Translations under genes and position numbers: made by a program
Notes under the pieces: model-generated
Seen by the model: the letters and a program-made list of their open reading frames with translations, nothing else
Database searches by the model: none
What the model was told of the DNA's origin: nothing
From: a candidate division KSB1 bacterium
GTDB lineage: Bacteria; Zhuqueibacterota; Zhuqueibacteria; Zhuqueibacterales; Zhuqueibacteraceae
DNA length: 64,000 nucleotides
Assembly (NCBI GenBank): GCA_034506175.1
Contig: JAPDQB010000009.1
Span: 62,001 to 126,000 of the forward strand
Direction of reading: 5' to 3'
In this document: in pieces, positions 1-64,000 of the stretch
How the letters are laid out: each line of letters starts with the position of its first letter
Numbering within the stretch: position 1 is the first letter of the stretch

Positions 1-499
1 TATCTCTTTGACTTTGGAAGAAATGTTTTTTCGACGGGCCATATCAAGATCACCTCGCTTTTCGCTTGTTGCCAGGCCTTTTTAAAAATGTCCGGCGGCG
101 CGGATAAAGTTGAGCCGACGTCGGGATCGTGGTAAATAATCTCGTTTCGTTTGATTTCCAGCAAGACAATATCATGTGTGTTGTAAAGCGCCTCTTGTAA
201 TTGATACAGAATCGGAGCGTTCACTGAAACAATAGGCGGAATAGCATTCTGCACGGCGTTGCCCAACAATGAATATCGGCTCTTGAACTGGTATTCACAT
301 TAAAACCCAAGCGCTGTGCAGCGCTGGCGAGCTGCTTTGCCGACGTACCAAATACATTTGTGCCACACAACATCGAAAGACTGACCTCATCCGCCTCGTA
401 ACCCCAATAGGCCAGCACCATTCTCAGGCAGACAGGCCCACAGGTATAATCACGGTTTTGACTGAAATAGGGTACCTGTAGCATCGCGGCCTCGTTCAA
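1..499 (-). pseudogene. C39-like cysteine peptidase family protein, frameshifted and cut by window edge
   Basis: The N-terminal part (from 499 down) reads MNEAAMLQVPYFSQ, then TCGPVCLRMVLAYWG, the Cys-containing motif of papain-like C39 domains. That frame runs on to a stop at 221, but the family-like continuation (SRYSLLGNAVQNAIPPIV, then THDIVLLEIKRNEIIYHDPDVG with the His/Asp-type motif) lies in another frame. The switch is near 280-285 and is a one-base shift. The second frame stays open to position 1, so the 3' end is outside the window. Such stand-alone C39-like domains are often secreted or bacteriocin-processing-like peptidases; the role here is unknown. The shift is either a real inactivating mutation or a sequence error. 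Confidence 0.6.
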
Positions 500-609
500 C
501 TGAAAATATACAAGGAACTTCCATCAAAGTCAAATGGAATATTTGATTGACTTTTTGGCGCTTTGTTTTAAATTGAAGATTAAACTAAAGTGCATTCCAA
601 ATTTCCTAT

Positions 610-897
610 TTGCGTTCCAAAAACATCCCTGCCGAGTGCATTAACAGCGAGCAGGAGACGGCGGCGAATCGCGCCATTCTCGAGCGTGCGAAAAAGGGAC
701 AACTCAAAGTGCTTTATATCGCGCCGGAGCGGCAGGAAGATCAGGCGTGGCTCGAGGCGGTGCGCCGAATCAACCTCGCGATGGTGGTGATCGACGAGGC
801 GCATTGCATTTCGGTTTGGGAGCACGATTTCCGCCCCGCCTTTCGCCGCATCATCAACCTCGTGCGCTTGCTGACAAAAAACTTTCCTGGAAAATGA
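610..897 (+). pseudogene. RecQ-like DEAD/DEAH-box helicase fragment
   Basis: About 95 codons match the middle of a RecQ-type helicase: CINSEQ, LKVLYIAPER (motif Ib-like region), then VVIDEAHCISVWEHDFRPAF (DEAH box with the RecQ-typical HDFRP). The Walker A region, motifs III-VI and the zinc/HRDC regions are absent. The reading frame starts only at a TTG without a ribosome-binding site and ends abruptly (TKNFPGK) at a TGA overlapping the ATG of the next gene. It is a remnant left by rearrangement, not a working helicase. Confidence 0.7.
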
Positions 898-1784
898 CTA
901 TGCAACAATGCTTCATAACTTTCTTCATCGTTTTTATTTGTACACGGGCTCTAAGCCAAACCGCGCCACCCGCGGCTGATATTTTCCTCATCGATATGAA
1001 AATTCGCAGCGGCAAAATCGAGCTTGGCAAGCCGGTGCAAATCACCGAATGGAAAGGTTACGACAACCAACCATCATTTTTGCCAGACGGAAAGAGCCTG
1101 CTTTACACGTCGATCCGCGACGATGGCCAAGCCGACACCTATCGTTACAATATTACGGACAACACGATCACGAGAATAACCCAAACGCCCGAAAGCGAGT
1201 TTTCGCCCACGATGATGCCGGATGGCAAACATTTTTCCGTCGTCCGCGTCGAGCCGGATTCGACGCAGCGCTTGTGGAAATTCCCCATCAACGGCGGCGA
1301 GCCGGCTTTGGTTTTGGAGAATTTGAAACCCGTTGGTTATCACGCTTGGGCGGATGCCAATACCGTCGCGCTTTTTATTTTGGGAAATCCGCTGACTTTG
1401 CAAATCGCCGACCTGCGCACGAGCAAAGCCGAAGTCGTTGCCGAAAACATCGGCCGTTCACTGCACAAAATTCCCAAACAGGAGGTGATTAGCTTCGTTC
1501 ACAAAGTTGGTGAAAATGAATGGCTCATCAAGCGGCTGGATTTGAAAACGCGCGCTATCACCACGCTCGTCAAAACACTGCCCGGCAGTGAAGATTGTGC
1601 ATGGACGCCGCAAGGCATTTTGCTGATGGGAAAAGATTCCAAGCTCTTTCAGCACGATCCGAAGAAAAATGGCGAGTGGCAGGAAATTGCGGACTTTTCC
1701 AGCGCCGGTTTGAAGAGCATCACGCGGTTGGCTGTGAGTCCCAAAGGCGATCGGTTGGCAATAGTAGCTATCGCCACGAATTAG
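894..1784 (+). CDS. secreted TolB/WD40-like beta-propeller protein
   Basis: A 296-residue protein. The start at 894 is preferred because it opens directly into a signal peptide (MTMQQCFITFFIVFICTRAL, then SQTAPP); the longer frame upstream only translates the helicase fragment in another frame. The body has repeated PD40/TolB-like blades (NQPSFLPDGKSLLYTS, SPTMMPDGKHFSVVRV, AWTPQGILLMG). It is probably exported and used for binding; no enzyme motif is visible. It lacks a sorting domain and ends abruptly in AIATN, so the C-terminus could be truncated. Start and upstream fragment overlap as ATGA. Confidence 0.6.
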   Translation: MTMQQCFITFFIVFICTRALSQTAPPAADIFLIDMKIRSGKIELGKPVQITEWKGYDNQPSFLPDGKSLLYTSIRDDGQADTYRYNITDNTITRITQTPESEFSPTMMPDGKHFSVVRVEPDSTQRLWKFPINGGEPALVLENLKPVGYHAWADANTVALFILGNPLTLQIADLRTSKAEVVAENIGRSLHKIPKQEVISFVHKVGENEWLIKRLDLKTRAITTLVKTLPGSEDCAWTPQGILLMGKDSKLFQHDPKKNGEWQEIADFSSAGLKSITRLAVSPKGDRLAIVAIATN

Positions 1785-1873
1785 GGAGAATACCAATCAC
1801 CGAAAAGATTTGACAAAGCCGCTTAGTTGGGTTATATTGATATGAGAAAAAAAGTCAATTTGCTGGAGGCCTT

Positions 1874-2149
1874 ATGGCTGCTGAAGAAAAAATGCAAGCA
1901 TTTCGCCTTAATCAAGCCAACTTTGAAAAGCATCTTGATGAATTGCTTGCCAAACATCTGAACCAGTATGTGGCAATCTGGCAGGAAAAAGTAGTTGATC
2001 ATGACGATGATAAAATAAAACTTGCGCGTCGAGTTTGCTCTACCATCGGTTATTTGCCCATCTATATTCAGAAAGTAACCAAGGAACCGATTGCTTTCTG
2101 CGTCCCTGTTGCCAAACTGGAGAATGAAAATGAGCCGCGAGAATGGTGA
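1874..2149 (+). CDS. DUF5678-like small protein
   Basis: 91 residues, with a good ribosome-binding site (GGAGG at about 1865-1869) before ATG 1874. The sequence NFEKHLDELLAKHLNQYVAI, a later DHDDDKIKLARRV and YLPIYIQKV match the short DUF5678 family by recognition. It overlaps the next ORF by about 20 bases, the usual pairing of this family with a retropepsin-like protein, suggesting translational coupling. Function unknown; possibly part of a two-gene addiction-like or proteolytic module, which is only inference. Confidence 0.6.
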   Translation: MAAEEKMQAFRLNQANFEKHLDELLAKHLNQYVAIWQEKVVDHDDDKIKLARRVCSTIGYLPIYIQKVTKEPIAFCVPVAKLENENEPREW

Positions 2150-2294
2150 TTTTCGCGTGTTTCCTTACAGCATTTTTTATCATTCACCGGCGCCTGTTAT
2201 CCCTGCCGTAATTTCCTCATTGGAAGACCCCACCCTCTCCATAACCCGCGAGGGAAAAGTTGATTGCGGCGCTGATATTACTACCGTGCCATGA
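2130..2294 (+). pseudogene. truncated retropepsin-like aspartyl protease ORF
   Basis: Start ATG 2130 has GGAG eight bases upstream, inside the end of the DUF5678-like gene. The product begins MSRENGDFRVFPYSIF, reaches a conserved PAPVIPAVISSL segment, and stops at GKVDCGADITTVP. That last motif corresponds to the active-site D-T-G-A of retropepsin-like proteins, here with Cys instead of Thr. Nothing of the domain beyond the active-site motif remains: the frame ends at a TGA overlapping the ATG of the acylase gene. It is a 3'-truncated remnant. Confidence 0.55.
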
Positions 2295-4522
2295 CTATTA
2301 TTGACGCACTCGATTTGACGCCAGCACGGGAGGTTTTAGCCATCGGATTCAACAATTTGGAAAATAAAATTTTTCAAGATAATCGTGTCTCCATCCGGCG
2401 CGATGAGCACGGCGGTCCACACGTCGAAGCGAGCGACGAAGCTGGCCTGTATTACGGCATGGGCTATTGCCATGCGATGGATCGCGGCATGCAAATGTTG
2501 CTCATGCGCATTCTCGGCCAGGGCCGCGGCTCGGAATTTTTGGAAGCCAGCGACGAGATGCTCGCCATCGACACGTTCTTCCGGCGCATGAATTGGGCGG
2601 GAGGGACGGCGCCGGAGGTTGACAAGCTCACGCCGGAGGCTAAAAAATTTTCCCGCGCTTATTGCGACGGCGCCAATGCCTGTTTTGCCAAAAAAATTCC
2701 GTGGGAATTTAAGCTGCTCGGTTATCACCCCGAGCCGTGGAAGATTGAAGACATCATTTTGCTCGCCAGGATGGTCGGCTATCTGACGCTGGCGCAATCA
2801 CAAGCCGAAATCGAACGGCTGTTTGTCGAAATGGTACAAGCCGGCATCAGCCGCGAGAAACTCGACGAGCTTTTTCCGGAAATTCTTGGCGGCCTCGATA
2901 TTGAATTGCTCAAAAATGTCAAGCTCGCCGAACGCATCGTCCCTGCCGGCGTGAAGTGGAATCATATCGTTCCCACCATGATGGCTTCCAACAATTGGGT
3001 CATTTCCGGAAAGAAGACGGCTTCCGGCAAACCAATTCTCGCCAACGATCCGCATCTCGAAACCAACCGTTTGCCCAACGTTTGGTATGAGCTGGTTCTT
3101 AAAACTGAAAATCGTTACGCCATGGGTGCGACGATGCCGGGCTTGCCGGGGATTTTGATTGGAAAAAATCCCGACGTTGCCTGGGGGGCGACGTACACGT
3201 TCATGGATGCGATCGACTTCTGGGTCGAACATTGCAAAGACGGCAAGTTTTTGCAGAATGAAAATCAATGGGTGGAATTTCGCCGGCGCATGGAAATTAT
3301 CAAACGAAAGAAGAAGCCACCCGTTGAAATCACCTTTTATGAGAACGAGCACGGCGTTTTGGACGGCAATCCCTTCGAAGAAGGTTATTATTTGACGACG
3401 CGCTGGGCGCCCTCGACTTTTGGTGCAGCTTCGCTCAACTCCGTTTTCAAAATGTGGTATGCAGCCTCGGTTGAAGAAGGCATGAATCTTCTTGGCCGGC
3501 TGGAGAGCGCATTCAACTGGGTGCTGGCAGACCGGCACGGCAACATCGGCTATCAGATGTCTGGGTTGATGCCGAAACGGCGGCCCGGTATTTCCGGCTT
3601 TGTGCCGCTGCCGGGCTGGAAAAAAGAAAATGACTGGCAGGGTTTTGTTGATTACAAAGATTTGCCGCGTTGCCTGAATCCCGAAGCCGGATTTTTCGTG
3701 ACGGCGAATAATGATCTCAACAAATGGGGTATTGCCAGGCCGATCAATATTTGCATGGGACCCTATCGCGCCAATCGCATCGCGCAACTGTTGTCGGAAG
3801 GGGAAAAATTAACGGTTGAAGATTGTCAAAGAATTCATTACGACGTCTACTCACTGCAAGCCGAGCGTTTCATGCAAATTCTCAAACCGCTGTTGCCGGA
3901 GACGCCGCAAGGGAAAATTTTGCGCGAGTGGGATTATCGTTACAATCCCGAATCCGAAGGCGCTTTTGTTTTTGAGCAATTCTATTTGGCGCTGTTGCAA
4001 GAGGTTTTCGGCAAAAACGGTTTCGGAAAAGACGTGGCGAATTTTCTCGCCAAAGAAACCGGCTTCTTTGTCGATTTTTTTGATAACGTCGATCACGTCC
4101 TGCTTTCGGAAGAATCGGCCTGGTTTGGCGGCGAACATCGCGATGATCTCTTTCGGCGCGTCGCGGCAGACGCTCTCAAAGTTGCGCCCACGCCGTGGGG
4201 CGCCGTGAACCGGATCAAATTGACGCATCTGATTTTGGGTGAAAAGCTGCCCCGCGCTGCGGGGTTTGATCGCGGCCCGCTTCCGCTACGCGGCGGACGC
4301 GCCACGCCGCATCAGGGTCAAATTTACAAAAGCGCGGGCCGCGTTACCAGTTTCACGCCGTCGTTTCGGCTGGTGACGGATTTGGCAACGGATGAAGTTC
4401 ACACCAACCTTGCCGGTGGGCCGTCGGATCGGCGCTTCTCGAAGTGGTATTGCTCCGATTTGGAGAATTGGCTGCATGGGAAGTACAAAACCTTGAGGCC
4501 TCAAATAAAACGGGATTCGTAA
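2291..4522 (+). CDS. penicillin acylase family (Ntn-hydrolase) protein
   Basis: 743 residues, normal for the family. It has the penicillin-amidase layout: an N-terminal A-chain-like part (RRDEHGGPHVEA, GLYYGMGYCHAMDRGMQM), then MASNNWVISGKKTASGKPIL, where Ser233 would become the N-terminal nucleophile after autocatalytic cleavage, followed by NDPHLE and a long B-chain-like part with YQMSGLMPKRRPG. Members hydrolyse amide bonds in beta-lactams, acyl-homoserine lactones or peptides; the substrate here cannot be told. No signal peptide is visible at this start, unusual for a family that is mostly periplasmic, so the true 5' end may have been lost in the rearrangement that truncated the upstream ORF. 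The GH1 gene follows closely. Confidence 0.85.
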   Translation: MTIIDALDLTPAREVLAIGFNNLENKIFQDNRVSIRRDEHGGPHVEASDEAGLYYGMGYCHAMDRGMQMLLMRILGQGRGSEFLEASDEMLAIDTFFRRMNWAGGTAPEVDKLTPEAKKFSRAYCDGANACFAKKIPWEFKLLGYHPEPWKIEDIILLARMVGYLTLAQSQAEIERLFVEMVQAGISREKLDELFPEILGGLDIELLKNVKLAERIVPAGVKWNHIVPTMMASNNWVISGKKTASGKPILANDPHLETNRLPNVWYELVLKTENRYAMGATMPGLPGILIGKNPDVAWGATYTFMDAIDFWVEHCKDGKFLQNENQWVEFRRRMEIIKRKKKPPVEITFYENEHGVLDGNPFEEGYYLTTRWAPSTFGAASLNSVFKMWYAASVEEGMNLLGRLESAFNWVLADRHGNIGYQMSGLMPKRRPGISGFVPLPGWKKENDWQGFVDYKDLPRCLNPEAGFFVTANNDLNKWGIARPINICMGPYRANRIAQLLSEGEKLTVEDCQRIHYDVYSLQAERFMQILKPLLPETPQGKILREWDYRYNPESEGAFVFEQFYLALLQEVFGKNGFGKDVANFLAKETGFFVDFFDNVDHVLLSEESAWFGGEHRDDLFRRVAADALKVAPTPWGAVNRIKLTHLILGEKLPRAAGFDRGPLPLRGGRATPHQGQIYKSAGRVTSFTPSFRLVTDLATDEVHTNLAGGPSDRRFSKWYCSDLENWLHGKYKTLRPQIKRDS

Positions 4523-4545
4523 AACGTCATGCGTGGGAAAAGCGA

Positions 4546-5949
4546 GTGATCATTGCAATCTTTTTTTTACTGTTGTTGTTATTTCTTGCTGCCCCCATTC
4601 TCACGTGGCGATGGAAGTATCCTGAGCTGCGCTGGGATTGGCAGAAGATCGATACCACCGCTGTCCATTTCCCTGCCGGCTTTCTGTGGGGCGTTGCCAC
4701 CTCTGCCCATCAGGTTGAAGGCGGTTGCGACAACAACAATTGGAGTGAATGGGAGAAGTCACAGGATGTAAACGGAAAACCGAGAATCAAGAATGGCCAG
4801 AAGGCCGGTATTGCCTGCGATCATTGGAATCGTTACCAAGAAGATATCGCGCTCATGCAAAAGCTCGGTGTGAAGGCGTATCGCTTTTCGGTGGAATGGA
4901 GCAAGATCGAGCCGCACGAAGGTCATTTTGATTTGGCGGCAATGCGGCATTATCACGACGTTTGTGACGCACTGCTTGCCGCCGGAATCAAGCCGGTGGT
5001 CACGTTGCATCATTTCACGCACCCAATCTGGTTTGAGCGCCGCGGCGCTTTTGAGCATAAAGAAAATATTCCATTGGTGGTGCGATTTTGTGAATTTGTT
5101 TTTCAAGAACTGCAAGACAAAGTGCATCTTTGGTGTACGATCAACGAGCCGGAGGTTTATGCCACGCAAGGATATTTTCGCGGCGAGTTTCCGCCCGGAA
5201 AAAAAGATCCGCAATTGACCGGAATTGTTTTGAAAAATTTACTCGAAGCTCACACGCAAGTTTATCACGCCCTCAAAAAAATGCCGGGCGGCGACCAGGC
5301 GCAAATTGGTTTGGTTAAAAATATTTTTCAGCTCGATCCTTATCGTCGTTGGTATTGGCTAGATTGGGCGCTGAGCCGGCAGCTCAATCATGTTTTTAAT
5401 GATTGCATTCTCCAATTTTTTAAAACCGGCCATTTCAAGTTCAAGATTTTCCGAATGGCTGAGGTGCGCCATTTCAACGCCGGTGCGCAGCGCGCCATGG
5501 ATTTTATCGGCTTGAACTACTACTCGCATCTGCACGTTAAATTGCTTTGGAATCCGCCGGAATTTTTTGCCCTGGCGCATCGCCCGGATGAGATCATGAC
5601 GGACATGATTTATCCGATTTATCCCGAAGGCCTCTATCGCGCGATCAAAACTGTGGCGTCACTGAATCTGCCGATTTATATTACTGAAAACGGCATTGCC
5701 GACGCGAAGGATGATCGCCGCGATCTTTTCATTCGGCGCTATCTCTTTGCACTGTCTGAAGCAATCAAAGACGGGTGCAATGTGCGCGGGTATTTTTATT
5801 GGTCGCTGATGGATAATTTCGAATGGACCGAAGGGTATGATATGAAGTTCGGGTTGTATGAAGTGGATTTCCAAAATCAGGGGCGGAAACTTCGGAAAGG
5901 CGCGGAATATTTTGTCAAGGTTAACAACCAACTGACTCCAGTTCCCTGA
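4546..5949 (+). CDS. GH1 family beta-glycosidase, N-terminally membrane-anchored
   Basis: A 467-residue glycoside hydrolase family 1 protein. After a single hydrophobic segment (IIAIFFLLLLLFLAAPIL) comes the family start FPAGFLWGVATSAHQVEGG. The acid/base is Glu201 in TINEPEVY and the nucleophile Glu381 in YITENGIAD; FYWSLMDNFEWTEGY near the end is also typical. It should hydrolyse beta-glucosides or beta-galactosides at the outer face of the inner membrane. I chose GTG 4546 because it puts the hydrophobic segment at the N-terminus and leaves 23 bases after the acylase stop; an upstream start overlapping the acylase is possible. Confidence 0.85.
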   Translation: MIIAIFFLLLLLFLAAPILTWRWKYPELRWDWQKIDTTAVHFPAGFLWGVATSAHQVEGGCDNNNWSEWEKSQDVNGKPRIKNGQKAGIACDHWNRYQEDIALMQKLGVKAYRFSVEWSKIEPHEGHFDLAAMRHYHDVCDALLAAGIKPVVTLHHFTHPIWFERRGAFEHKENIPLVVRFCEFVFQELQDKVHLWCTINEPEVYATQGYFRGEFPPGKKDPQLTGIVLKNLLEAHTQVYHALKKMPGGDQAQIGLVKNIFQLDPYRRWYWLDWALSRQLNHVFNDCILQFFKTGHFKFKIFRMAEVRHFNAGAQRAMDFIGLNYYSHLHVKLLWNPPEFFALAHRPDEIMTDMIYPIYPEGLYRAIKTVASLNLPIYITENGIADAKDDRRDLFIRRYLFALSEAIKDGCNVRGYFYWSLMDNFEWTEGYDMKFGLYEVDFQNQGRKLRKGAEYFVKVNNQLTPVP

Positions 5950-6022
5950 GCCATGAGATACCTATATTTAAAGCAAAAAATAAATTTGTTGAACGAAGTG
6001 TATTGTGAAGGGTGGGTGCGAT

Positions 6023-9000
6023 ATGGAAGATTCCAAAAAAATCGAAGCTTTGCAGGCGCGACTGCGGGAACGAATTCAGGCTTTGGCAGCGGAAATCCAT
6101 GCCGACACCGTGACCATGTTTTGCTACGATCGTGAGTCCGATAAATTTGCCCTGCCGCTTGGTTACGGCTTGCTCGATCCCTCCTCGTTTCAAAAATCCA
6201 TGCCTCGTTCTGATCGTTTGGCCGGAAAAATCGTCAAGGAAAACAAAACGATCGTGGCTGAAACCGTTGCGAACCATCCCGAAATCAACGGTCCCTTTTC
6301 GCGCCGAGAAAAAATACAGTCGGTCGCAGGCTACCCGCTTGCCAAAAATGACATCACCGTTGGCGTGGTTTTTGTCAGTTATCGCCAGCCGCATCGCTTC
6401 AAAGATAACGATTTGGCTGCGATCAAACGTTTTGCGCAGGAGGCCGCCGGGGAAATCATCGCCGCACAAGTCCTGGATCGGCTGCGGGAGCAGAGTTATC
6501 GCGAGCAACCCGAAGAGCAACAGGTCTTGCAAGGCATCGTCGAAGTGATCTGCAGCGCCATGGACATGCCGGCCGCCATCTGGCTGCGCGACCGTTACGA
6601 TCCCAAACGGGTGTCGATTCATGCCGCCACCGGCATCAGCGCTGACTATCAAGAGCGCGCCGCAGTTTGCCTTGATGACGAATCAATTATCAGCCAAGTT
6701 ATGCGAACCGGCGAGAGCATCGGTGTTAAAAAAATTGGCCGCGATCCGCGCTTCAAGTATCCTGATCTGGCGGCAAGAGCCGGCTGGGAATCTCTTCTGG
6801 CTGTTCCCCTGAAGGTCAAGAATCACATAACCGGCGCGATAGAATTGTTCAGCTTTGAGCCGCGCGAATTCAGCCGCACCGATCTGGAAAAAATTTCCGT
6901 AATGATCGGAAGAATCGGCCTGGCGATTGAAAACTATCGGCGCTTTCAAGAGTTGCAAATTTTCAGTCAAATCGTGCAGACGCTCGGCACAATTCTGGAA
7001 CCGGAAAAAGCCTTGCAGGAAATCGTCGATGGCGCGCGTAACTTGGCGAAAGCGGATACCGCGGCCATCTTTTTTTTTGCACGAGAAAAGGGCAGCGAAA
7101 AATTCAGGCTTGCCAGCCACTCCCCTAAACCACATGAGTATCAGTTACCCCTGCCGAGGCCGATTGGCGGCATCTCTCGACATGTCATTGACACCGGCAA
7201 TAGTGTTTGCATCAATGATGTGTTGAATGATGTCCGAGTCAATCAAGAAGTTATTAAGGAAGGGACGCGGTCTATCGTTGGTGTTCCGGTGCAAGTCGGC
7301 TCTGAAAAATCCGGTGTTCTTTATGTGACCAGCAAACAGCCGTATGCTTTTGCCGATCATGATGTCGAATTGTTGCGTAATCTCGCTGGCCATGCGGCGG
7401 CAGCCTTGCAACGCGTGCAATTGCTGGATGCCCTCAGGCAAATTGAACGCGCAAGTTCGCGCATCGTTGAGGTGGATAACGTCACGCAGGATTTGTTGCG
7501 TGAAATTTGCGGCCTCGGTTTTGAGTTTGGTGCCGTACAGCTCGTGGATCACGCCAGTGGTACTATCGCCACGGTGCAGGGCATCGGCATTGCGCAGGCC
7601 TGGACGGGGCTTGCGAAACACCGGTTGGATGTCGATAGCGAAGCCAGAGATATTCAGGCGGATATCGCGCAAAATCTTACCATCGAGATCATCACGGGAT
7701 GGGACCCACGTTTCGACTTGTGGATTTTTAATCAATTCAATCATCAGCGGCTTATTAGAATTTTTGCCCCTATTTTCCTGATGCGCGATCAAAAGGGCAA
7801 CTTGGATTTGCCAACCTTGGAATGTTATGATTGGGAGCATCCGGAAAAAATTCAAACCAAGAACGGGTCGGTCTTGCGGTTCGAGCCGAGCAAAATGCTG
7901 GCTGCCAGGCAAAGATATGATCTCGAAGTTATCGGCACGATTGAAGCCGGTTATCAAATCACACAACGTAACTCGATCGGCGTCGAAGACGCAAAAAGTT
8001 TTTTTCGAGTGATCTGTGAAAAGGCGCGCGCGCTTTGGGAAACCCAGCTCAATAATGTGCTCGAGACCATTGTCAAAAATGCCATGCAACTGATCGCCGC
8101 TGATTCGGCGACGATTCGGCTGCTGTATGATCCGGCTAAAGAACGTTATGCGTTCAATGTTTGCGCCGGGAAAATCGGCCCGGAATTTTTGGAGATATAT
8201 TATCCCAAACGGGGGCGGCTTGGCGACCAGGCCCTGCGCGATCGTGAGCCTAAAGTGTTGGACCGTGATTTTGAAGCGTCCTATCCGGATTTTTATCATC
8301 TTGCTGAATTGAAAAAACTTTACCGCGATCGTTACAAACCTGACGAAGGAATCCGCGCGCTTGCCTGTTTCCCGCTTATTGTGAGCGAAACCCAGTACGG
8401 CCTGCTTTACTTGCATTATTGGCGCGAGCATCATTTCAGCAATGAAGAATTGGAATGGGGCAAGTTGTTTGCCGAACAGGCAGTCTCCGCTTTGAAAAAT
8501 ACCTTGGTGTTTCAAGAGAAACGCCAAGCTGCGAGAGCTTTGGACAGCCTGCATTTTGTCGGACAGTTTCTGGTCTCGCAGCCGCAAGTCAAAGTTGAGG
8601 AGCTTCTCCGGCGCATCGCCCAAAGCGCGTTGAATGTTTTGAATGCGGATGTCATCACTGTTTATCTCTATGATCAGCAGCAGGATAATTTTCCCCTGCT
8701 GCCGCCGCTCGTTGAAGGCCGGTTGCTGGTCGTCGGATTTCCGATGATGGGTCAGATCGAAAGAAACGACGCCCCATCGAGAATTATTAGAGATATTCGT
8801 CAAAATATTTATGCCCCGGATGCTTTGCAACATCCAATTTTTTGCGACCGCACCCGAGTGCGTCCCCCCGGCAAAGAAATACCTTTTGTTGATCGCGAGA
8901 AAATCAAATCTGCTGCCGGCATTTTGTTTCAGGTCGGCTCGGAGATTGTCGGTGTGATGTTTGTCAATTATCGCACGCGCCACGAATTCGCTCTTGAAGA

Positions 9001-10333
9001 ACGTCGTTTGATCGAAACGTTTGCCTCCGCTGCCGCCATCGGCATTTACAACGCCAGATTGTTCAACCGCACCGACGAACAATTGCGCCATCGCCTGGAG
9101 GAGCTCACCGCCCGCGTCTATGAACTGCAGGAGTTGCAAGAAGTCAGCACGGCCATAACGTATTCAACACTGGATGTGAAAGGCGTTTTGCAGCAAATTG
9201 CCAAAGGCGCCCGCAGCGTCCTGGATGCGGATGTAACGGTTATTCTGCCTTATGATACCGCCTCGAAAAACTTTCATACCAATTTGGTCGCGTATGATGG
9301 CATACCAGGCGGACTTGAATTCGATGATGTGGTGACACCGGGTGGAGTGGCCACCTCGGTTTTGGGAAGCGCAGAGGGTTATCTGATAGTGGATGATGTT
9401 GAAAGCCCGCCGCATGATGTTGATGTACGACCTCATGAGGGCTTTTTGCAGCAGATTCGCGTTCAATCATTTCTCGGCGTGGCTTTGCGCGTCGGCACCG
9501 GATTTGGCACCGAAGGCAGCAGCGACAAAGAAACGGTTGGTGTGTTGTACATCGATTTTCTTCATCCGCATAAATTTCAAAAAGAAGAAATTCAAGTCGC
9601 GCAAATGTTCGCTAATTATGCCGCCACCGCCATCGCCGCGGCGCGCGTTCACGAGCGCAAGCTGGAGATCGAGCGTGTGGCGGCCATCAACGCTTTTGGC
9701 GCCCGCTTCGCTCATCGCGTGGGAAATCTTTTGGGAACCGTGCCAGTCAATTTCAATGCGATCCAACGCCTGCTGAAAGACTCGAGCAATCCGCACTTGA
9801 AAGCGCATCTGGATTTATTGCGCGAAGATGTCGCCAAGATTGAACGCATTCTCGAAGCCGGCAAGAATCTCAGAAAATTCGGATCGATTCACAAAGAGGC
9901 CGTGGTGATGAACGACATTCTTCGCGAGGTTTTGGGGCAGCAAAAACTTCCCGATCACGTCAACGCCTCTCTCGATCTTGACCAGGAAGTCGGGACGCTT
10001 ACGGCGAACAAATCGGTGCTGATGGATATTCTCAGCGACATGATTGACAATGCTTTGTATGCCATGCCGAACGGCGGGCATTTAACTTTGGGAACTAAAC
10101 TGCATCGTGAGAATAACATGGTTGAGATTCGCGTGAGCGATACAGGCTGGGGAATTCCATCGGATGTCTTGCAAAGCCTGCAAAAGCCGTTGCCGTTCTT
10201 CAGCACGAAGGAAAATAACCTCGGCCTTGGAGTTTGGCTTGATTATCAGGCTGTTCAACAAATGGGAGGAAAGCTGCATATTGAGAGTGAGGTCAACTTT
10301 GGCACTTCTTTCATCATTCAACTGCCGCTTTAA
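6023..10333 (+). CDS. soluble multi-GAF sensor histidine kinase
   Basis: About 1436 residues with no membrane segment, so cytoplasmic. Roughly seven GAF-like modules follow each other (about residues 10-145, 165-310, 320-470, a divergent one 480-675, 685-835, 845-1020, 1030-1210), each ending in the usual GVLYV/GLLYL-type strand and a linking helix. The kinase core has the phospho-acceptor region FGARFAHRVGNLLG (His1231), then MIDNALYAM (N box), VSDTGWGIP (G1) and NLGLGVWL (G2). It should autophosphorylate and pass phosphate to the two receiver proteins just downstream. ATG 6023 is preferred to GTG 6005 because a G-rich stretch precedes it. Repeated GAF modules suggest several small ligands or a large interaction scaffold; ligands are unknown. 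Confidence 0.85.
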   Translation: MEDSKKIEALQARLRERIQALAAEIHADTVTMFCYDRESDKFALPLGYGLLDPSSFQKSMPRSDRLAGKIVKENKTIVAETVANHPEINGPFSRREKIQSVAGYPLAKNDITVGVVFVSYRQPHRFKDNDLAAIKRFAQEAAGEIIAAQVLDRLREQSYREQPEEQQVLQGIVEVICSAMDMPAAIWLRDRYDPKRVSIHAATGISADYQERAAVCLDDESIISQVMRTGESIGVKKIGRDPRFKYPDLAARAGWESLLAVPLKVKNHITGAIELFSFEPREFSRTDLEKISVMIGRIGLAIENYRRFQELQIFSQIVQTLGTILEPEKALQEIVDGARNLAKADTAAIFFFAREKGSEKFRLASHSPKPHEYQLPLPRPIGGISRHVIDTGNSVCINDVLNDVRVNQEVIKEGTRSIVGVPVQVGSEKSGVLYVTSKQPYAFADHDVELLRNLAGHAAAALQRVQLLDALRQIERASSRIVEVDNVTQDLLREICGLGFEFGAVQLVDHASGTIATVQGIGIAQAWTGLAKHRLDVDSEARDIQADIAQNLTIEIITGWDPRFDLWIFNQFNHQRLIRIFAPIFLMRDQKGNLDLPTLECYDWEHPEKIQTKNGSVLRFEPSKMLAARQRYDLEVIGTIEAGYQITQRNSIGVEDAKSFFRVICEKARALWETQLNNVLETIVKNAMQLIAADSATIRLLYDPAKERYAFNVCAGKIGPEFLEIYYPKRGRLGDQALRDREPKVLDRDFEASYPDFYHLAELKKLYRDRYKPDEGIRALACFPLIVSETQYGLLYLHYWREHHFSNEELEWGKLFAEQAVSALKNTLVFQEKRQAARALDSLHFVGQFLVSQPQVKVEELLRRIAQSALNVLNADVITVYLYDQQQDNFPLLPPLVEGRLLVVGFPMMGQIERNDAPSRIIRDIRQNIYAPDALQHPIFCDRTRVRPPGKEIPFVDREKIKSAAGILFQVGSEIVGVMFVNYRTRHEFALEERRLIETFASAAAIGIYNARLFNRTDEQLRHRLEELTARVYELQELQEVSTAITYSTLDVKGVLQQIAKGARSVLDADVTVILPYDTASKNFHTNLVAYDGIPGGLEFDDVVTPGGVATSVLGSAEGYLIVDDVESPPHDVDVRPHEGFLQQIRVQSFLGVALRVGTGFGTEGSSDKETVGVLYIDFLHPHKFQKEEIQVAQMFANYAATAIAAARVHERKLEIERVAAINAFGARFAHRVGNLLGTVPVNFNAIQRLLKDSSNPHLKAHLDLLREDVAKIERILEAGKNLRKFGSIHKEAVVMNDILREVLGQQKLPDHVNASLDLDQEVGTLTANKSVLMDILSDMIDNALYAMPNGGHLTLGTKLHRENNMVEIRVSDTGWGIPSDVLQSLQKPLPFFSTKENNLGLGVWLDYQAVQQMGGKLHIESEVNFGTSFIIQLPL

Positions 10334-10342
10334 AGGATTCAC

Positions 10343-10738
10343 ATGGAAGCCTCGAAACCGAAAATATTGATTGTCGATGACAGATCCAACTGGCGCACCA
10401 CTTTAGAGACGCTGCTGAAATCATACGGGTATGCGGTGACGGTGGCTGCCAATGTGTTGGAAGCGTCGGAGGCCCTGGAGCAAGGCCCGTACAACACCGC
10501 TATTCTCGACGTGCGTTTGGATGATTTTGACGACGAAAATCGCGAAGGACTTTCCACCGTTTTGCTTTCCGCGCATCTCAAGTATCCGCGAATGAGTTTT
10601 ATCGTCATCTCATCTTATTACAGCGAAGCCGAAGTCAGAGACTTTGCGCCGCCCGACGTGAGGTTGTTTTATTTTGATAAAAACAATTTTCCCATTGACA
10701 AAATGCTCAACACGCTCGAGCAACTCGTGCTTTCATAG
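10343..10738 (+). CDS. single-domain response regulator (receiver)
   Basis: 131 residues, all one receiver domain: KILIVDD acidic pocket, phospho-acceptor Asp56 in AILDVRL, and IVISSYY as the conserved Ser/Thr strand. The usual conserved Lys appears in FYFDKNNF. It has no output domain, so it may act as a phosphate sink, a relay, or through a partner. It starts nine bases after the kinase stop and is followed 17 bases later by the receiver-TIR gene, so the three are very probably one operon. Confidence 0.85.
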   Translation: MEASKPKILIVDDRSNWRTTLETLLKSYGYAVTVAANVLEASEALEQGPYNTAILDVRLDDFDDENREGLSTVLLSAHLKYPRMSFIVISSYYSEAEVRDFAPPDVRLFYFDKNNFPIDKMLNTLEQLVLS

Positions 10739-10755
10739 CAAAATAGTTCAACAAA

Positions 10756-11715
10756 ATGGACACCAACGAAAAACTGGCTCTCATCGTTGAGGATGCTTCA
10801 AATTGGGTCAAGCGGCACCAATTGTCGCTTGGCGAGCTTGGCTTTAAAACTTTTGTTGCGCATGACTACGCCGAAGCTGTCGGGCTTTTGCGGCATGAAC
10901 GATTCGACTTGGCAGTCATTGATCTTTACCTGTCGACCAAAGCCGAGCCGGAAAACCTGAACGGAGTTTTTTTGCTGCAGTACCTTTTCGAAAAAAATAT
11001 TCCAGTTATTATTGTCACGGGCTACGGCTCGCGCCGGCTTGCCGACAAAATTTATCATGATTTCGATGTTTTCGAGATTTTGGACAAGCTAGCGTTCGAT
11101 ACAGAGAAATTTAAAAGTTATGTTTTACAAGCAACTGCCTTTAAGCCGGCGGCATCCAATAATCATGAAAAGAAGAAAGCAATATCCCGTAAAAAAATCG
11201 AAGCCTTCATAACGGAATTGCTGCGTGACCTCGGCGCTCAGCCGATCAAATCGGCTCCCGTGAGACGTGAGCGCATCACAGTTCGGACATCGAAATCTTT
11301 GCAGGTTTTTATCAGCCACTCCGTCAAGGATAAAACTTTAACCGACCGCCTTGCCAATGATTTGCGTGCCGCTGGCGTGGAAGTCTGGTATGACAGCGAC
11401 GAAATCAGCGTCGGCGATTCGATACTCGAAAAAATCGAGCATGGCGCCAAGAGCGACTTCATGGTCATCATTCTTTCGCCCGATGCCGTCGTTTCCTGGA
11501 TGGTCAGGCAGGAATTGATGATGTTCTTAAATGAGGAGAAACGGCGCGGTTATTCTTTGATTCTTCCCGTGCTCTACAAAGATTGCGACATACCACCTTT
11601 GCTGGAAGGACGCCGGTATGCCGATTTTCGCGGCAATTATGAATCCGGCTTGGCGGAGTTGCTGCGCAGTCTCGGAATGAAAAGAGGCCAAAACAGTCCT
11701 TTCCCGCAAAACTGA
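10756..11715 (+). CDS. response regulator with C-terminal TIR domain (receiver-TIR fusion)
   Basis: 319 residues. Residues 1-125 are a receiver (LALIVEDASNW, Asp56 in AVIDLYL, VIIVTGYGSR, ILDKLAF). A linker of about 55 residues leads to a TIR_2-type domain from about 180: LQVFISHSVKDKTLTDRLA, GVEVWYDSDEISVGDS, VIILSPDAVVSWMVRQEL. The TIR domain is the output, implying phosphorylation controls TIR assembly or enzymatic activity (inference). By eye, the position of the catalytic Glu of NADase TIRs falls near Ser222, with Glu225 three residues on, so NADase activity is uncertain. Third gene of the GAF-kinase operon. Confidence 0.85.
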   Translation: MDTNEKLALIVEDASNWVKRHQLSLGELGFKTFVAHDYAEAVGLLRHERFDLAVIDLYLSTKAEPENLNGVFLLQYLFEKNIPVIIVTGYGSRRLADKIYHDFDVFEILDKLAFDTEKFKSYVLQATAFKPAASNNHEKKKAISRKKIEAFITELLRDLGAQPIKSAPVRRERITVRTSKSLQVFISHSVKDKTLTDRLANDLRAAGVEVWYDSDEISVGDSILEKIEHGAKSDFMVIILSPDAVVSWMVRQELMMFLNEEKRRGYSLILPVLYKDCDIPPLLEGRRYADFRGNYESGLAELLRSLGMKRGQNSPFPQN

Positions 11716-11737
11716 GATAGAGCAAAGGCAGCAGAGT

Positions 11738-11902
11738 ATGCGCGTTTCCAGACAACTCGCGAAACTTCGCGGACACGGTTTAATCAAAAAAGTCAACAAG
11801 AGTCGCCTTTACCGTGTTACCAAAAGAGGTTATCAATTAATGACCGCGGCGATTTACTGCCGGAACAAAGAGTTTCCGGGATTCGTTTTGCAAGGGGCGT
11901 AA
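11738..11902 (+). pseudogene. 54-codon winged-helix-like fragment
   Basis: A short frame begins MRVSRQLAKLRGHGLIKKV and continues KSRLYRVTKRGYQLMTAAI. This is the last helix-turn-helix and wing of a winged-helix domain. By recognition similar tails occur at the ends of some transposase or plasmid-type proteins. It has no convincing ribosome-binding site, sits just after the receiver-TIR gene and before a repeat, and is best read as a remnant. Confidence 0.4.
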
Positions 11903-11918
11903 ACATCTTCGCAGTCAT

Positions 11919-12055
11919 CACGATGAAAATGCAGCGCAGACATCTTGTCTGCATGCAGGCTGGAAGCCTGCGCCACGGCATTTTCGTGGTAATGATGAAA
12001 ATCAGAGTGCCCCGCTCACAGCGGGGCAATGCTGAAGCATTGCACTCCGGTTTAT
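11919..12055. repeat. composite palindromic repeat (REP-like)
   Basis: First unit 11919-11989: outer arms CACGATGAAAATG and GGCATTTTCGTG enclose GCAGACATCTTGTCTGC and GCAGGCTGGAAGCCTGC hairpins. The same unit recurs at 36496-36563 and 48631-48713. Immediately after it, 12004-12050 is a second structured block with nested hairpins GCCCCGCTCACAGCGGGGC and AATGCTGAAGCATT inside GAGTG/CACTC arms. No coding potential. Confidence 0.7.
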
Positions 12056-12082
12056 TTTCATAGGAACCGGAGGAGGGCTCTC

Positions 12083-12835
12083 ATGCCCAAGCCGAAGCTC
12101 ATTCTTTATTCCCACGAGCTGCCGAATTGCACCTGCTACGAACGCATTTTTAACACCGTGTTTGCCACTGAAGCGGCGGCAACGGTGGAAGATTTTCTGC
12201 GCCGCCTACGGACGACAAAAGCGGCTGCGGCAGTGGTCTGTTGCTGTTCAGGGCAAGAAGAAAGCGTTGAGGAACTCTTGCGTTTGGAAGCGCTCGCCGG
12301 CCCTTTGCCGGTGCTGACGTGTTTGCGCAAGCTTAATCCGCAATTCATTCAAAAAGCGGCCCAACGCGGAGTGGATCGCTTTCTGCTGTGTGACATGCCA
12401 GAGGAGAAAATACGCGACCTCATTTACGAAGCCATCCAAGGTGGTGGGTTGAAAACATTTTTGGAAACCTGTTGTCCGGGCAGCCTTTCTACTCCTTATG
12501 TGCGCCGCATGATTGATGAAATCGTGCATGCCTTCCCACATCGCATGACAGAACCCGAGATGGCCAAACGCCTGGGAATTTCCCAGCGCTGGCTGCAGAA
12601 GACTTGCCGGCAAGCTTTTGGCAAAACCTTCAAACGTCTGCTGCGCCGCATTTGGATACACCAAGCCTTGCGTCTGATGCAGAAGACGACGCTGAATAAC
12701 GTGGAGATCGCCCAACAATTGAATTACAGCGAAGAAAGCAACATGGCGCGGGATTTTCGCAAAGAACTCGGCTACAGCCCCAGCGAAGCGCGGAAACGCT
12801 TAACCACGCAAAGCCCCAACCAATTGTTGTTTTAA
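12083..12835 (+). CDS. AraC-family transcriptional regulator with receiver-like N-terminus
   Basis: 250 residues from ATG 12083, with GGAGGAG at about 12069-12075. The N-terminal 130 residues (KLILYSHELPNCTCYERIF, PVLTCLRKLNPQFIQKAAQ, VDRFLLCDMPEEKIRDLI) resemble a degenerate receiver fold without a clear phospho-acceptor Asp. The C-terminal part has two helix-turn-helix motifs of the AraC type (MAKRLGISQRWLQKTCRQAF; VEIAQQLNYSEESNMARDF then RKELGYSPSEARK). It probably regulates nearby genes. A near-identical copy of its middle part (codons for QFIQKAAQ to AFGKT) occurs at 16687-16971, fused to a BNR-type gene. Confidence 0.8.
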   Translation: MPKPKLILYSHELPNCTCYERIFNTVFATEAAATVEDFLRRLRTTKAAAAVVCCCSGQEESVEELLRLEALAGPLPVLTCLRKLNPQFIQKAAQRGVDRFLLCDMPEEKIRDLIYEAIQGGGLKTFLETCCPGSLSTPYVRRMIDEIVHAFPHRMTEPEMAKRLGISQRWLQKTCRQAFGKTFKRLLRRIWIHQALRLMQKTTLNNVEIAQQLNYSEESNMARDFRKELGYSPSEARKRLTTQSPNQLLF

Positions 12836-12904
12836 AATATTTCTTCTGAATCTTTCCGAACAAGATTTTGTTTCTCACCACAGCCCCCTTTCTTTACAAA
12901 AATT

Positions 12905-12938
12905 AGTTCGCTTTTGGAATGGAAAGTTCGCTTTTGGA
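12905..12938. promoter_or_regulatory. perfect 14-bp direct repeat, candidate operator
   Basis: AGTTCGCTTTTGGA occurs at 12905-12918 and again at 12925-12938, a 20-bp period (two helical turns). It lies between the AraC-type regulator and the lipoprotein gene it would control, about 90 bases before that ATG. AraC proteins commonly bind direct repeats on one DNA face; linking this site to that regulator is inference. Confidence 0.4.
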
Positions 12939-13028
12939 TTTGACGAAGGGGGAAGTTCTTCGTAAATTTAGTCAGTAAAACGTAAAAGTGCATTTGCAAC
13001 TCGTACCAAGAAATACAAAAGCAGTTTT

Positions 13029-14024
13029 ATGAAAAAACACTCGATAATAATCGAAGCCGCGATTCTTGTGCTGAGCCTTACTGTACTCTTGCTGGGCGGA
13101 TGCACGTCCCCCACCGGAAACGATGGCGAGCCGCCAGGGATACAGCCGGTTTATCCAGCCATCGATGGCTTCCCAGCTTGGTCGCCCGATGGGTCTAAGA
13201 TTATCTATATGCACTACGGGATTATAAAAATTTATCCAGGGGGAATGCATGACATCAATCCGGACTTAAGAGGCCTGTGGATGATCAATGCGGATGGCAG
13301 CAATCCCCATCTGCTTTTGCAAGGGTGGGATGTTTATGCCGCTTGGAGCCCGGATGGGCGATGGATTGCCTTTGAGAGGGGGAAACAGATTTATAAGGTT
13401 CCGGTCATGGGCGACAGCTTGGATAAATCTCGTATACAACAACTTACTTTTGCGGGAGAAAATTTTTATCCTGCGTGGAGTCCCGATGGGGAATGGATAG
13501 CGTATGACTCTAATGCAGAAAGCCCGAGAGGCGCGAATTTCATTTGGAAGATGAAGGCGGATGGTTCCGGAAAAAGACGAATTGCCTATGCGTCTACAGA
13601 GGGAGAAACCCGCCAACCCAATTGGTTCCCAGATAATAAAATGATATTACATATTCGATATCTTGTGAACACCTATTCTTCAGAGATTTTTACAATGGAT
13701 GAAAATGGTGGAAATCCATTACGGCTCACTTTTAACAATTCAACTGACTATTATCCCCAATACTCTTCCGATGGAAGGAAGATTGTGTTTGAATCTCAAT
13801 CACGGAACGGCGGCCCACCACAGATTTGGATAATGAACGCCGATGGAAGCAATCCGCAACCCTTAACGACTAAGGGTGGAGTTGAGCCCTCATGGTCACC
13901 GGATGGCACAAAAATCCTGTTCTGCCGATATGATTTCGGCAAATTTGACCCGCACAATGGCACGGTGTGGGTGATGAATGCCGATGGCAGCAACAAACGT
14001 CAGCTCACGTACGGTCCAAATTGA
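13029..14024 (+). CDS. TolB-like (PD40) beta-propeller lipoprotein
   Basis: 331 residues. A lipoprotein signal ends in VLLLGGC, with Cys as the lipidation site. About six PD40 blades follow: FPAWSPDGSKIIYMH, YAAWSPDGRWIAFER, YPAWSPDGEWIAYDS, YPQYSSDGRKIVFES, EPSWSPDGTKILFCR, with linking MNADGSNPxxL repeats, the hallmark of TolB-type propellers. It is likely anchored to a membrane and used for binding proteins or glycans. The gene stands alone, followed by a terminator region, and preceded by the direct repeat near 12905. Confidence 0.8.
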   Translation: MKKHSIIIEAAILVLSLTVLLLGGCTSPTGNDGEPPGIQPVYPAIDGFPAWSPDGSKIIYMHYGIIKIYPGGMHDINPDLRGLWMINADGSNPHLLLQGWDVYAAWSPDGRWIAFERGKQIYKVPVMGDSLDKSRIQQLTFAGENFYPAWSPDGEWIAYDSNAESPRGANFIWKMKADGSGKRRIAYASTEGETRQPNWFPDNKMILHIRYLVNTYSSEIFTMDENGGNPLRLTFNNSTDYYPQYSSDGRKIVFESQSRNGGPPQIWIMNADGSNPQPLTTKGGVEPSWSPDGTKILFCRYDFGKFDPHNGTVWVMNADGSNKRQLTYGPN

Positions 14025-14052
14025 TTGATGCCGCCGAAAGGAGGTGAACAAC

Positions 14053-14067
14053 ATGCAGGACGGATAA
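14053..14067 (+). other. four-codon mini-ORF with strong Shine-Dalgarno
   Basis: AAAGGAGGTG at 14037-14046 is a near-perfect ribosome-binding site, placed correctly for ATG 14053. The frame is only ATG CAG GAC GGA TAA. Four bases later begins a strong hairpin. This looks like a leader-type or regulatory mini-ORF, or the scar of a deleted gene. No known leader peptide is recognised. Confidence 0.4.
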
Positions 14068-14070
14068 ATA

Positions 14071-14103
14071 AACCCCCGCTGTGCTGGTACCACAACGGGG
14101 GTT
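14071..14103 (+). terminator. strong hairpin, terminator-like
   Basis: AACCCCCG (14071-14078) pairs perfectly with CGGGGGTT (14096-14103) around a 17-base loop. There is no long T-run after it, so factor-independent termination is not certain. It follows the mini-ORF directly. Confidence 0.5.
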
Positions 14104-14138
14104 AAGCAGCACAAACAAAATCGGGTTTGAGCTCTTTT

Positions 14139-14167
14139 CACTTCACCGAGGTGAAGTGGCCCTTTTT
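14139..14167 (+). terminator. intrinsic terminator
   Basis: CACTTCAC (14139-14146) and GTGAAGTG (14151-14158) form an eight-base stem with a tetraloop, followed by GCCCTTTTT. A good rho-independent terminator for the lipoprotein transcript. Confidence 0.65.
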
Positions 14168-14267
14168 GTTTGCACTGTAATATAATCATTCCACTCTTGT
14201 TTTCCAAATGGTAAATAACCAGGAGAAAAAGACATGAAAAAGGAACATTTTCAATTCGCTATCCACG

Positions 14268-16562
14268 GTGAAGATAATTGCGGCCGTCGCTTTTATCTTC
14301 CTGTGGGTGTCCGGCCCTCTTTGGGGTCAAGCCGTCGCAGATCTATCAGAGGAGATGCTGGTATACGTTCAGCCTGGAAATCTGGAATTCCCTCCGAACC
14401 AGCGAGGCGCACTTCCTCCTGATAGTATCAACATTCCTTCGATACAGTTGCGAAATGCCTTCAATCGTTTTCAGATCACCTCCATCGCCAAAGCCTTTCC
14501 TGATTTTTCCGATGCCGATACCGTCCGCAGCGACGAAGCGGGAAGATTGGTCAAAATTCCCCAGTTTTCACGCATATTCCGTCTGCAACTTCCCAATAAG
14601 GCAATAGTAGACTCTGCCATTGTGGTCTTGTCAAAAATTCCCGGAGTCCTCTTTGCCGAGAAGAATATGGAGGCACGTTTGTTTTTGGATGATGATTATC
14701 CGCTGCAATGGCATTTGAATAACACCGGCCAATTGGGTGGAACGCCGGGTGAAGATATTCGAGCGGAATCCGCCTGGTCCATTTTCACGGGCAGTTCGAG
14801 TATCCGAATCGGTGTGATCGACTCGGGCATAGAATTAGGGCATGACGATTTAACCGGAAAATCTTCGGGTGATGCTTATACGACCGGCGCGAATTTTCCC
14901 GTCACCACGCAAAATCACGGCACCCACGTTGCCGGCATAGCGGCAGCCAGCCATAATAATGTCGGGAGAGTTCGCGGCGTCGATGCCAATGCCCGCATCG
15001 TATCTCGCCGCATATTCCAAGCAGATCGCGTGTCCCTGCCGAACAATCCGGACGGATATGTGGGCGACAGTGAAGCCGCAAATCAGATCATTTCGGCCGT
15101 AGATGCAGGCTCTCACGTCTTGAATAATAGCTGGGGATCAGCATCATACAGCTCCACACTCCGTTCGGCGTTTGCCTATGCGTACAAATTAAATCGAGTC
15201 GCTGTTGCGGCGATGGGAAACGCGAGCAGCAGCACGACAGAATACCCGGCAGGGTTTGGTCAGGGGATCATCGCCGTCGGAGCGACAACCAATATTGGCG
15301 GTCGAAGCAGTTTCTCAAACACTGGAAATCACATTGATGTTTCAGCGCCTGGAAGCAATATTTACTCAACGATAACGGGCAACAGCTACACCTACTATTC
15401 CGGCACCTCGATGGCGACACCCATTGTATCCGGCATCGCCTCGCTGCTCAAAGGATACAATTCCAACCTCTACAACGACGACATTGAGCAAATCATCAGA
15501 CTCGGAGTTGATGATAAAGGACCAATAACGGGTTGGGATCCTGAATACGGTACTGGTCGCGTCAATGCGCGCAAGGCGCTGGATTATTTGCGTGCGCCTT
15601 ATACGCTCAGCCAACTGACTGCGACCAACGGCACGACGGTCAGCACCAGCGGCACTTTTCAAATGACGTTCTATGCCACTGCCGGGCTTGCCGATGGCCT
15701 CTACATTGTCAAACGATATGTGATTCAGAAATCGGTGACTTTCCCGACTGCCTATAACCCCGCACCTTATGTTTGGGGACGAGGTGTGGCTTCCAATGGC
15801 TTTAATTATGCCAACCCGAATTTCGGGATGCCTTGGTGTAAAGTGGTTGACGGTACCATCACGACAACAAGCGCCACCTTGGAGACGGTGGTCTATGAAG
15901 TTTGGAGCTTGGGTGGCCAATATCTTGGCTTCAAGCCAACCACTCCATCAAGCGCTGTTTTGGGTTACACGATTCTTGGCATTCCACAACCGCTCAGCGT
16001 GACCATCACCGGCCCGGGTGTGCTGCTTTGGAAACAATGGGGTACCTGGACAGCCAATCCTTCAGGTGGGGTTGGCTCCTACTCTTATGAATGGCGTTAC
16101 CGTAACAACGGAACCGGCGATTGGTCGTCTGTGGTGAGCACCTCACAAAACTACACGCGCCAAATGCCAAATAATGACATCGAATTGCAAGTTAAAGTTA
16201 CAAGTGGCAGCGAAATTGCTTATGACACGAACTATGTTACCTTGGGTCCGATTGATCCCAAGATAGCCTATCCGATTGGCGTCGAAGAAAATGTCATACC
16301 AGTGGACTTCGCGCTGTCGCAAAACTTCCCCAACCCCTTCAACCCTGAAACTGCCATTCGCTTTGGCCTGCCGCAAGATGAACACGTGCAATTGGTGGTC
16401 ATTGATCTTTTGGGCCGTGAAGTACGGAAGTTAGTTGATAACGATTTCAGTGCTGGTTACCATTCGGTGGTTTGGGACGGCAAAGATAACGCGGGCAGCG
16501 CCGTTGCCTCCGGCGTTTACATCATTCATGCTTGCCTTAAATGTGCCAACCTCGAACGCTAA
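14268..16562 (+). CDS. S8 subtilisin-like serine peptidase with T9SS sorting domain
   Basis: 764 residues. Signal peptide (MKIIAAVAFIFLWVSGPLWG), a propeptide-like region, then the subtilase domain with the triad Asp185 (IGVIDSGIELGHDD), His217 (NHGTHVAGIAAA) and Ser381 (YYSGTSMATPIVSG); the oxyanion Asn lies in AVAAMGNAS. An Ig-like region follows and a C-terminal sorting domain starts at QNFPNPFNPETAIRF. The sorting domain is incomplete: after SGVYIIHA it ends CLKCANLER instead of the usual last strands, which may impair export. GTG 14268 is needed for the signal peptide; the ATG at 14234, which has the better ribosome-binding site (AGGAGA), is out of frame, hinting at a small indel. Confidence 0.85.
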   Translation: MKIIAAVAFIFLWVSGPLWGQAVADLSEEMLVYVQPGNLEFPPNQRGALPPDSINIPSIQLRNAFNRFQITSIAKAFPDFSDADTVRSDEAGRLVKIPQFSRIFRLQLPNKAIVDSAIVVLSKIPGVLFAEKNMEARLFLDDDYPLQWHLNNTGQLGGTPGEDIRAESAWSIFTGSSSIRIGVIDSGIELGHDDLTGKSSGDAYTTGANFPVTTQNHGTHVAGIAAASHNNVGRVRGVDANARIVSRRIFQADRVSLPNNPDGYVGDSEAANQIISAVDAGSHVLNNSWGSASYSSTLRSAFAYAYKLNRVAVAAMGNASSSTTEYPAGFGQGIIAVGATTNIGGRSSFSNTGNHIDVSAPGSNIYSTITGNSYTYYSGTSMATPIVSGIASLLKGYNSNLYNDDIEQIIRLGVDDKGPITGWDPEYGTGRVNARKALDYLRAPYTLSQLTATNGTTVSTSGTFQMTFYATAGLADGLYIVKRYVIQKSVTFPTAYNPAPYVWGRGVASNGFNYANPNFGMPWCKVVDGTITTTSATLETVVYEVWSLGGQYLGFKPTTPSSAVLGYTILGIPQPLSVTITGPGVLLWKQWGTWTANPSGGVGSYSYEWRYRNNGTGDWSSVVSTSQNYTRQMPNNDIELQVKVTSGSEIAYDTNYVTLGPIDPKIAYPIGVEENVIPVDFALSQNFPNPFNPETAIRFGLPQDEHVQLVVIDLLGREVRKLVDNDFSAGYHSVVWDGKDNAGSAVASGVYIIHACLKCANLER

Positions 16563-16604
16563 GGCCCATCACGATGTATGTTGCGCAACGTGATGGGCCT
16601 TTTT
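16563..16604 (+). terminator. intrinsic terminator after the subtilase
   Basis: GGCCCATCACG (16563-16573) pairs perfectly with CGTGATGGGCC (16589-16599), followed directly by TTTTT. The stem starts one base after the subtilase stop codon. Confidence 0.85.
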
Positions 16605-16712
16605 GCTGAAACTTTCCGTTGACTATTTTGTCCTCCCCACTTTATATTAAAACAATGATTTCAGAGAAAAGAACGAATAAGTCAGTTTATTCAAAAGGCG
16701 GCGCAGCGCGGG

Positions 16713-18266
16713 GTGGATCGCTTTCTGCTGTGTGATATGCCAGAGGAGAAAATACGCGACCTCATTTACGAAGCCATCCAAGGTGGTGGGTTGAAAACAT
16801 TTTTGGAAACCTGTTGTCCGGGCAGCCTTTCTACTCCATACGTGCGCCGCATGATTGATGAAATCGTGCATGCCTTCCCACATCGCATGACAGAACCCGA
16901 GATGGCCAAACGCCTGGGAATTTCCCAGCGCTGGCTGCAGAAGACTTGCCGGCAAGCTTTTGGCAAAACCTGGAATGCGCCCGCGCCCACGCATTTTACA
17001 CCGGCCACGAAAACCGGCGGCAACAGCACGATCAGCGCGGACATTGACCTCGCCGGGAACATTCACACCATTTGGGCAGCGCGTACGCCTTCCGGTTTGT
17101 TCTACTCGCGCTGGGACGCGGCCACACAAACGTGGTCGGATACGGTGCGCATTTCCAAGAGCGTGCGCTATCGCATCACCTACAGCCAGCTCACCACCGA
17201 CCGCAAGAATCGTTTGCACGCCTGCTGGATGGACGGCGAGGTGCAATCGCGATCGTACTCCGAAGTGATGTATGCCCGCTCGCTGGATGGCGGCCGGACG
17301 TGGAGCGCGCCGCTGCGCTTGAGCAAGGATGACAACATGCACTCGGCGTTCCCCATGCCGGACTTTTCCGGCGCGACGAGCGACACGCTCGGCATCGCCT
17401 GGCGCGACAGTGTGAGCAGCAACAATTGGGACATCATGATGGCGTACACGCTCGACGCTGGCGCAAGCTGGTCGCAGCCGTTGCTGGTGAGCGGCGGCAG
17501 TGGCATTCAATCCGATCCCAGTTTGATTGTGGACAAAAACGGCATCTTTCATTTGGCGCACCACGAATATCCGCAAGGCGGCGGGCCGCAATCGGCCAAT
17601 GTCAAATACGGCTATTCCACCAATCACGGCTTGAGCTGGACCTTCAAGCAGCTTTCGCCAGCCAACGTGCGCAGCCATCTCGTGAAGGAGGCGTATGATT
17701 TTGCCAACGATGTGGTGTGGATTTTTTGGAAGGACGAGCGCGATTTCGTATCGCCGTTCGACCGGCGCGCGGACATCATCGGCGCCGCCATCACCAATCG
17801 CGGCACGACCCTCGGCAGCCCGGAGTTTCTCTCTGACGGCGGCAGCCTCGAGTACGGCTTTCACAATTTCAAAGTCGGACAGGACGGCCTCGTGCGCGCG
17901 CATTTCAACACATTTTACTCCGACGGCACCCCCTCGACGATTTATTTCACCGAGCGCCGCAGCGTGAGCACGAACGTGAGCGAAGCGCCCTCTGCCATGC
18001 CGCAGAAATTTGTGTTGGCGCAGAATTATCCGAATCCATTTAACCCAGCGACCGTGATCCGTTTTCAGTTGCCGGTGAGCGGTCACGTGACGCTCAAAGT
18101 GTTCGACGTGAATGGCCGAGAAGTTTCGACGCTGGTGGATAGTGAAATGGCGGCGGGAAATCACGCTGTGACATTTGCGCCGCGCGATTTGGCCGGCGGG
18201 CTTTATTTCTACCAACTCACCGCCGGCAAATTTTCACAGACGCGCAAGGCGGTTTTCGTGAAGTAG
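16713..18266 (+). CDS. chimeric ORF: AraC-regulator fragment fused to BNR/sialidase-like T9SS protein
   Basis: 517 codons in one open frame. Residues 1-86 copy the middle of the AraC-type regulator (MDRFLLCDMPEEKIRDLIYE to CRQAFGKT). From WNAPAPTHFTPATKTGG on it is a near-identical copy of the BNR protein at 23294-24826, including Asp-box-like repeats (SLDGGRTW, TLDAGASW, STNHGLSW) and the sorting domain (NYPNPFNPATVIRF). The junction, at 16963-16972, lies in GGCAAAACCT, which both parents share. The fusion lacks a signal peptide, so the sorting domain cannot be used: probably non-functional. DNA homology starts before the GTG, at about 16687. Confidence 0.75.
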   Translation: MDRFLLCDMPEEKIRDLIYEAIQGGGLKTFLETCCPGSLSTPYVRRMIDEIVHAFPHRMTEPEMAKRLGISQRWLQKTCRQAFGKTWNAPAPTHFTPATKTGGNSTISADIDLAGNIHTIWAARTPSGLFYSRWDAATQTWSDTVRISKSVRYRITYSQLTTDRKNRLHACWMDGEVQSRSYSEVMYARSLDGGRTWSAPLRLSKDDNMHSAFPMPDFSGATSDTLGIAWRDSVSSNNWDIMMAYTLDAGASWSQPLLVSGGSGIQSDPSLIVDKNGIFHLAHHEYPQGGGPQSANVKYGYSTNHGLSWTFKQLSPANVRSHLVKEAYDFANDVVWIFWKDERDFVSPFDRRADIIGAAITNRGTTLGSPEFLSDGGSLEYGFHNFKVGQDGLVRAHFNTFYSDGTPSTIYFTERRSVSTNVSEAPSAMPQKFVLAQNYPNPFNPATVIRFQLPVSGHVTLKVFDVNGREVSTLVDSEMAAGNHAVTFAPRDLAGGLYFYQLTAGKFSQTRKAVFVK

Positions 18267-18289
18267 CGCGGATCGTTACATTTCAAACC

Positions 18290-18338
18290 ATGCCTCGCTT
18301 TTCCGTGGTCATGCCACGGAAGATTCGGGGCATTTTTT
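18290..18338 (+). terminator. intrinsic terminator
   Basis: TTCCGTGG (18301-18308) pairs with CCACGGAA (18314-18321), extended by outer ATGCC/GGCAT arms, followed by TTTTTT to 18338. It terminates the chimeric BNR gene. Confidence 0.7.
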
Positions 18339-18522
18339 ATTGTGCAGAGAGGGACACTGTGGGCCAGCGACTTGTACGATTACGGCCAACGTCAAGGGAC
18401 ATCGTGAGAAATTGGGCTTGAAATTCGCCGAAACGAACGCGCTTACGCTTTGGCAAACGAGTTGCCTTTGTCCGCCCCATATCCCGATTTCCACCAAACC
18501 GCATGCAACTTGAGAAACGGTG

Positions 18523-18675
18523 ATGACTGCGAAACAAAAACAAACTCCCGCGGGCGCGAGCCAAACGACCCTTGGCCCGTCGTTCTTTGGCGCATTGGCG
18601 CTCGCGCTCGCTTGTTCTATTTTATTGTGGGCGAGTGCTATCATCTTTTATCTCGGCGCGAATCCGCGACCGTGA
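18523..18675 (+). CDS. small single-span membrane protein
   Basis: A 50-codon frame begins MTAKQKQTPAGASQTTLG and then has one clear hydrophobic helix (FFGALALALACSILLWASA, then IIFYLGANPRP). It ends 35 bases before the sulfotransferase-like gene. It overlaps a longer but unconvincing frame in another register. The hydrophilic head plus single helix is typical of small membrane proteins; no family is recognised and expression is unproven. The preceding 180 bases after the terminator hold nothing I can identify. Confidence 0.4.
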   Translation: MTAKQKQTPAGASQTTLGPSFFGALALALACSILLWASAIIFYLGANPRP

Positions 18676-18710
18676 AAAATTCAATTGAGCATTGGAAAGG
18701 AACGAACGCC

Positions 18711-20438
18711 ATGTTGGTCAAGATACAAGTGATTGCTTTCATTAAAATAGCGCTGCGGCTTTTGCTTCTGCTCGCCGCATTGCCGCTTTCGGCGCAAACG
18801 CAAACCGTCGGGCTTTTTCTCAACGACGCCAAAGCCTTTCGCGGCTACACGTTGTTTGCGCCGTTGCGCTCGACCACGACGTATCTCATCGACAACGACG
18901 GCAAACTCGTGCGCTCGTGGCAGAGCAGTTATCAACCGGGCAACTCGGTTTATCTGCTGGAAAACGGCCACTTGCTGCGCACGGGCAACGCGCGCAATCA
19001 AATCTTCACCAGCGGCGGCCAGGGCGGGCGCGTGCAGGAATTTGATTGGGACGGCACGCTGCTGTGGGATTTCGAATATTCCAGCAATCAGTATTTGCAG
19101 CATCACGACATCGAGCCTTTGCCCAACGGCAACGTGTTGCTCATCGCGTGGGAATTGAAGAGCACGGCCGAGGCGATTGCCGCCGGACGCAATCCCGCGT
19201 TGGTCAGCAGTCGAGGTTTGTGGCCGGATAAAATTATCGAAGTCAAACCGCAAGGCGCAAATGGCGGCGAGATCGTTTGGGAGTGGCACGCGTGGGATCA
19301 TCTCATTCAAGATTTCGATGCGAGCAAACCCAACTACGGCGTCGTCGCCGATCATCCCGAATTGGTCGATCTGAATTTTTCAAACAACAATCAACCGGAT
19401 TGGCTGCACCTCAACGCGGTGGATTACAATCCGCAGCTCGATCAAATCCTGCTCAGCGTGCACAACAATTTTAACGAGCTTTGGATCATCGATCACAGCA
19501 CGACCACCGCGGAAGCCGCGAGCCACAGCGGCGGCAAATATGGCAAGGGCGGCGACCTACTCTATCGCTGGGGCAATCCGCGCGCGTATAAAATGGGTAG
19601 CGCCAACGACCAAAAATTTTCGGGCCAGCACGATGCGCAATGGATCGCGCCAGGCTTGCCGGGCGCGGGGAATATTTTGATCTTCAACAACGGCACCAAT
19701 CGTCGTTATTCTTCGGTGGATGAAATCATTCCTCCGGTTGAGGCCAGCGGCAACTATGTACGTGCCTCGGGCTCGGCGTTTGGACCGAGCGCGGCGACGT
19801 GGAGTTATGTGGCGCCGACGCCGACAGATTTTTATGCGATGAACATTTCCGGCGCGCAGCGTTTGCCGAACGGCAACACGCTCATTTGCGACGGGCCGCA
19901 CGGCATTTTCTTCGAAGTCACCGCGGCCAAAGAAGTGGTGTGGAAATATATCAATCCCGTGGTGACGAACGGGCCAATGACACAGGGCGATCCGATTCCG
20001 AGCGGACAACAGGGGCAGGAGAACAACGTCTTTCGTTCGCCGCGTTACGCGCCGGACTTTCCTGGTTTGGCCGGAAAAAATCTAACGCCTGGCGATCCGA
20101 TTGAAAAATATCCAATGACGGCCGTTGATGAATTCATCAATGCTATTCCTGCAGCGTTTCAGCTGTATCAAAATTATCCGAATCCGTTTAATCCTTCAAC
20201 GATCATTCGCTTCTCGCTGCCGCAGACTTCGACGAGCTCAGTCGAGTCGCGCGAACAGGTGACGTTGAAAGTTTTTGACGCGCTCGGTCGAGAAGTGGCG
20301 ACGCTGGTGGAGGGGGAAATGAATGCGGGTGAGCGCTCGGTTGCCTTTGACGCAAAAGAATTACCCAGCGGTGTGTACCTCTACCGCTTACAAACAGGGC
20401 TATTGGTTCAACAAAAGAAAATGGTGGTGACAAAATAA
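18711..20438 (+). CDS. aryl-sulfotransferase-like (ASST) secreted propeller protein with T9SS sorting domain
   Basis: 575 residues from ATG 18711 (a longer frame upstream is not signal-like). Signal peptide (KIALRLLLLLAALPLSAQ), then a propeller of ASST type: YLIDNDGKLVRSW, QEFDWDGTLLWDFEY, HHDIEPLPNGNVLLIAWE, WLHLNAVDYNPQLDQILLS, FSGQHDAQWI, GAQRLPNGNTLICDG. These His-Asp and PNGN motifs resemble arylsulfotransferases, which move sulfate between phenols, but many relatives are uncharacterised. The sorting domain begins at QNYPNPFNPSTIIRF and ends in QQKKMVVTK. Followed after 39 bases by a T9SS hydrolase. Confidence 0.75.
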   Translation: MLVKIQVIAFIKIALRLLLLLAALPLSAQTQTVGLFLNDAKAFRGYTLFAPLRSTTTYLIDNDGKLVRSWQSSYQPGNSVYLLENGHLLRTGNARNQIFTSGGQGGRVQEFDWDGTLLWDFEYSSNQYLQHHDIEPLPNGNVLLIAWELKSTAEAIAAGRNPALVSSRGLWPDKIIEVKPQGANGGEIVWEWHAWDHLIQDFDASKPNYGVVADHPELVDLNFSNNNQPDWLHLNAVDYNPQLDQILLSVHNNFNELWIIDHSTTTAEAASHSGGKYGKGGDLLYRWGNPRAYKMGSANDQKFSGQHDAQWIAPGLPGAGNILIFNNGTNRRYSSVDEIIPPVEASGNYVRASGSAFGPSAATWSYVAPTPTDFYAMNISGAQRLPNGNTLICDGPHGIFFEVTAAKEVVWKYINPVVTNGPMTQGDPIPSGQQGQENNVFRSPRYAPDFPGLAGKNLTPGDPIEKYPMTAVDEFINAIPAAFQLYQNYPNPFNPSTIIRFSLPQTSTSSVESREQVTLKVFDALGREVATLVEGEMNAGERSVAFDAKELPSGVYLYRLQTGLLVQQKKMVVTK

Positions 20439-20477
20439 ACTTGCAACGTGCTCTATTCTGTCGGAGGCAAAAGTCTT

Positions 20478-22124
20478 ATGGAGCGACACAATTTTCACAC
20501 AGTTTTGCGCCGATGCCTGAGCATTGCGATCGCCGTGGTTGCTGCCATTGGCGGGATAGGTTCCGCAGTTGCACAAAACATTGTGGAAACCCGCCTTTCT
20601 TCCGAGGCCGCGGGCAGTGAAGGCGTTTTTGTACGCATCAACCGCCCCGCTACCGCTCGCCACGGCACCATCGGCGCGCCGGTGGTCATTCATGTCGCCG
20701 GCGGCTTTGGCAGCAATGGGCTTACTGTTGCCAATCCGCCGTGGTCTTTGCCGGATTGCATCGAGATTCGTTTCAACTTCCCCGGTGGCGGCTCGGGTGC
20801 CACGTTGAGTGGCGGCGTTTATGACGATCGCGGACCGAATTGCCTGAAGGCGTTGCGCGAGGTCATCCGCTTTGCGCTGGGCACAACGGCGGACGTGAAT
20901 GGCAAAAAACTCTCCCAACTGGTGAATCCCATCGTTCCGCTCGCTTCCAATGTCGGCCTTGTCGGTTGGTCGAATGGCGGCAACGCCACGCTTGCTGTCG
21001 CCGGCGTGCACGGCAGCGAAATCGCGGGGCTCGCGTGGATCGCGAATTGGGAGTCGCCGGTGGGCGATGGCATGGCAAACGCCGAATGTGGCGCGCATCC
21101 ACGTCCGGGTGGTGGCGTGCAAAACCCGGAAGTGAATCCGGCCTACAATCCCGGCACCGGTGAGTTCGATTTGACGGTGCTGGCGTATAGTGACACGGTC
21201 AACATCGCGGCGCAAGGGCCGGCGTTGCGCGGCGGTTTGTATTTCGACAGTAATCGCAATGGTGTTCCTGATTGGGGAAGCGATTTCATTTTGCATCCAC
21301 ATCGGTGGAGCGTTGACAATGTCACGAAAGTTTATTATTCCAACCGCATTATCAAAGCCGCCAGCGCAGGCAATCTGCTGCCAACGCCAATGCCTTCACA
21401 CATTGCCGGCGTGGCGGAGACCGCGGAGTTTTGGCATTGGCGCAATGGCGAGAATTGGTTTGCCGACGCTGTGAAGCACAATCCCCAGCTCATGTTTCTC
21501 GTCGAAGCCTCTGCATCCGATCACGTGCAAAGCGCGCCGGATCATCCACATGTGTTGATTCAATACGAGGGCATGCGCCTGGCGGGCGCGCGTTTCGTGC
21601 GCTTGAATCCCGATCGCGCGTATGTGGAAAACGTGCTCGGTCGTTCAGCGGCGACTGCTGCGGACAACGATGCATTCACGCCCTTCGATCATTTGAGCAT
21701 TCGCAATGCATTGGAACCGGCAGGGGCAGGAGGGGTGCCGACCAACGCCGGCGTGGCAGCGGCGATTTATGAGCTGGCCGATCGCACGCAGTATGGCAAT
21801 CTCTCTCCACAACTCGGCGGCGTTTTGACGAGTGTGAAGGAGAGAGAGGCTGCCCTGCCGGCGGCTTTTGCGCTGGCGCAGAATTATCCGAATCCATTCA
21901 ATCCCTCTACCGTGATCAGTTTTCAGTTGCCGGCAAACAGCCATGTGACGCTGAAGGTGTTTGATGTGAATGGCCGTGAAGTGACGACGCTCGTGGAGGG
22001 CAATCTCGCCGCGGGAAATCACGCCGTGACGTTTGCGCCGCGCAATTTGGCCGGAGGAATTTACTTCTACCAACTCACCGCCGGAAAATTTTCAGAGAGG
22101 CGTAAAGCCGTGTTGATGAAATAG
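20478..22124 (+). CDS. alpha/beta-hydrolase-fold secreted protein with T9SS sorting domain (copy 1)
   Basis: 548 residues. Signal peptide (LSIAIAVVAAIGGIGSAVAQ), then a hydrolase core with PVVIHVAGGFG (oxyanion-type strand) and the nucleophile elbow LVGWSNGGNATL (Ser165). Candidate acid and His lie in the later SDHVQSAPDHPHVLIQYEG segment. The sorting domain is QNYPNPFNPSTVISF to KFSERRKAVLMK. Substrate unknown; esterase or peptidase are possible. A paralogue at 25036-26685 is very similar except for its last 60 residues. The 186 bases downstream contain no gene. Confidence 0.7.
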   Translation: MERHNFHTVLRRCLSIAIAVVAAIGGIGSAVAQNIVETRLSSEAAGSEGVFVRINRPATARHGTIGAPVVIHVAGGFGSNGLTVANPPWSLPDCIEIRFNFPGGGSGATLSGGVYDDRGPNCLKALREVIRFALGTTADVNGKKLSQLVNPIVPLASNVGLVGWSNGGNATLAVAGVHGSEIAGLAWIANWESPVGDGMANAECGAHPRPGGGVQNPEVNPAYNPGTGEFDLTVLAYSDTVNIAAQGPALRGGLYFDSNRNGVPDWGSDFILHPHRWSVDNVTKVYYSNRIIKAASAGNLLPTPMPSHIAGVAETAEFWHWRNGENWFADAVKHNPQLMFLVEASASDHVQSAPDHPHVLIQYEGMRLAGARFVRLNPDRAYVENVLGRSAATAADNDAFTPFDHLSIRNALEPAGAGGVPTNAGVAAAIYELADRTQYGNLSPQLGGVLTSVKEREAALPAAFALAQNYPNPFNPSTVISFQLPANSHVTLKVFDVNGREVTTLVEGNLAAGNHAVTFAPRNLAGGIYFYQLTAGKFSERRKAVLMK

Positions 22125-22310
22125 GGGGGAGGAGATTTTATTCGGCCAAACACAATAATTTTACTTGCGGCTCGTTCCATTCAGGTAGAACAAACGTCCG
22201 GCAGAGTGCTTCAAAATTTACGCTGCCCAATAATCACTAAAAACTCATTGAGCGCTGATACCGCAGTATCGGCCATTGAAATTGATTTCAAAAATTTGGG
22301 AGATTGTGCG

Positions 22311-23207
22311 ATGGGCTATCGAATCCCGATTTCTTATGCTCCGATCTTTTTGTCGGCGCTGCTTTAGTGCGGCTGCAAGGATGAAGACGCTTTGATTAAC
22401 CCGCTGCAATCGCAGCCGCAACCAACCGGCGGCCCGTACTTTCATCAAATCTACAGCGCCTCCAGCAGCGATGGCTTGAACTGGACTTTCGACAATCGCA
22501 TTTTGCTCGATCATGCTTCTGTGCCCGCTGCGATTGTGACACCCGCAGGAAAAATTCGCATCTATTATGTCGATGCCTCGCGGGTGCCGGAGAACACCAA
22601 TTGCGCCGAGTCCAGCGACGGCGGCGTGACCTTCACGGTGCTCGGTTGCACCATCGCCAATCGCGCCAACGACAAGGCGCTCGACCCGAGCATCGTGCTG
22701 TTGCCGGATGGCCGCTATCGGCTTTACTACTACGCCAGCAAGCAGAATCCCAACACCAGCGACAAGCATTCGATCTACAGCGCGATTTCGAGCTATGGCG
22801 TTCATTTCACGCAGGAGCAGGAGGTCTTTGCACGGGAAGGGTTGGTCGATCCCGACGTGTTTCAAATGGGCAACGAGTGGTTCATGTATGTTTTCAGCCT
22901 CAACGAGGGCGCAACCATTGTTGCGCGCAGCCGTGATGGCTTGAATTTCAGCTATGTTGGGCCATTGGGTTTGCGCGACTGGGGCACGACCGCGTCGGTG
23001 AAGCTCGATGACGGCCGCTGGCGCTTGTATGCCTTCAATCAACGCGGCAATCAAACCGTGGGCAGCTTTGTTTCGAGCGACGGGTTGAACTGGACACAGG
23101 AAGCCGGCGTGCGTTTCACCGCGCCCACGGGCTGGCAGGTCACCGACCCCTTCGTCGTGCGCCTGCCCGATGGCACGTGGAAGATGGTGATGAAGATGCA
23201 TCAATGA
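22311..23207 (+). pseudogene. GH43/GH32-like beta-propeller lipoprotein with in-frame amber codon
   Basis: From ATG 22311 the frame gives a lipoprotein-type signal, MGYRIPISYAPIFLSALL, then a TAG at 22365-22367, then CGCKDEDALINPLQSQ in the same frame, the lipidation site. The rest is open to 23207. It shows five-bladed-propeller features of glycosidase-like proteins: SSSDGLNWTFDNRILL, LDPSIVLLPDGRYRLYYY, VDPDVFQMGNEWFMY, TDPFVVRLPDGTWKM. Without the stop it would be an anchored glycan-binding or glycosidase-like protein of about 298 residues. Stop could be mutation, sequence error or suppression. There is no sorting domain, unlike its neighbours. Confidence 0.6.
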
Positions 23208-23215
23208 AGAAATTT

Positions 23216-23280
23216 TGTAGTCGCGCCTTCAGGCGCGGACACTGAAGGGTCTACTACGAAAGTTACTTTCACGAAAGTAA
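23216..23280. repeat. CGCCTTCAGGCG-type palindromic repeat
   Basis: GTAGTCGCGCCTTCAGGCG followed by CTGAAGGGTCTACTACGAAAG, a hairpin-forming unit. Relatives at 36376-36445, 36613-36690, 39018-39050, 42238-42290 and 47160-47225, always between genes. Confidence 0.6.
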
Positions 23281-23293
23281 GAAAGGAGCAACC

Positions 23294-24826
23294 ATGAAGC
23301 GAGCAAATTTTCTGATCATCAACCTTCTCTTTGCACTCTCCGCCTCGGCGCAGCACGGCATCGATCCGCATTGGTCAACGCCCACGCCAGTGGCGAAATC
23401 CAATCCCAACGCCTCCACTACCGGCGCGGTGGCGAACAACATGGTGGTGACCGCCAACGGCACGGTCATCATTTTTTACAAAGAGAACAATGCGAATTAC
23501 CACGTTGGCTCGAACGACAACGGCAAAACCTGGAACGCGCCCGCGCCCACGCTTTTTACACCGGCCACGAAAACCGGCGGCAACAGCACGATCAGCGCGG
23601 ACATTGACCTCGCCGGGAACATTCACACCATTTGGGCAGCGCGTACGCCTTCCGGTTTGTTCTACTCGCGCTGGGAGGCAGCCACGCAAAGCTGGTCGGA
23701 TACGCTGCGCCTTTCCCAAAGCGTGCGCCATCGCATCAGCTACAGTCAGCTCACCACCGACCGCAAGCAGCGTCTGCACGTTTGCTGGATGGACGGCGAG
23801 ATACAATCAAAATTGTATTCCGAGGTGCTCTATGCCCGCTCACTCGATGGCGGCCGGACGTGGAGCACGCCGCTGCGCTTGAGCAAGGATGACAACATGC
23901 ACTCGGCGTTCCCCATGCCGGACTTTTCCGGCGCGACGAGCGACACGCTCGGCATCGCCTGGCGCGACAGTGTGAGCAGCAACAATTGGGACATCATGAT
24001 GGCGTACACGCTCGACGCTGGCGCAAGCTGGTCGCAGCCGTTGCTGGTGAGCGGCGGCAGTGGCATTCAATCCGATCCCAGTTTGATTGTGGACAAAAAC
24101 GGCATCTTTCATTTGGCGCACCACGAATATCCGCAAGGCGGCGGGCCGCAATCGGCCAATGTCAAATACGGCTATTCCACCAATCACGGCTTGAGCTGGA
24201 CCTTCCAGCAGCTTTCGCCAGCCAACGTGCGCAGCCATCTCGTGAAAGAGGCATACGATTATGCCAACGACGTGGTGTGGATTTTTTGGAAGGACGAGCG
24301 CGATTTTGTTTCACCGTTCGACCGGCGCGCGGACATCATCGGCGCCGCCATCACCAATCGCGGCACGACCCTCGGCAGCCCGGAGTTTCTCTCCGACGGC
24401 GGCAGCACCGAGTATGGTTTTCACAATTTCAAAATCGGGCCGGACGGCATCGCGCGCGCGCATTTCAACACATTTTACTCCGACGGTATGCCTTCGACGA
24501 TTTATTACACTGAGCGCCGCAGCGTGAGCACGGACGTGAGCGAAGCGCCCTCTGCTGTGCCGCAGAAATTTGTGTTGGCGCAGAATTATCCGAATCCATT
24601 TAACCCAGCGACCGTGATCAGTTTTCAGTTGCCGGTGAGCGGTCACGTGACGCTCAAAGTGTTCGACGTGAATGGCCGAGAAGTTTCGACGCTGGTGGAT
24701 AGTGAAATGGCGGCGGGAAATCACGCTGTGACATTTGCGCCGCGCGATTTGGCCGGCGGGATTTATTTCTACCAACTCACCGCCGGCAAATTTTCACAAA
24801 CGCGCAAGGCGGTGATGGTGAAATAA
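23294..24826 (+). CDS. BNR-repeat sialidase-like secreted protein with T9SS sorting domain
   Basis: 510 residues, with AAAGGAGC ahead of ATG 23294. Signal peptide (FLIINLLFALSASAQ). Asp-box-like repeats mark a six-bladed sialidase-type propeller: SNDNGKTW, SLDGGRTW, TLDAGASW, STNHGLSW, joined by blades such as IHTIWAART and LHVCWMDGE. The arginine triad of true sialidases is not obvious, so catalysis is unproven. The sorting domain begins NYPNPFNPATVISF and ends KFSQTRKAVMVK. It is the intact relative of the chimeric gene at 16713, nearly identical from residue 80 on. Confidence 0.75.
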   Translation: MKRANFLIINLLFALSASAQHGIDPHWSTPTPVAKSNPNASTTGAVANNMVVTANGTVIIFYKENNANYHVGSNDNGKTWNAPAPTLFTPATKTGGNSTISADIDLAGNIHTIWAARTPSGLFYSRWEAATQSWSDTLRLSQSVRHRISYSQLTTDRKQRLHVCWMDGEIQSKLYSEVLYARSLDGGRTWSTPLRLSKDDNMHSAFPMPDFSGATSDTLGIAWRDSVSSNNWDIMMAYTLDAGASWSQPLLVSGGSGIQSDPSLIVDKNGIFHLAHHEYPQGGGPQSANVKYGYSTNHGLSWTFQQLSPANVRSHLVKEAYDYANDVVWIFWKDERDFVSPFDRRADIIGAAITNRGTTLGSPEFLSDGGSTEYGFHNFKIGPDGIARAHFNTFYSDGMPSTIYYTERRSVSTDVSEAPSAVPQKFVLAQNYPNPFNPATVISFQLPVSGHVTLKVFDVNGREVSTLVDSEMAAGNHAVTFAPRDLAGGIYFYQLTAGKFSQTRKAVMVK

Positions 24827-24828
24827 GA

Positions 24829-24970
24829 ATTGTAGCGCAGGCTTCCAGCCTGCAGGAGTTATGCAATCGCAAAAACTTTTTTCGAGCCGTAAAATTCGGC
24901 AGGCAGGATGCCTGGGTTACAAAAGCAGCGGGCAAATTTTCACAAACGCGCAAGGCGATTTTGATGAAAT
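24829..24970. repeat. intergenic repeat with sorting-domain tail
   Basis: Starts with the palindrome GTAGCGCAGGCTTCCAGCCTG, continues to GGCAGGCAGGATGCCTGGGT, and ends with DNA that reads AGKFSQTRKAILMK and a stop, an orphan copy of the last sorting-domain strand. The first ~118 bases recur without visible change at 26688-26805 and the later part at 27066-27125. Confidence 0.65.
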
Positions 24971-25035
24971 AAAAATTGGTGAAGTTCAGCCCGGCTCAGG
25001 CAGGTGCCTGCGCTATCGCACGGAGCAGCAGAAAA

Positions 25036-26685
25036 ATGAGAAAGCACAACAGCGGGATCATCGTGAGAAAGCAAAAACTTTTCGCCATGCTCATTGCAAT
25101 CGCGTCAACCATGCCGCTGGCCTCGGCAAGCGCGCAGAGTTTTATCGAAACGCGCCTTCGGTCCGAAGCCGGCGGCGTGGAAGGAATTTTCATTCACATC
25201 ACGCCACCAGTGCAGGCGCGTTATGGCGCCAGCGGCGCACCGGTGGTCATTCATCTCGCCGGCGGCTTCAGCAGCATCGGCTTGACGGTCGCCAATCCGC
25301 CGTGGTCGTTGCCGGATTGCATCGAGATTCGTTTCAACTTTCCCGGTGGCGGTTCGGGCCCAACGTTGAGTGGCGGCATTTATGACGATCGTGGACCAAA
25401 TTGTTTGAAAGCCTTGCGTGACGTCATCCGCTTTGCGTTGGGCATCACTGCGGATGTGAATGGCAAAAAACTCTCCCAACTGGTGAATCCCATCGTTCCG
25501 CTCGCTTCCAATGTCGGCCTTGTCGGTTGGTCGAATGGCGGCAATGGCACGCTTGGCGTTGCCGGTGTGCATGGCAGTGAAATCGCCGGCTTGGCGTGGA
25601 TCGTGAATTGGGAGTCGCCGGTGGGCGATGGCATGGCCAATCTCGAATGCGGCGCGCTGCCGCGGCCGGGCGTGAGTGGACAGAATCCCGCCGTGAATCC
25701 GGCCTATAATCCCGACACCGGTGAGTTTGATTTGACGATGTTGGCGTACAGTGACACGGTCAACATCGCGGTGCAAGGGCCGGCGTTGCGCGGCGGTTTG
25801 TATTTCGATGTCCGTCGCAACGGCATTGCCGACCTCGGGGTCGATTTCATCCTGCGGCCGCATCTCTGGCGCGTTGACAATGTCCCGAAAGTTTATTATT
25901 CCAATCGTATCATCAAGGCTGCCAGCGCGGGCAATCTCCTGCCGGCGACATGGCCCTCACACATCTCCAGTGTTGCGGAGACCGGAGAGTTTTGGCATTG
26001 GCGTGACGGCGGGCATTGGTTTGCAGAGGCCGTCAGGCAGCTTCCCAATCTCATGTTCATCGTCGAAGCCGCGGCCGTGGATCATCTGCAAACGGCGCCG
26101 GATCATCCGCATGTGCTGATTCAATACGAAGGCATGCGCCAGGCGGGCGCGCGTTTCGTGCGCTTGAATCCCGATCGCGCGTATGTGGAAAGCGTGCTTG
26201 GTCGTTCAGCGGCGACTGCTGCGGACAACGATGCATTCACGCCCTTCGATCATTTGAGCATTCGCAATGCACTGGAACCGGCAGGCGCCGGCGGCGTGCC
26301 AACCAATGCCGGCGTGGCAGCGGCGATTTATGAGCTGGCCGATCGCACGCAGTATGGCAATCTCTCTCCACAACTCGGCGGCGTTTTGACGAGTGTGAAG
26401 GAGAGAGAGGCTGCCCTGCCGGCGGCTTTTGCGCTGGCGCAGAATTATCCGAATCCATTCAATCCCTCTACCGTGATCAGTTTTCAGTTGCCGGTGAGCG
26501 GTCACGTGACGCTCAAAGTGTTCGACGTGAATGGCCGAGAAGTTTCGACGCTGGTGGATAGTGAAATGGCGGCGGGAAATCACGCTGTGACATTTGCGCC
26601 GCGCGATTTGGCCGGCGGGATTTATTTCTACCAACTCACCGCCGGCAAATTTTCACAAACGCGCAAGGCGGTGATGGTGAAATAA
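25036..26685 (+). CDS. alpha/beta-hydrolase-fold secreted protein with T9SS sorting domain (copy 2)
   Basis: 549 residues from ATG 25036 (GGAGCAG upstream); the frame is open further upstream but lacks a signal there. Signal region QKLFAMLIAIASTMPLASAS. Core as in copy 1: nucleophile Ser166 in LVGWSNGGNGTL, and VDHLQTAPDHPHVLIQYEG. The catalytic part matches copy 1, but from VSGHVTLKVFDVNGREVSTL to KFSQTRKAVMVK it matches the BNR gene upstream instead, as does the following intergenic DNA. It is therefore a mosaic of the two neighbours. Substrate unknown. Confidence 0.7.
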   Translation: MRKHNSGIIVRKQKLFAMLIAIASTMPLASASAQSFIETRLRSEAGGVEGIFIHITPPVQARYGASGAPVVIHLAGGFSSIGLTVANPPWSLPDCIEIRFNFPGGGSGPTLSGGIYDDRGPNCLKALRDVIRFALGITADVNGKKLSQLVNPIVPLASNVGLVGWSNGGNGTLGVAGVHGSEIAGLAWIVNWESPVGDGMANLECGALPRPGVSGQNPAVNPAYNPDTGEFDLTMLAYSDTVNIAVQGPALRGGLYFDVRRNGIADLGVDFILRPHLWRVDNVPKVYYSNRIIKAASAGNLLPATWPSHISSVAETGEFWHWRDGGHWFAEAVRQLPNLMFIVEAAAVDHLQTAPDHPHVLIQYEGMRQAGARFVRLNPDRAYVESVLGRSAATAADNDAFTPFDHLSIRNALEPAGAGGVPTNAGVAAAIYELADRTQYGNLSPQLGGVLTSVKEREAALPAAFALAQNYPNPFNPSTVISFQLPVSGHVTLKVFDVNGREVSTLVDSEMAAGNHAVTFAPRDLAGGIYFYQLTAGKFSQTRKAVMVK

Positions 26686-26687
26686 GA

Positions 26688-27130
26688 ATTGTAGCGCAGG
26701 CTTCCAGCCTGCAGGAGTTATGCAATCGCAAAAACTTTTTTCGAGCCGTAAAATTCGGCAGGCAGGATGCCTGGGTTACAAAAGCAGCGGCCAAATTTTC
26801 ACAAACGCGCAAGGCGGTGTTGATGAGGTGAATCGTGACACGGGCGTACGAGTTTAGCCCTCTGAACCGGAGTGTAATGCTTTAGCGTTGCGGTTGGTGC
26901 TGTATACTGTTTGAATTCTAAAGATCAGTGAACACCTGAATGAAGCAAAACCAAAGCGTTGCATTTCGAATTTTGTTTTGCTAAATTCTTACACGTAAAT
27001 TCTTACACGCCGGCTGCCTGCCTGCAAGAGCCTGCTGCAAGGCAAAAGCTTTCTCACTCCTCTAATTCGGCAGGCAGGATGCCTGGGTTACAAAAGCAGC
27101 GGCCAAATTTTCCCAAACGCACAAGGCGCT
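26688..27130. repeat. repeat-rich intergenic region
   Basis: Contains a second copy of the 24829 repeat (26688-26805), a tail reading RKAVLMR-stop, then a palindromic element (26848-26997) with arms GTACGAGTTTAGCC and GCTAAATTCTTAC, and a third partial copy of the GGCAGGCAGGATGCCTGGGT unit (27066-27125). 26815-27060 matches 36025-36275 closely. No gene is apparent. Confidence 0.7.
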
Positions 27131-27174
27131 GTGGTTGCGATGATACCACGCTTGAACCTCGCGAGGAGTTTGTC

Positions 27175-28644
27175 ATGCTTTTCACCGCAAAAATGCTGGC
27201 AGTTGCTCTGCTTGTCCTGTTGTGGCTTTGGCCCGGTGAAGCCGTTCCGCAAGCTGCGGGTGAAACGCAGATTTGGTTTCAACACGACGACTTTGTGGAT
27301 GTCAACGGCGACGGAGAACCCGAGTTCGTTCCGGACATGCTGGCACGATGGTACAATCACGGAACGTGGAGCCGCGCTCTCGACAACATGGCCGTTTATT
27401 CCCTGCACGAGAACCTGTTCAAAACCGGTGGCGCTCCCAATGGCATGGGCGAAAAATTTCTGCGGCTGTTGCGGGATCATTTCGGTGACAAACCAACCGC
27501 CGAACTCCACACGGCCTACTTGAAATTGATCTTGCCGGTGCTGCATGCGCATGGCGTCGCATTGCAAATCCACACGGTGGGTTCCAAGGGCGATTTTGTT
27601 CCCTGGGAAATGTACGGCACCACGAATGGGCAGGATACCATCGTCTATCCCCGTAACCCCAAGGGGCTGGAATTAGTGCAACGGACGCTGCGTCTCGTCA
27701 ACGGCGTGTGCGACAGTCTCTTCGATGACGGCTATCGCGTCAGCTCCATAAAACTCCAAAGTGTGCTCTCCGGCCTTTGGCAGCGCGGCTTGCAGAACAA
27801 TGTTTACTGCGCTCTGGAATACATGAAGGCGGTTCAGGCAGAGTATCCAGAGATCAAATTTTATTTGGGCGATGCCCTGCTGCAAAGGCGCGATCATGAC
27901 AAACAAAAGGGTTGGCGGGAGGCTTATCAGGCCCTGCATCAAACGATGCGCCATGATCAAAAAGGATATGCGCACCTGAATTTTGAAGGCCTCCGCCTTG
28001 AGTTCGACAAAAATTGGCAGGATTCTCTTCAATTCGAAAATGCCCGGGGTTGGCATGAATTGACTGACGCCGGAGCATTTGCCATGATCCGGAGTTTCGG
28101 CTGGAAGGCGGGCCTGGAGCACAACCATCCCCATGCGGCTGATGAATGGGAGTATGAAAAAGTGGTGCTCCGCACCGCCGCCAAGTCGCGCGAGCTCAAC
28201 CTGCATTGGGATTTTGCCGTGTTGCACAGCGATGAAGCTGGAGGCAGCGGTCGCGCTTACCCTTACGAGGTTGCGCCCGAAAATCGCGGGCCAAATGAGC
28301 CACCCACTTTTGCCTCAGTGTTGAATAAACTTTTCGATTTTTATAATGCAGTGACCTCTGTCCATCAGCTTGATCCGGTCACGGGGTTTCGGATGTTTCA
28401 AAACCATCCCAATCCGTTTAACTCAACAACCACGATTCGTTTTTCACTACCACAGCGAGAGCATGTGAGCCTGAAAGTCTTCGATGTTCTCGGCAGAAAA
28501 GTGACAACGCTCGTAGATGGTGAATTGAACCCAGGGGAGCAGTCGGTTGTCTTTGACGCAAAGAACTTACCGAGCGGTGTGTATTTCTATCGCTTGCAGG
28601 CAGGAACATTTGTTCAACAAAGAAAAATCGAGGTACTAAGATGA
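27175..28644 (+). CDS. secreted T9SS protein of unknown function
   Basis: 489 residues from ATG 27175, with GAGGAG at 27162-27167; the upstream open frame is only repeat DNA. Signal peptide (MLAVALLVLLWLWPGEAV). An EF-hand-like calcium loop, DVNGDGEPEF, follows at once. The main part (LHAHGVALQIHTVGSKGDF, EIKFYLGDALLQRRDHD, FGWKAGLEHNHPHAADEWE) has alternating strand/helix character suggestive of a barrel, with His-rich segments, but I do not recognise a family. The sorting domain is divergent at its start (QNHPNPFNSTTTIRF). Stop and next start overlap as ATGA, so it is coupled to the next gene. Confidence 0.6.
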   Translation: MLFTAKMLAVALLVLLWLWPGEAVPQAAGETQIWFQHDDFVDVNGDGEPEFVPDMLARWYNHGTWSRALDNMAVYSLHENLFKTGGAPNGMGEKFLRLLRDHFGDKPTAELHTAYLKLILPVLHAHGVALQIHTVGSKGDFVPWEMYGTTNGQDTIVYPRNPKGLELVQRTLRLVNGVCDSLFDDGYRVSSIKLQSVLSGLWQRGLQNNVYCALEYMKAVQAEYPEIKFYLGDALLQRRDHDKQKGWREAYQALHQTMRHDQKGYAHLNFEGLRLEFDKNWQDSLQFENARGWHELTDAGAFAMIRSFGWKAGLEHNHPHAADEWEYEKVVLRTAAKSRELNLHWDFAVLHSDEAGGSGRAYPYEVAPENRGPNEPPTFASVLNKLFDFYNAVTSVHQLDPVTGFRMFQNHPNPFNSTTTIRFSLPQREHVSLKVFDVLGRKVTTLVDGELNPGEQSVVFDAKNLPSGVYFYRLQAGTFVQQRKIEVLR

Positions 28645-30581
28645 CGCGGAACGCTGAGAACAGTAGTACGGTGTCAGTTGTTCTCGCTTTGTTGTGCCTG
28701 GCATTTCTTCCAGAAACCTATGCCCAGCAACAAACGTACACTCTCGAGACCTCACTCTTCCGTCTCGTGTTCAATCGCTTCACGGTGGGTGGAGACGGCT
28801 ACGCCACCGGCATACGAGAGTGTCGGTATTTGCCAACGAATAGAGCGTTCACGATGCACGAAATGTGGACGACCATTGCCAATCTCGACAGCGGCTGGGA
28901 CGACCCCGACTGGGTTTCTGTCGTACAGGTCTCTGTCACCGCGAAAGACGTGACGGTTCACTTCGGCCCGGGCAAAAGCATCACCATGCGAGTAACGTCG
29001 CACAGCCGTTTCCTCGAATTTCAACTCACGGACGTGACCGGTAACTGTGGCGACATCCGCCTGTTTGGCCCCCTCTTTCTTGGACTCCCTCAGGGAGTCT
29101 TGCCCAGCACAAGGGGTGACTACGAGCAGGTCACATACCTCGGCAACGGCTACTATGCCTGTCTCATCGGAGCCAATGCAAACACGGGAATATTCAGATA
29201 CTGGGAGACTCCCAATGACACATCTGTGCTCTTGAACTCTATCTCGCCACGGTACCTTCCCACGGCAGGAGTGCCGCATCGCACCCAGCGGTTCGCCTTC
29301 TTTATCTGTCAGGAACAACATTTGAGGAATATCATCAGGGAGGTTGAGCTTTACTTTGACTATCCCTACGGAAGCAGCCTCAAGGAGAATTCCGAGAACA
29401 ACATAGACTATCTTTTCCTTCTCGATCTGAACGGTGCATCGGCTCAGAACATCATTCAACTCTGTCAGGCGACAGGGCTGGGGGCCGTCATGCTATATAT
29501 GGAATTGTGGTCCGATTGGAGAGCGCAGGATGAGCCGTTCAAACTAAGACCCGGCATCAAGCTGTTGGTCGACTCTCTGATGGCTGCGGGATTGATCGTG
29601 GGGTTGCATTCGTATGTGCATCTTGTTCCGCACAATGGATACTACGCCATCCGCTATCCGACGCAGGTTTCTCAAACTATTATCGATGGCATATTCAGGA
29701 GCCTCACGTGGACAAACACTTTGCCCGACTCCGTTGCGATACACTTTGCAGCAAGGGTTGATTCGCTGAATGCCAACTGGCTCTACTTTGATGGCAACGA
29801 TCGCTTACTCGAAATGAACGGCCAGCATGTGACGTATCTCGACCCGTATCTTGATGCGAGAATGACAACACGGATCATGCAGGAGTTGCGGCAGAGGAAT
29901 CACGACCTGAAGATTTTCCAGAGTGCCGGCGGCACGTTGTGTTATCCCTACTTGAGTCGTGCCGGCCAGGTTGATTACTGGGACGTCCATCCTGTATGGG
30001 GAAGGACACCGATTCAGGAGATGGATTTCATTGCTTCACAGGCCGTCCACAGGCGGAGAGCATTTTTGTATTCTGACCTCGGTTGGTTTGGGAGAGATAT
30101 ACATACTCCACCTCCCCAGCGGCGGCGGGATGCCCGCTGGGATGAGTGGCAGTACCTGTGCAATGTTTCTCTGAACGACAACATCCCGATCGGCATTCGA
30201 ACCTCATACAATGACTTCATGACCGATCCATTACGCGACAGTATCGTGCCATTGCTGCGAGAAACGATCCGTCAGCGGCGGGGATTGGTTGGGATTTCTT
30301 CCGATGAGACGGTGCTGTTGCAGTTCCACTTGGAGCAGAACTATCCGAATCCGTTTAATCCAACAACGACGATTTCCTTTAGTCTTCCATTAGGATCGTT
30401 TGTATCGCTGAAAGTATTTGATGCTTTGGGAAGAGAAGTGTCAACTTTGGTTTCCGAAGAGTTGGCTGCCGGAACGTACGTGAGGCAGTGGGAGGCTGCC
30501 GGCTTGCCGAGCGGTGTATATTTTTATCGCTTGCAGGCGGGTTCATTCACGGAGACCAAGAAACTCATTTTGCTCAGGTAA
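28641..30581 (+). CDS. secreted glycosidase-like TIM-barrel protein with T9SS sorting domain
   Basis: 646 residues, ATG overlapping the previous stop. Signal peptide (VVLALLCLAFLPETYAQ). A beta-sandwich-like N-terminal half (residues 25-245) precedes a barrel resembling clan-D type glycosidases: LGAVMLYMELWSDW, LMAAGLIVGLHSYVHLVP, ANWLYFDGNDRLLEM, IFQSAGGTLCYPYLSR, YWDVHPVWGR. Asp in YFDG is a candidate nucleophile, by analogy only. The sorting domain is QNYPNPFNPTTTISF to ETKKLILLR. An attC-like site starts 12 bases after the stop. Base use differs from the genes before 27 kb. Confidence 0.6.
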   Translation: MTRNAENSSTVSVVLALLCLAFLPETYAQQQTYTLETSLFRLVFNRFTVGGDGYATGIRECRYLPTNRAFTMHEMWTTIANLDSGWDDPDWVSVVQVSVTAKDVTVHFGPGKSITMRVTSHSRFLEFQLTDVTGNCGDIRLFGPLFLGLPQGVLPSTRGDYEQVTYLGNGYYACLIGANANTGIFRYWETPNDTSVLLNSISPRYLPTAGVPHRTQRFAFFICQEQHLRNIIREVELYFDYPYGSSLKENSENNIDYLFLLDLNGASAQNIIQLCQATGLGAVMLYMELWSDWRAQDEPFKLRPGIKLLVDSLMAAGLIVGLHSYVHLVPHNGYYAIRYPTQVSQTIIDGIFRSLTWTNTLPDSVAIHFAARVDSLNANWLYFDGNDRLLEMNGQHVTYLDPYLDARMTTRIMQELRQRNHDLKIFQSAGGTLCYPYLSRAGQVDYWDVHPVWGRTPIQEMDFIASQAVHRRRAFLYSDLGWFGRDIHTPPPQRRRDARWDEWQYLCNVSLNDNIPIGIRTSYNDFMTDPLRDSIVPLLRETIRQRRGLVGISSDETVLLQFHLEQNYPNPFNPTTTISFSLPLGSFVSLKVFDALGREVSTLVSEELAAGTYVRQWEAAGLPSGVYFYRLQAGSFTETKKLILLR

Positions 30582-30592
30582 GAGGCAACTGC

Positions 30593-30774
30593 AGTTAACA
30601 AGCGCAAGCACGCCATTGTTTTTGCCGCGGATTTGGTTTGCCGCGCCAGCCACGCGAGAAAATGAGTCATTTATAGCGTGGCTGTCGCCGCATCATTTCG
30701 CCTGCCCCGAACAAAGCGTCGGGGGCACGCTTGTAGCGGCAAAACAAACGGCGTTGTTGCTGCACACGTTATGT
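30593..30774 (+). other. integron attC-like recombination site A
   Basis: Left end AGTTAAC (30593-30599) and right end GTTATGT (30768-30774) fit degenerate R'' and R' core sites. Between them are long imperfect inverted arms: ACGCCATTGTTTTTGCCGC on the left, GCGGCAAAACAAACGGCGT on the right, with TTGTTGCTGCACAC before R'. 182 bases long. It is clearly related to site B at 31725 and sits just before the start of a gene, as attC sites do. Confidence 0.6.
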
Positions 30775-30799
30775 GCCATTTTGCCAACGAAGGTGAATC

Positions 30800-31690
30800 A
30801 TGAAACAAATATTCATCGGTCTAGTCGCCCTCGGATTCTTGCTTGTTGGGAGTAAGGTTCTCGCTCACCCCGGCTCCGGAATCGTCGTGGATCGGCAAGG
30901 CAACGTCTACTTCGTCGACACTGGCTCTGGCGTTTGGAGGATAGGACGAGATGGGAAGCTTACAAAACTTTCAGCGCTGGCGTATCACTGGATGGCTATT
31001 GACATCGATAACAGGCTTGCAACCGTAAAGTTGCCATACTTCCGTCAGAGTAGTGCAATTGTAACACGGGACTCCAACGATCCACGGATTCTCGTTTCCA
31101 GCGACTTTCCTATTACCATCGGACGTGATGGCAGTTTGTACTACCCGTGGATTCCTTCGGGTGAGCAGGTGCAAATTTTTCGCCTTGCACCGTCCGGAAG
31201 TACGACAGTCGTCAAAACACTAGTCGCACGCACAGACAGTGGACCACTCCGATGGTTGAACGGCATCGTTGCATCGGCCGACGGTTCCATTTATTTTTCA
31301 GAAGACAAGGCAATCAGGAGAATTACCCCACAGGGTGAACTGACCACCGTTGCCAGCAACCTTAGCATTTCTGGCTATGGTTTGGTGCCGGGCGTTGAAT
31401 CCGAACTTGGACCGTACTTCCGTGGCCTTGACGTCGATACCGCGGGAACCCTTTACGTTGCCGCCACAGGGTGCAGAGCAGTCTTGAAAATCACAGCCGA
31501 CAGAAAAGTGACAACCATCCTGCAGACCTCAAGCCCATGGTCGCCAACGGCAGTTGCGCTATCCAGCAGCGATTTGTATGTGCTTGAGTACCTTCATACA
31601 GAAGGCGACAACAGGCGAGAATGGCTGCCACGGGTAAAAAAGGTTTCTTCTGATGGCAACGTGATAACCGTTGCAACCATCGACCGATGA
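30800..31690 (+). CDS. secreted NHL/SMP-30-like beta-propeller protein (gene cassette)
   Basis: 296 residues, signal peptide (IFIGLVALGFLLVGSKVLA). Repeats of the NHL/gluconolactonase-like propeller: GIVVDRQGNVYFVDTGSGV, TIGRDGSLYYPWIP, GIVASADGSIYFSEDKAI, GLDVDTAGTLYVAATGCRA, each followed by a strand naming the value. It is probably a binding or lactonase-type protein outside the cell; no T9SS domain. The gene starts 26 bases after attC-like site A and ends 35 bases before site B, so the unit 30769-31921 has the form of an integron cassette. AAGGTG precedes the ATG. Confidence 0.7.
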   Translation: MKQIFIGLVALGFLLVGSKVLAHPGSGIVVDRQGNVYFVDTGSGVWRIGRDGKLTKLSALAYHWMAIDIDNRLATVKLPYFRQSSAIVTRDSNDPRILVSSDFPITIGRDGSLYYPWIPSGEQVQIFRLAPSGSTTVVKTLVARTDSGPLRWLNGIVASADGSIYFSEDKAIRRITPQGELTTVASNLSISGYGLVPGVESELGPYFRGLDVDTAGTLYVAATGCRAVLKITADRKVTTILQTSSPWSPTAVALSSSDLYVLEYLHTEGDNRREWLPRVKKVSSDGNVITVATIDR

Positions 31691-31724
31691 AAGTCAGTAG
31701 TAAAGTGACCGTTGGCAAAACGGT

Positions 31725-31927
31725 ACATAACCGCAGCAACAACGGCACTCACTCATTTGATATGGTTCAGTTGAAGCTCAGGAAAGAAATAGTTGTGGTC
31801 GCTCCATTGTTTTTGCCGCGCGTTGGTTTGCGGCTTCGGGCGCGAGAAAATGAGTTGTTGATAGCGCCCTTCGCCGCATCGTTTTCGAGCGGCAAAAGCA
31901 ACGGCGTTGTTGCTGCAAACGTTAGGC
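31725..31927 (+). other. integron attC-like recombination site B
   Basis: Left end ACATAAC (31725-31731), the exact complement of the right end of site A, as expected for one cassette. Right end GTTAGGC (31921-31927), a perfect GTTRRRY core. Inner arms pair well: CGCAGCAACAACGGC against GCGTTGTTGCTGC, and CCATTGTTTTTGCCGC against GCGGCAAAAGCAACGG. 203 bases; shares GCGAGAAAATGAGT and CGCCGCATC with site A. Confidence 0.7.
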
Positions 31928-31958
31928 GAAACGCCATTAACAGAAGCGAGAATCAATC

Positions 31959-33038
31959 ATGTTCCATGTAGCCACATTCAGCATTTTTCTGTTGTGTTTC
32001 GGTTCCACGACACCTCTGAACGCGCGTCAGTTAACAGGACGTCAGGTTCCCGTCGGCGTCGATCCTCGTATTGAGTTGATGGGCGTCGTGCAGGTACTTG
32101 CGGACTATTTCGTCGTCACTCCTTACACCTCCAATTACAAGCAAGATGTCATCAACTACTTTTCTGCTTACAGAAATCATCCTGCTGTTCAAGGCTTCAA
32201 GAATTTAAGTGAGGCTGGCTTTGGTTTTGAAGCCGTGCCGGCGGTGATGCTCTGTCTTACCGACCCACCTGAGTTAGATCAGCGAAGACCTTTTCCTAAA
32301 ACTGCAATCGAGAGAACAGGTGACCAGCAAGCAATTGAGCGTTGGATAGAAAACCTCCGGGACTTCGCGCAAAGTAGCCAATTTATGAGATTCTACAACA
32401 GTCACACAAACACTTACACTGCCATTGTTCGATCTACAGAATCTGACGCCCAAAAGGCCCTCTCGGCTCTGCAGACATACTCCGGCATGGCACTTTCCAG
32501 ATGTTCTCTCATGCTAGGATTACTCCTGCATGACGGGGGCTTCGCGACAACGCTTGAACACCCTGAAGGCGTTCAGAACATCGCGATCATCGGTCCTACG
32601 GCACCGGTGAATGGGATGCCGGTCTTCGGCCCTGCAAGCCGCATTGCAGGTCTCACCTGGCATGAATTCAGTCATACCTTTGTGAACGCGTTGACGCAGG
32701 CGCACTGGGATACACTACGCCTGTATCAATCACTCTACGCACCTATCGCAAAGCAATTAACCGATCAGGCATATCCTGATTGGCAAACAGCGGTCAATGA
32801 ACACATCATCGTGGCGATTACCGTACGTCTGCTAGCAATCGAGCAGGGTGAAGAAGCAGCGGCACTTGAGTTGCAGAAACAAAAAGACAAAGGTTTCATC
32901 TATGCCGAAGCCTTAGTAAGCCGTCTCATCGAATTTGAGAATTTGCGCGAACAATACCCCACACTCGCGGATTTCTTCCCGAGGCTGATTTCGGTGTTCA
33001 AAGACATTTCACGAAGAACAAGAAACCCTGGCCGGTAG
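31959..33038 (+). CDS. DUF4932-like secreted zincin-type metalloprotease (gene cassette)
   Basis: 359 residues with a signal peptide (MFHVATFSIFLLCFGSTTPL). DPRIELMGVVQVLADY at the start and the HEXXH-type motif TWHEFSHTFVN in the middle, with a later VNEHIIVAITVRLL that could supply the third ligand, fit the DUF4932 family, thought to be metallopeptidases. It starts 32 bases after attC-like site B and ends 41 bases before half-site C, whose GCCTAAC complements GTTAGGC of site B. It therefore has the form of a second cassette. Confidence 0.7.
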   Translation: MFHVATFSIFLLCFGSTTPLNARQLTGRQVPVGVDPRIELMGVVQVLADYFVVTPYTSNYKQDVINYFSAYRNHPAVQGFKNLSEAGFGFEAVPAVMLCLTDPPELDQRRPFPKTAIERTGDQQAIERWIENLRDFAQSSQFMRFYNSHTNTYTAIVRSTESDAQKALSALQTYSGMALSRCSLMLGLLLHDGGFATTLEHPEGVQNIAIIGPTAPVNGMPVFGPASRIAGLTWHEFSHTFVNALTQAHWDTLRLYQSLYAPIAKQLTDQAYPDWQTAVNEHIIVAITVRLLAIEQGEEAAALELQKQKDKGFIYAEALVSRLIEFENLREQYPTLADFFPRLISVFKDISRRTRNPGR

Positions 33039-33078
33039 GTCTGATGATCAGGATTCGCTTCTTCAGCAATGGCGCTTC

Positions 33079-33117
33079 GCCTAACAGGCAAAAGCACGCC
33101 GCTCCATCATTTGATAA
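33079..33117 (+). other. attC-like half-site C
   Basis: GCCTAAC (33079-33085) is a perfect R'' core and complements the R' of site B. AGGCAAAAGCACGCCG follows as in site A. The matching right half is missing: the next gene's signal-peptide region starts within 90 bases. ATTTGATA near 33109 pairs with TATCAAAT near 33161, but no GTTRRRY core follows convincingly. The array was cut here. Confidence 0.5.
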
Positions 33118-33174
33118 GAATTATTGATGTCGCTCAATGCCGCTTGCCGCAAAAAAATAGTATCAAATGACCAA

Positions 33175-35881
33175 ATGAAACATAAAAATATAGTACGGTT
33201 AACCTTCTCAGCATTCATTGCGTTGTTCACGATCTTTGGAAATAGTTCATCTGCTCAAGGGTATGCGTTTGGCGTTCACGCAACTGAACTTCTGAATCTA
33301 CCCCTTCCTACATTCGATCGAGTTGCAAAGATGCTCGATTCAGCTAATGTTCGCTGGGTACGGATTAACCTTGCCTGGATGGATGCAGAACCCACAAAAG
33401 GTCAATGGAATTGGGGAGATTGGGAAACGAGACTTCAAATTTTGCGATCTCATAACCTCGAGATTCTTTGTATTCTGATGAAAGTTCCCTCGTGGGCATC
33501 TTCCGCGCCCACTGGTACAGATCCACTCCTGGTGTCATATTATGTCCCCAAAGACACGCGGGATTGGATTGTGTATGTAGATTCTGTCGCAAATAAATTC
33601 AAAGGCTACATTACACACTGGGAAATCTGGAATGAGCCTGATCTGCTGGGTTTTTGGGCTGGGACGCCCGCACAGTATGCGGAACTTTTGGCCGTCACTT
33701 ACGAGACCATCAAGCGTGCTAACCCCCAAGCCAAGGTCGTGCTGGGCGGTCTAGCTCTTGATGAAAGGCGAGTTCATCCGAATTTCCTGAGCGAAATACT
33801 CTCTGATGCTCGGTACCCTGCTGCCCGGTACTTTGACATCATGAACTTCCACCACTACGGTTCACGAGATGAAGCGCGACGGAGGATTGACGAGGTGCGC
33901 ACTGCCCTGCGTCAGGCAGGCGCTTTAAGCAAACCCACCTGGATCACGGAGACAGGCTATTCGAGCGATCCCTCACAGCAGAATGATCCCAACTATCAGG
34001 GACTGGAGGGCCAGGCGCAGTGGCTTCGCGACATGATCCCCTATTTGCTTCAGCTCGGTGCCGAAAAGGTCTTCTGGTATCGGCTCTACGACTACCCCGC
34101 CGACTTCACCCAAGATGTCGGCGCTCGTTACCACGGCCCGATAGACGATCAGGGCAACCCCAAGCCGGACTACTTTGCCGATAGAGAAATTGTAAAGGCG
34201 GACACTATAGTCATCAAATCTGTGGAAGATACCTTATCCCTCTATGCCAATCCCAGCATGGGCTGGCAAACCTTTCACCGGGCTGCCGACAGGGACGGGA
34301 ATTTGGCCGGTTTGCCCACCACCATGGTGTACCGCCGCTTTGCCTGGCTCGAATTGGAGCCGGAGAACAGGCGGTTTGACTTCTCCCTATTTGACCAATG
34401 GCTTGAATGGGCCAAGCACAACGGCCAGCGGCTAGCGTGGCGCCTGATGGTGGCAGGGTCGGAGAGAACCTCGCCCTCGACTCCGCTTTTGGGCTATGCC
34501 CCCCTCTGGCTCAAGGACATGGGCGTCAGCGGTTACATCTACTACTTTGACGGCAACGAAAACAACCAGCAGGACCCCGATGAACCGGACCTTTGGGTGC
34601 CCGATCTGGCTGACTCGGTGGCCAGATTCTATCACGACCGCCTCGTGGCAGAATTGGGCAAGCGCTACGGTGGACATCCTTACCTGGACCTGTTGGACAT
34701 CGGCTCGGTGGGTCTGTGGGGGGGAGTGGCATTTCTGGCGGGCAATCATCAAGCAGGTCATTGGTAATCCCCCCAGCGGCGGTGTGCGGGGAGGATGGGT
34801 GCCCATGCCCGCTAAAGAGGTGAGAACAAGCATCATCGACACCTGGGCGTCCGCCTTCCCTTCTACCCCGAAGGTGATGCTGATTGGGGATGAAGCGGGA
34901 ATGGCCTACGCCACCGGCGTTCATCGCACCGGCTGGCGTGCGGATTGCTGGGGAGATATGAATTGGCACATGCCGTATTTCTACGATCCCCAGTTGCAAA
35001 GGACAAACGCCACTGAAGCCTGGCGGAATGGTCCCATCGCTTTGGAACCTTGCTGGGAGATGAGTTATTGGCGTGAGAAGGGATGGAACATCTCCTACAT
35101 CTTGGACTGGGCCCTGAATCACCATGCCAGTTATGTTCAAAACAAGAGCCAATTGATCCCTCCAGACTGGCTACCGGAGGTGCAGCGGGCGCTGCGCCGC
35201 ATCGGTTATCGGCTAGTGCTGCGCGAACTCAAACATCCCCAACTCGTGGCCCCGGGCTCCTCATTCCAAATCACTATGACCTGGGAGAATGTAGGTGTTG
35301 CCCCGCCCTATTGGGATTACCATTTGCACGGGCGCCTTAAGCACAGGGACACGGTGTGGATTTCTCCTGCGCTTCTTTCCATCAAGGGCTGGCAGCCAGG
35401 TACTAAAGTAGAAAGCGTGAAGATCTCATTACCGTCAAACCTACCCCCGGGAGAGTACGAACTGGCCTTGGGCATCTTCAGCCCTTACCCGGAACACACC
35501 CATCCAAACTTAAAGTTCGTGAAACTGGCTATACAGACGCCCCCTGACGAGAATGGCTGGTATAGCCTTAGTCGCTTCACCCTTCTGCCTATTTCTTCAG
35601 TTGAAGAACATGAACCTTTTGTTTTTTTATTTAGACACAATTATCCCAATCCTTTCAACCAGACTAGTACCATTCGCTTTTCACTTCTGAAACGCGAGTA
35701 TGTTATGTTGAAAGTGTTTGATATTGTTGGCAGAGAAGTGGCAACGCTGGTGGAGGGTGCGCTGAATGCCGGCGAGCATCATGTCCTCTTCGACGCCGCG
35801 GGCTTGCCCAGCGGTGTGTATTTCTATCAACTCAAGACGCCTTCATTTTCCGAAACCCGCAAAGCGACAGTGATGAAATAA
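33175..35881 (+). CDS. GH39/GH5-like glycosidase with DUF4832-like region and T9SS domain, split by a frameshift
   Basis: Signal peptide at MKHKNIVRLTFSAFIALF. A clan-A type barrel follows: acid/base Glu in THWEIWNEPD (about residue 148) and nucleophile Glu in TWITETGY (about 260). A second barrel-like part of DUF4832 type starts near 34250 (PSMGWQTFHRA, YIYYFDGNENNQQDPDEPD). At a run of seven G (34718-34724) the frame changes: frame one ends at 34767, while LWGEWHFW and everything to 35881 lies in frame two, including TWENVGVAPPYWDYHLHG and the sorting domain (NYPNPFNQTSTIRF). One G fewer restores one ORF. The first 700 bases are AT-richer than the rest. Sequence error or true slip. Confidence 0.65.
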
Positions 35882-35899
35882 TTCAGGGAGGTATCAGCG

Positions 35900-36051
35900 A
35901 TGCGCAAATTGCACTATGAGTGGATGGGAATCTCGCCGCGGGAAAACATGCCGTGACCTTCGCGCCGCGCGATGTGGCGGGGGGAATCTATTTCTACAAA
36001 ATCACTGCGGGCAAATTTTCGCAAACGCGCAAGGCGGTGTTGATGAGGTGA
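35900..36051 (+). pseudogene. deletion scar: start codon joined to a T9SS sorting-domain tail
   Basis: GGGAGG precedes ATG 35900, then MRKLHY is followed directly, in other frames, by DNA coding LAAGKHAVTFAPRDVAGGIY and KITAGKFSQTRKAVLMR, the last two-thirds of a sorting domain. The body of the gene is gone. The ATG frame itself stops after 18 codons. Confidence 0.6.
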
Positions 36052-36735
36052 ATCGTGAAACGGGCGTACGAGTTTAGCCCTCTGAACCAGAGTTGTAATG
36101 CTTTAGCATTGCGGTTGGTGCTGTATGCTGTTTGAATTCTAAAGATCACTGAACACCTCAATGAAGCAAAACCAAAGCTTTGCACTTCGAAGTTTGTTTT
36201 GCTAAATTCTTACACGCCGGCTGCCTGCCTGCAGGAGCCTGCTGCAAGGCAAAAGCTTTCTCACTCCGCAAACTCGGCCGGCAGAAAGCCTGCGCGATAA
36301 AATCTTCGCGATCGTGATAGTGTTCACAGAGTAATCGCGCATGTCGGGTTCAACACCCGAGAATGATGAAAATAAAGGTTTGTCGTGTCGCCTTCAGGCG
36401 TTCAACTTTTGTCGGAAGCCCGACGCCTAAAGGCGAAACGACGAACTTTACGAACTTATTTTCAGAGGAATTGTCATGTACGTTTGCACACCCAGCACGA
36501 TGAAAATGTAGCGCAGACATCTTGTCTGCATGCAGGCTGGAAGCCGCTATGGCATTTTCGTGGTAATTGCCCATGCCCGGGTGCGGCACCCGATAATGAT
36601 GAAAATAAACGTTTGTCGTGTCGCCTTCAGGCGTTCAACTTTTGTCGGGAGCCCGACGCCTAAAGGCGTAACGACGAACTTATTTTCAGAGGATACTTTA
36701 ACCAAGCAGCCAGAAACTCGCACCGAGATGAAGAG
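36052..36735. repeat. 684-base repeat array between genes
   Basis: Holds in order: a long palindromic element (36062-36214) matching 26848-26997; a GCCGGCTGCCTGCCTGCAGG unit; two CGCCTTCAGGCG-type units (36376-36445, 36613-36690, both with GTTCAACTTTTGTCGG); and between them a copy of the CACGATGAAAATG palindrome (36496-36563). No coding frame looks real. Confidence 0.7.
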
Positions 36736-37392
36736 ATGAATACGCTGTACAGCAAGACGGCTATGCCGCTTGCGTCAGCAGAAAAAAAATTGCTCGACAG
36801 CAGCGATGACGAAGTCGAACGCCTGCTGGCAGGCGCGCGGGCAAACTCTCCCGAGGCCAAGAATCAACTTTTGACCTGGGCCTACCTCACTGCCCACCAA
36901 TATTTTCATCGGAATCTGCCGCGGGAAAGTGCCCTTGCCGCGGAGGACGCTGAGGATTTGACCTCGGCTTTCTTTTTGGAGTTCGAGCGGGCTTTGCCGC
37001 GCTTGCAAAGCGCCACCCGTTACACCCGCCACGTCTTGAAAAGAAATTTGCGACGACATTTGAGGCGTCAAAAAATGCGGCGGCTGCGCGAGATTTTGAT
37101 GGGCGGCGACGAGCTCAAAATCAAGGCGGAGACAGTGGCCGCCGAATCCGCGCCGCCCTGGCGGAATTGGACGGACGAGCAATTTTTGCAATACCAGACC
37201 GTGCTGCTTGCGCTACGCAGCGCCGACGAAGTGACGCGACAAATCATCCAATTCCGTTTGCAGGAGCCACCATTGGAGCATAAAGAAATTGCCGATCGTT
37301 TGGGAATGGCGGAAACGGCCATCCGCATGCGCGTGGCGCGTTTCTATGCCCTAGTTCGCAAAAAATATGAAAAAATCCGTTACTTTGATTGA
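36736..37392 (+). CDS. RNA polymerase sigma-70 family (ECF-like) factor
   Basis: 218 residues. Region 2 is around residues 35-125 (AEDAEDLTSAFFLEFERAL for the core-binding helix, TRYTRHVLKRNLRRHLRRQ for -10 recognition). Region 4 is around 150-210, with the helix-turn-helix HKEIADRLGMAETAIRMRV and VARFYALVRKKY. No anti-sigma zinc-finger gene follows; instead a membrane protein starts 153 bases downstream, separated by a palindromic repeat. It probably controls a local regulon that includes the membrane and CHAT proteins (inference). Confidence 0.8.
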   Translation: MNTLYSKTAMPLASAEKKLLDSSDDEVERLLAGARANSPEAKNQLLTWAYLTAHQYFHRNLPRESALAAEDAEDLTSAFFLEFERALPRLQSATRYTRHVLKRNLRRHLRRQKMRRLREILMGGDELKIKAETVAAESAPPWRNWTDEQFLQYQTVLLALRSADEVTRQIIQFRLQEPPLEHKEIADRLGMAETAIRMRVARFYALVRKKYEKIRYFD

Positions 37393-37424
37393 AGCCTGTT
37401 CCCTATATAAGTGAGAAGCGGTCA

Positions 37425-37512
37425 CGGACTCGTACGAATTTAGCGATCTGAACGGCGTGCAATGATTTATCATTGCAAAGCTCTGACTTCACATGGCTAA
37501 ATACTTACACGG
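37425..37512. repeat. palindromic element with GTACGAATTTAGC arms
   Basis: CGTACGAATTTAGCGATCTG at the left and CATGGCTAAATACTTACACG at the right are imperfect inverted arms around a small AATGATTTATCATT hairpin. Relatives at 26848, 36062 and 42155. Confidence 0.6.
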
Positions 37513-37545
37513 ACGCTTACTCGAAACCTGCGCGAAGGGAGAAAA

Positions 37546-38352
37546 ATGTTTTGGAAAAACCAAGACCAGCTTACGGTCCCAACCGTCGATCAATATCTGC
37601 GGCTTGCGCACGCGCCGCCGGATGAAGCCTTGCTGCGCCGCTATTTCGCCGCCTGTAAAGGCGAACATATTGAATTGCCTTTAACCGAAATCGAACGCCG
37701 CTGGGTGACGGTGAATCTCGACGCCAATCCGGTTTGGCAGCAGAAATGGCAGGAGTTGGAAGAGGAATTGGGAAAGACGGTGGACTGGCGCCTCCATGCG
37801 CTCTTTCCGCAAGCAAAGGGCAAACCTGAATTTCGATTTCATCTCCCTGGTATCGGCGGGATCTTCGAGCTTTCGCCACCGGCGTGGGCATTCCGCCTGG
37901 CTGTCGCGGTCATGATTGTCCTGGTCTTGTATGGCGCGTTGTGGGTGGCTGGGAAAACGAGGTTGCCAGAAACCCATCAGCTTGCCTCGATCAGCGAATA
38001 TCGAGATGAGCTGGCAGCAGGCGTAAGAGGCGGAAGCGCGGCGAGCAGTCGTGAATTTTCCGCCGGCGCTGTTGCCCTGCTGGCAGCTCCCCGCCATTGG
38101 CTGGGTTTGTTTCCGCGTTACGATTCGGCTCAGGTGGATTCGGCGATTACGCATTTTCAGCGTGCTTTCGACGCCACAAACGATCCCTTTCAACGGGCGG
38201 AAATCGCCTTCTTTTTGGCAAAAGCTCATTTGATGAAAGGTGATGCGCGCCCTGCTGAATATTGGTTGAATCAGGTGCTGGCACAAAACGTGGCGGATTA
38301 TCGGGAGGAGGCAACGACTTTGCTGCAAAAATTGACGAGGCGAAGGAAATAA
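37546..38352 (+). CDS. single-span membrane protein with TPR-like C-terminus
   Basis: 268 residues. A soluble N-terminal part of about 120 residues (VDQYLRLAHAPPDEALLRRY) is followed by one membrane helix (LAVAVMIVLVLYGALWVAG). The C-terminal part (DSAITHFQRAFDATNDPFQ, AEIAFFLAKAHLMKGDARPA, AEYWLNQVLAQN) reads as two to three TPR-like helix pairs. The layout, after a sigma factor and near a CHAT protein, suggests an anti-sigma or signalling partner, but no known anti-sigma motif is present. It ends with basic KLTRRRK. Confidence 0.55.
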   Translation: MFWKNQDQLTVPTVDQYLRLAHAPPDEALLRRYFAACKGEHIELPLTEIERRWVTVNLDANPVWQQKWQELEEELGKTVDWRLHALFPQAKGKPEFRFHLPGIGGIFELSPPAWAFRLAVAVMIVLVLYGALWVAGKTRLPETHQLASISEYRDELAAGVRGGSAASSREFSAGAVALLAAPRHWLGLFPRYDSAQVDSAITHFQRAFDATNDPFQRAEIAFFLAKAHLMKGDARPAEYWLNQVLAQNVADYREEATTLLQKLTRRRK

Positions 38353-38374
38353 CGAATTGCCATCCTGCCACAGT

Positions 38375-38520
38375 CTTGAGTGGAAGACGTAGCGCCGTCA
38401 TCCTGACTGCACGCAAAATGTCTGCGCTACGTTCCCGACCCACGACCGCGAAGATTTTGTCGCGCAAGCTTCCAGCTTGCCTTCGTTTGCAGATTGGAAG
38501 TCGGCGCTACGAATTACCAT
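38375..38520. repeat. imperfect GTAGCGC-type repeat units
   Basis: GACGTAGCGCCGTCATCCTG, TGTCTGCGCTACG, CGCAAGCTTCCAGCTTGC and GTCGGCGCTACG are partial, rearranged units of the intergenic palindrome family. They fill the space before the small coiled-coil gene. Confidence 0.5.
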
Positions 38521-38583
38521 ATTATTTGCTTGACTATGGAAGAAAAAATTGTAAAATTATAAAACCATTTTATGGAGTTGTTT

Positions 38584-38862
38584 ATGCCGGTGTTAACCGT
38601 CAAAAGACCATTACGAGAAAAACTGGGAAACGAGGCCACCGACGCTTTGGTCGATCTGATCAACCAAGCCCAAGCCGAACAAACGAATAGCATCTTAAAG
38701 TTCGTTGAAGAAAAGTTCGAACGGCGACTTTCCGAAGAGATTTCAAAATTGGAAACAAAAATTTCCGAAACCAGAGCCGACTTGATCAAATGGATGGTTA
38801 TTTTTTGGGTCGGCCAGGTCGCGGTCATTTTGGGAATATTGTTCGCTTTTTTCAAAAAGTGA
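38584..38862 (+). CDS. LA_3696-like small coiled-coil membrane protein
   Basis: 92 residues. Start ATG 38584 is chosen over 38572 because GGAG at 38574-38577 is correctly spaced for it and the family begins MPVLTVKRPLREKL. A helical coiled-coil part (LINQAQAEQTNSILKFVEEK, RRLSEEISKLETKI) leads to one C-terminal membrane helix (MVIFWVGQVAVILGILFAFF). This DUF1640-like small family is recurrent and of unknown function, often present in several copies per genome. Confidence 0.7.
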   Translation: MPVLTVKRPLREKLGNEATDALVDLINQAQAEQTNSILKFVEEKFERRLSEEISKLETKISETRADLIKWMVIFWVGQVAVILGILFAFFKK

Positions 38863-39017
38863 AAACGTCCAACCCGGACGAGCTGGAACCAATTAGGAAA
38901 AGGCTTTTTGTATCCGGATTTTACGAATCGTCCGGATCAAAAAATAATGGCTTGCCTCCGGGCGATTCGGTAATCCGGATACCGCTCTAAAATATTTTTC
39001 TGGCATAGATTCAACTT

Positions 39018-39050
39018 TAAAGTGACTGAAGGCGTCACTACGAACGCTTA
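39018..39050. repeat. short CTGAAGGCGTCACTACGAA repeat
   Basis: A half-unit of the CGCCTTCAGGCG family between two convergent genes. The 138 bases from 38863 to 39000 hold nothing else recognised. Confidence 0.4.
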
Positions 39051-42000
39051 CTTCCCAATCAACACAAACGGCGCCCAATAGTAGGGCCTGGCATATTTGA
39101 CCTCGTGTTCGATCATTCGCAGCTTGGCCTCCCGCAGCGCCGCAGCTTTGCTTTTCCCCTCCAGCATGTTCTGATAAAAAGCGATCATCAAATTCGCTGT
39201 GCTCACATCGTTCACCTGCCACAACGACACCAGCAGGTTGGTAGCGCCCGCATAAAGAAAGCCGCGCGTCAATCCGATCAATCCCTCGCCTCTCGCTAAT
39301 TTGCCCAAGCCCGTCTCGCACGCGCTCAGCACCGCCAAATCCGCATTCAAATTCAAATTGTAGATTTCCCCGAGATAAAGAATGCCGTCTTCTTCGGGCG
39401 AATCGTTTTGCGCCAGTATCAGTCCCGACAATTGGGGTTTGGACTCATTCACCAGGCCATGGGTGGCAAAATGCACATAGCGATAACTGTCCAGCGGGCT
39501 CGATTTCAAATTGGCCTCATTGGCGCGACGCTCCCATAGCACTTGCGTTTTATTCCCGAACCAGCGCTCGAAAAAGCCCGCTTTTTTCTCGAACAGGTCT
39601 TGCACGCCCTGCACTTCATCTCTGGTGGCGGGGAGAAAGCCCATTTCCAGGGAGCGCGTCGAATCGACGGTTCGTTGCGCCGCGAGGAATTCCGTGCTGC
39701 GGCTGTTGCTGGGCAGCCCGCCTGGGAAAATCGGCGCGTAAGCCAGATAATCGCGATCAACGATGCCGCGCCGGCGCTTTTGCATCTCCCATAACAGCGT
39801 GGCGGAATAGGCATAGCTGATCGCATGCTTTTTCAGCACGAATGGCAGCGCACGATAATCCTTAATACCTGCCGAATCCACCGTGTCCGTTAGCAAGGTT
39901 TCAAACGGAATATGGCTGAGCAACCCGTCCGGAACCATGATCAGATTTTGGCGGTCGAGGGCATGTTTGATCGGATCCAGAAGGGTTTGATAAAGCCAAT
40001 GGCCGGTGCGTAGGTATTGCGCATAATTCTGCTCGACGATGGCTGCCCGAAGCTCCCTCACCCGGTGCTCCAATAGCGAATCTCTGGACGCACTTTTTAA
40101 ATCCAAATGATTATTGGTGAGCGCAAAGAGGTAAAGCGAATCCTGCCCGACGAAATATTCAACCAGCGCGGTGCGCTCATCCAAAAGCTGTTCTTGCAGC
40201 TCTCGCGCGGTAGCGATTCGGTTTTGATATTTTAGATTGAAATAATCGGGATGATTCTTTTCGTGCTGCGCCAGCAGGGTTTCATATTCGCGTTTCAGGT
40301 CAAATAACCTGCTCTGCCACGAAAGCACTTTCGTGCTGTCGGCGGCTTTGCCTTTTGATTCCTCTTCGAGGACGCTTTTCTCGTAGAAAGCCAAATCGGC
40401 GCGCAGACGGCGCTCCTTTTCCAAAAGGCTGTCCGGGATGCCGGCAAACTTTTTGGCCTTGGCTTCGGCAAGCGCCTCCAACAAGATGCCGGCGCGACTT
40501 TTTTCGGCAAAGTGCCAGGCCTGCTCCAGGTGTTGTGGATCGCCGGTGGCGACATAAAGGGCGTGAGCGATCCGTATTGCTTGTTCATAAGTCTGCGTGG
40601 ATTTCTCGGCGAGAAAAAGCTTGGCGCCTTCGACCTTGTAGCCGCGGCGAATCTGGTCAATCAAATCCACCGCGAGTTGGCAGGTGGACAACGCGGTTTG
40701 CAAATCGTCGAGTGCATGGGATGCAGCTGCCGCGCGCTTCGCCAATGCCTTCGCCTTTTTGTGCAACGACTCCAGCAGTTTCTCCTCCGATAGGACGTGT
40801 TGTAGCGAAGGGTTGGCCGTGATCGCAGGATCGGCAAAATCGCGCGCATTCGCCTGCAGGGCTTGTTGATAGCTTACCAATGCTGCGGCATACTCGCCCT
40901 TCTCAAAATGCACATCGCCGATGAGATTGTAGATCTCCGCCAAGTCCGGGTGATGCTGGCCCCAAACGCCCTTCATAATTGCTAGCGCCTTCTGATAATG
41001 CTGCAAAGCCTTTTCGTAGTTGCCTTTCCTGGCATAAACCAACCCCAGATTGCCGTAACAGTGCGACACCGCGCGACTATTTTCCCCCAGCAACGATAAT
41101 CTGATGTCCAATGCCTTTCGATGATATTCCAGCGCCTCGACATACTCGCCCATTTCCAGATACGTATTGCCCAAGTTGTTATATCTTTCTGCGACGGCAA
41201 GATGGCGCTCACCCAATTGCTCCGTGATTAGCTCCAATGATTTCCGGCTGAACTCCAGAGCGCGGTCATAATCGCCTTGCTGATGATAAATCAGTCCAAG
41301 GTTGCGATGCAGATTGGCGGTGGGCAAGCGCATGGATTTGTCGCCCCCAAAGGCCTCCCAGATCGCCATCGTTTTCAAATAATATTCCAGCGCGAGATCA
41401 TACTCACCCCGGTGGAAATGCAAACTTCCAAAATAAAAGTAGAGAGAACCAGTTTCCCGGCTTTTGAGCTCTTTATCAATGGCCTGCCTGGCCACCAGCG
41501 CATTTTGCAACGATTGCAAGGCCTGGTCATAATAACCCTTACCCGAGTACATCATGCTGATCCTGGTATGGGTATCGGCAATTTTTCCCAGCTTTGACTC
41601 ATCCGCATTGGCCTGCAAGTATGGAAAGCGCTTTTTGAAAATAAAAGATTGCCTGGTCGTTATCATCTTTGATATGAGATAAAGTCCCGAGAATCTCGTA
41701 GACCGAAGCCAGAACAGGATGATCTTCACCGAGCCGCTGCAAGCCGATTTCCAAAGCGTGCGAAAGCTTTTGGCTTGCCTGGTCAAAGGAGCCGATTCGC
41801 ATTAATGTTCTTGCCATTTCCGCATACGCGCGCACGTAGCCTTCCCAATTTTGATCGGCCTCGAAAAACCTGCTTGCCTTCTCGAAATAAGTTATTGCAC
41901 TGTCATACCGGCTGTTTTTGAAAAACTCTTCGGCGTGGGCAAAGATTTGATCCGCGAGGGAGCTGTCGGCCAGCGCAGTTGGGCTTGGCTGCGAAACGCC

Positions 42001-42123
42001 AACAGAAGGTTTGTTGACAGGAGCTGTTTTGGAGGGTTGGCGCTCCCGCGAACAGGAACAGAAAAAGAATAAGATGGCAGCTAAAACCACCTCTTTGCAA
42101 AATGCTGATTTGTGGTGCCTCAT
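39048..42123 (-). CDS. TPR-repeat lipoprotein with C-terminal CHAT (caspase-like) protease domain, frameshifted
   Basis: Reading down from 42123: a lipoprotein signal (VLAAILFFFCSCSRE), then TPR units. At about 41610-41622 one extra base splits the frame: the first part ends ALSILAGQCG, the rest goes on as LQANADESKLGKIADTHTRI. About ten TPRs follow (YDQALQSLQNALVARQ; YDRALEFSRKSLELI; YVEALEYHRKALDI; YEKALQHYQKALAIM). The CHAT domain has the His of VHFATHGLVNES and the Cys of LAVLSACETGLGKL, then GLTRGFLYAGATNLLVSLW. CHAT proteins are caspase-like peptidases; the TPRs would recognise a partner. About 1025 residues when joined. It faces the sigma-factor genes. Confidence 0.8.
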
Positions 42124-42154
42124 GATAGCTTTGGTGTAGAGTTTTTCTTGAATA

Positions 42155-42290
42155 AGTATGAATTAGCGGTCTGAATCGGAAAACTGAAGTTTTGCACTCC
42201 GAGTTCAGGTGGCTAAATTCGTACCTCGAATATAACTTTCGTAGCAGACCCTTCAGGGTCGGAGCGCCTAAAGGCACTACGACGGAACTT
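42155..42290. repeat. two palindromic elements side by side
   Basis: 42155-42237: arms GTATGAATTAGCGGTCTGAA and TTCAGGTGGCTAAATTCGTA around TGAAGTTTTGCACTCC; the clearest copy of the GTACGAATTTAGC family. 42238-42290: TCGTAGCAGACCCTTCAGGG with GCCTAAAGGCACTACGACG of the CTTCAGG family. Confidence 0.65.
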
Positions 42291-42445
42291 CATTTTCATT
42301 ATTCATTTACCCTCACAAAAAGATAATAGGTTTTCTCTTATGGCACAAGGGTAAAATTTTTTTGAAAATCCCCGTTACAAAACCAGAAATGGATTCCCTA
42401 TACAAGAGGAAAAAACCGAAAAACTCTTTGACGCGGAGGTTTCAC

Positions 42446-43390
42446 ATGCCAACAGTAAATGTATTTTGGAGTCTGGCGGTAGTGAGCGGCTGGGCACTCA
42501 TCCTTGCCACCACCGTCACCGGACAAAATTACCCACCTGCCATCGAATACGCCTCGCTTTTGGATCTGCGCTTCTACGAACAGACCGGCGGCTTTCTGGT
42601 GGAAAACCTGCAACTGGTTTTTCCACCTCAACAGGAGCAGAAGCTGGAGTTCGTCATTGCTCGTGCCACGGGCGAGGCCGTGGCAATCGTGCCGTTGCGC
42701 AAGGAACGACTGGGTGAGAATTTTCCTGCTTTTGCACGCCTCCAACCCAGTGGCCATCCTGGCAATGTTCAGGTGGGACAGGCCGGCGATTTCGTGATGA
42801 GCGTGAAAGCCAACGGCCAAACTCTGACGACGCTGCCGTTCACGCTGCGCGCTGAAGGCAGTGATGATCCTTTCAACCCTAAAAAAACTTTTGTGCTGGA
42901 TGGGCCGTGGCGCTCGCTGGCCTATCTCTTCGTGCCGGTGGATGAGGCCGAAAGTCCGCTCTCCTTCAGATGGTGGATGAGCGGACAAGAACTGCCGGCG
43001 GACATGAAACAGGCGACCTGCACCGTGCATCTGATGCGCGGCACCCAGGAAATATGCGGGAGCCGCACCAAGGTCGTTCTCGATGCTTCCAATAAACTTT
43101 GGGCATCCAGGGTTATTGACTTCTATCTTGAAAAAGAAAGAAAGATTCTCACCCTGGCGATGCTTACCGCTCAGGATGGCGATTATCGGATCGTGTTCAA
43201 GGCCAAAGACAAGGTCATCAAATCCTACGCCGTGCCGGTGAAAGGCGGCAAAGTACAGCGATTGAAGCGCTGCGATTTGAGCTTCCAGCCACATACCGAT
43301 TTCATCTCGCCGCGGCTGGTGGACACCTTGAGTGGCTCGAGCTCGAGATACAAGATGGTGGAGGCATTTTGGGTGGAAGCTGGAAAATAG
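42446..43390 (+). CDS. secreted protein of unknown function
   Basis: 314 residues; GGAGG at about 42435 fits ATG 42446. Signal peptide (VFWSLAVVSGWALILATTVTG). The body is beta-rich (EYASLLDLRFYEQTGGF, KLEFVIARATGEAVAIVPL, YRIVFKAKDKVIKSY) and looks like two or three Ig- or jelly-roll-like domains. No catalytic motif and no sorting domain. It starts 320 bases from the divergent CHAT gene, with repeats between, so the two promoters may share this space. Confidence 0.5.
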   Translation: MPTVNVFWSLAVVSGWALILATTVTGQNYPPAIEYASLLDLRFYEQTGGFLVENLQLVFPPQQEQKLEFVIARATGEAVAIVPLRKERLGENFPAFARLQPSGHPGNVQVGQAGDFVMSVKANGQTLTTLPFTLRAEGSDDPFNPKKTFVLDGPWRSLAYLFVPVDEAESPLSFRWWMSGQELPADMKQATCTVHLMRGTQEICGSRTKVVLDASNKLWASRVIDFYLEKERKILTLAMLTAQDGDYRIVFKAKDKVIKSYAVPVKGGKVQRLKRCDLSFQPHTDFISPRLVDTLSGSSSRYKMVEAFWVEAGK

Positions 43391-43504
43391 TGAAATAGTA
43401 TACTGAGGGTACCACGTATCATCGACCCCAAATTTTAGCAGACGTGGGAGGAGATCATCCCACCCGCCAATTATTCTAATCAATAAGCATAAGGAGAATG
43501 AATC

Positions 43505-44263
43505 ATGAAATCCTCATTTTTAATCCTGATGGCCGTTTTGGTGGCAATACTTACGGTCCTCGGTACAATGGTTGTGTCACCGGTCGCCGCGGCCGACGAT
43601 GTCAAGATCACCGGCTCAGCCTTCGTGTACAAGGGCATTCGCTACTTCCGCGCGAAATCGGAGAACGTCGATCTAGGTTCCTACGGCGAGAAGAAGACGC
43701 CCCTCACGCAGGCGAACTATCTGGCGGTCCAGAACAAGGTCAAGGCCGACAACCTGGCCAAGATCAACGTCAATATCAGCGGGCCTTATTCGATCGACTG
43801 GGCCAAATTCTCCAGCACGGATGTCAACGCGGGCATCAACTACCTGAAGGCGGGCGGCGCCACGGCTGCCTTCAGCCACGACGCGGCCAAGAAGGCCGAC
43901 CTCAAGCTCGTGAAGATCTACATCAATGAGGGGCCGCTCAAGACCCTGTTGAACAACCACGCCGACGGAGCACGGAACTACATGGCGGATGAGGGCGACG
44001 ACGCCCGGATCGCCAGCGAGATCTGGGTGGCGATGGAAGCGGAGCTCGCGTCCCAGATCACCAACGATTTCAACATCACGGGCGAGGCCTCAAGCGGCGG
44101 GTTCACCGTGGAGTTCAGCGCAAGCACGTCCTCGACCAAGAAGTCCACGATCACGATCCCACCCAACACGACCTTCGCCTATCTGCTCCACAAGGTGACG
44201 AAGTGGAGCAACAACAAGACAAAGGTCGAGGACATGGAGGACGACCAGCAGAGCCTGAACTGA
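43505..44263 (+). CDS. secreted protein of unknown function, likely foreign
   Basis: 252 residues with AAGGAG before the ATG and a signal peptide (LILMAVLVAILTVLGTMVVS). The rest (ITGSAFVYKGIRYFRAKSEN, AKINVNISGPYSIDW, EIWVAMEAELASQITNDF, GFTVEFSASTSSTKKSTITI) is a mixed alpha/beta protein without a family I recognise. Codon use is distinctly more G/C-ending (CTCAAG, GAGATC, GCCGAC) than in neighbours, suggesting recent transfer. No sorting domain, so it may stay periplasmic. A 100-base gap precedes it with a small GTGGGA/TCCCAC inverted repeat. Confidence 0.5.
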   Translation: MKSSFLILMAVLVAILTVLGTMVVSPVAAADDVKITGSAFVYKGIRYFRAKSENVDLGSYGEKKTPLTQANYLAVQNKVKADNLAKINVNISGPYSIDWAKFSSTDVNAGINYLKAGGATAAFSHDAAKKADLKLVKIYINEGPLKTLLNNHADGARNYMADEGDDARIASEIWVAMEAELASQITNDFNITGEASSGGFTVEFSASTSSTKKSTITIPPNTTFAYLLHKVTKWSNNKTKVEDMEDDQQSLN

Positions 44264-44397
44264 GTCTGTCATTAGTTGTAGTCGGCCGGGCCCAGCGTTT
44301 TTGAAGTAAAATCGTAGCACAGGCATCCTGCCTGCTTTACTTGTCCCCCCGTGGCGGGAGAAGTCTGCGCTCCGTGACTAAAACCCAGATCGAAATC

Positions 44398-47151
44398 ATG
44401 AAGACTCGATTCTCTTTTCTCGCGCTGGCAGCATTACTGCTTGCCACCCTGAATGTGCGCACGCTTTTCGCGCAGATTCACGAAATCAATCACGAAACCG
44501 TGAACGCCTACGGCTGGTTTGGCGGTGACAATCGACCCAATCAACAACGAACGGTCGGTGTCGGGCAAAGTGTATTGATCGATACCGCGATGACAGTCAG
44601 GAACTTCGCCTTTTATTTCAGAGGCCCGTTCGATTACGCCGCCAATCCCGAAGGCAGGGGGCACGCAGTGACGCTCACGCTGAACGTGCGCGACGCTGCC
44701 GGCGCCATTCTCAAAACCTTACAGGTGGCTGTGCCTGATACTTTTTCCGCAGGCTGGGTGACGTGGAGCGGCATCGATCTCGCGGTCGCCGCGAATACAA
44801 CCCTCATCTTCACCTGCTATCTGGTGGGCGCGTACGATTCTTCTCAATACAGGGCCAGCCACGGCGCCGACGCCAATCAAGGCTATACCGAGGGGGTTCG
44901 TTATGGCAAAAACGGAACCAGCGACGCGGATATGGAAAGCTGGACCGACTGGGTGGTGCATCCGAGCTGGGATTCGGCGTTTCGTTTGCAGGGAACATTG
45001 ACCTCCCCAACTCCCACCAACGTCCGCGGCTGGTATGCCGATGGCCAAGTTTGGATTCTGTGGGATCTCGACAACAACCCGCCGGAAACCTATGCCATTT
45101 ACAGCAGTCCAACGCCCTTCACCAACATCAATCAAGCGCAACTCATCGGCCGGCTGTATGAAGAAGAATGGCTGCCCTTTGCGCTGCGCACGCAACTCAA
45201 CTCCAATGCTAATTATGTGATTCCAAACGGTCAAGGGGGTCGCTACACTCTGCCCCCTAATACAGGTTTGTTCGTCGAAACCGTGCACGAGAGTGGCGCG
45301 AAGTATTATGCCGTGGTGAAATGGGGCGAGACCGCGATTACCAACAATATCACACCGAACCCCATCAGCTACGCCTACGATGTGAACGATCCGGTGGAAT
45401 GCCATCCGCAGGGGACGGCGACGCTGCCTTCCGGGCATCGCGCCACCGCGTATTATATGTGGGCCGACGGCCGCGACAATCATTGGGAAGGCCGGCCAGA
45501 TTTTCCCATCATGGCCAATCGCCACAAGAACGGCATGCCGAGCTTCTTCATTGTGAGCGAAGCGAAGAATTTGCCGCCGGGAAAAGTTTCGGCGGTGCAT
45601 TGGCTGCACGGCGGCGAAGGCACGGCCAGACAGTCGCTTCCTGCCAGTCGCGCTTCCATCAACATCGAGCCGCAAGACGGCTTGCTGGTCGCGCATAATG
45701 ATGATTTCATTCGCAAGATGATCATCAATGGCGTTGTGGGCAAACTCGAGGCAAAGAGCAACTCCTGGTGGTTTGGGTGGGCGAAAAATTTGGATCCGTT
45801 TGACAACATTCGCCCCATGCCCGCGGATGGCGACACTGTCGTTAATTACACCCAACGGCGTTTGCTGTGGATCAACGATTGGCTCGTCAAAAATCGCAAC
45901 GTCGATCCGGAGCGCGTGGCGATACAAGGCCATAGCGTAGGTTCGGCAGGAACCACGGCGCTGGCGAAAGCCTTTCCCAATGTCTTTGCCACGGCGTGCA
46001 TTTTCAACAACGGTTTTGGCGGCCCAACCAATAACGCCGACACAACTGCGGGACAAGGCGCGCACATTCTGGGAACGCCGGCACAGAATCTTCCCACCAA
46101 CTTGCGCAATTACCGCGGCGACGTGGTGCGCGCTTACGATCTTTTCAATCTGAGCACGCCGATTGCGAGCACGCGCGATATGGCCCTCATGCGCTCGTGG
46201 CACGGCAAAAATGATGACAATGGCACCATGCAATGGGACGCGTATGTGGTGGAAGAATACCACCGGGCGGACTCGAGCGCCTGGGGCATGCAGCTTTTCT
46301 GGGATGAGCGCCGGCATGGTCTGGATAATTTGCGGGTGCATTGGAGTCACGGCCCCGGCAATTTGCAAACCGAGCGCGACGATGCGGCCTATCAAGTGCG
46401 CTATCGCGCCAATCAATCCTTTCCGGCTTTTTATAATCATCAAAAATATCCGGGCAGCAACAAAGACCCCGGCGACGGCACCCGCGGTACTGGCGGCGCG
46501 GGCGTTGGCGATGATTGGGGAAGTTTCGGCGGCTATCATGATTGGGAGGTGAACTCGATTGTCGATACGCCGGGCCGGTGGGAAGTGACGGCGTATCTCA
46601 TCGGCTTGTCATCGCACCTGATGGATAATTCGCCAGACGCCAGTCTCACTTCGGATCTGGCGATTCGCAAGCCGCAGCAATTCAAGCCGCCGACCGGCAG
46701 ACAATTGCACTGGTCGGTCACACGTATTTCGGACGGACAAGTTCTGCAAAGCGGCATGACCACGGTTGGGCCGGATGATTTGGTGAGTCTCACCGGCATC
46801 ACGCTCTACAGAGACCCCGACCGTGTGCGCATTCGCGTGGTTGATCCGACGGTGGCGGTGGAGTCGCGCGACCCAGAAATTCTGCCGACGGAATTTAGTT
46901 TGTCGCAAAATTATCCGAATCCGTTCAACCCGAGCACAGTAATCAGTTTTCAGTTGCCCGTGAGCCGCCATGTGACGTTGAAAGTGTTCGATGTGACTGG
47001 TCGCGAAGTGGCGACGCTGGTGGAGGGCAGGAGGAATGCCGGCAGACACAGCGTTACACTCCGCTCGAATAATCTCCCGAGCGGCGTTTACTTCTATCGG
47101 CTCGTTGCCGGCGATTTTCACGAAACGAAAAAAATGATGTTAATGAGATAA
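44398..47151 (+). CDS. large secreted alpha/beta hydrolase with T9SS sorting domain
   Basis: 917 residues from ATG 44398. Signal peptide (FLALAALLLATLNVRTLFAQ). The N-terminal 190 residues form a carbohydrate-binding or jelly-roll-like domain (VTLTLNVRDAAGAILKTL, LIFTCYLVGAYDSSQY); a fibronectin-like part follows. The hydrolase core has VHWLHGGEGTARQ (oxyanion loop) and the nucleophile elbow RVAIQGHSVGSAGTTAL (Ser513), similar to PHB-depolymerase or prolyl-peptidase-like enzymes; FWDERRHGLD carries a candidate His. The sorting domain is QNYPNPFNPSTVISF to ETKKMMLMR. Substrate unknown. Confidence 0.7.
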   Translation: MKTRFSFLALAALLLATLNVRTLFAQIHEINHETVNAYGWFGGDNRPNQQRTVGVGQSVLIDTAMTVRNFAFYFRGPFDYAANPEGRGHAVTLTLNVRDAAGAILKTLQVAVPDTFSAGWVTWSGIDLAVAANTTLIFTCYLVGAYDSSQYRASHGADANQGYTEGVRYGKNGTSDADMESWTDWVVHPSWDSAFRLQGTLTSPTPTNVRGWYADGQVWILWDLDNNPPETYAIYSSPTPFTNINQAQLIGRLYEEEWLPFALRTQLNSNANYVIPNGQGGRYTLPPNTGLFVETVHESGAKYYAVVKWGETAITNNITPNPISYAYDVNDPVECHPQGTATLPSGHRATAYYMWADGRDNHWEGRPDFPIMANRHKNGMPSFFIVSEAKNLPPGKVSAVHWLHGGEGTARQSLPASRASINIEPQDGLLVAHNDDFIRKMIINGVVGKLEAKSNSWWFGWAKNLDPFDNIRPMPADGDTVVNYTQRRLLWINDWLVKNRNVDPERVAIQGHSVGSAGTTALAKAFPNVFATACIFNNGFGGPTNNADTTAGQGAHILGTPAQNLPTNLRNYRGDVVRAYDLFNLSTPIASTRDMALMRSWHGKNDDNGTMQWDAYVVEEYHRADSSAWGMQLFWDERRHGLDNLRVHWSHGPGNLQTERDDAAYQVRYRANQSFPAFYNHQKYPGSNKDPGDGTRGTGGAGVGDDWGSFGGYHDWEVNSIVDTPGRWEVTAYLIGLSSHLMDNSPDASLTSDLAIRKPQQFKPPTGRQLHWSVTRISDGQVLQSGMTTVGPDDLVSLTGITLYRDPDRVRIRVVDPTVAVESRDPEILPTEFSLSQNYPNPFNPSTVISFQLPVSRHVTLKVFDVTGREVATLVEGRRNAGRHSVTLRSNNLPSGVYFYRLVAGDFHETKKMMLMR

Positions 47152-47159
47152 GAAAGTAA

Positions 47160-47225
47160 CTTGCGTAGTAACGCCTTCAAACGCCGCCCCTGAAGATTTC
47201 CTAACCAAAGTCACTACTACGAAAA
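47160..47225. repeat. CGTAGTAACGCCTTCA-type repeat
   Basis: GCGTAGTAACGCCTTCAAACG and CCCCTGAAG...CACTACTACGAAA form imperfect arms; diverged member of the CTTCAGG family. Confidence 0.5.
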
Positions 47226-47258
47226 TTGTTTTCAGAGATAACGACGCGAGGCGAAATC

Positions 47259-48506
47259 ATGAACTATAAAAACTTGTTTTTGGCGGTGATGGTATTGCTT
47301 CAAACGACAAATCTTCATGGCCAGAAGGATTGCAACAAAACCTCCATCGGACAAGTGCCGCTCACCGATTTGCGCACGGGCACGTATCAAGGCTATGCCG
47401 GCGGGCTTTATCCCAACGGCAGCAACTTTTTGCCGGGCGCGCATAAAGCCGCGGGCTTGCTGGCTGCCGCGCAAATCAGGCCGCTCAATCAAGCAGGAAG
47501 CGTTGATTTCCTCAATGGCAAGATCGGCCTCATTGCCATTGGGCCGTCATTCGCCACCATGGAGTTTTCCGCCTTCAAAATACTCGTCGCGCAAGATCCC
47601 ACGGTCAATCCCGAGCTCGTGCTCGTGGATGGCGCACAAAGTGGCAAGTCCGCGGCGCAATTTGCCGACACCACCGATCAGGTTTGGACCGTGATCGCGC
47701 AGCGCCTCGCCGATGCCAATGTCACGTGGCAACAGGTGCAAGTGGCGTGGGTGAAATCCGTGAACACGATCCACAACGCCGGCTTTCCGGCCGATCAAAC
47801 CAAACTCAGCAATGATCTCGCACAAATTGCGCGAAATCTCAAGGCGAAATTTCCCAACATTAAGCTCGCTTATTTCACCAGCCGCAGCTATGGTGGTTAC
47901 GGCAACAATGAGCCCTATCCTTACGAAACCGGCTTCGCGGTGAAATGGCTGATCGAGAGACAAATCAACGCCGACACCACGCTGCGTTTTGTCGGCGCGA
48001 ACGCCAAGGCGCCGTGGCTGGCATGGGCACCGTATTTGTGGGCCGATGGCACAAGGCCGCGGCAGGATGGCGTGACGTGGGAATGCAGCGATTATCAAGA
48101 CGACGGCGTGCATCCCTCGCTCTCCGGTCGCGCCAAGGTGGCGAGAATGTTGTTGACGTTTTTCAAAACCGATTCCACGGCCAGCTCGTGGTTTCTGCGA
48201 AATCCGCCGACCGCGGTTGAAGAGACGCCACACTTTTCTCCGAGCGGTTTTGTTTTGGAGCGAAATTATCCGAATCCATTCAACCCGGCGACTGTGATCA
48301 ATTTTCAGTTGCCAGTAGACAGTTACATGACGCTGAAGGTGTTCGATGTGAGCGGCCGCGAAGTCGCGACGCTGGTGCATGAACAACTCGAAGCGGGCAA
48401 ACACAATGTTGTGTTCAAGGCCGGTCACCTTCCCAGCGGCGTTTATTTCATCCGCCTCACGGCCGGACAATTTACCCAAATTCGGAAGGCGACGTTGATC
48501 AAGTAA
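47259..48506 (+). CDS. SGNH-hydrolase-like secreted protein with T9SS sorting domain
   Basis: 415 residues, ATG 47259. Signal peptide (LFLAVMVLLQTTNLHG). SGNH-like features: IGLIAIGPSFATMEF near residue 90 as a block-I-like Ser motif, AYFTSRSYGGY in the middle, and the C-terminal Asp282/His285 pair in DDGVHPSLSGRAKVA. Together these suggest a Ser-hydrolase acting on esters of glycans or lipids, though block I is not canonical. The sorting domain starts NYPNPFNPATVINF and ends RKATLIK. Confidence 0.65.
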   Translation: MNYKNLFLAVMVLLQTTNLHGQKDCNKTSIGQVPLTDLRTGTYQGYAGGLYPNGSNFLPGAHKAAGLLAAAQIRPLNQAGSVDFLNGKIGLIAIGPSFATMEFSAFKILVAQDPTVNPELVLVDGAQSGKSAAQFADTTDQVWTVIAQRLADANVTWQQVQVAWVKSVNTIHNAGFPADQTKLSNDLAQIARNLKAKFPNIKLAYFTSRSYGGYGNNEPYPYETGFAVKWLIERQINADTTLRFVGANAKAPWLAWAPYLWADGTRPRQDGVTWECSDYQDDGVHPSLSGRAKVARMLLTFFKTDSTASSWFLRNPPTAVEETPHFSPSGFVLERNYPNPFNPATVINFQLPVDSYMTLKVFDVSGREVATLVHEQLEAGKHNVVFKAGHLPSGVYFIRLTAGQFTQIRKATLIK

Positions 48507-48534
48507 CGCGACTTTCAATTCGCAACCAAATTTT

Positions 48535-48715
48535 ATTGGAGACAGATAAGCACGGATTTCCACAAATTTTATCTGTATTGATCCGTGAAAATTTGTGTCT
48601 TAAAAATCTTCGCGAAGGTGATAGTTTTTCATCACGATGAAAATGTAGCGCAGACATCTTGTCTGCATGCCCCGCAAAGCGGGGGAAGCCTGCGCTACGG
48701 TATTTTCGTGATGCA
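48535..48715. repeat. two palindromic repeat elements
   Basis: 48540-48602: AGACAGATAAGCACGG with AAATTTGTGTCTT arms. 48631-48713: third copy of the CACGATGAAAATG palindrome, but with the inner hairpin CCCCGCAAAGCGGGG replacing the GCAGGCTGGAAGCCTGC hairpin of the other copies. Confidence 0.6.
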
Positions 48716-48748
48716 ATGCAACCCCATCAAAAAACAAGGAGGCCGGTC

Positions 48749-50848
48749 ATGAGATTTGCGCTACGTCAATTCATGTTCACCATGCTTCTGCCGCTCTCTC
48801 TTTTTGCGCAGAACAAGTGGGAATGGCAAAATCCCCTGCCGCAAGGCTACGCGCTGTACGATCTGCACATTTTCGATGCGAACACGGTGCGGGCGGTGGG
48901 CGAGGCCGCAACCGCCGTCACAACGAGTAATGGCGGCACGAGTTGGAGCTTGCAGCACAACATTGGCGGCGAGCTGATCACGGTTCAGTTCGAGGCCGTG
49001 AGCTTTGCCGATGCGACCACCGGCTTTGCCGTCGGCCCCGGCGATCGCATTTACAAAACCACCAACGCCGGCACGAGCTGGTCGCTGCAAAACACGGGTG
49101 TGCTCTCCACGCTGCGCGGCGTTGATTTCATCAATGCGCAAACCGGTTGGGCCGTTGGTGATGCCGGCACCATCATTCGCACTACCAACGGCGGCACGGG
49201 CTGGACGACGCAAACCAGCGGCACAACACAAGCCTTGAATGATGTCGATTTCTTCGACGCCAACAACGGCTGCGCCGTTGGCAGAGGCGGCACGATTTTG
49301 ACGACGACCAACGCCGGCACAAGTTGGACCATGCGCAGCGCCGGAACCAACGCCATCCTCAATGCCGTGCAACTCATCAACGCCACCACCATTGTCGCGG
49401 TGGGCAATGGCGGTGTCATTCTCAAAACGACGAACGGCGGCGCGAGCTGGACGATATTCAACAGCAACGTCACGCAATTGCTCGACGTTTTCTTCATCGA
49501 TGCGAACACCGGCTGGGCCGTGGGCTTTGACGGCGTGATTTTGAAAACGGGCGATGGTGGCGCCTCGTGGAGTCCGCAAACCAGCGGCACAACGAAGACG
49601 CTGCGCGCCGTGCGCTTTTTCAACAACACCACAGGCTGGGCCATGGGTGCCAACGGCACGATTCTCAAGACCACCGATGGCGGCACGACATGGGTGGCGC
49701 AAAATCAGGGGCCGACCATCGCCTTTCTCGATACCGAATTTTTCAACGCCACCACTGGGTGGGTCGTGGGCGAGCTGGGCACCATTCTCAAAACCAATAA
49801 TGGCCTCACCTGGCAGGAGCAGGTCAGCAACACGCAGCGTTATTTGTATGATGTTGAAGTCATCGACGCGAACACGGCATGGATCGCGGGACAGGTCGGC
49901 ACGATCCTCAAAACCAGCACCGGCGGCACAACATGGACGCCGCAAAACAGCGGCACCACCTGGGATCTCAATGCCATTACTTCCGTTGATGTCAATACCG
50001 CCTGGGCAGTGGGCGGCCAGGGAACGATCTTGAAAACCACGAATGGTGGCGCCCGTTGGGATGCGCTAACCAGCGGCAGTGTTTTGACGCTGCATGATGC
50101 GCATGCCTTCAATGCCAACACCGTTGTGGTCGTCGGGCAAAACGGCACGATGTTGCGAACGACGGATGGCGGCGTCACCTGGCCCTCGCAAACCAGCGGC
50201 ACGACGAACACGTTGTTCGATGTTCATTTTGTGGATGCCAATACTGGCTGGGCTGTCGGCGCGCGCAACACCATCATCAAAACCACCAATGGCGGCACGA
50301 CGTGGACGCCGCAAACCAGCGGCATCACCACCGGCGCGCCCGCCCTCAACGCGGTGCATTTCATCGATGCCAACACCGGCTGGATCGTTGCAGTGGGCGG
50401 CACCATACAGAAAACGACGAATGGCGGCGACACGTGGAGCGTGCTGAATCTGCCGACGCCGAGTTTAAACGCGATTTACTTTATGGATTCTGAAAACGGT
50501 TGGGGTGCGGGCGTGATCGGTGCGATTTTGAAATTCAGCAGCGGCACAACGGCGGTTAGCGAGCGGACGGTTGTTCGGGTGCCGGAACAGTACATCTTGC
50601 AGCAGAATTATCCGAATCCCTTCAATCCTTCGACCGTGATCAGTTTTCAGTTGCCGGTGCGCAGTCACGTGACGCTGAAGGTGTTCGATGTGCTCGGCAG
50701 AGAGGTGGCGACGCTGGTGGAGGGCAAGCTCGAAGCAGGAAGTCACAACGTGACGTTTGCGCCGCGCGATTTGGCGGGAGGAATTTACTTTTACCGACTC
50801 ACTGCGGGCAAATTTTCACACACACGCAAGGCCGTATTGGTGAGATGA
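48749..50848 (+). CDS. Ycf48-like repeat protein with T9SS sorting domain
   Basis: 699 residues; AAGGAGG precedes ATG 48749. Signal peptide (FMFTMLLPLSLFAQ). More than ten near-regular repeats of about 42 residues follow, each like VDFINAQTGWAVGDAGTII then RTTNGGTGWTTQTSGTT, the Ycf48/BNR propeller motif; the number of blades suggests two propellers. Such exported proteins are presumed binding or assembly factors, not enzymes. The sorting domain is QNYPNPFNPSTVISF to HTRKAVLVR, very close to others here. Repeated DNA inside the gene makes it prone to slippage. Confidence 0.8.
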   Translation: MRFALRQFMFTMLLPLSLFAQNKWEWQNPLPQGYALYDLHIFDANTVRAVGEAATAVTTSNGGTSWSLQHNIGGELITVQFEAVSFADATTGFAVGPGDRIYKTTNAGTSWSLQNTGVLSTLRGVDFINAQTGWAVGDAGTIIRTTNGGTGWTTQTSGTTQALNDVDFFDANNGCAVGRGGTILTTTNAGTSWTMRSAGTNAILNAVQLINATTIVAVGNGGVILKTTNGGASWTIFNSNVTQLLDVFFIDANTGWAVGFDGVILKTGDGGASWSPQTSGTTKTLRAVRFFNNTTGWAMGANGTILKTTDGGTTWVAQNQGPTIAFLDTEFFNATTGWVVGELGTILKTNNGLTWQEQVSNTQRYLYDVEVIDANTAWIAGQVGTILKTSTGGTTWTPQNSGTTWDLNAITSVDVNTAWAVGGQGTILKTTNGGARWDALTSGSVLTLHDAHAFNANTVVVVGQNGTMLRTTDGGVTWPSQTSGTTNTLFDVHFVDANTGWAVGARNTIIKTTNGGTTWTPQTSGITTGAPALNAVHFIDANTGWIVAVGGTIQKTTNGGDTWSVLNLPTPSLNAIYFMDSENGWGAGVIGAILKFSSGTTAVSERTVVRVPEQYILQQNYPNPFNPSTVISFQLPVRSHVTLKVFDVLGREVATLVEGKLEAGSHNVTFAPRDLAGGIYFYRLTAGKFSHTRKAVLVR

Positions 50849-51046
50849 ATCAAATTCCGCGGCAGAACTTTCGGCGGGCATTCGCGTATCCTTTTGAGCA
50901 TGAGGGTATCGGCAGAAAATAAACTTCAGATCGCTGATTCTCGCAGCGAGGCACGTCTTCCATCAGAGAGGATGTCGCGCCCCTTGAAAGTCGACGCGCA
51001 CCTCGCCTGATGGCCACCACGCAGTAGGCACTGGCATTGAAGAAGT

Positions 51047-51221
51047 TTGGCGCGCGTTCGCGAGCGTGCCAAAAGCGTGATTCAACCGCTCGAAGAACCG
51101 GAGCCCCCCAACGGCTCCACGGACGTGGCCGATGTGAGCTGGATGATGTCGGCGGTGCACGTTTCCGTTTTACAAGCCGGACATTCCCGAAGACCCGCCG
51201 CCGGTGACAATGAATTGGTAA
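51047..51221 (+). pseudogene. remnant of an M20-type amidohydrolase (AbgB-like) C-terminus
   Basis: One frame gives AKSVIQPLEEPEPPNGSTDVADVSW, where PNGSTDVADVSW is the metal-site motif of aminobenzoyl-glutamate-hydrolase-like M20 peptidases (only part quoted). A second frame then gives FYKPDIPEDPPPVTMNW and a stop at 51219-51221, fitting the family's C-terminus. The middle is lost or shifted and no start exists. The 190 bases upstream (50849-51046) hold no recognisable gene. Confidence 0.5.
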
Positions 51222-51242
51222 TTGGTTGAAAAGACAATTTTC

Positions 51243-51640
51243 TCAAACCTGGTGCATGAACCAATTCACTTCCAAATTCCGCCGCAGCAGCGAACGGGCA
51301 CGGTGCAGCATCACCCAAAGATTATATGGTCGACCCATTCTCCCGATTTCAGGAAGAGCTCGTCTTCGCTCGGCGAGGCCTCGAAGTTTGCGAGGGGCCG
51401 CTCGCGGCTGGTGCGACGGAAGTGATCGACGATTTTATGCTTGAGAATCCCCACCAACCACGTTCGCTCGGAAGATTGGCGCGCAAAATTATGGCGGGCT
51501 TTGAGCGCAGCCAGAAAAGTTTCTTGCACGATTTCTTCGGCCAGCTCGCGATCGCGCAGCCGCAGCAGCGCAAAACTGTATAAATAGTCGCCGGGCTCGT
51601 GCCCAAGCTTACGAAATTCAGCGCCGTTTGCACGTGTGGC
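51243..51640 (-). pseudogene. ECF sigma factor with internal deletion
   Basis: Read downward: FRKLGHEPGDYLYSFALLRL, RDRELAEEIVQETFLAALKA, SERTWLVGILKHKIVDHFRR (region 2), then a break near 51320. In another frame follows NLWVMLHRARSLLRRNLEVN and WFMHQV-stop, the very end of the same sigma family. Most of region 4 is missing, so both ends of the gene survive with its middle deleted. The 5' end merges into another remnant near 51640. Confidence 0.6.
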
Positions 51641-51658
51641 GTCCGCGGCGCGCGGCGG

Positions 51659-52216
51659 TGATGGGCGCTGGAACCATCCGGCTTGCTCGCCACGCTCGTT
51701 CTCAAATTGCGCGGCCTTGAGGTGACCGCCTTTGGCCGCAGCCCCAAGCCTTACCTCAACGCGGAGCTGATTGAGGCTCTCGGCGCGCGGTATGAATCAA
51801 CCAGCAGTTTGCCGATTGTCGAAGGCGCGAAAAAATACGGGCCGTTCGATATTATCTTCGAGGCAACTGGTGCTTCGGCGGTGGTGTTCGAGAGCATGAA
51901 GACGCTCGGCAAGAACGGCGTGCTTGTGCTTTCCAGCGTGACTGGCGGCAATAAAATGATCGAAGTGCCGGCGGACAAGATCAACCTTGAGTTTGTGCTT
52001 GGCAACAAGGTGATGGTCGGCACGGTGAATGCCAGTCGCGAATATTTTGAGATGGGCGTAAAAGAGACGGCGTCTATGCTTACACGGTGGCCCGCAATGG
52101 TTGGGTGGGCCCCGATGCTGCTAACTTTTCGGAAAGGCGAGCCAAAAATGAATCGCCAAAAAAAGTTGGTGCCGTGGGTCAGGATGACTGCGCTGCGATT
52201 TCCTGCCGAAGACTGA
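51659..52216 (+). pseudogene. glucose/zinc alcohol dehydrogenase fragment
   Basis: GTG/ATG near 51659 gives VMGAGTI, then one extra C shifts the frame, after which GLLATLVLKLRGLEVTAFGR, IFEATGASAVVFESMKTLGK and EFVLGNKVMVGTVNASREYF are continuous to about 52060. These match the NAD(P)-binding and C-terminal parts of a glucose 1-dehydrogenase of the medium-chain family; the zinc-binding N-terminal half is absent. After YFEMGVKE the sequence no longer resembles the family and ends at a chance stop. A remnant truncated at both ends. Confidence 0.6.
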
Positions 52217-52310
52217 GGCATGAGAGCATTCACAATAAATTTGGTTGCTCTCCTTTTCAAATTTTAGTATCTTAAATTTGATAACGAACCTTTCATGTTG
52301 TGGATAGCAG

Positions 52311-53138
52311 ATGATGATGCTGATTCTCCTTGAGCAGTGGGCGTTAGTCATGGCGTACATTCTGGCGCTGGTTTATTACGTCCGTGCGTTTCGCAGCGGC
52401 CGCGTGCCGGAAAGCATTCGCGCCGGACGATTGCTGACCCTCGCCGTCGGCCTGCACTTTTTTTATTTGATCCATCTGACGATTTTTGTTGGGCATTTGC
52501 CGGTCACCGATGTGTTCGAGGCGATCACCACCTGCGTCTGGCTGTTCGGCACGGTGTATCTGAGTCTCGAATGGCGCTTGAAAGAATACTCGCTCGGTTC
52601 GTTCATCCTGCCGGTGATCATTGCCTTGCAAATCGTCTCCAACCTGTTTCTCGATTTCAACCGCGTGCTGCCCGCCATCTTGCAAGACGCTGTCTTTGAA
52701 GTCCACGTCCTGATGATTTTGCTGTCTTACTCGGCGTTCGCCATCTCATTCATTGCCAGCCTGCTTTACTTGCTGCTGTCGCGCGATCTCGAAAGAAAAA
52801 ATCTCGGCCTCTTTTACCGCCGCCTCCCCTCGCTCGCCTTTTTTGACTCGCTGAGCAATTTCGCGGTCAATATCGGTTTGATCTTTCTCACGGCCGGCGT
52901 TGGCTTGGGAATTTATGTCGGCGCCGAAATTCCCGAGCCGTTCTTCAACACGTTGGATCCAAAATTTGTTGCCGTCGGCTTGACCTGGCTCATTTATGTG
53001 TTTCATCTGTTTTCCCGGCGCGCCGGTGGTTGGCAGGGCAAAAAAGTCGCGATGATATCCCTGTTCGGTTTTGGCTGGGTGTTGTTCTCGTTTTTGGTTG
53101 TTTCTTTGGTTTTCTCAAAGGTGCATCAGTTTCAATAA
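52311..53138 (+). CDS. HemX/CcsA-like cytochrome c assembly family membrane protein
   Basis: 275 residues with about eight membrane helices (LEQWALVMAYILALVYYVRA; LLTLAVGLHFFYLIHL; VFEVHVLMILLSYSAFAISF). HFFYLIHL and FEVHVLMILLSYSAF hold conserved His residues of the CcsA/CcmC/HemX superfamily, which bind haem or support haem-pathway enzymes. In many bacteria a HemX-type gene lies directly before hemA; here the next gene, eight bases on, has a HemA-like N-terminus, which supports the HemX reading. Upstream is a pseudogene region. Confidence 0.75.
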   Translation: MMMLILLEQWALVMAYILALVYYVRAFRSGRVPESIRAGRLLTLAVGLHFFYLIHLTIFVGHLPVTDVFEAITTCVWLFGTVYLSLEWRLKEYSLGSFILPVIIALQIVSNLFLDFNRVLPAILQDAVFEVHVLMILLSYSAFAISFIASLLYLLLSRDLERKNLGLFYRRLPSLAFFDSLSNFAVNIGLIFLTAGVGLGIYVGAEIPEPFFNTLDPKFVAVGLTWLIYVFHLFSRRAGGWQGKKVAMISLFGFGWVLFSFLVVSLVFSKVHQFQ

Positions 53139-53145
53139 ACCGGCA

Positions 53146-55176
53146 ATGTCTATTTTTTACTGTTACACTTCCCGCGACGCCCTGGCGGCGGAAAAAGCCG
53201 CGCCCCATTGCGGCCAGGCGCCATCGTCATTTTTACAAAGTTGGGAAGATGATTTGCGTCGCCTGGCCGGCGACGCCTCGCCCCTTCCGGCGAACGAATC
53301 AGCATGGTTGGATTTGGCGCGACACCTCAAAGCGATGCCGGAATATAACATTGAAGAGTGTTTATTGATTTTCGGCCCGCGTTTCATTGAGCTTTATCTC
53401 GTTGCCGGCGCGCCGGCATCAAACGCCAGGAACGGCCGGCTGGCAACATTCGCCGATCTTGCCAAATCTTTTTCATTTTTCGTCACCGTCTCGAATCAAG
53501 AAGCAGTGATGCAATTTTTCCGGTCGGCGCTGGGATGGATGCCGAACGGCGAGCATGATCCGGCGCATGTCGAAGCATTTCGGCGCGCTTATACCCTGGC
53601 TTCGGAACACAAGCTTGCCGGCCTCGTACTGAGCCGCCTTTTTCAGCGCGCGTTGTGGCTGTATGAAAAAGCCCGCCTCGAAACCGACTTGTTTCACCAT
53701 CCGAACACGGTTGACGAAGTTTTGCTCGAGGTCGCTGGAAAAATTTTCGGCGGACTGAAAGAACGCGCGGTTTTGTTCGTTGGCAGCAACGGCGAGCTAC
53801 CGCCCCTCGTCAAAATTTTACAACAGGCCGGCATCGGGCATTTATATTTTGCTTTAACCGGCTCGGAAAAACCCGATGCTGCCGGTTCCGGGCAGATCAT
53901 AGACTCTTGGCACGAGGTGTCGCAATTGCCGGCTTTTGATCTGATGCTTTTATTCAATCAAGCGGGCCGCAATATCATCACGCGCGCTTATTTGCAAAAA
54001 TTGATGGCCGCCCGCCAGCATAGCCCGCTGCTGCTGGCCGATCTCACCGCCGAAGAGTCGCCCGCTGAGATGATAAAAATGTACAATCTATTTTATTATC
54101 GCCGGCGTGATTTGGAAGGCCTGGTCGAGCAAAATGCGACGGTGCGCCGGCAAGCTGAAGCCGAAGTTACCGGGTGGATACGCGACGAAGTTCGAGAGTT
54201 TTATCACTGGCTCAATTCGGCGGATCGTTTTCATTTCGGCTCGATGGTCGGCCGCAGCCCGCAGATGCAGCAGGTGTTCGAGTTGATCGCGCGCATCGCG
54301 CAAACCGACATCACCGTGATCATCGAGGGCGAGAGCGGCACCGGCAAGGAATTGGTGGCGCGCGCCATTCACCAAGCCAGCACCCGCGCCCGCCGGCCGT
54401 TCATCGCCGTCAATTGCGGCGCGCTGCCGGAAAATCTTTTGGAAAGCGAATTGTTCGGCCACGTGCGCGGCGCTTTCACCGGCGCGGTGAGCAACAACCC
54501 GGGTTTATTCGAGCAGGCCAACGGCGGCACGATTTTTCTCGACGAGATCGGCGAAATGTCGCCGGCGCTGCAGGTGAAACTTCTGCGTTTTTTGCAAGAC
54601 GGTGAAATCAAACGCGTCGGCAGCAACACGGTGCTCAAGCTCAACGTGCGCGTGCTGGCCGCCACCAATCGCCATCTGGAAACGCTGGTGCACGAGGGAA
54701 AATTTCGCAGCGACCTTTATTACCGTCTCAACGTGATCAGCATCAAATTGCCGCCGCTGCGCGAACGCCCGGAAGACATCGAAATGCTCGCCGAACATTT
54801 TGCCAGAAAATTCGCCGGCCGGATGCGCAAAACGATCAACGCGCTTCCACCGGAGGTTTTGCAGCGCCTGCGCCAATATGCCTGGCCCGGCAACGTGCGC
54901 GAGCTTGAAAACGTGATGGAGCGTGCTGTCGCCCTCACGGGCAATGCCACGCTCGAGGTGGTCGATTTGCCCGCGCCTTTACGCGAAGCCGCCGGCACAA
55001 CCGCCAGGACGACGCGCCCGCCTCTAAAAGAAATCGAGCGACAGTACATTCTCGACACCGTCGCGGCCTGCAATGGCAATTACGAAGAGGCCGCCAAAGT
55101 CCTCGGCATCGGCCGCACGACGCTGTGGCGCAAGCTCAAAACTTATCTGGATCCGCAGGGCGATTTCGAGGCGTGA
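53146..55176 (+). CDS. sigma-54-dependent activator with degenerate glutamyl-tRNA-reductase-like N-terminus
   Basis: 676 residues. The N-terminal half follows glutamyl-tRNA reductase: LLIFGPRFIELYLVA (72-86) lines up with the LSTCNRTELY active-site block but lacks the Cys; NQEAVMQFFRSALGW, LSRLFQRALWLYEKARLETD and AGKIFGGLKERAVLFVGSNG fit the dimer/NADP-binding parts. From about 365 it is a standard AAA+ activator: GESGTGKE (Walker A), GAFTGA loop, GGTIFLDEIGEM (Walker B), and a Fis helix-turn-helix at the end (NYEEAAKVLGIGRTTLWRKL). It should open sigma-54 promoters in response to something sensed by the HemA-like part, possibly a haem-pathway signal (inference). Start ATG 53146 has no clear ribosome-binding site, so it may be coupled to the HemX-like gene. 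Confidence 0.8.
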   Translation: MSIFYCYTSRDALAAEKAAPHCGQAPSSFLQSWEDDLRRLAGDASPLPANESAWLDLARHLKAMPEYNIEECLLIFGPRFIELYLVAGAPASNARNGRLATFADLAKSFSFFVTVSNQEAVMQFFRSALGWMPNGEHDPAHVEAFRRAYTLASEHKLAGLVLSRLFQRALWLYEKARLETDLFHHPNTVDEVLLEVAGKIFGGLKERAVLFVGSNGELPPLVKILQQAGIGHLYFALTGSEKPDAAGSGQIIDSWHEVSQLPAFDLMLLFNQAGRNIITRAYLQKLMAARQHSPLLLADLTAEESPAEMIKMYNLFYYRRRDLEGLVEQNATVRRQAEAEVTGWIRDEVREFYHWLNSADRFHFGSMVGRSPQMQQVFELIARIAQTDITVIIEGESGTGKELVARAIHQASTRARRPFIAVNCGALPENLLESELFGHVRGAFTGAVSNNPGLFEQANGGTIFLDEIGEMSPALQVKLLRFLQDGEIKRVGSNTVLKLNVRVLAATNRHLETLVHEGKFRSDLYYRLNVISIKLPPLRERPEDIEMLAEHFARKFAGRMRKTINALPPEVLQRLRQYAWPGNVRELENVMERAVALTGNATLEVVDLPAPLREAAGTTARTTRPPLKEIERQYILDTVAACNGNYEEAAKVLGIGRTTLWRKLKTYLDPQGDFEA

Positions 55177-55585
55177 TGATCTCATTGGCAACAGCGTTCC
55201 GGCCTCTGAGTCCGCCTCGTCGCTTGGGCTCGGCTGGAATCTGGACATGCTGACGCCAGCCAACATCAACGTCTTTGTGCGGCGGCAAGGAAGAAAAACG
55301 CCGATCATACACGACAACAACTTCGGTTTTTACGGCGATGATCCCATTGAGTTTGAAGATGCCGATTCGACCTTGCACTTCTTTTTCCCCAAAGACTATG
55401 CTTATGCCGCCCCCGATAGCGTCACCGACTTCTCGAACCGCGTGAGCATGCGGCGGTATTTTTATTCTGATCGCGGCAAGGACTACATGCTCGTCGGCGT
55501 GCCGTTGAGTTGGATGGATTCGGCTCCGGAAGGGGATTTGATCATTGATCCGACCACCATTTTCTTGTTCAAAACAATCTTGATT
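55177..55585 (+). pseudogene. fragment of a secreted Rhs/DNRLRE-like protein
   Basis: In the frame open from before 55177 to 55630, residues ESASSLGLGWNLDMLTPANI, TPIIHDNNFGFYGDDPIEFE, STLHFFFPKDYAYAAPDSVT and PEGDLIIDPTT read like the N-terminal part of long secreted repeat proteins (IDPTT often precedes repeat domains). No own start, and the match ends near 55570. The frame overlaps only the last codons of the upstream regulator by chance. A remnant. Confidence 0.4.
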
Positions 55586-55644
55586 TTTACTCATCGAAGA
55601 TTTATATTCATTGCTGAAAATAAATCATGAAAGAAAAAGACTGG

Positions 55645-55762
55645 CAAAAAAGTCGTGGAGTGCGACGAGACCCATGTTTGGCGTTTCAACGATGCCGGCA
55701 AGGTGGTGAGCTTCCGCCATTGCGCTGATACTCATCAGCACGTGCTGGCGCTTCAGGGATGA
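55645..55762 (+). pseudogene. C-terminal remnant of a SnoaL/NTF2-like protein
   Basis: The frame reads KKVVECDETHVWRFNDAGKV, then VSFRHCADTHQHVLALQG and stop. HVWRFNDAGKVVSFRHxxDTHQH is typical of the last strands of SnoaL-like ketosteroid-isomerase-fold proteins. No start and no N-terminal half. GCTTCCCC near 55776 and GGGGAAGC near 55807 form a distant inverted repeat just after it. Confidence 0.5.
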
Positions 55763-55847
55763 CATTGCTGGATGCTTCCCCAGCCGGATTATTCGGTCAT
55801 TTGGTCGGGGAAGCCAAACCCCTTCATTGACTTACACGGAGGAAGGC

Positions 55848-56894
55848 ATGAAAACGAAAACATTTTCCATGACCGCCGCGGCGGTCCTCGCCGCGGCGCT
55901 GCTCTTTTCCTGCACCGGCCAACAAGCTGAGAAGAACACCTACTTTGCAACCACCGAAACCGGCGTGCTCACCGGCGGGGTAAAACTGATTCCAATCAAC
56001 ACACCGTCCGGAACATTCAAGGTTTGGACGAAACGGTTTGGTAACAATCCGCAAATCAAGCTTCTCCTGTTGCACGGTGGCCCGGGGGCCACGCACGAGT
56101 ATTGGGAGTGCATGGAAAGTTTTCTCCCGCAAGAAAGCATCGAGTTCATTTATTACGACCAGCTCGGCTCGGCATATTCGGATCAACCGCAAGACACCAG
56201 CTTGTGGAACACCGCCCGCTTTGTCGAGGAATTGGAGCAGGTGAGAACGGCGCTGGGTCTAAATCAAAACAATTTTTATCTGCTCGGCCATTCCTGGGGC
56301 GGCATTCTGGCGATGGAATATGCCTTGAAATACCAGCAAAATTTAAAAGGGTTGATCATCTCCAACATGATGGCCAGCGCCCCCAAGTACGACGCCTATG
56401 CCGAGGAGGTGTTGGCGAAGCAACTGGATTCCGCCGTGCTGGCCGAGGTGAGAGCCATTGAAGCCAAAGGCGATTTTCAAAACCCCCGCTACATGGAACT
56501 GTTGCTGCCGCACTTTTACAACAAATTCATTTGCCGCCTGCCGCTGGAAGAATGGCCCGACCCGATGAAGCGCGCCTTCAACAAGATCAATCCGACGATC
56601 TACGTGACGATGCAGGGTCCGAGCGAGTTTGGCATTTCAGGCAAGCTCGAGAAATGGGACGTCAGCGCGGAACTGAACAAAATTACGGTGCCCACCCTGG
56701 TGATCGCCGCGCAGCACGACACCATGGATCCCGCTTACATGAAGTGGATGTCGGAACAAGTGCAGAACGGCAGCTACTTGCTGTGCGAAAACGGCAGCCA
56801 CATGTGCATGTGGGATGACCAGCAGCGCTACATGAGCGGGCTGATCAAATTCGTCAAGGCGGTCGATCGCGGCGAGAAGAAAGTGACGATGTGA
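55848..56894 (+). CDS. proline-iminopeptidase-family alpha/beta hydrolase lipoprotein
   Basis: 348 residues; GGAGGAAGG lies just before ATG 55848. Lipoprotein signal (AAAVLAAALLFSCTGQQ). The hydrolase matches the S33 family: LLLHGGPGATHEYW (oxyanion HGGPG), DQLGSAYSDQP, and the nucleophile elbow YLLGHSWGGILAMEYA; the acid lies in VIAAQHDTMDP and the His in NGSHMCMWDD. It would release N-terminal proline or amino acids from peptides at the cell envelope. It stands alone between remnants. Confidence 0.85.
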   Translation: MKTKTFSMTAAAVLAAALLFSCTGQQAEKNTYFATTETGVLTGGVKLIPINTPSGTFKVWTKRFGNNPQIKLLLLHGGPGATHEYWECMESFLPQESIEFIYYDQLGSAYSDQPQDTSLWNTARFVEELEQVRTALGLNQNNFYLLGHSWGGILAMEYALKYQQNLKGLIISNMMASAPKYDAYAEEVLAKQLDSAVLAEVRAIEAKGDFQNPRYMELLLPHFYNKFICRLPLEEWPDPMKRAFNKINPTIYVTMQGPSEFGISGKLEKWDVSAELNKITVPTLVIAAQHDTMDPAYMKWMSEQVQNGSYLLCENGSHMCMWDDQQRYMSGLIKFVKAVDRGEKKVTM

Positions 56895-57465
56895 GTTTTT
56901 CCGGAAACGGTTGTGGCTTTCGTCCAACAAAACAATCGAAAAGCCGCTCATCATCGGCAAAACCATTCCAGCGTTCGCTTTTTCATTTCTGGTTGCTCTT
57001 TTTGCCACTTTGGGCGAGCTTGGTCAGAGCACCAGCTCGCCCTTCTGTGGGTTTGACAGATGGCCGGTGCCGGCGTTAGTTTTCACCCTCCCTGGAATTT
57101 GTGTTTATCACCTTGGCGTTCAGATAATAACTCAATGCCCCGCTTTCTTACACTTCGCATGGAGTTCATTATAATACTACCACGCCCGCCAAACTCGGCG
57201 GCGTGATGCTGGGCATGACCGGGGTGGGATTGATTGTCTCGAATCAACATCTTATCTCACGATCATCGGCTCGTGCGTGGCGTTCATTTTATACTTTTGG
57301 ATGTTGTAACGAATTACCGTGACCAAAGCCTTGCTGTTGCTGCTGGTGACGCCACTCGTTGCCGTCACGTTGGGCAAGCTCGTCAACAATGAGGAATGGA
57401 ATATGATTGGCGTCCTGAAGCTTGACCGCAAAAATGCCCTTGTGAGAATTTTCTGCTTGGCAAAT
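56895..57465 (+). other. 571-base region with decayed membrane-protein traces
   Basis: No intact gene. GGGCGAGCT (57012-57020) and AGCTCGCCC (57035-57043) form a hairpin. Around 57175-57310 two frames carry hydrophobic pieces (PAKLGGVMLGMTGVGLIV; TIIGSCVAFILYFWML-stop), and 57319-57470 codes KALLLLLVTPLVAVTLGKLV, so one or two small membrane proteins decayed here. Family not recognised. Confidence 0.35.
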
Positions 57466-57921
57466 TTAAAAAAATAAATCCTGCTGAGTCGCCTCCGGCG
57501 AGAGAATCATGCGCCGGGCCTCCCATTTTCCGGCCAAGGCCCGGCCGCCCTCGCTGCCTTCAAAAAGACTCATCAACGTGTCGTCCTGCAATTTGGCGCG
57601 ATGCCGGCAGATCATGTGCAAACCGCGCCGGGTTTCATACGCCACTTTGAAATGCAGCTCATCATCAACTATTTTCACTTCTTCCAATTTTTGCCGGCGC
57701 ATTTCGCCGATGTCATCACGCATAAAACCCTGCAGCCGGCCTTTTTTCACAGTTAAAACCAACGTCCACTGCCTCGGCTCATCACGACGGCTCTCTTGCA
57801 AGGCCATTCCCTGCCAAATGCCGAGCCAGGGTTGCAGTTCCGGATTATCCGCAGTTTGTCGCGAACCGGCGCAGCTTGTCAACACAAAAATTCCCACAAC
57901 AAAAAAAACTTGACGTGTCAT
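57466..57921 (-). CDS. small lipoprotein of unknown function
   Basis: 151 residues; AGGAGA precedes the ATG. Lipoprotein signal (VFFVVGIFVLTSCAGS). The rest (ELQPWLGIWQGMALQES, WTLVLTVKKGRLQGFMRDD, HMICRHRAKLQDDTLMSLFE, LAGKWEARRM) has the look of a small lipocalin-like barrel, with the G-x-W start and alternating strands, but this is by feel only. It faces the decayed region and is followed, after about 200 bases, by the mutM gene on the same strand. Confidence 0.55.
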   Translation of the reverse strand: MTRQVFFVVGIFVLTSCAGSRQTADNPELQPWLGIWQGMALQESRRDEPRQWTLVLTVKKGRLQGFMRDDIGEMRRQKLEEVKIVDDELHFKVAYETRRGLHMICRHRAKLQDDTLMSLFEGSEGGRALAGKWEARRMILSPEATQQDLFF

Positions 57922-58126
57922 CGCACGATCTCCTATCGTTTTAAACTGATGTCCAATCAGTGTTTCATACCGTCATCAAATGCGCTTTGCGGCAGGCTAT
58001 GGGGAGGCAGAGGCAAAATATGGCGTGAGTGTATCGATTATTTAAAAAAAGTAAATGTCATTCAGGATGATTTTTTAAAAGCCAGGATAATTGCAAGAAA
58101 AAAAGATGCTTTCAGCAGGGACATCT

Positions 58127-58969
58127 TTATCGCTTCATGCTCCTCAACTTCTGGCAGCGCGGGCAGTAAAAGCTGCTGCGACCGGCTTGAACGATTCGCC
58201 TGATTTTACCCGCGCATTTATGGCACGGCTCGCCGGCGCGATCGTACACCATCAGATGCTGTTGAAAATAGCCCATCTCACCGGCACTGTTGTAAAAATC
58301 GTTGAGCGTTGTGCCGCCAGTGGCAATGGCCAGCGTCAAGGTTTCGCGGACGGCCTGCACTAATTTTTCCCATTCCTGCCGGCACAATTGAGTGCTCGGC
58401 TTGCGAGGATTGATGCCGGCGCGGAACAGAGACTCGCTCGCATAAATATTGCCAACCCCCACGACGACGGCGGCGTCCATCAAAAAATTTTTTATCGGCC
58501 GCGACAGCCCGGCGGCACGCGCCTCGAGATACGTTGCCGTCAATTCCGGCGACAACGGCTCAGGACCGAGATTTTGAAAATGACGATAATTCTGCAATTC
58601 TCCCGGTGCGACGGCATCGACCAAGCCGAAACGGCGCGGATCGCAAAAACGCAGCTCGTGGCCGTTGTTGAAAACAAAACGGACATGATCGTGCTTTTGC
58701 AGCGGCCGCGTTTTTTCACAATAAAGCAAGCGCCCGCTCATGCCAAGATGAATGACGAGATGCGCGCGGTTCTGCAATTCACACAAAAGATATTTCGCCC
58801 GGCGCTGCAGCGCCGTCACTTGCTGGCCGATTGTCCATTTTTTAATCTTATAAATTTTTACGGGCTGGCGCAAACGCGTTTCGCGAATCTTGAACTGGCG
58901 AATGGTTTGTCCGATCAAGACACGTTCCAGCCCGCGGCGGATGGTTTCGACTTCGGGAAGCTCGGGCAT
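58127..58969 (-). CDS. mutM: formamidopyrimidine-DNA glycosylase (Fpg)
   Basis: 280 residues, full length. Starts MPELPEVETIRRGLER, with the catalytic Pro2 and Glu3; the conserved Lys is in LQRRAKYLL. HLGMSGRLL, DPRRFG and VGVGNIYASESLFRAGI are family signatures. The C-terminal zinc finger is CHKCAGKIRR...FYCPRCQ. The enzyme removes 8-oxoguanine and other oxidised purines and nicks the site (base excision repair). Followed on the same strand by nothing related; the adenosine-kinase-like gene upstream is 53 bases away and may be co-transcribed. Confidence 0.95.
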   Translation of the reverse strand: MPELPEVETIRRGLERVLIGQTIRQFKIRETRLRQPVKIYKIKKWTIGQQVTALQRRAKYLLCELQNRAHLVIHLGMSGRLLYCEKTRPLQKHDHVRFVFNNGHELRFCDPRRFGLVDAVAPGELQNYRHFQNLGPEPLSPELTATYLEARAAGLSRPIKNFLMDAAVVVGVGNIYASESLFRAGINPRKPSTQLCRQEWEKLVQAVRETLTLAIATGGTTLNDFYNSAGEMGYFQQHLMVYDRAGEPCHKCAGKIRRIVQAGRSSFYCPRCQKLRSMKR

Positions 58970-59022
58970 CAGAATTCAAAAAAGAGAAAAAGATAAAACT
59001 GCAAAAAGGAAAGGCAGCGCGA

Positions 59023-59514
59023 TTACATTTTGTAGCCGAACTTTCGCAGCAACCCTTTGCGCTCGGCGATTTCCTTTTCACTTTCAACACCGAGCGGGCT
59101 GCTGCCGTCAACGACGCCGATGATGCCGCGGCCCTGTGCCGTTTCGACGAGCAGAACTTCGACGGGATTGGCGGTGGCGCAATAAATCCGGCACACTTCC
59201 GGCGCGTTCTGCACCGCTTTCAGCACGTTGATGGGAAAAACATTGCCGAGAAAAATGATGAAACTGTGTCCGGCGCCGATGGCCTGCGCATTCTTTTTCG
59301 CCAGGTCGATGCACTGTTCGTCGGTTCCGCTCCAGCGCACCAGGCACGGGCCGCTGGCTTCACAAAACGCCACGCCGAACTTGATCCCCGGCACGGCGCC
59401 GACCAGCGCTTCGTGAAGGTCTTCGACAGTTTTAATAAAATGCGATTGCCCCAGGATGAAGTTCATCGTTTCCGGCTTTTCGATGCGAACGATCTTGATT
59501 TCCTGTGCACTCAT
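59023..59514 (-). CDS. adenosine-specific kinase family protein
   Basis: 163 residues, typical length for the family (Pfam Adenosine_kin, former DUF355). AGGAGA before the ATG. Hallmarks: NFILGQSHFIKTVEDLHEAL, VPGIKFGVAFCEASGPCLVR, GAGHSFIIFLGNVFPINVL, CRIYCATANPVEVLLVET, RGIIGVVDGSSPLGVE. Members are common in archaea and thermophiles and are proposed to bind or phosphorylate adenosine; evidence is limited. The gene ends at YKM close to mutM. Confidence 0.85.
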   Translation of the reverse strand: MSAQEIKIVRIEKPETMNFILGQSHFIKTVEDLHEALVGAVPGIKFGVAFCEASGPCLVRWSGTDEQCIDLAKKNAQAIGAGHSFIIFLGNVFPINVLKAVQNAPEVCRIYCATANPVEVLLVETAQGRGIIGVVDGSSPLGVESEKEIAERKGLLRKFGYKM

Positions 59515-59517
59515 GAT

Positions 59518-59715
59518 TCATCTCCTTTGTTCGTGATAAAGCACAACAAAAAGTTGAAAGATCACCAATACAACGCCGGCATAAATGAGTAGTTGCCGTG
59601 AGGCAAAAAATACGGCCTCACCGAACAGCAGCGTCAACACGCCGACGTACATGGGATTAACCGTGGCGGCGCCGGGTAAGATCACGGTGAAGAGCAAGGT
59701 TTTTAACGCGGTCAT
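59518..59715 (-). pseudogene. isoprenylcysteine-methyltransferase-like protein with internal deletion
   Basis: 65 codons: MTALKTLLFTVILPGAATV is the N-terminal helix, joined directly to NPMYVGVLTLLFGEAVFFAS, the family's C-terminal catalytic membrane part, ending VVLYHEQRR. About 60-80 middle residues and the final Glu-rich tail expected of the family are missing. Likely inactive. Confidence 0.55.
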
Positions 59716-59767
59716 GAGGTCTTGAAGTTTAAAATGACATCAGAATGATCGTGACTTGCATTTGCCG

Positions 59768-61219
59768 TCATTTGCTCGTAAATCTCGCTGGCGCATAAGT
59801 TTCCAAAATTCCCTTTTCCATCATTATTTTTTCGATGCCGGCGCGATCCATCGGCACAAATTCGGACAAAATCTCTTTGCCGGTTTCAGTGATGACGATG
59901 GCGTCTTCGAGGCGGATGTAGATTTTTTCCTCCGGCACACGCAACGCCGGTTCGATGGTGAAGACCATGCCGGCTTGCAACGGCCCGGTGTGGGTGCCAA
60001 CATCATGTGTCGCCATGCCAACCCAATGCCCCATGGAAGTTTCGGGATTTTTGGCAGAATGGCGATAGGATTCGACAAACTCGCGGCCGGCTTTTTCATA
60101 ATGCGGTTTGGAAAATTTGGCTTGCTTCAAAATCTCGTCCATGACTTTGACCGCATCCTGCTTGATTGTCGCCGCCGTCACGCCGGGGCGAATCGCGTTG
60201 AGAATCGCTTGATAGCAGCCGAGATAAAAATCATACAGCTCGCGCTGCCAGGCGTTGAACTTGCCATTGACCGGCCACATCCGCGTCACGTCGCTCATGT
60301 AGTAGCCGACGTCCGGCGCAAAATCCATCAACAGAAAATCGCCATCCTGCATTTGGCGCTTGCCGGCGTGGTAATGAGGATACCACGCATTCGTGGCACT
60401 GGCGACGAGAGAATAATACGCCTCGCCCTGCGCGCCATTGCGATAGTAGATAAATTTCGCCATCGCATCCAGCTCGTATTCAAACATGCCGGGCTTGGTG
60501 GAGCGCATGCCTTCCATCAGCGCCCAGCCGGAAAGTTGCGTGGCCTTGCGAATCAGCGCGATCTCCGCCGGGCTTTTGATGAGACGAAGCTGATCCAAAA
60601 TCGGCGTGAGATTGTTGATTTCGAAATGGGGAAAACGGCTGCGGAGCAAATGCACAAAGTGCCCTTCGCGGGAGGGGCGGCCATCCCAGGGATCGTTCGC
60701 CATGTCGCCGACCGCGCGCAGCGCCAAATCCCGGCTGGTGGCAAAACCTTCCGCGGGACTGAACGGCGTGAAAAGTTTTTGTTTCGCCATGGTCCGGGCA
60801 TATCGCGCCAGATGCTCGCCGAGCATTTCAGTCGCATAAACCGCTTCGATGCCGCTGAGCTGCTTTACCAATTCGGCATCTTCGGCGGAAAGCAATTTGC
60901 CTTCGCTGCGCTCGCGGCTTTCGTTGCGGTGCGGCAGATAAAGCGAAGCCCGGCGCTGGGCGCCATCGAGCAGCAAATACGCATGCGGCACTTCAATGCC
61001 GCAGAGATAATAAAACTCATTCGATTGCCGAAAGCGCACATAACCAACCGGACTGGGCGCGCCCTGCAAAACGGCCAACCCGTTCGCGCCGATGGCATCA
61101 TACACTGCACTGCGGCGCCTGGCAAATTCCTCCGGCGTAAAATCCTTGGTGAAAAGCGGCACGCCCTCTTGGCCAAAAGTCAAGCCCGCCCAAATGAGAA
61201 CAGTAAGCGAGACGGCCAT
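59768..61219 (-). CDS. secreted M24 family Xaa-Pro aminopeptidase-like protein
   Basis: 483 residues from ATG 61219, which places a signal peptide (MAVSLTVLIWAGLTFGQ) at the start; ATG 61276 is an alternative, and the frame is open further up. N-terminal creatinase-like domain (FTPEEFARRRSAVYDAI; GYVRFRQSNEFYYLCGI). M24 metal ligands are Asp in LLMDFAPD, Asp in MSDVTRMWPV, His in MGHWVGMATHDVG, Glu in FTIEPALRV and Glu in YIRLEDAIVI. It removes N-terminal residues before proline using two metal ions. An IS remnant lies upstream. Confidence 0.85.
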   Translation of the reverse strand: MAVSLTVLIWAGLTFGQEGVPLFTKDFTPEEFARRRSAVYDAIGANGLAVLQGAPSPVGYVRFRQSNEFYYLCGIEVPHAYLLLDGAQRRASLYLPHRNESRERSEGKLLSAEDAELVKQLSGIEAVYATEMLGEHLARYARTMAKQKLFTPFSPAEGFATSRDLALRAVGDMANDPWDGRPSREGHFVHLLRSRFPHFEINNLTPILDQLRLIKSPAEIALIRKATQLSGWALMEGMRSTKPGMFEYELDAMAKFIYYRNGAQGEAYYSLVASATNAWYPHYHAGKRQMQDGDFLLMDFAPDVGYYMSDVTRMWPVNGKFNAWQRELYDFYLGCYQAILNAIRPGVTAATIKQDAVKVMDEILKQAKFSKPHYEKAGREFVESYRHSAKNPETSMGHWVGMATHDVGTHTGPLQAGMVFTIEPALRVPEEKIYIRLEDAIVITETGKEILSEFVPMDRAGIEKIMMEKGILETYAPARFTSK

Positions 61220-61407
61220 TTGAATTTTATTGCTGCGATGCTGGTTTATATTTCCTCCGTGTGGTCTCGAGTTCATAAAAATGATAAGCAAATTTCGGAA
61301 AAATGCAAGTGGCTTCGAAAATAAGAATGATGGTAAACGGAACATACATCGTACCCCCTGCTGATCCATGAGAAGACGGGAGGAGAAACTGTACATACTT
61401 GGTGGCA

Positions 61408-61467
61408 GCAGCACATGAGGTAAGTCCGCCGTGAGCGTAGCGAACAAGGACTTACCTCATGTGCTGC
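61408..61467. repeat. perfect 20-bp inverted repeat (hairpin)
   Basis: GCAGCACATGAGGTAAGTCC (61408-61427) and its exact complement (61448-61467) flank a 20-base loop containing GTGAGCGTAGCGAAC. It sits at the left of the IS remnant, before the transposase relic. It may be an IS-end structure, an IRES-like translation block or an independent palindrome. Confidence 0.6.
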
Positions 61468-61562
61468 CTGAGCAACCAGCTTTGGCTTTCTTTGACAAAC
61501 TGAGTACCCTACGGGGAATTTTTCCGGTTGGTTGATTGTTTTTAATCAATTGAACTCAAATC

Positions 61563-62304
61563 ATGAAACCGGAGAAAAAGCCGGCCCGGGCAATTACCGA
61601 AGACCAGCGGCAACAGGTGATTGAACTCAAACACCGGCTCCCCACCTGGGGTGCACAACGATTGAAACGCGATTGCGATTTGACGCTTGGCGAAAAAGCC
61701 ATTCGTCGGATTTGGCATCAAGCAAACTTGCTGAAGCGCAAACGGCGAAAACCTCGCACCAAAGCGGGATGCAGTTTATTGCGTTTGCCGGGGAACGCGC
61801 GTTGAATTATTCCACGCTCTTTGCTGAAATACTCATCGCCCATCTGCAAGGTTGTGGGGTCTTGCTGCAAGACTGGCGCTTTCAAACCGACAATGGCAGC
61901 GAGTTTATTGATGCGTGGAACGCCGCCGAAGACAGTGCTTTTACCAAAGCCGTTGAGGCGGTCAAGGGGTTGGTTCATCAGACCATTCCGTCCGTGCGCA
62001 TACCTGGCAGGCCGATGTCGAAACCGTTCACAGTCTCATCGAAGATGAGTTCTATTGCGTTGAGAGGTTTCATTCACGTTCGCATTTTTTGGCCAGGGCT
62101 GTGGAGCCTGTCATGTGTGGTTCAACGTAGCGCGCCAGAACAGTTCCAAAGGCCATAAAACCCCGTGGGAAATTGTCAAGGAACGTCAAGCGAACATTCA
62201 TCCGGCCGTGGCCGCCTGGCAACCCGTTTTTCTCGACGAAATTTGGCGATCAAAACTTGACACTGAGCCAAAAAAGGGGGTACGATGTTATTCCGCAGCC
62301 CTAA
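61563..62304 (+). pseudogene. integrase-core (DDE) transposase relic with deletion and frameshifts
   Basis: Start frame: RQQVIELKHRLPTWGAQRLK, then EKAIRRIWHQANLLKRKRRK, an N-terminal helix-turn-helix part. A deletion joins this to MQFIAFAGERALNYSTLFAE and QDWRFQTDNGSEFIDAWNAA, with the DDE-type TDNGSEF motif. Later frames give NSSKGHKTPWEIVKERQAN and FLDEIWRSKLDTEPKK, ending GYDVIPQP if two G are ignored. The first catalytic Asp region is missing and there are at least three frame changes. It resembles IS481/IS3-type elements. Confidence 0.7.
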
Positions 62305-62373
62305 TTTGTAAACCAACGTCATTTGCCGCTAAAACCACAAGCCCTGTGTTTCTTCAATTGGTAAGATGAAATC

Positions 62374-63384
62374 ATGAAAAAGACGTCCCACCGTAAACTT
62401 CGGACAAGTATTTTCTTTTTGCTTTTGTGGATGAGCTATGCGCCACCGATGTTTGCCCAAGCGAAAACCACGATCTCCGGCTGGCTGCGCACCGGGGTTG
62501 AATATGAATATAACAAGAGATTTCGCGAAAATTTTTACCGCGGCAAGGTTCAGTTCAATGTCAAGGTCGATAAAAATCTCGAGGCGCAAATTGACATTCG
62601 CGGCGAATCCGCCACGCACGAAATGGAATTGCGCGAGGCCTTTTTTACCGCCGATCTTGGCAAGGCTGTCGGGCTTGATTTCGGCCAGGGCAAAAAGCGT
62701 TTCGGTCTCGAGTTCCAAAAATCGAAAGAGAACCTGCTCACCAACGAACGCACGCTGATTTATCAGCATCTCGAGCCGTTTGGATTCGTTGGCCGCGATG
62801 TCAATCTGCGTTATTATCGCAAGGCGAAATCCGACGGCCGGCGCAATGGCATTTCACTCAGTCTCGGTTACAGCGAAGATCACAACGTAACGGTCGTCGG
62901 GCACTGGACGCGGTTGAATACGATTGGCTCGTTCGCTGTGGGCGCGAGCAGTCTCGTTCAAATCGATAAAATCGCCGGTGGCTCACAAATCGTCTGGGCG
63001 CTCGGCGCGGAATTGCTGCGCGACATGGAAAAGCATCACGTCGAAATCGAAGCGGTTGCCGGGCAGGATCCGTTTCGCTCGGAATTTGAAAAAAGTTTCG
63101 GCGACGGCAAAAATGTTTATTTTTTCGGCGGCAAAATTCTGTACGGCCATTACTTCAAAAAGTCGCGTCTCGAGCCGGTATTGGTTTACAGCCTGCTCGT
63201 TCCCGATGTGGATGCTTTCGACGTCAACACGGTTGAGGTTCTCGCCGGGCTGAATTATTACGCCGTCGCCGCGCTGCGCATCGGTCTCAACAGCGATCTC
63301 TTGCTGGCGACTTCGACAAAGAATCAAGGCGAGCGCACGTACGCGGGCAGCAAGGTGATTTTGCAAGTGCAGTTGGTATGGTGA
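62374..63384 (+). CDS. outer-membrane porin-like beta-barrel protein
   Basis: 336 residues with a signal peptide (SIFFLLLWMSYAPPMFAQ). The rest is a run of amphipathic strands (ISGWLRTGVEYEYNKRF, FNVKVDKNLEAQIDIRG, AVGLDFGQGKKRFGLEFQ, NGISLSLGYSEDHNVTVVGH), ending in VILQVQLVW, with the C-terminal aromatic residue typical of BAM-dependent barrels. It resembles phosphate-selective porins O/P. Transport of small solutes is likely. The CotH-type gene follows 29 bases later, probably in one operon. Confidence 0.7.
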   Translation: MKKTSHRKLRTSIFFLLLWMSYAPPMFAQAKTTISGWLRTGVEYEYNKRFRENFYRGKVQFNVKVDKNLEAQIDIRGESATHEMELREAFFTADLGKAVGLDFGQGKKRFGLEFQKSKENLLTNERTLIYQHLEPFGFVGRDVNLRYYRKAKSDGRRNGISLSLGYSEDHNVTVVGHWTRLNTIGSFAVGASSLVQIDKIAGGSQIVWALGAELLRDMEKHHVEIEAVAGQDPFRSEFEKSFGDGKNVYFFGGKILYGHYFKKSRLEPVLVYSLLVPDVDAFDVNTVEVLAGLNYYAVAALRIGLNSDLLLATSTKNQGERTYAGSKVILQVQLVW

Positions 63385-63413
63385 ATTTTTCAAACGTAAA
63401 GCTAAAACGTAAA

Positions 63414-64000
63414 ATGTCATTTTGGAAGAATTATCTTTGTTTATGCAGCGCCGCCGCCCTACTAATCGCTTGTGGCAAAATCGTCGATCCGGCGGACACC
63501 GACGATTTCGGCCTGACCAAAATCGAGTTGACCATCACCAGCGAATACCTCGGCATTCTCAACAGCATGGTTTTTGCACGGCGCGAGGTGCCGGGGCGGA
63601 TCGAGGTTGCCGGCGAGAGGCGAAAAGTTTTTGTCCGCTATTCCGGCCAAACTTCACTCGGGCAATTTAAAAAATCTTACACGGTTGAGTTTACAGATGG
63701 AGAACTTTTTCGCGGCCACAAGGAATATGTGATCAGCGCACAAAACGGCGACCCGACCAAACTCAACACGACGCTCGGCTTTTGGGCATTTCGGCAAGCC
63801 GGCTTGATGGCTTCCGAAGTTGAGCCGGCTGCGGTTTATTTGAATGGCGTCTATCAAGGCCTGTATTATTTCATTGAGCCAGTCGACGAGGATTTTTTAA
63901 GAATTCGCCGGCGTCGGCTGGGGTCCTTGTATGAAGCTTTTAACGGCAAATTCGATGGCGCGCATTTCTCGTTTGCCGGCGGCTATGATGTTCGTTTGGG
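63414..64000 (+). CDS. CotH kinase family lipoprotein, 3' end beyond the window
   Basis: 195 codons visible. Lipoprotein signal (LCSAAALLIACGKIVDP). CotH signatures follow: VFVRYSGQTSLGQFKKSYTV, EYVISAQNGDPTKLN (D/N-rich loop), FWAFRQAGLMASEVEP, and VYLNGVYQGLYYFIEPVDED with FL and SLYEAFNG. CotH-type proteins are atypical protein kinases or cell-surface matrix proteins; in this phylum they are often surface lipoproteins. The frame runs off the window at 64000. Confidence 0.75.
   Translation, partial: MSFWKNYLCLCSAAALLIACGKIVDPADTDDFGLTKIELTITSEYLGILNSMVFARREVPGRIEVAGERRKVFVRYSGQTSLGQFKKSYTVEFTDGELFRGHKEYVISAQNGDPTKLNTTLGFWAFRQAGLMASEVEPAAVYLNGVYQGLYYFIEPVDEDFLRIRRRRLGSLYEAFNGKFDGAHFSFAGGYDVRL

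Follow-up and report, generated by a model that had tools for sequence, protein, structure and literature searches.

Sigma-54 enhancer-binding proteins of the NtrC/NifA/NorR class combine an AAA+ domain, which carries a Walker A motif and a GAFTGA loop that contacts sigma-54, with a C-terminal Fis-type helix-turn-helix (HTH), and are governed by a receiver, GAF, PAS, V4R or similar sensor domain. Metabolic enzyme folds can also serve as the sensors of transcription factors, as in the enzyme-derived MocR/GabR regulators, where an aminotransferase fold is fused to a DNA-binding domain. Glutamyl-tRNA reductase (GluTR; HemA or GtrR) is the committing enzyme of haem synthesis. In Staphylococcus aureus its abundance is restrained by HemX, a protein of eight predicted membrane helices (PMC5801465). 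The hemX gene adjoins gtrR in 94% of the genomes that have hemX, and in the same survey HemX was never found without gtrR or haem synthesis (PMC5801465). The mechanism of this restraint is said to be unresolved (PMC5801465, PMC10991733).

Here we analyse a 64,000-nucleotide stretch of DNA (the window) that encodes, beside a HemX-like membrane protein, a regulator in which a pseudo-GluTR domain occupies the sensor position of a sigma-54 activator. Our main reading, to which we assign a probability of about 0.7, is that this activator is governed by its HemX-like partner, binds the palindrome CTTTTCAWWWTGAAAAG and raises haem supply.

The features of the locus are collected in Table 1. The reading frame of the regulator is open upstream of its ATG to position 53071, and the HemX-like gene ends 7 nt before that ATG. 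Both the AAA+ and the Fis-type domain that a preliminary description of the sequence had placed after the sensor were confirmed by profile (PF00158, PF02954), and sigma-54 is encoded in the same genome, G000, which holds the window (PF04552 E=1.4e-62). The complete AAA+ domain with its Walker A and GAFTGA motifs, the C-terminal Fis HTH and the genomic sigma-54 are those of the enhancer-binding proteins; what sets the regulator apart from them is that its sensor is a pseudo-GluTR domain rather than a receiver, GAF, PAS, V4R or similar module. The output half belongs to a known kind of regulator, and the sensor and regulon appear new.

Table 1. Coordinates of the HemX-like gene, the regulator gene and its parts in the window
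Feature	Coordinates	Strand	Basis
HemX/CcsA-like membrane protein, 275 aa, constant partner of the regulator	52311..53138	+	PF01578 E=7e-24
Regulator: pseudo-GluTR, sigma-54 AAA+ and Fis HTH	53146..55176	+	676 aa; ORF (ATG at 53146, stop codon ends at 55176) and domain profiles
Sensor region, residues 1-359: GluTR-like catalytic and NADPH-type domains and linker helix	53146..54222	+	TIGR01035, fold match 1gpj
G77-P78-R79-F80 at the TCNR active-site block	53374..53385	+	alignment with 14 true hemA
GSNGE (213-217) at the GAGEM glycine motif of the NADPH domain	53782..53796	+	alignment
Sigma-54 interaction AAA+ domain and lid, residues 367-621	54244..55008	+	PF00158 E=9e-74, PF25601 E=1e-26
Walker A GESGTGKE, residues 395-402	54328..54351	+	from translation
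GAFTGA loop, residues 442-447	54469..54486	+	from translation
Fis-type helix-turn-helix, residues 627-667	55024..55146	+	PF02954 E=4e-13

The sensor descends from GluTR. Residues 60-359 match the NCBIfam glutamyl-tRNA reductase (hemA) profile TIGR01035 with E=1.3e-22, co-linearly over 300 residues, at a score of 80 bits that lies under the equivalog cut-off of 209.6 bits; the score reaches 120 bits in a relative. A phmmer search of the PDB with the regulator returned a single protein, GluTR 1gpj (E=1.4e-5). The N-terminal region was also modelled with AlphaFold2 from 28 relatives (pLDDT 85, pTM 0.81), and the best PDB fold match of the model is likewise 1gpj (E=3.3e-15, TM 0.65), followed by plant GluTRs and then, from E=1e-4, by generic dehydrogenases. 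The resemblance to GluTR had been proposed in the preliminary description, together with a profile search and a structure prediction as checks, and both bear it out; the region of homology, placed there at about residues 70-260, does not end at that point and continues through the linker helix to residue 359. Chance or generic Rossmann similarity could be read from the weak match of Pfam GlutR_N alone (E=0.002) and from the sub-cut-off TIGR01035 score, but its probability is negligible: it is refuted by the long co-linear match, stronger still in the relative, and by a fold match to GluTR that greatly exceeds those to other Rossmann proteins (3e-15 vs 1e-4). In an unrooted tree of the regulators and true hemA proteins, the two sets fall on opposite sides of one branch with 100/100 support, and this split fits a single origin of the fusion between the pseudo-GluTR domain and the activator.

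The regulator shares with the GluTR enzyme (HemA/GtrR, TIGR01035, PDB 1gpj) its fold, its linker helix and the order of blocks in the catalytic and NADPH-type domains, but differs in what catalysis depends on and in its C-terminal half. We aligned 29 regulators with 14 true hemA proteins from their phylum. All 14 enzymes have T, C and R in the TCNR block and the second Gly in the NADPH motif (GxG); none of the 29 regulators has the catalytic Cys or Arg, and 1/29 keeps the second Gly, as against 14/14 in hemA. The loss of the catalytic Cys noted in the preliminary description therefore stands, with the replacing residues shifted by one: the aligned block is GPRF, not FGPR. The AAA+ and HTH domains replace the C-terminal dimerisation domain of the enzyme, the AAA+ domain starting, in the alignment with hemA, where the dimerisation domain would begin; a search of G000 for that domain (PF00745, GlutR_dimer) found none. 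Judged from these alignments, the GluTR domain of the regulator is catalytically dead.

Some positions conserved in hemA are nevertheless kept in the regulator, Glu82 and Arg177 among them, and with the GluTR fold also kept a residual ligand site is possible. On that basis the pseudo-GluTR domain might read a precursor directly (glutamyl-tRNA, glutamate or a later tetrapyrrole), leaving the HemX-like protein as a mere tether or with a separate task. We consider this unlikely, since neither the TCNR block nor the NADPH glycines survive, the regulator always comes with a HemX-like gene, and the pair persists in genomes without hemA, hemB, hemC and hemH, where such intermediates would not exist. 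Direct sensing of NADPH is disfavoured by the loss of the glycine motif.

The preliminary description called the upstream gene HemX/CcsA-like, and its family assignment and position agree: a HemX-like/CcsA-like gene lies directly upstream of the regulator, on the same strand, in 30/30 pairs examined. The model of the HemX-like protein consists of eight long helices, and its best fold match is CcsBA (7s9y). Like HemX of Bacillus subtilis and S. aureus (PMC5801465), it is a PF01578 protein with eight predicted membrane helices encoded beside a GluTR-type gene. It differs in three respects. Its neighbour is a pseudo-GluTR transcription factor rather than the enzyme encoded by gtrR; control would be exerted on transcription rather than on protein abundance; and the pair persists without haem synthesis (G000 lacks hemA, hemB, hemC and hemH), which HemX reportedly never does.

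Two histidines of the partner, H132 and H272, are shared by all 27 partners compared, and in an alignment with CcsA chains retrieved by profile search they coincide with His residues. In CcsBA, two periplasmic His flank the WWD haem site (PMC6299221); the assignment of H132 and H272 to particular haem-ligand histidines is our own and should be read as tentative. Of the WWD motif of CcsA, CcmC and CcmF, most Trp positions are degenerate in the partner, and the DPK residues are kept in most. Because most of the WWD tryptophans are lost, a haem-lyase role of the partner is unlikely. This bears on the proposal that the pair serves cytochrome c maturation, with the CcsA-like protein as haem lyase and the regulator matching cytochrome genes to haem supply. 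The PF01578 assignment, the CcsBA-like fold and the further CcmF- and CcmC-like genes of G000 would accord with it. We regard it as very improbable, because the tryptophans have gone, separate CcmF/CcmC-like proteins exist in the order, and the candidate operator sites described below lie before hemA and TonB operons and not before cytochrome genes. The segment 51683-52213 (+), just upstream of the HemX-like gene, encodes part of a glucose/zinc dehydrogenase C-terminal domain (positions 44-181 of the 211 in PF16912); lacking an in-frame N-terminal half, it is probably a decayed gene.

A profile of the sensor domain detected the regulator in 30/82 genomes of Calditrichota, and in a 31st genome (G038) a copy is cut by the contig end directly before met8-hemA. 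When the GTDB collection was scanned with one conserved peptide, all the relatives detected were in KSB1/Calditrichota-type records; the pattern recovers only about half of the known members, so that absence elsewhere is weak evidence. True hemA occurs in 23/82 genomes, and the regulator is found in 20/23 genomes with hemA vs 10/59 without (Fisher p=5e-9). The survey of pairs suggested in the preliminary description, including whether a true hemA is kept, gave an unbroken pairing and a true hemA in 20 of the 30 regulator genomes. In several of the genomes (G007, G009, G010, G011, G037, G046, G052) the pair lies inside or near a haem gene cluster. Searches of G000, whose estimated completeness is 100%, for GlutR_dimer, full hemA, hemB, hemC and ferrochelatase found none, and no hemA, hemB, hemC or ferrochelatase was found in the nearly complete G003, G004 and G076; all four genomes keep the HemX-regulator pair. 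G000 still has CcmF- and CcmC-like genes, and therefore presumably needs haem from outside.

Several further observations were made in the neighbourhood of these genes. The met8 gene precedes hemA in G009, G010, G038, G046, G052, G068 and G072, and inspection by eye of the region beside the pair in G011 (L158 7644-9706) revealed a radical SAM gene and two genes resembling Lrp-type sirohaem decarboxylases. Haem synthesis in some members may follow the sirohaem route. G011 also has a second, more diverged hemA-like gene with a TAG inside the match (L079 8340-9572). In G080 and G081 (L070 647-2923, L076 10895-13126), apparent genes of a two-part FeoB-type ferrous iron transporter, likewise recognised by eye, lie divergently beside the pair.

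Across the phylum, sigma-54-type promoters (TGGCAC/T-N5-TTG) lie upstream of hem operons, with the palindrome CTTTTCAWWWTGAAAAG further upstream. This array, with the two elements 75-224 nt apart, was found at 19/23 hem operons vs 1/374 control genes (p=1e-27). The count allowed at most one mismatch in the palindrome and a spacing window of 60-260 nt, and used refined gene starts and controls from the same loci; the p value is optimistic, as the palindrome was first read from the same regions as were counted, and the count includes the close relatives G001/G002 and G080/G081. The sole control gene with the array encodes a TonB receptor and adjoins the pair in G007. The candidate sites stand at enhancer distance, as do those of sigma-54 enhancer-binding proteins. 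G036, which has hemA and in which no regulator was found, shows neither palindrome nor promoter. The regulator-bearing G014 and G068 have no palindrome within one mismatch at hemA, and in G072 (82% complete) the promoter is present and no regulator was found. The element TGGTATAAT in G037, G080 and G081 was considered as an extended -10 and rejected, because other families show TGGCAC/T there without a -10 box.

The palindrome also precedes the HemX-regulator operon itself in G030, G032, G033, G034 and G037, which suggests autoregulation in these genomes. Scanned for promoters, the regions before the HemX-regulator operons showed no sigma-54 signal (1 match vs 1.25 expected). It is conceivable that another sigma-54 activator binds the palindrome and drives the hem operons, the regulator controlling something else. 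Further sigma-54 activators are present in these genomes (REG_AAA matches in L025, L068 and L072, for example), and the HemX-regulator operon of the window has no palindrome before it. Such an arrangement is nonetheless quite unlikely, given the sites before the HemX-regulator operon in the five genomes just named and before the TonB operons that adjoin the regulator in G007, G080 and G081, and given that regulator and sites are missing together from G036.

The genome of the window contains exactly one perfect copy of the palindrome, and 29 with one mismatch. The perfect copy is followed 166 nt later by TGGCATgttgtTTG, which gives the array seen at hem operons, and then by an operon that encodes a lipoprotein, a TonB receptor, a 7-TM protein and a porin. 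Orthologues of the lipoprotein, TonB receptor and 7-TM genes, with the same palindrome and promoter, adjoin the regulator in G080 and G081, and porin orthologues are neighbours of hemA in G032-G035 and of the pair in G037. The best NCBIfam match of the TonB receptor is a haem/haemoglobin receptor family, at E=8e-53 and below the cut-off. These links were found after the motif had been defined, and they provide the strongest independent support. Inspection of the exact palindromes in the haem-less G003, G004 and G076 gave no convincing promoter or target gene. The 7-TM protein and the porin are conserved, unnamed proteins (L176 6213-8531, from C19 of G000, and L107 11529-12254); one copy of the former has a weak HisKA_7TM match, and the latter, whose orthologues adjoin hemA or the regulator in five genomes, has no Pfam or NCBIfam match.

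We propose that the pseudo-GluTR activator and its HemX-like partner work as follows. The most likely binding site of the Fis domain is CTTTTCAWWWTGAAAAG, 75-224 nt upstream of the sigma-54 promoter, which the AAA+ domain would open. In haem-making species the activated target would be the hemA or met8-hemA operon; in G000, where haem synthesis is lost, it would be the lipoprotein/TonB receptor/7-TM/porin operon. By analogy with the restraint of GluTR by HemX in Bacillus and Staphylococcus, the HemX-like protein most likely reports haem status to the pseudo-GluTR domain; the activator would presumably be restrained under ample haem and released under shortage. Among the three signals named in the preliminary description, NADPH ranks lowest in likelihood, since 28/29 members lack the glycine motif; haem status conveyed through the HemX-like partner ranks highest, and charged tRNA is possible. 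Its central suggestion, a haem-pathway enzyme turned into a sensor beside a HemX-like gene, draws support from the descent of the domain, the lost catalytic residues, the constant pairing, and a candidate operator and sigma-54 promoter before haem-synthesis or putative haem-uptake operons. A more specific version, somewhat short of even odds in our estimate, is that an old HemX-GluTR contact was captured as a transcription switch, in which a haem-binding HemX holds the activator at the membrane and frees it when haem is short, for haem synthesis or, after loss of the pathway, for import.

The design appears to be undescribed, in line with the preliminary description. Searches of the open-licence literature found no paper joining HemX, glutamyl-tRNA reductase and sigma-54, nor one joining glutamyl-tRNA reductase, sigma54 and transcriptional activator, which is not proof of absence. 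MocR/GabR regulators are similar in using a metabolic enzyme fold as the sensor of a transcription factor, but the enzyme, output domain and pathway are different.

In this regulator, the sensor of an activator descends from the committing enzyme of the pathway that it apparently controls. A HemX-like protein coupled to a transcriptional GluTR would make the restraint of GluTR by HemX a simple reporter-assay question, and the operator predicts haem regulons across a largely uncultured phylum. It also suggests that several members have moved from making haem to scavenging it, apparently with the old control circuit kept.
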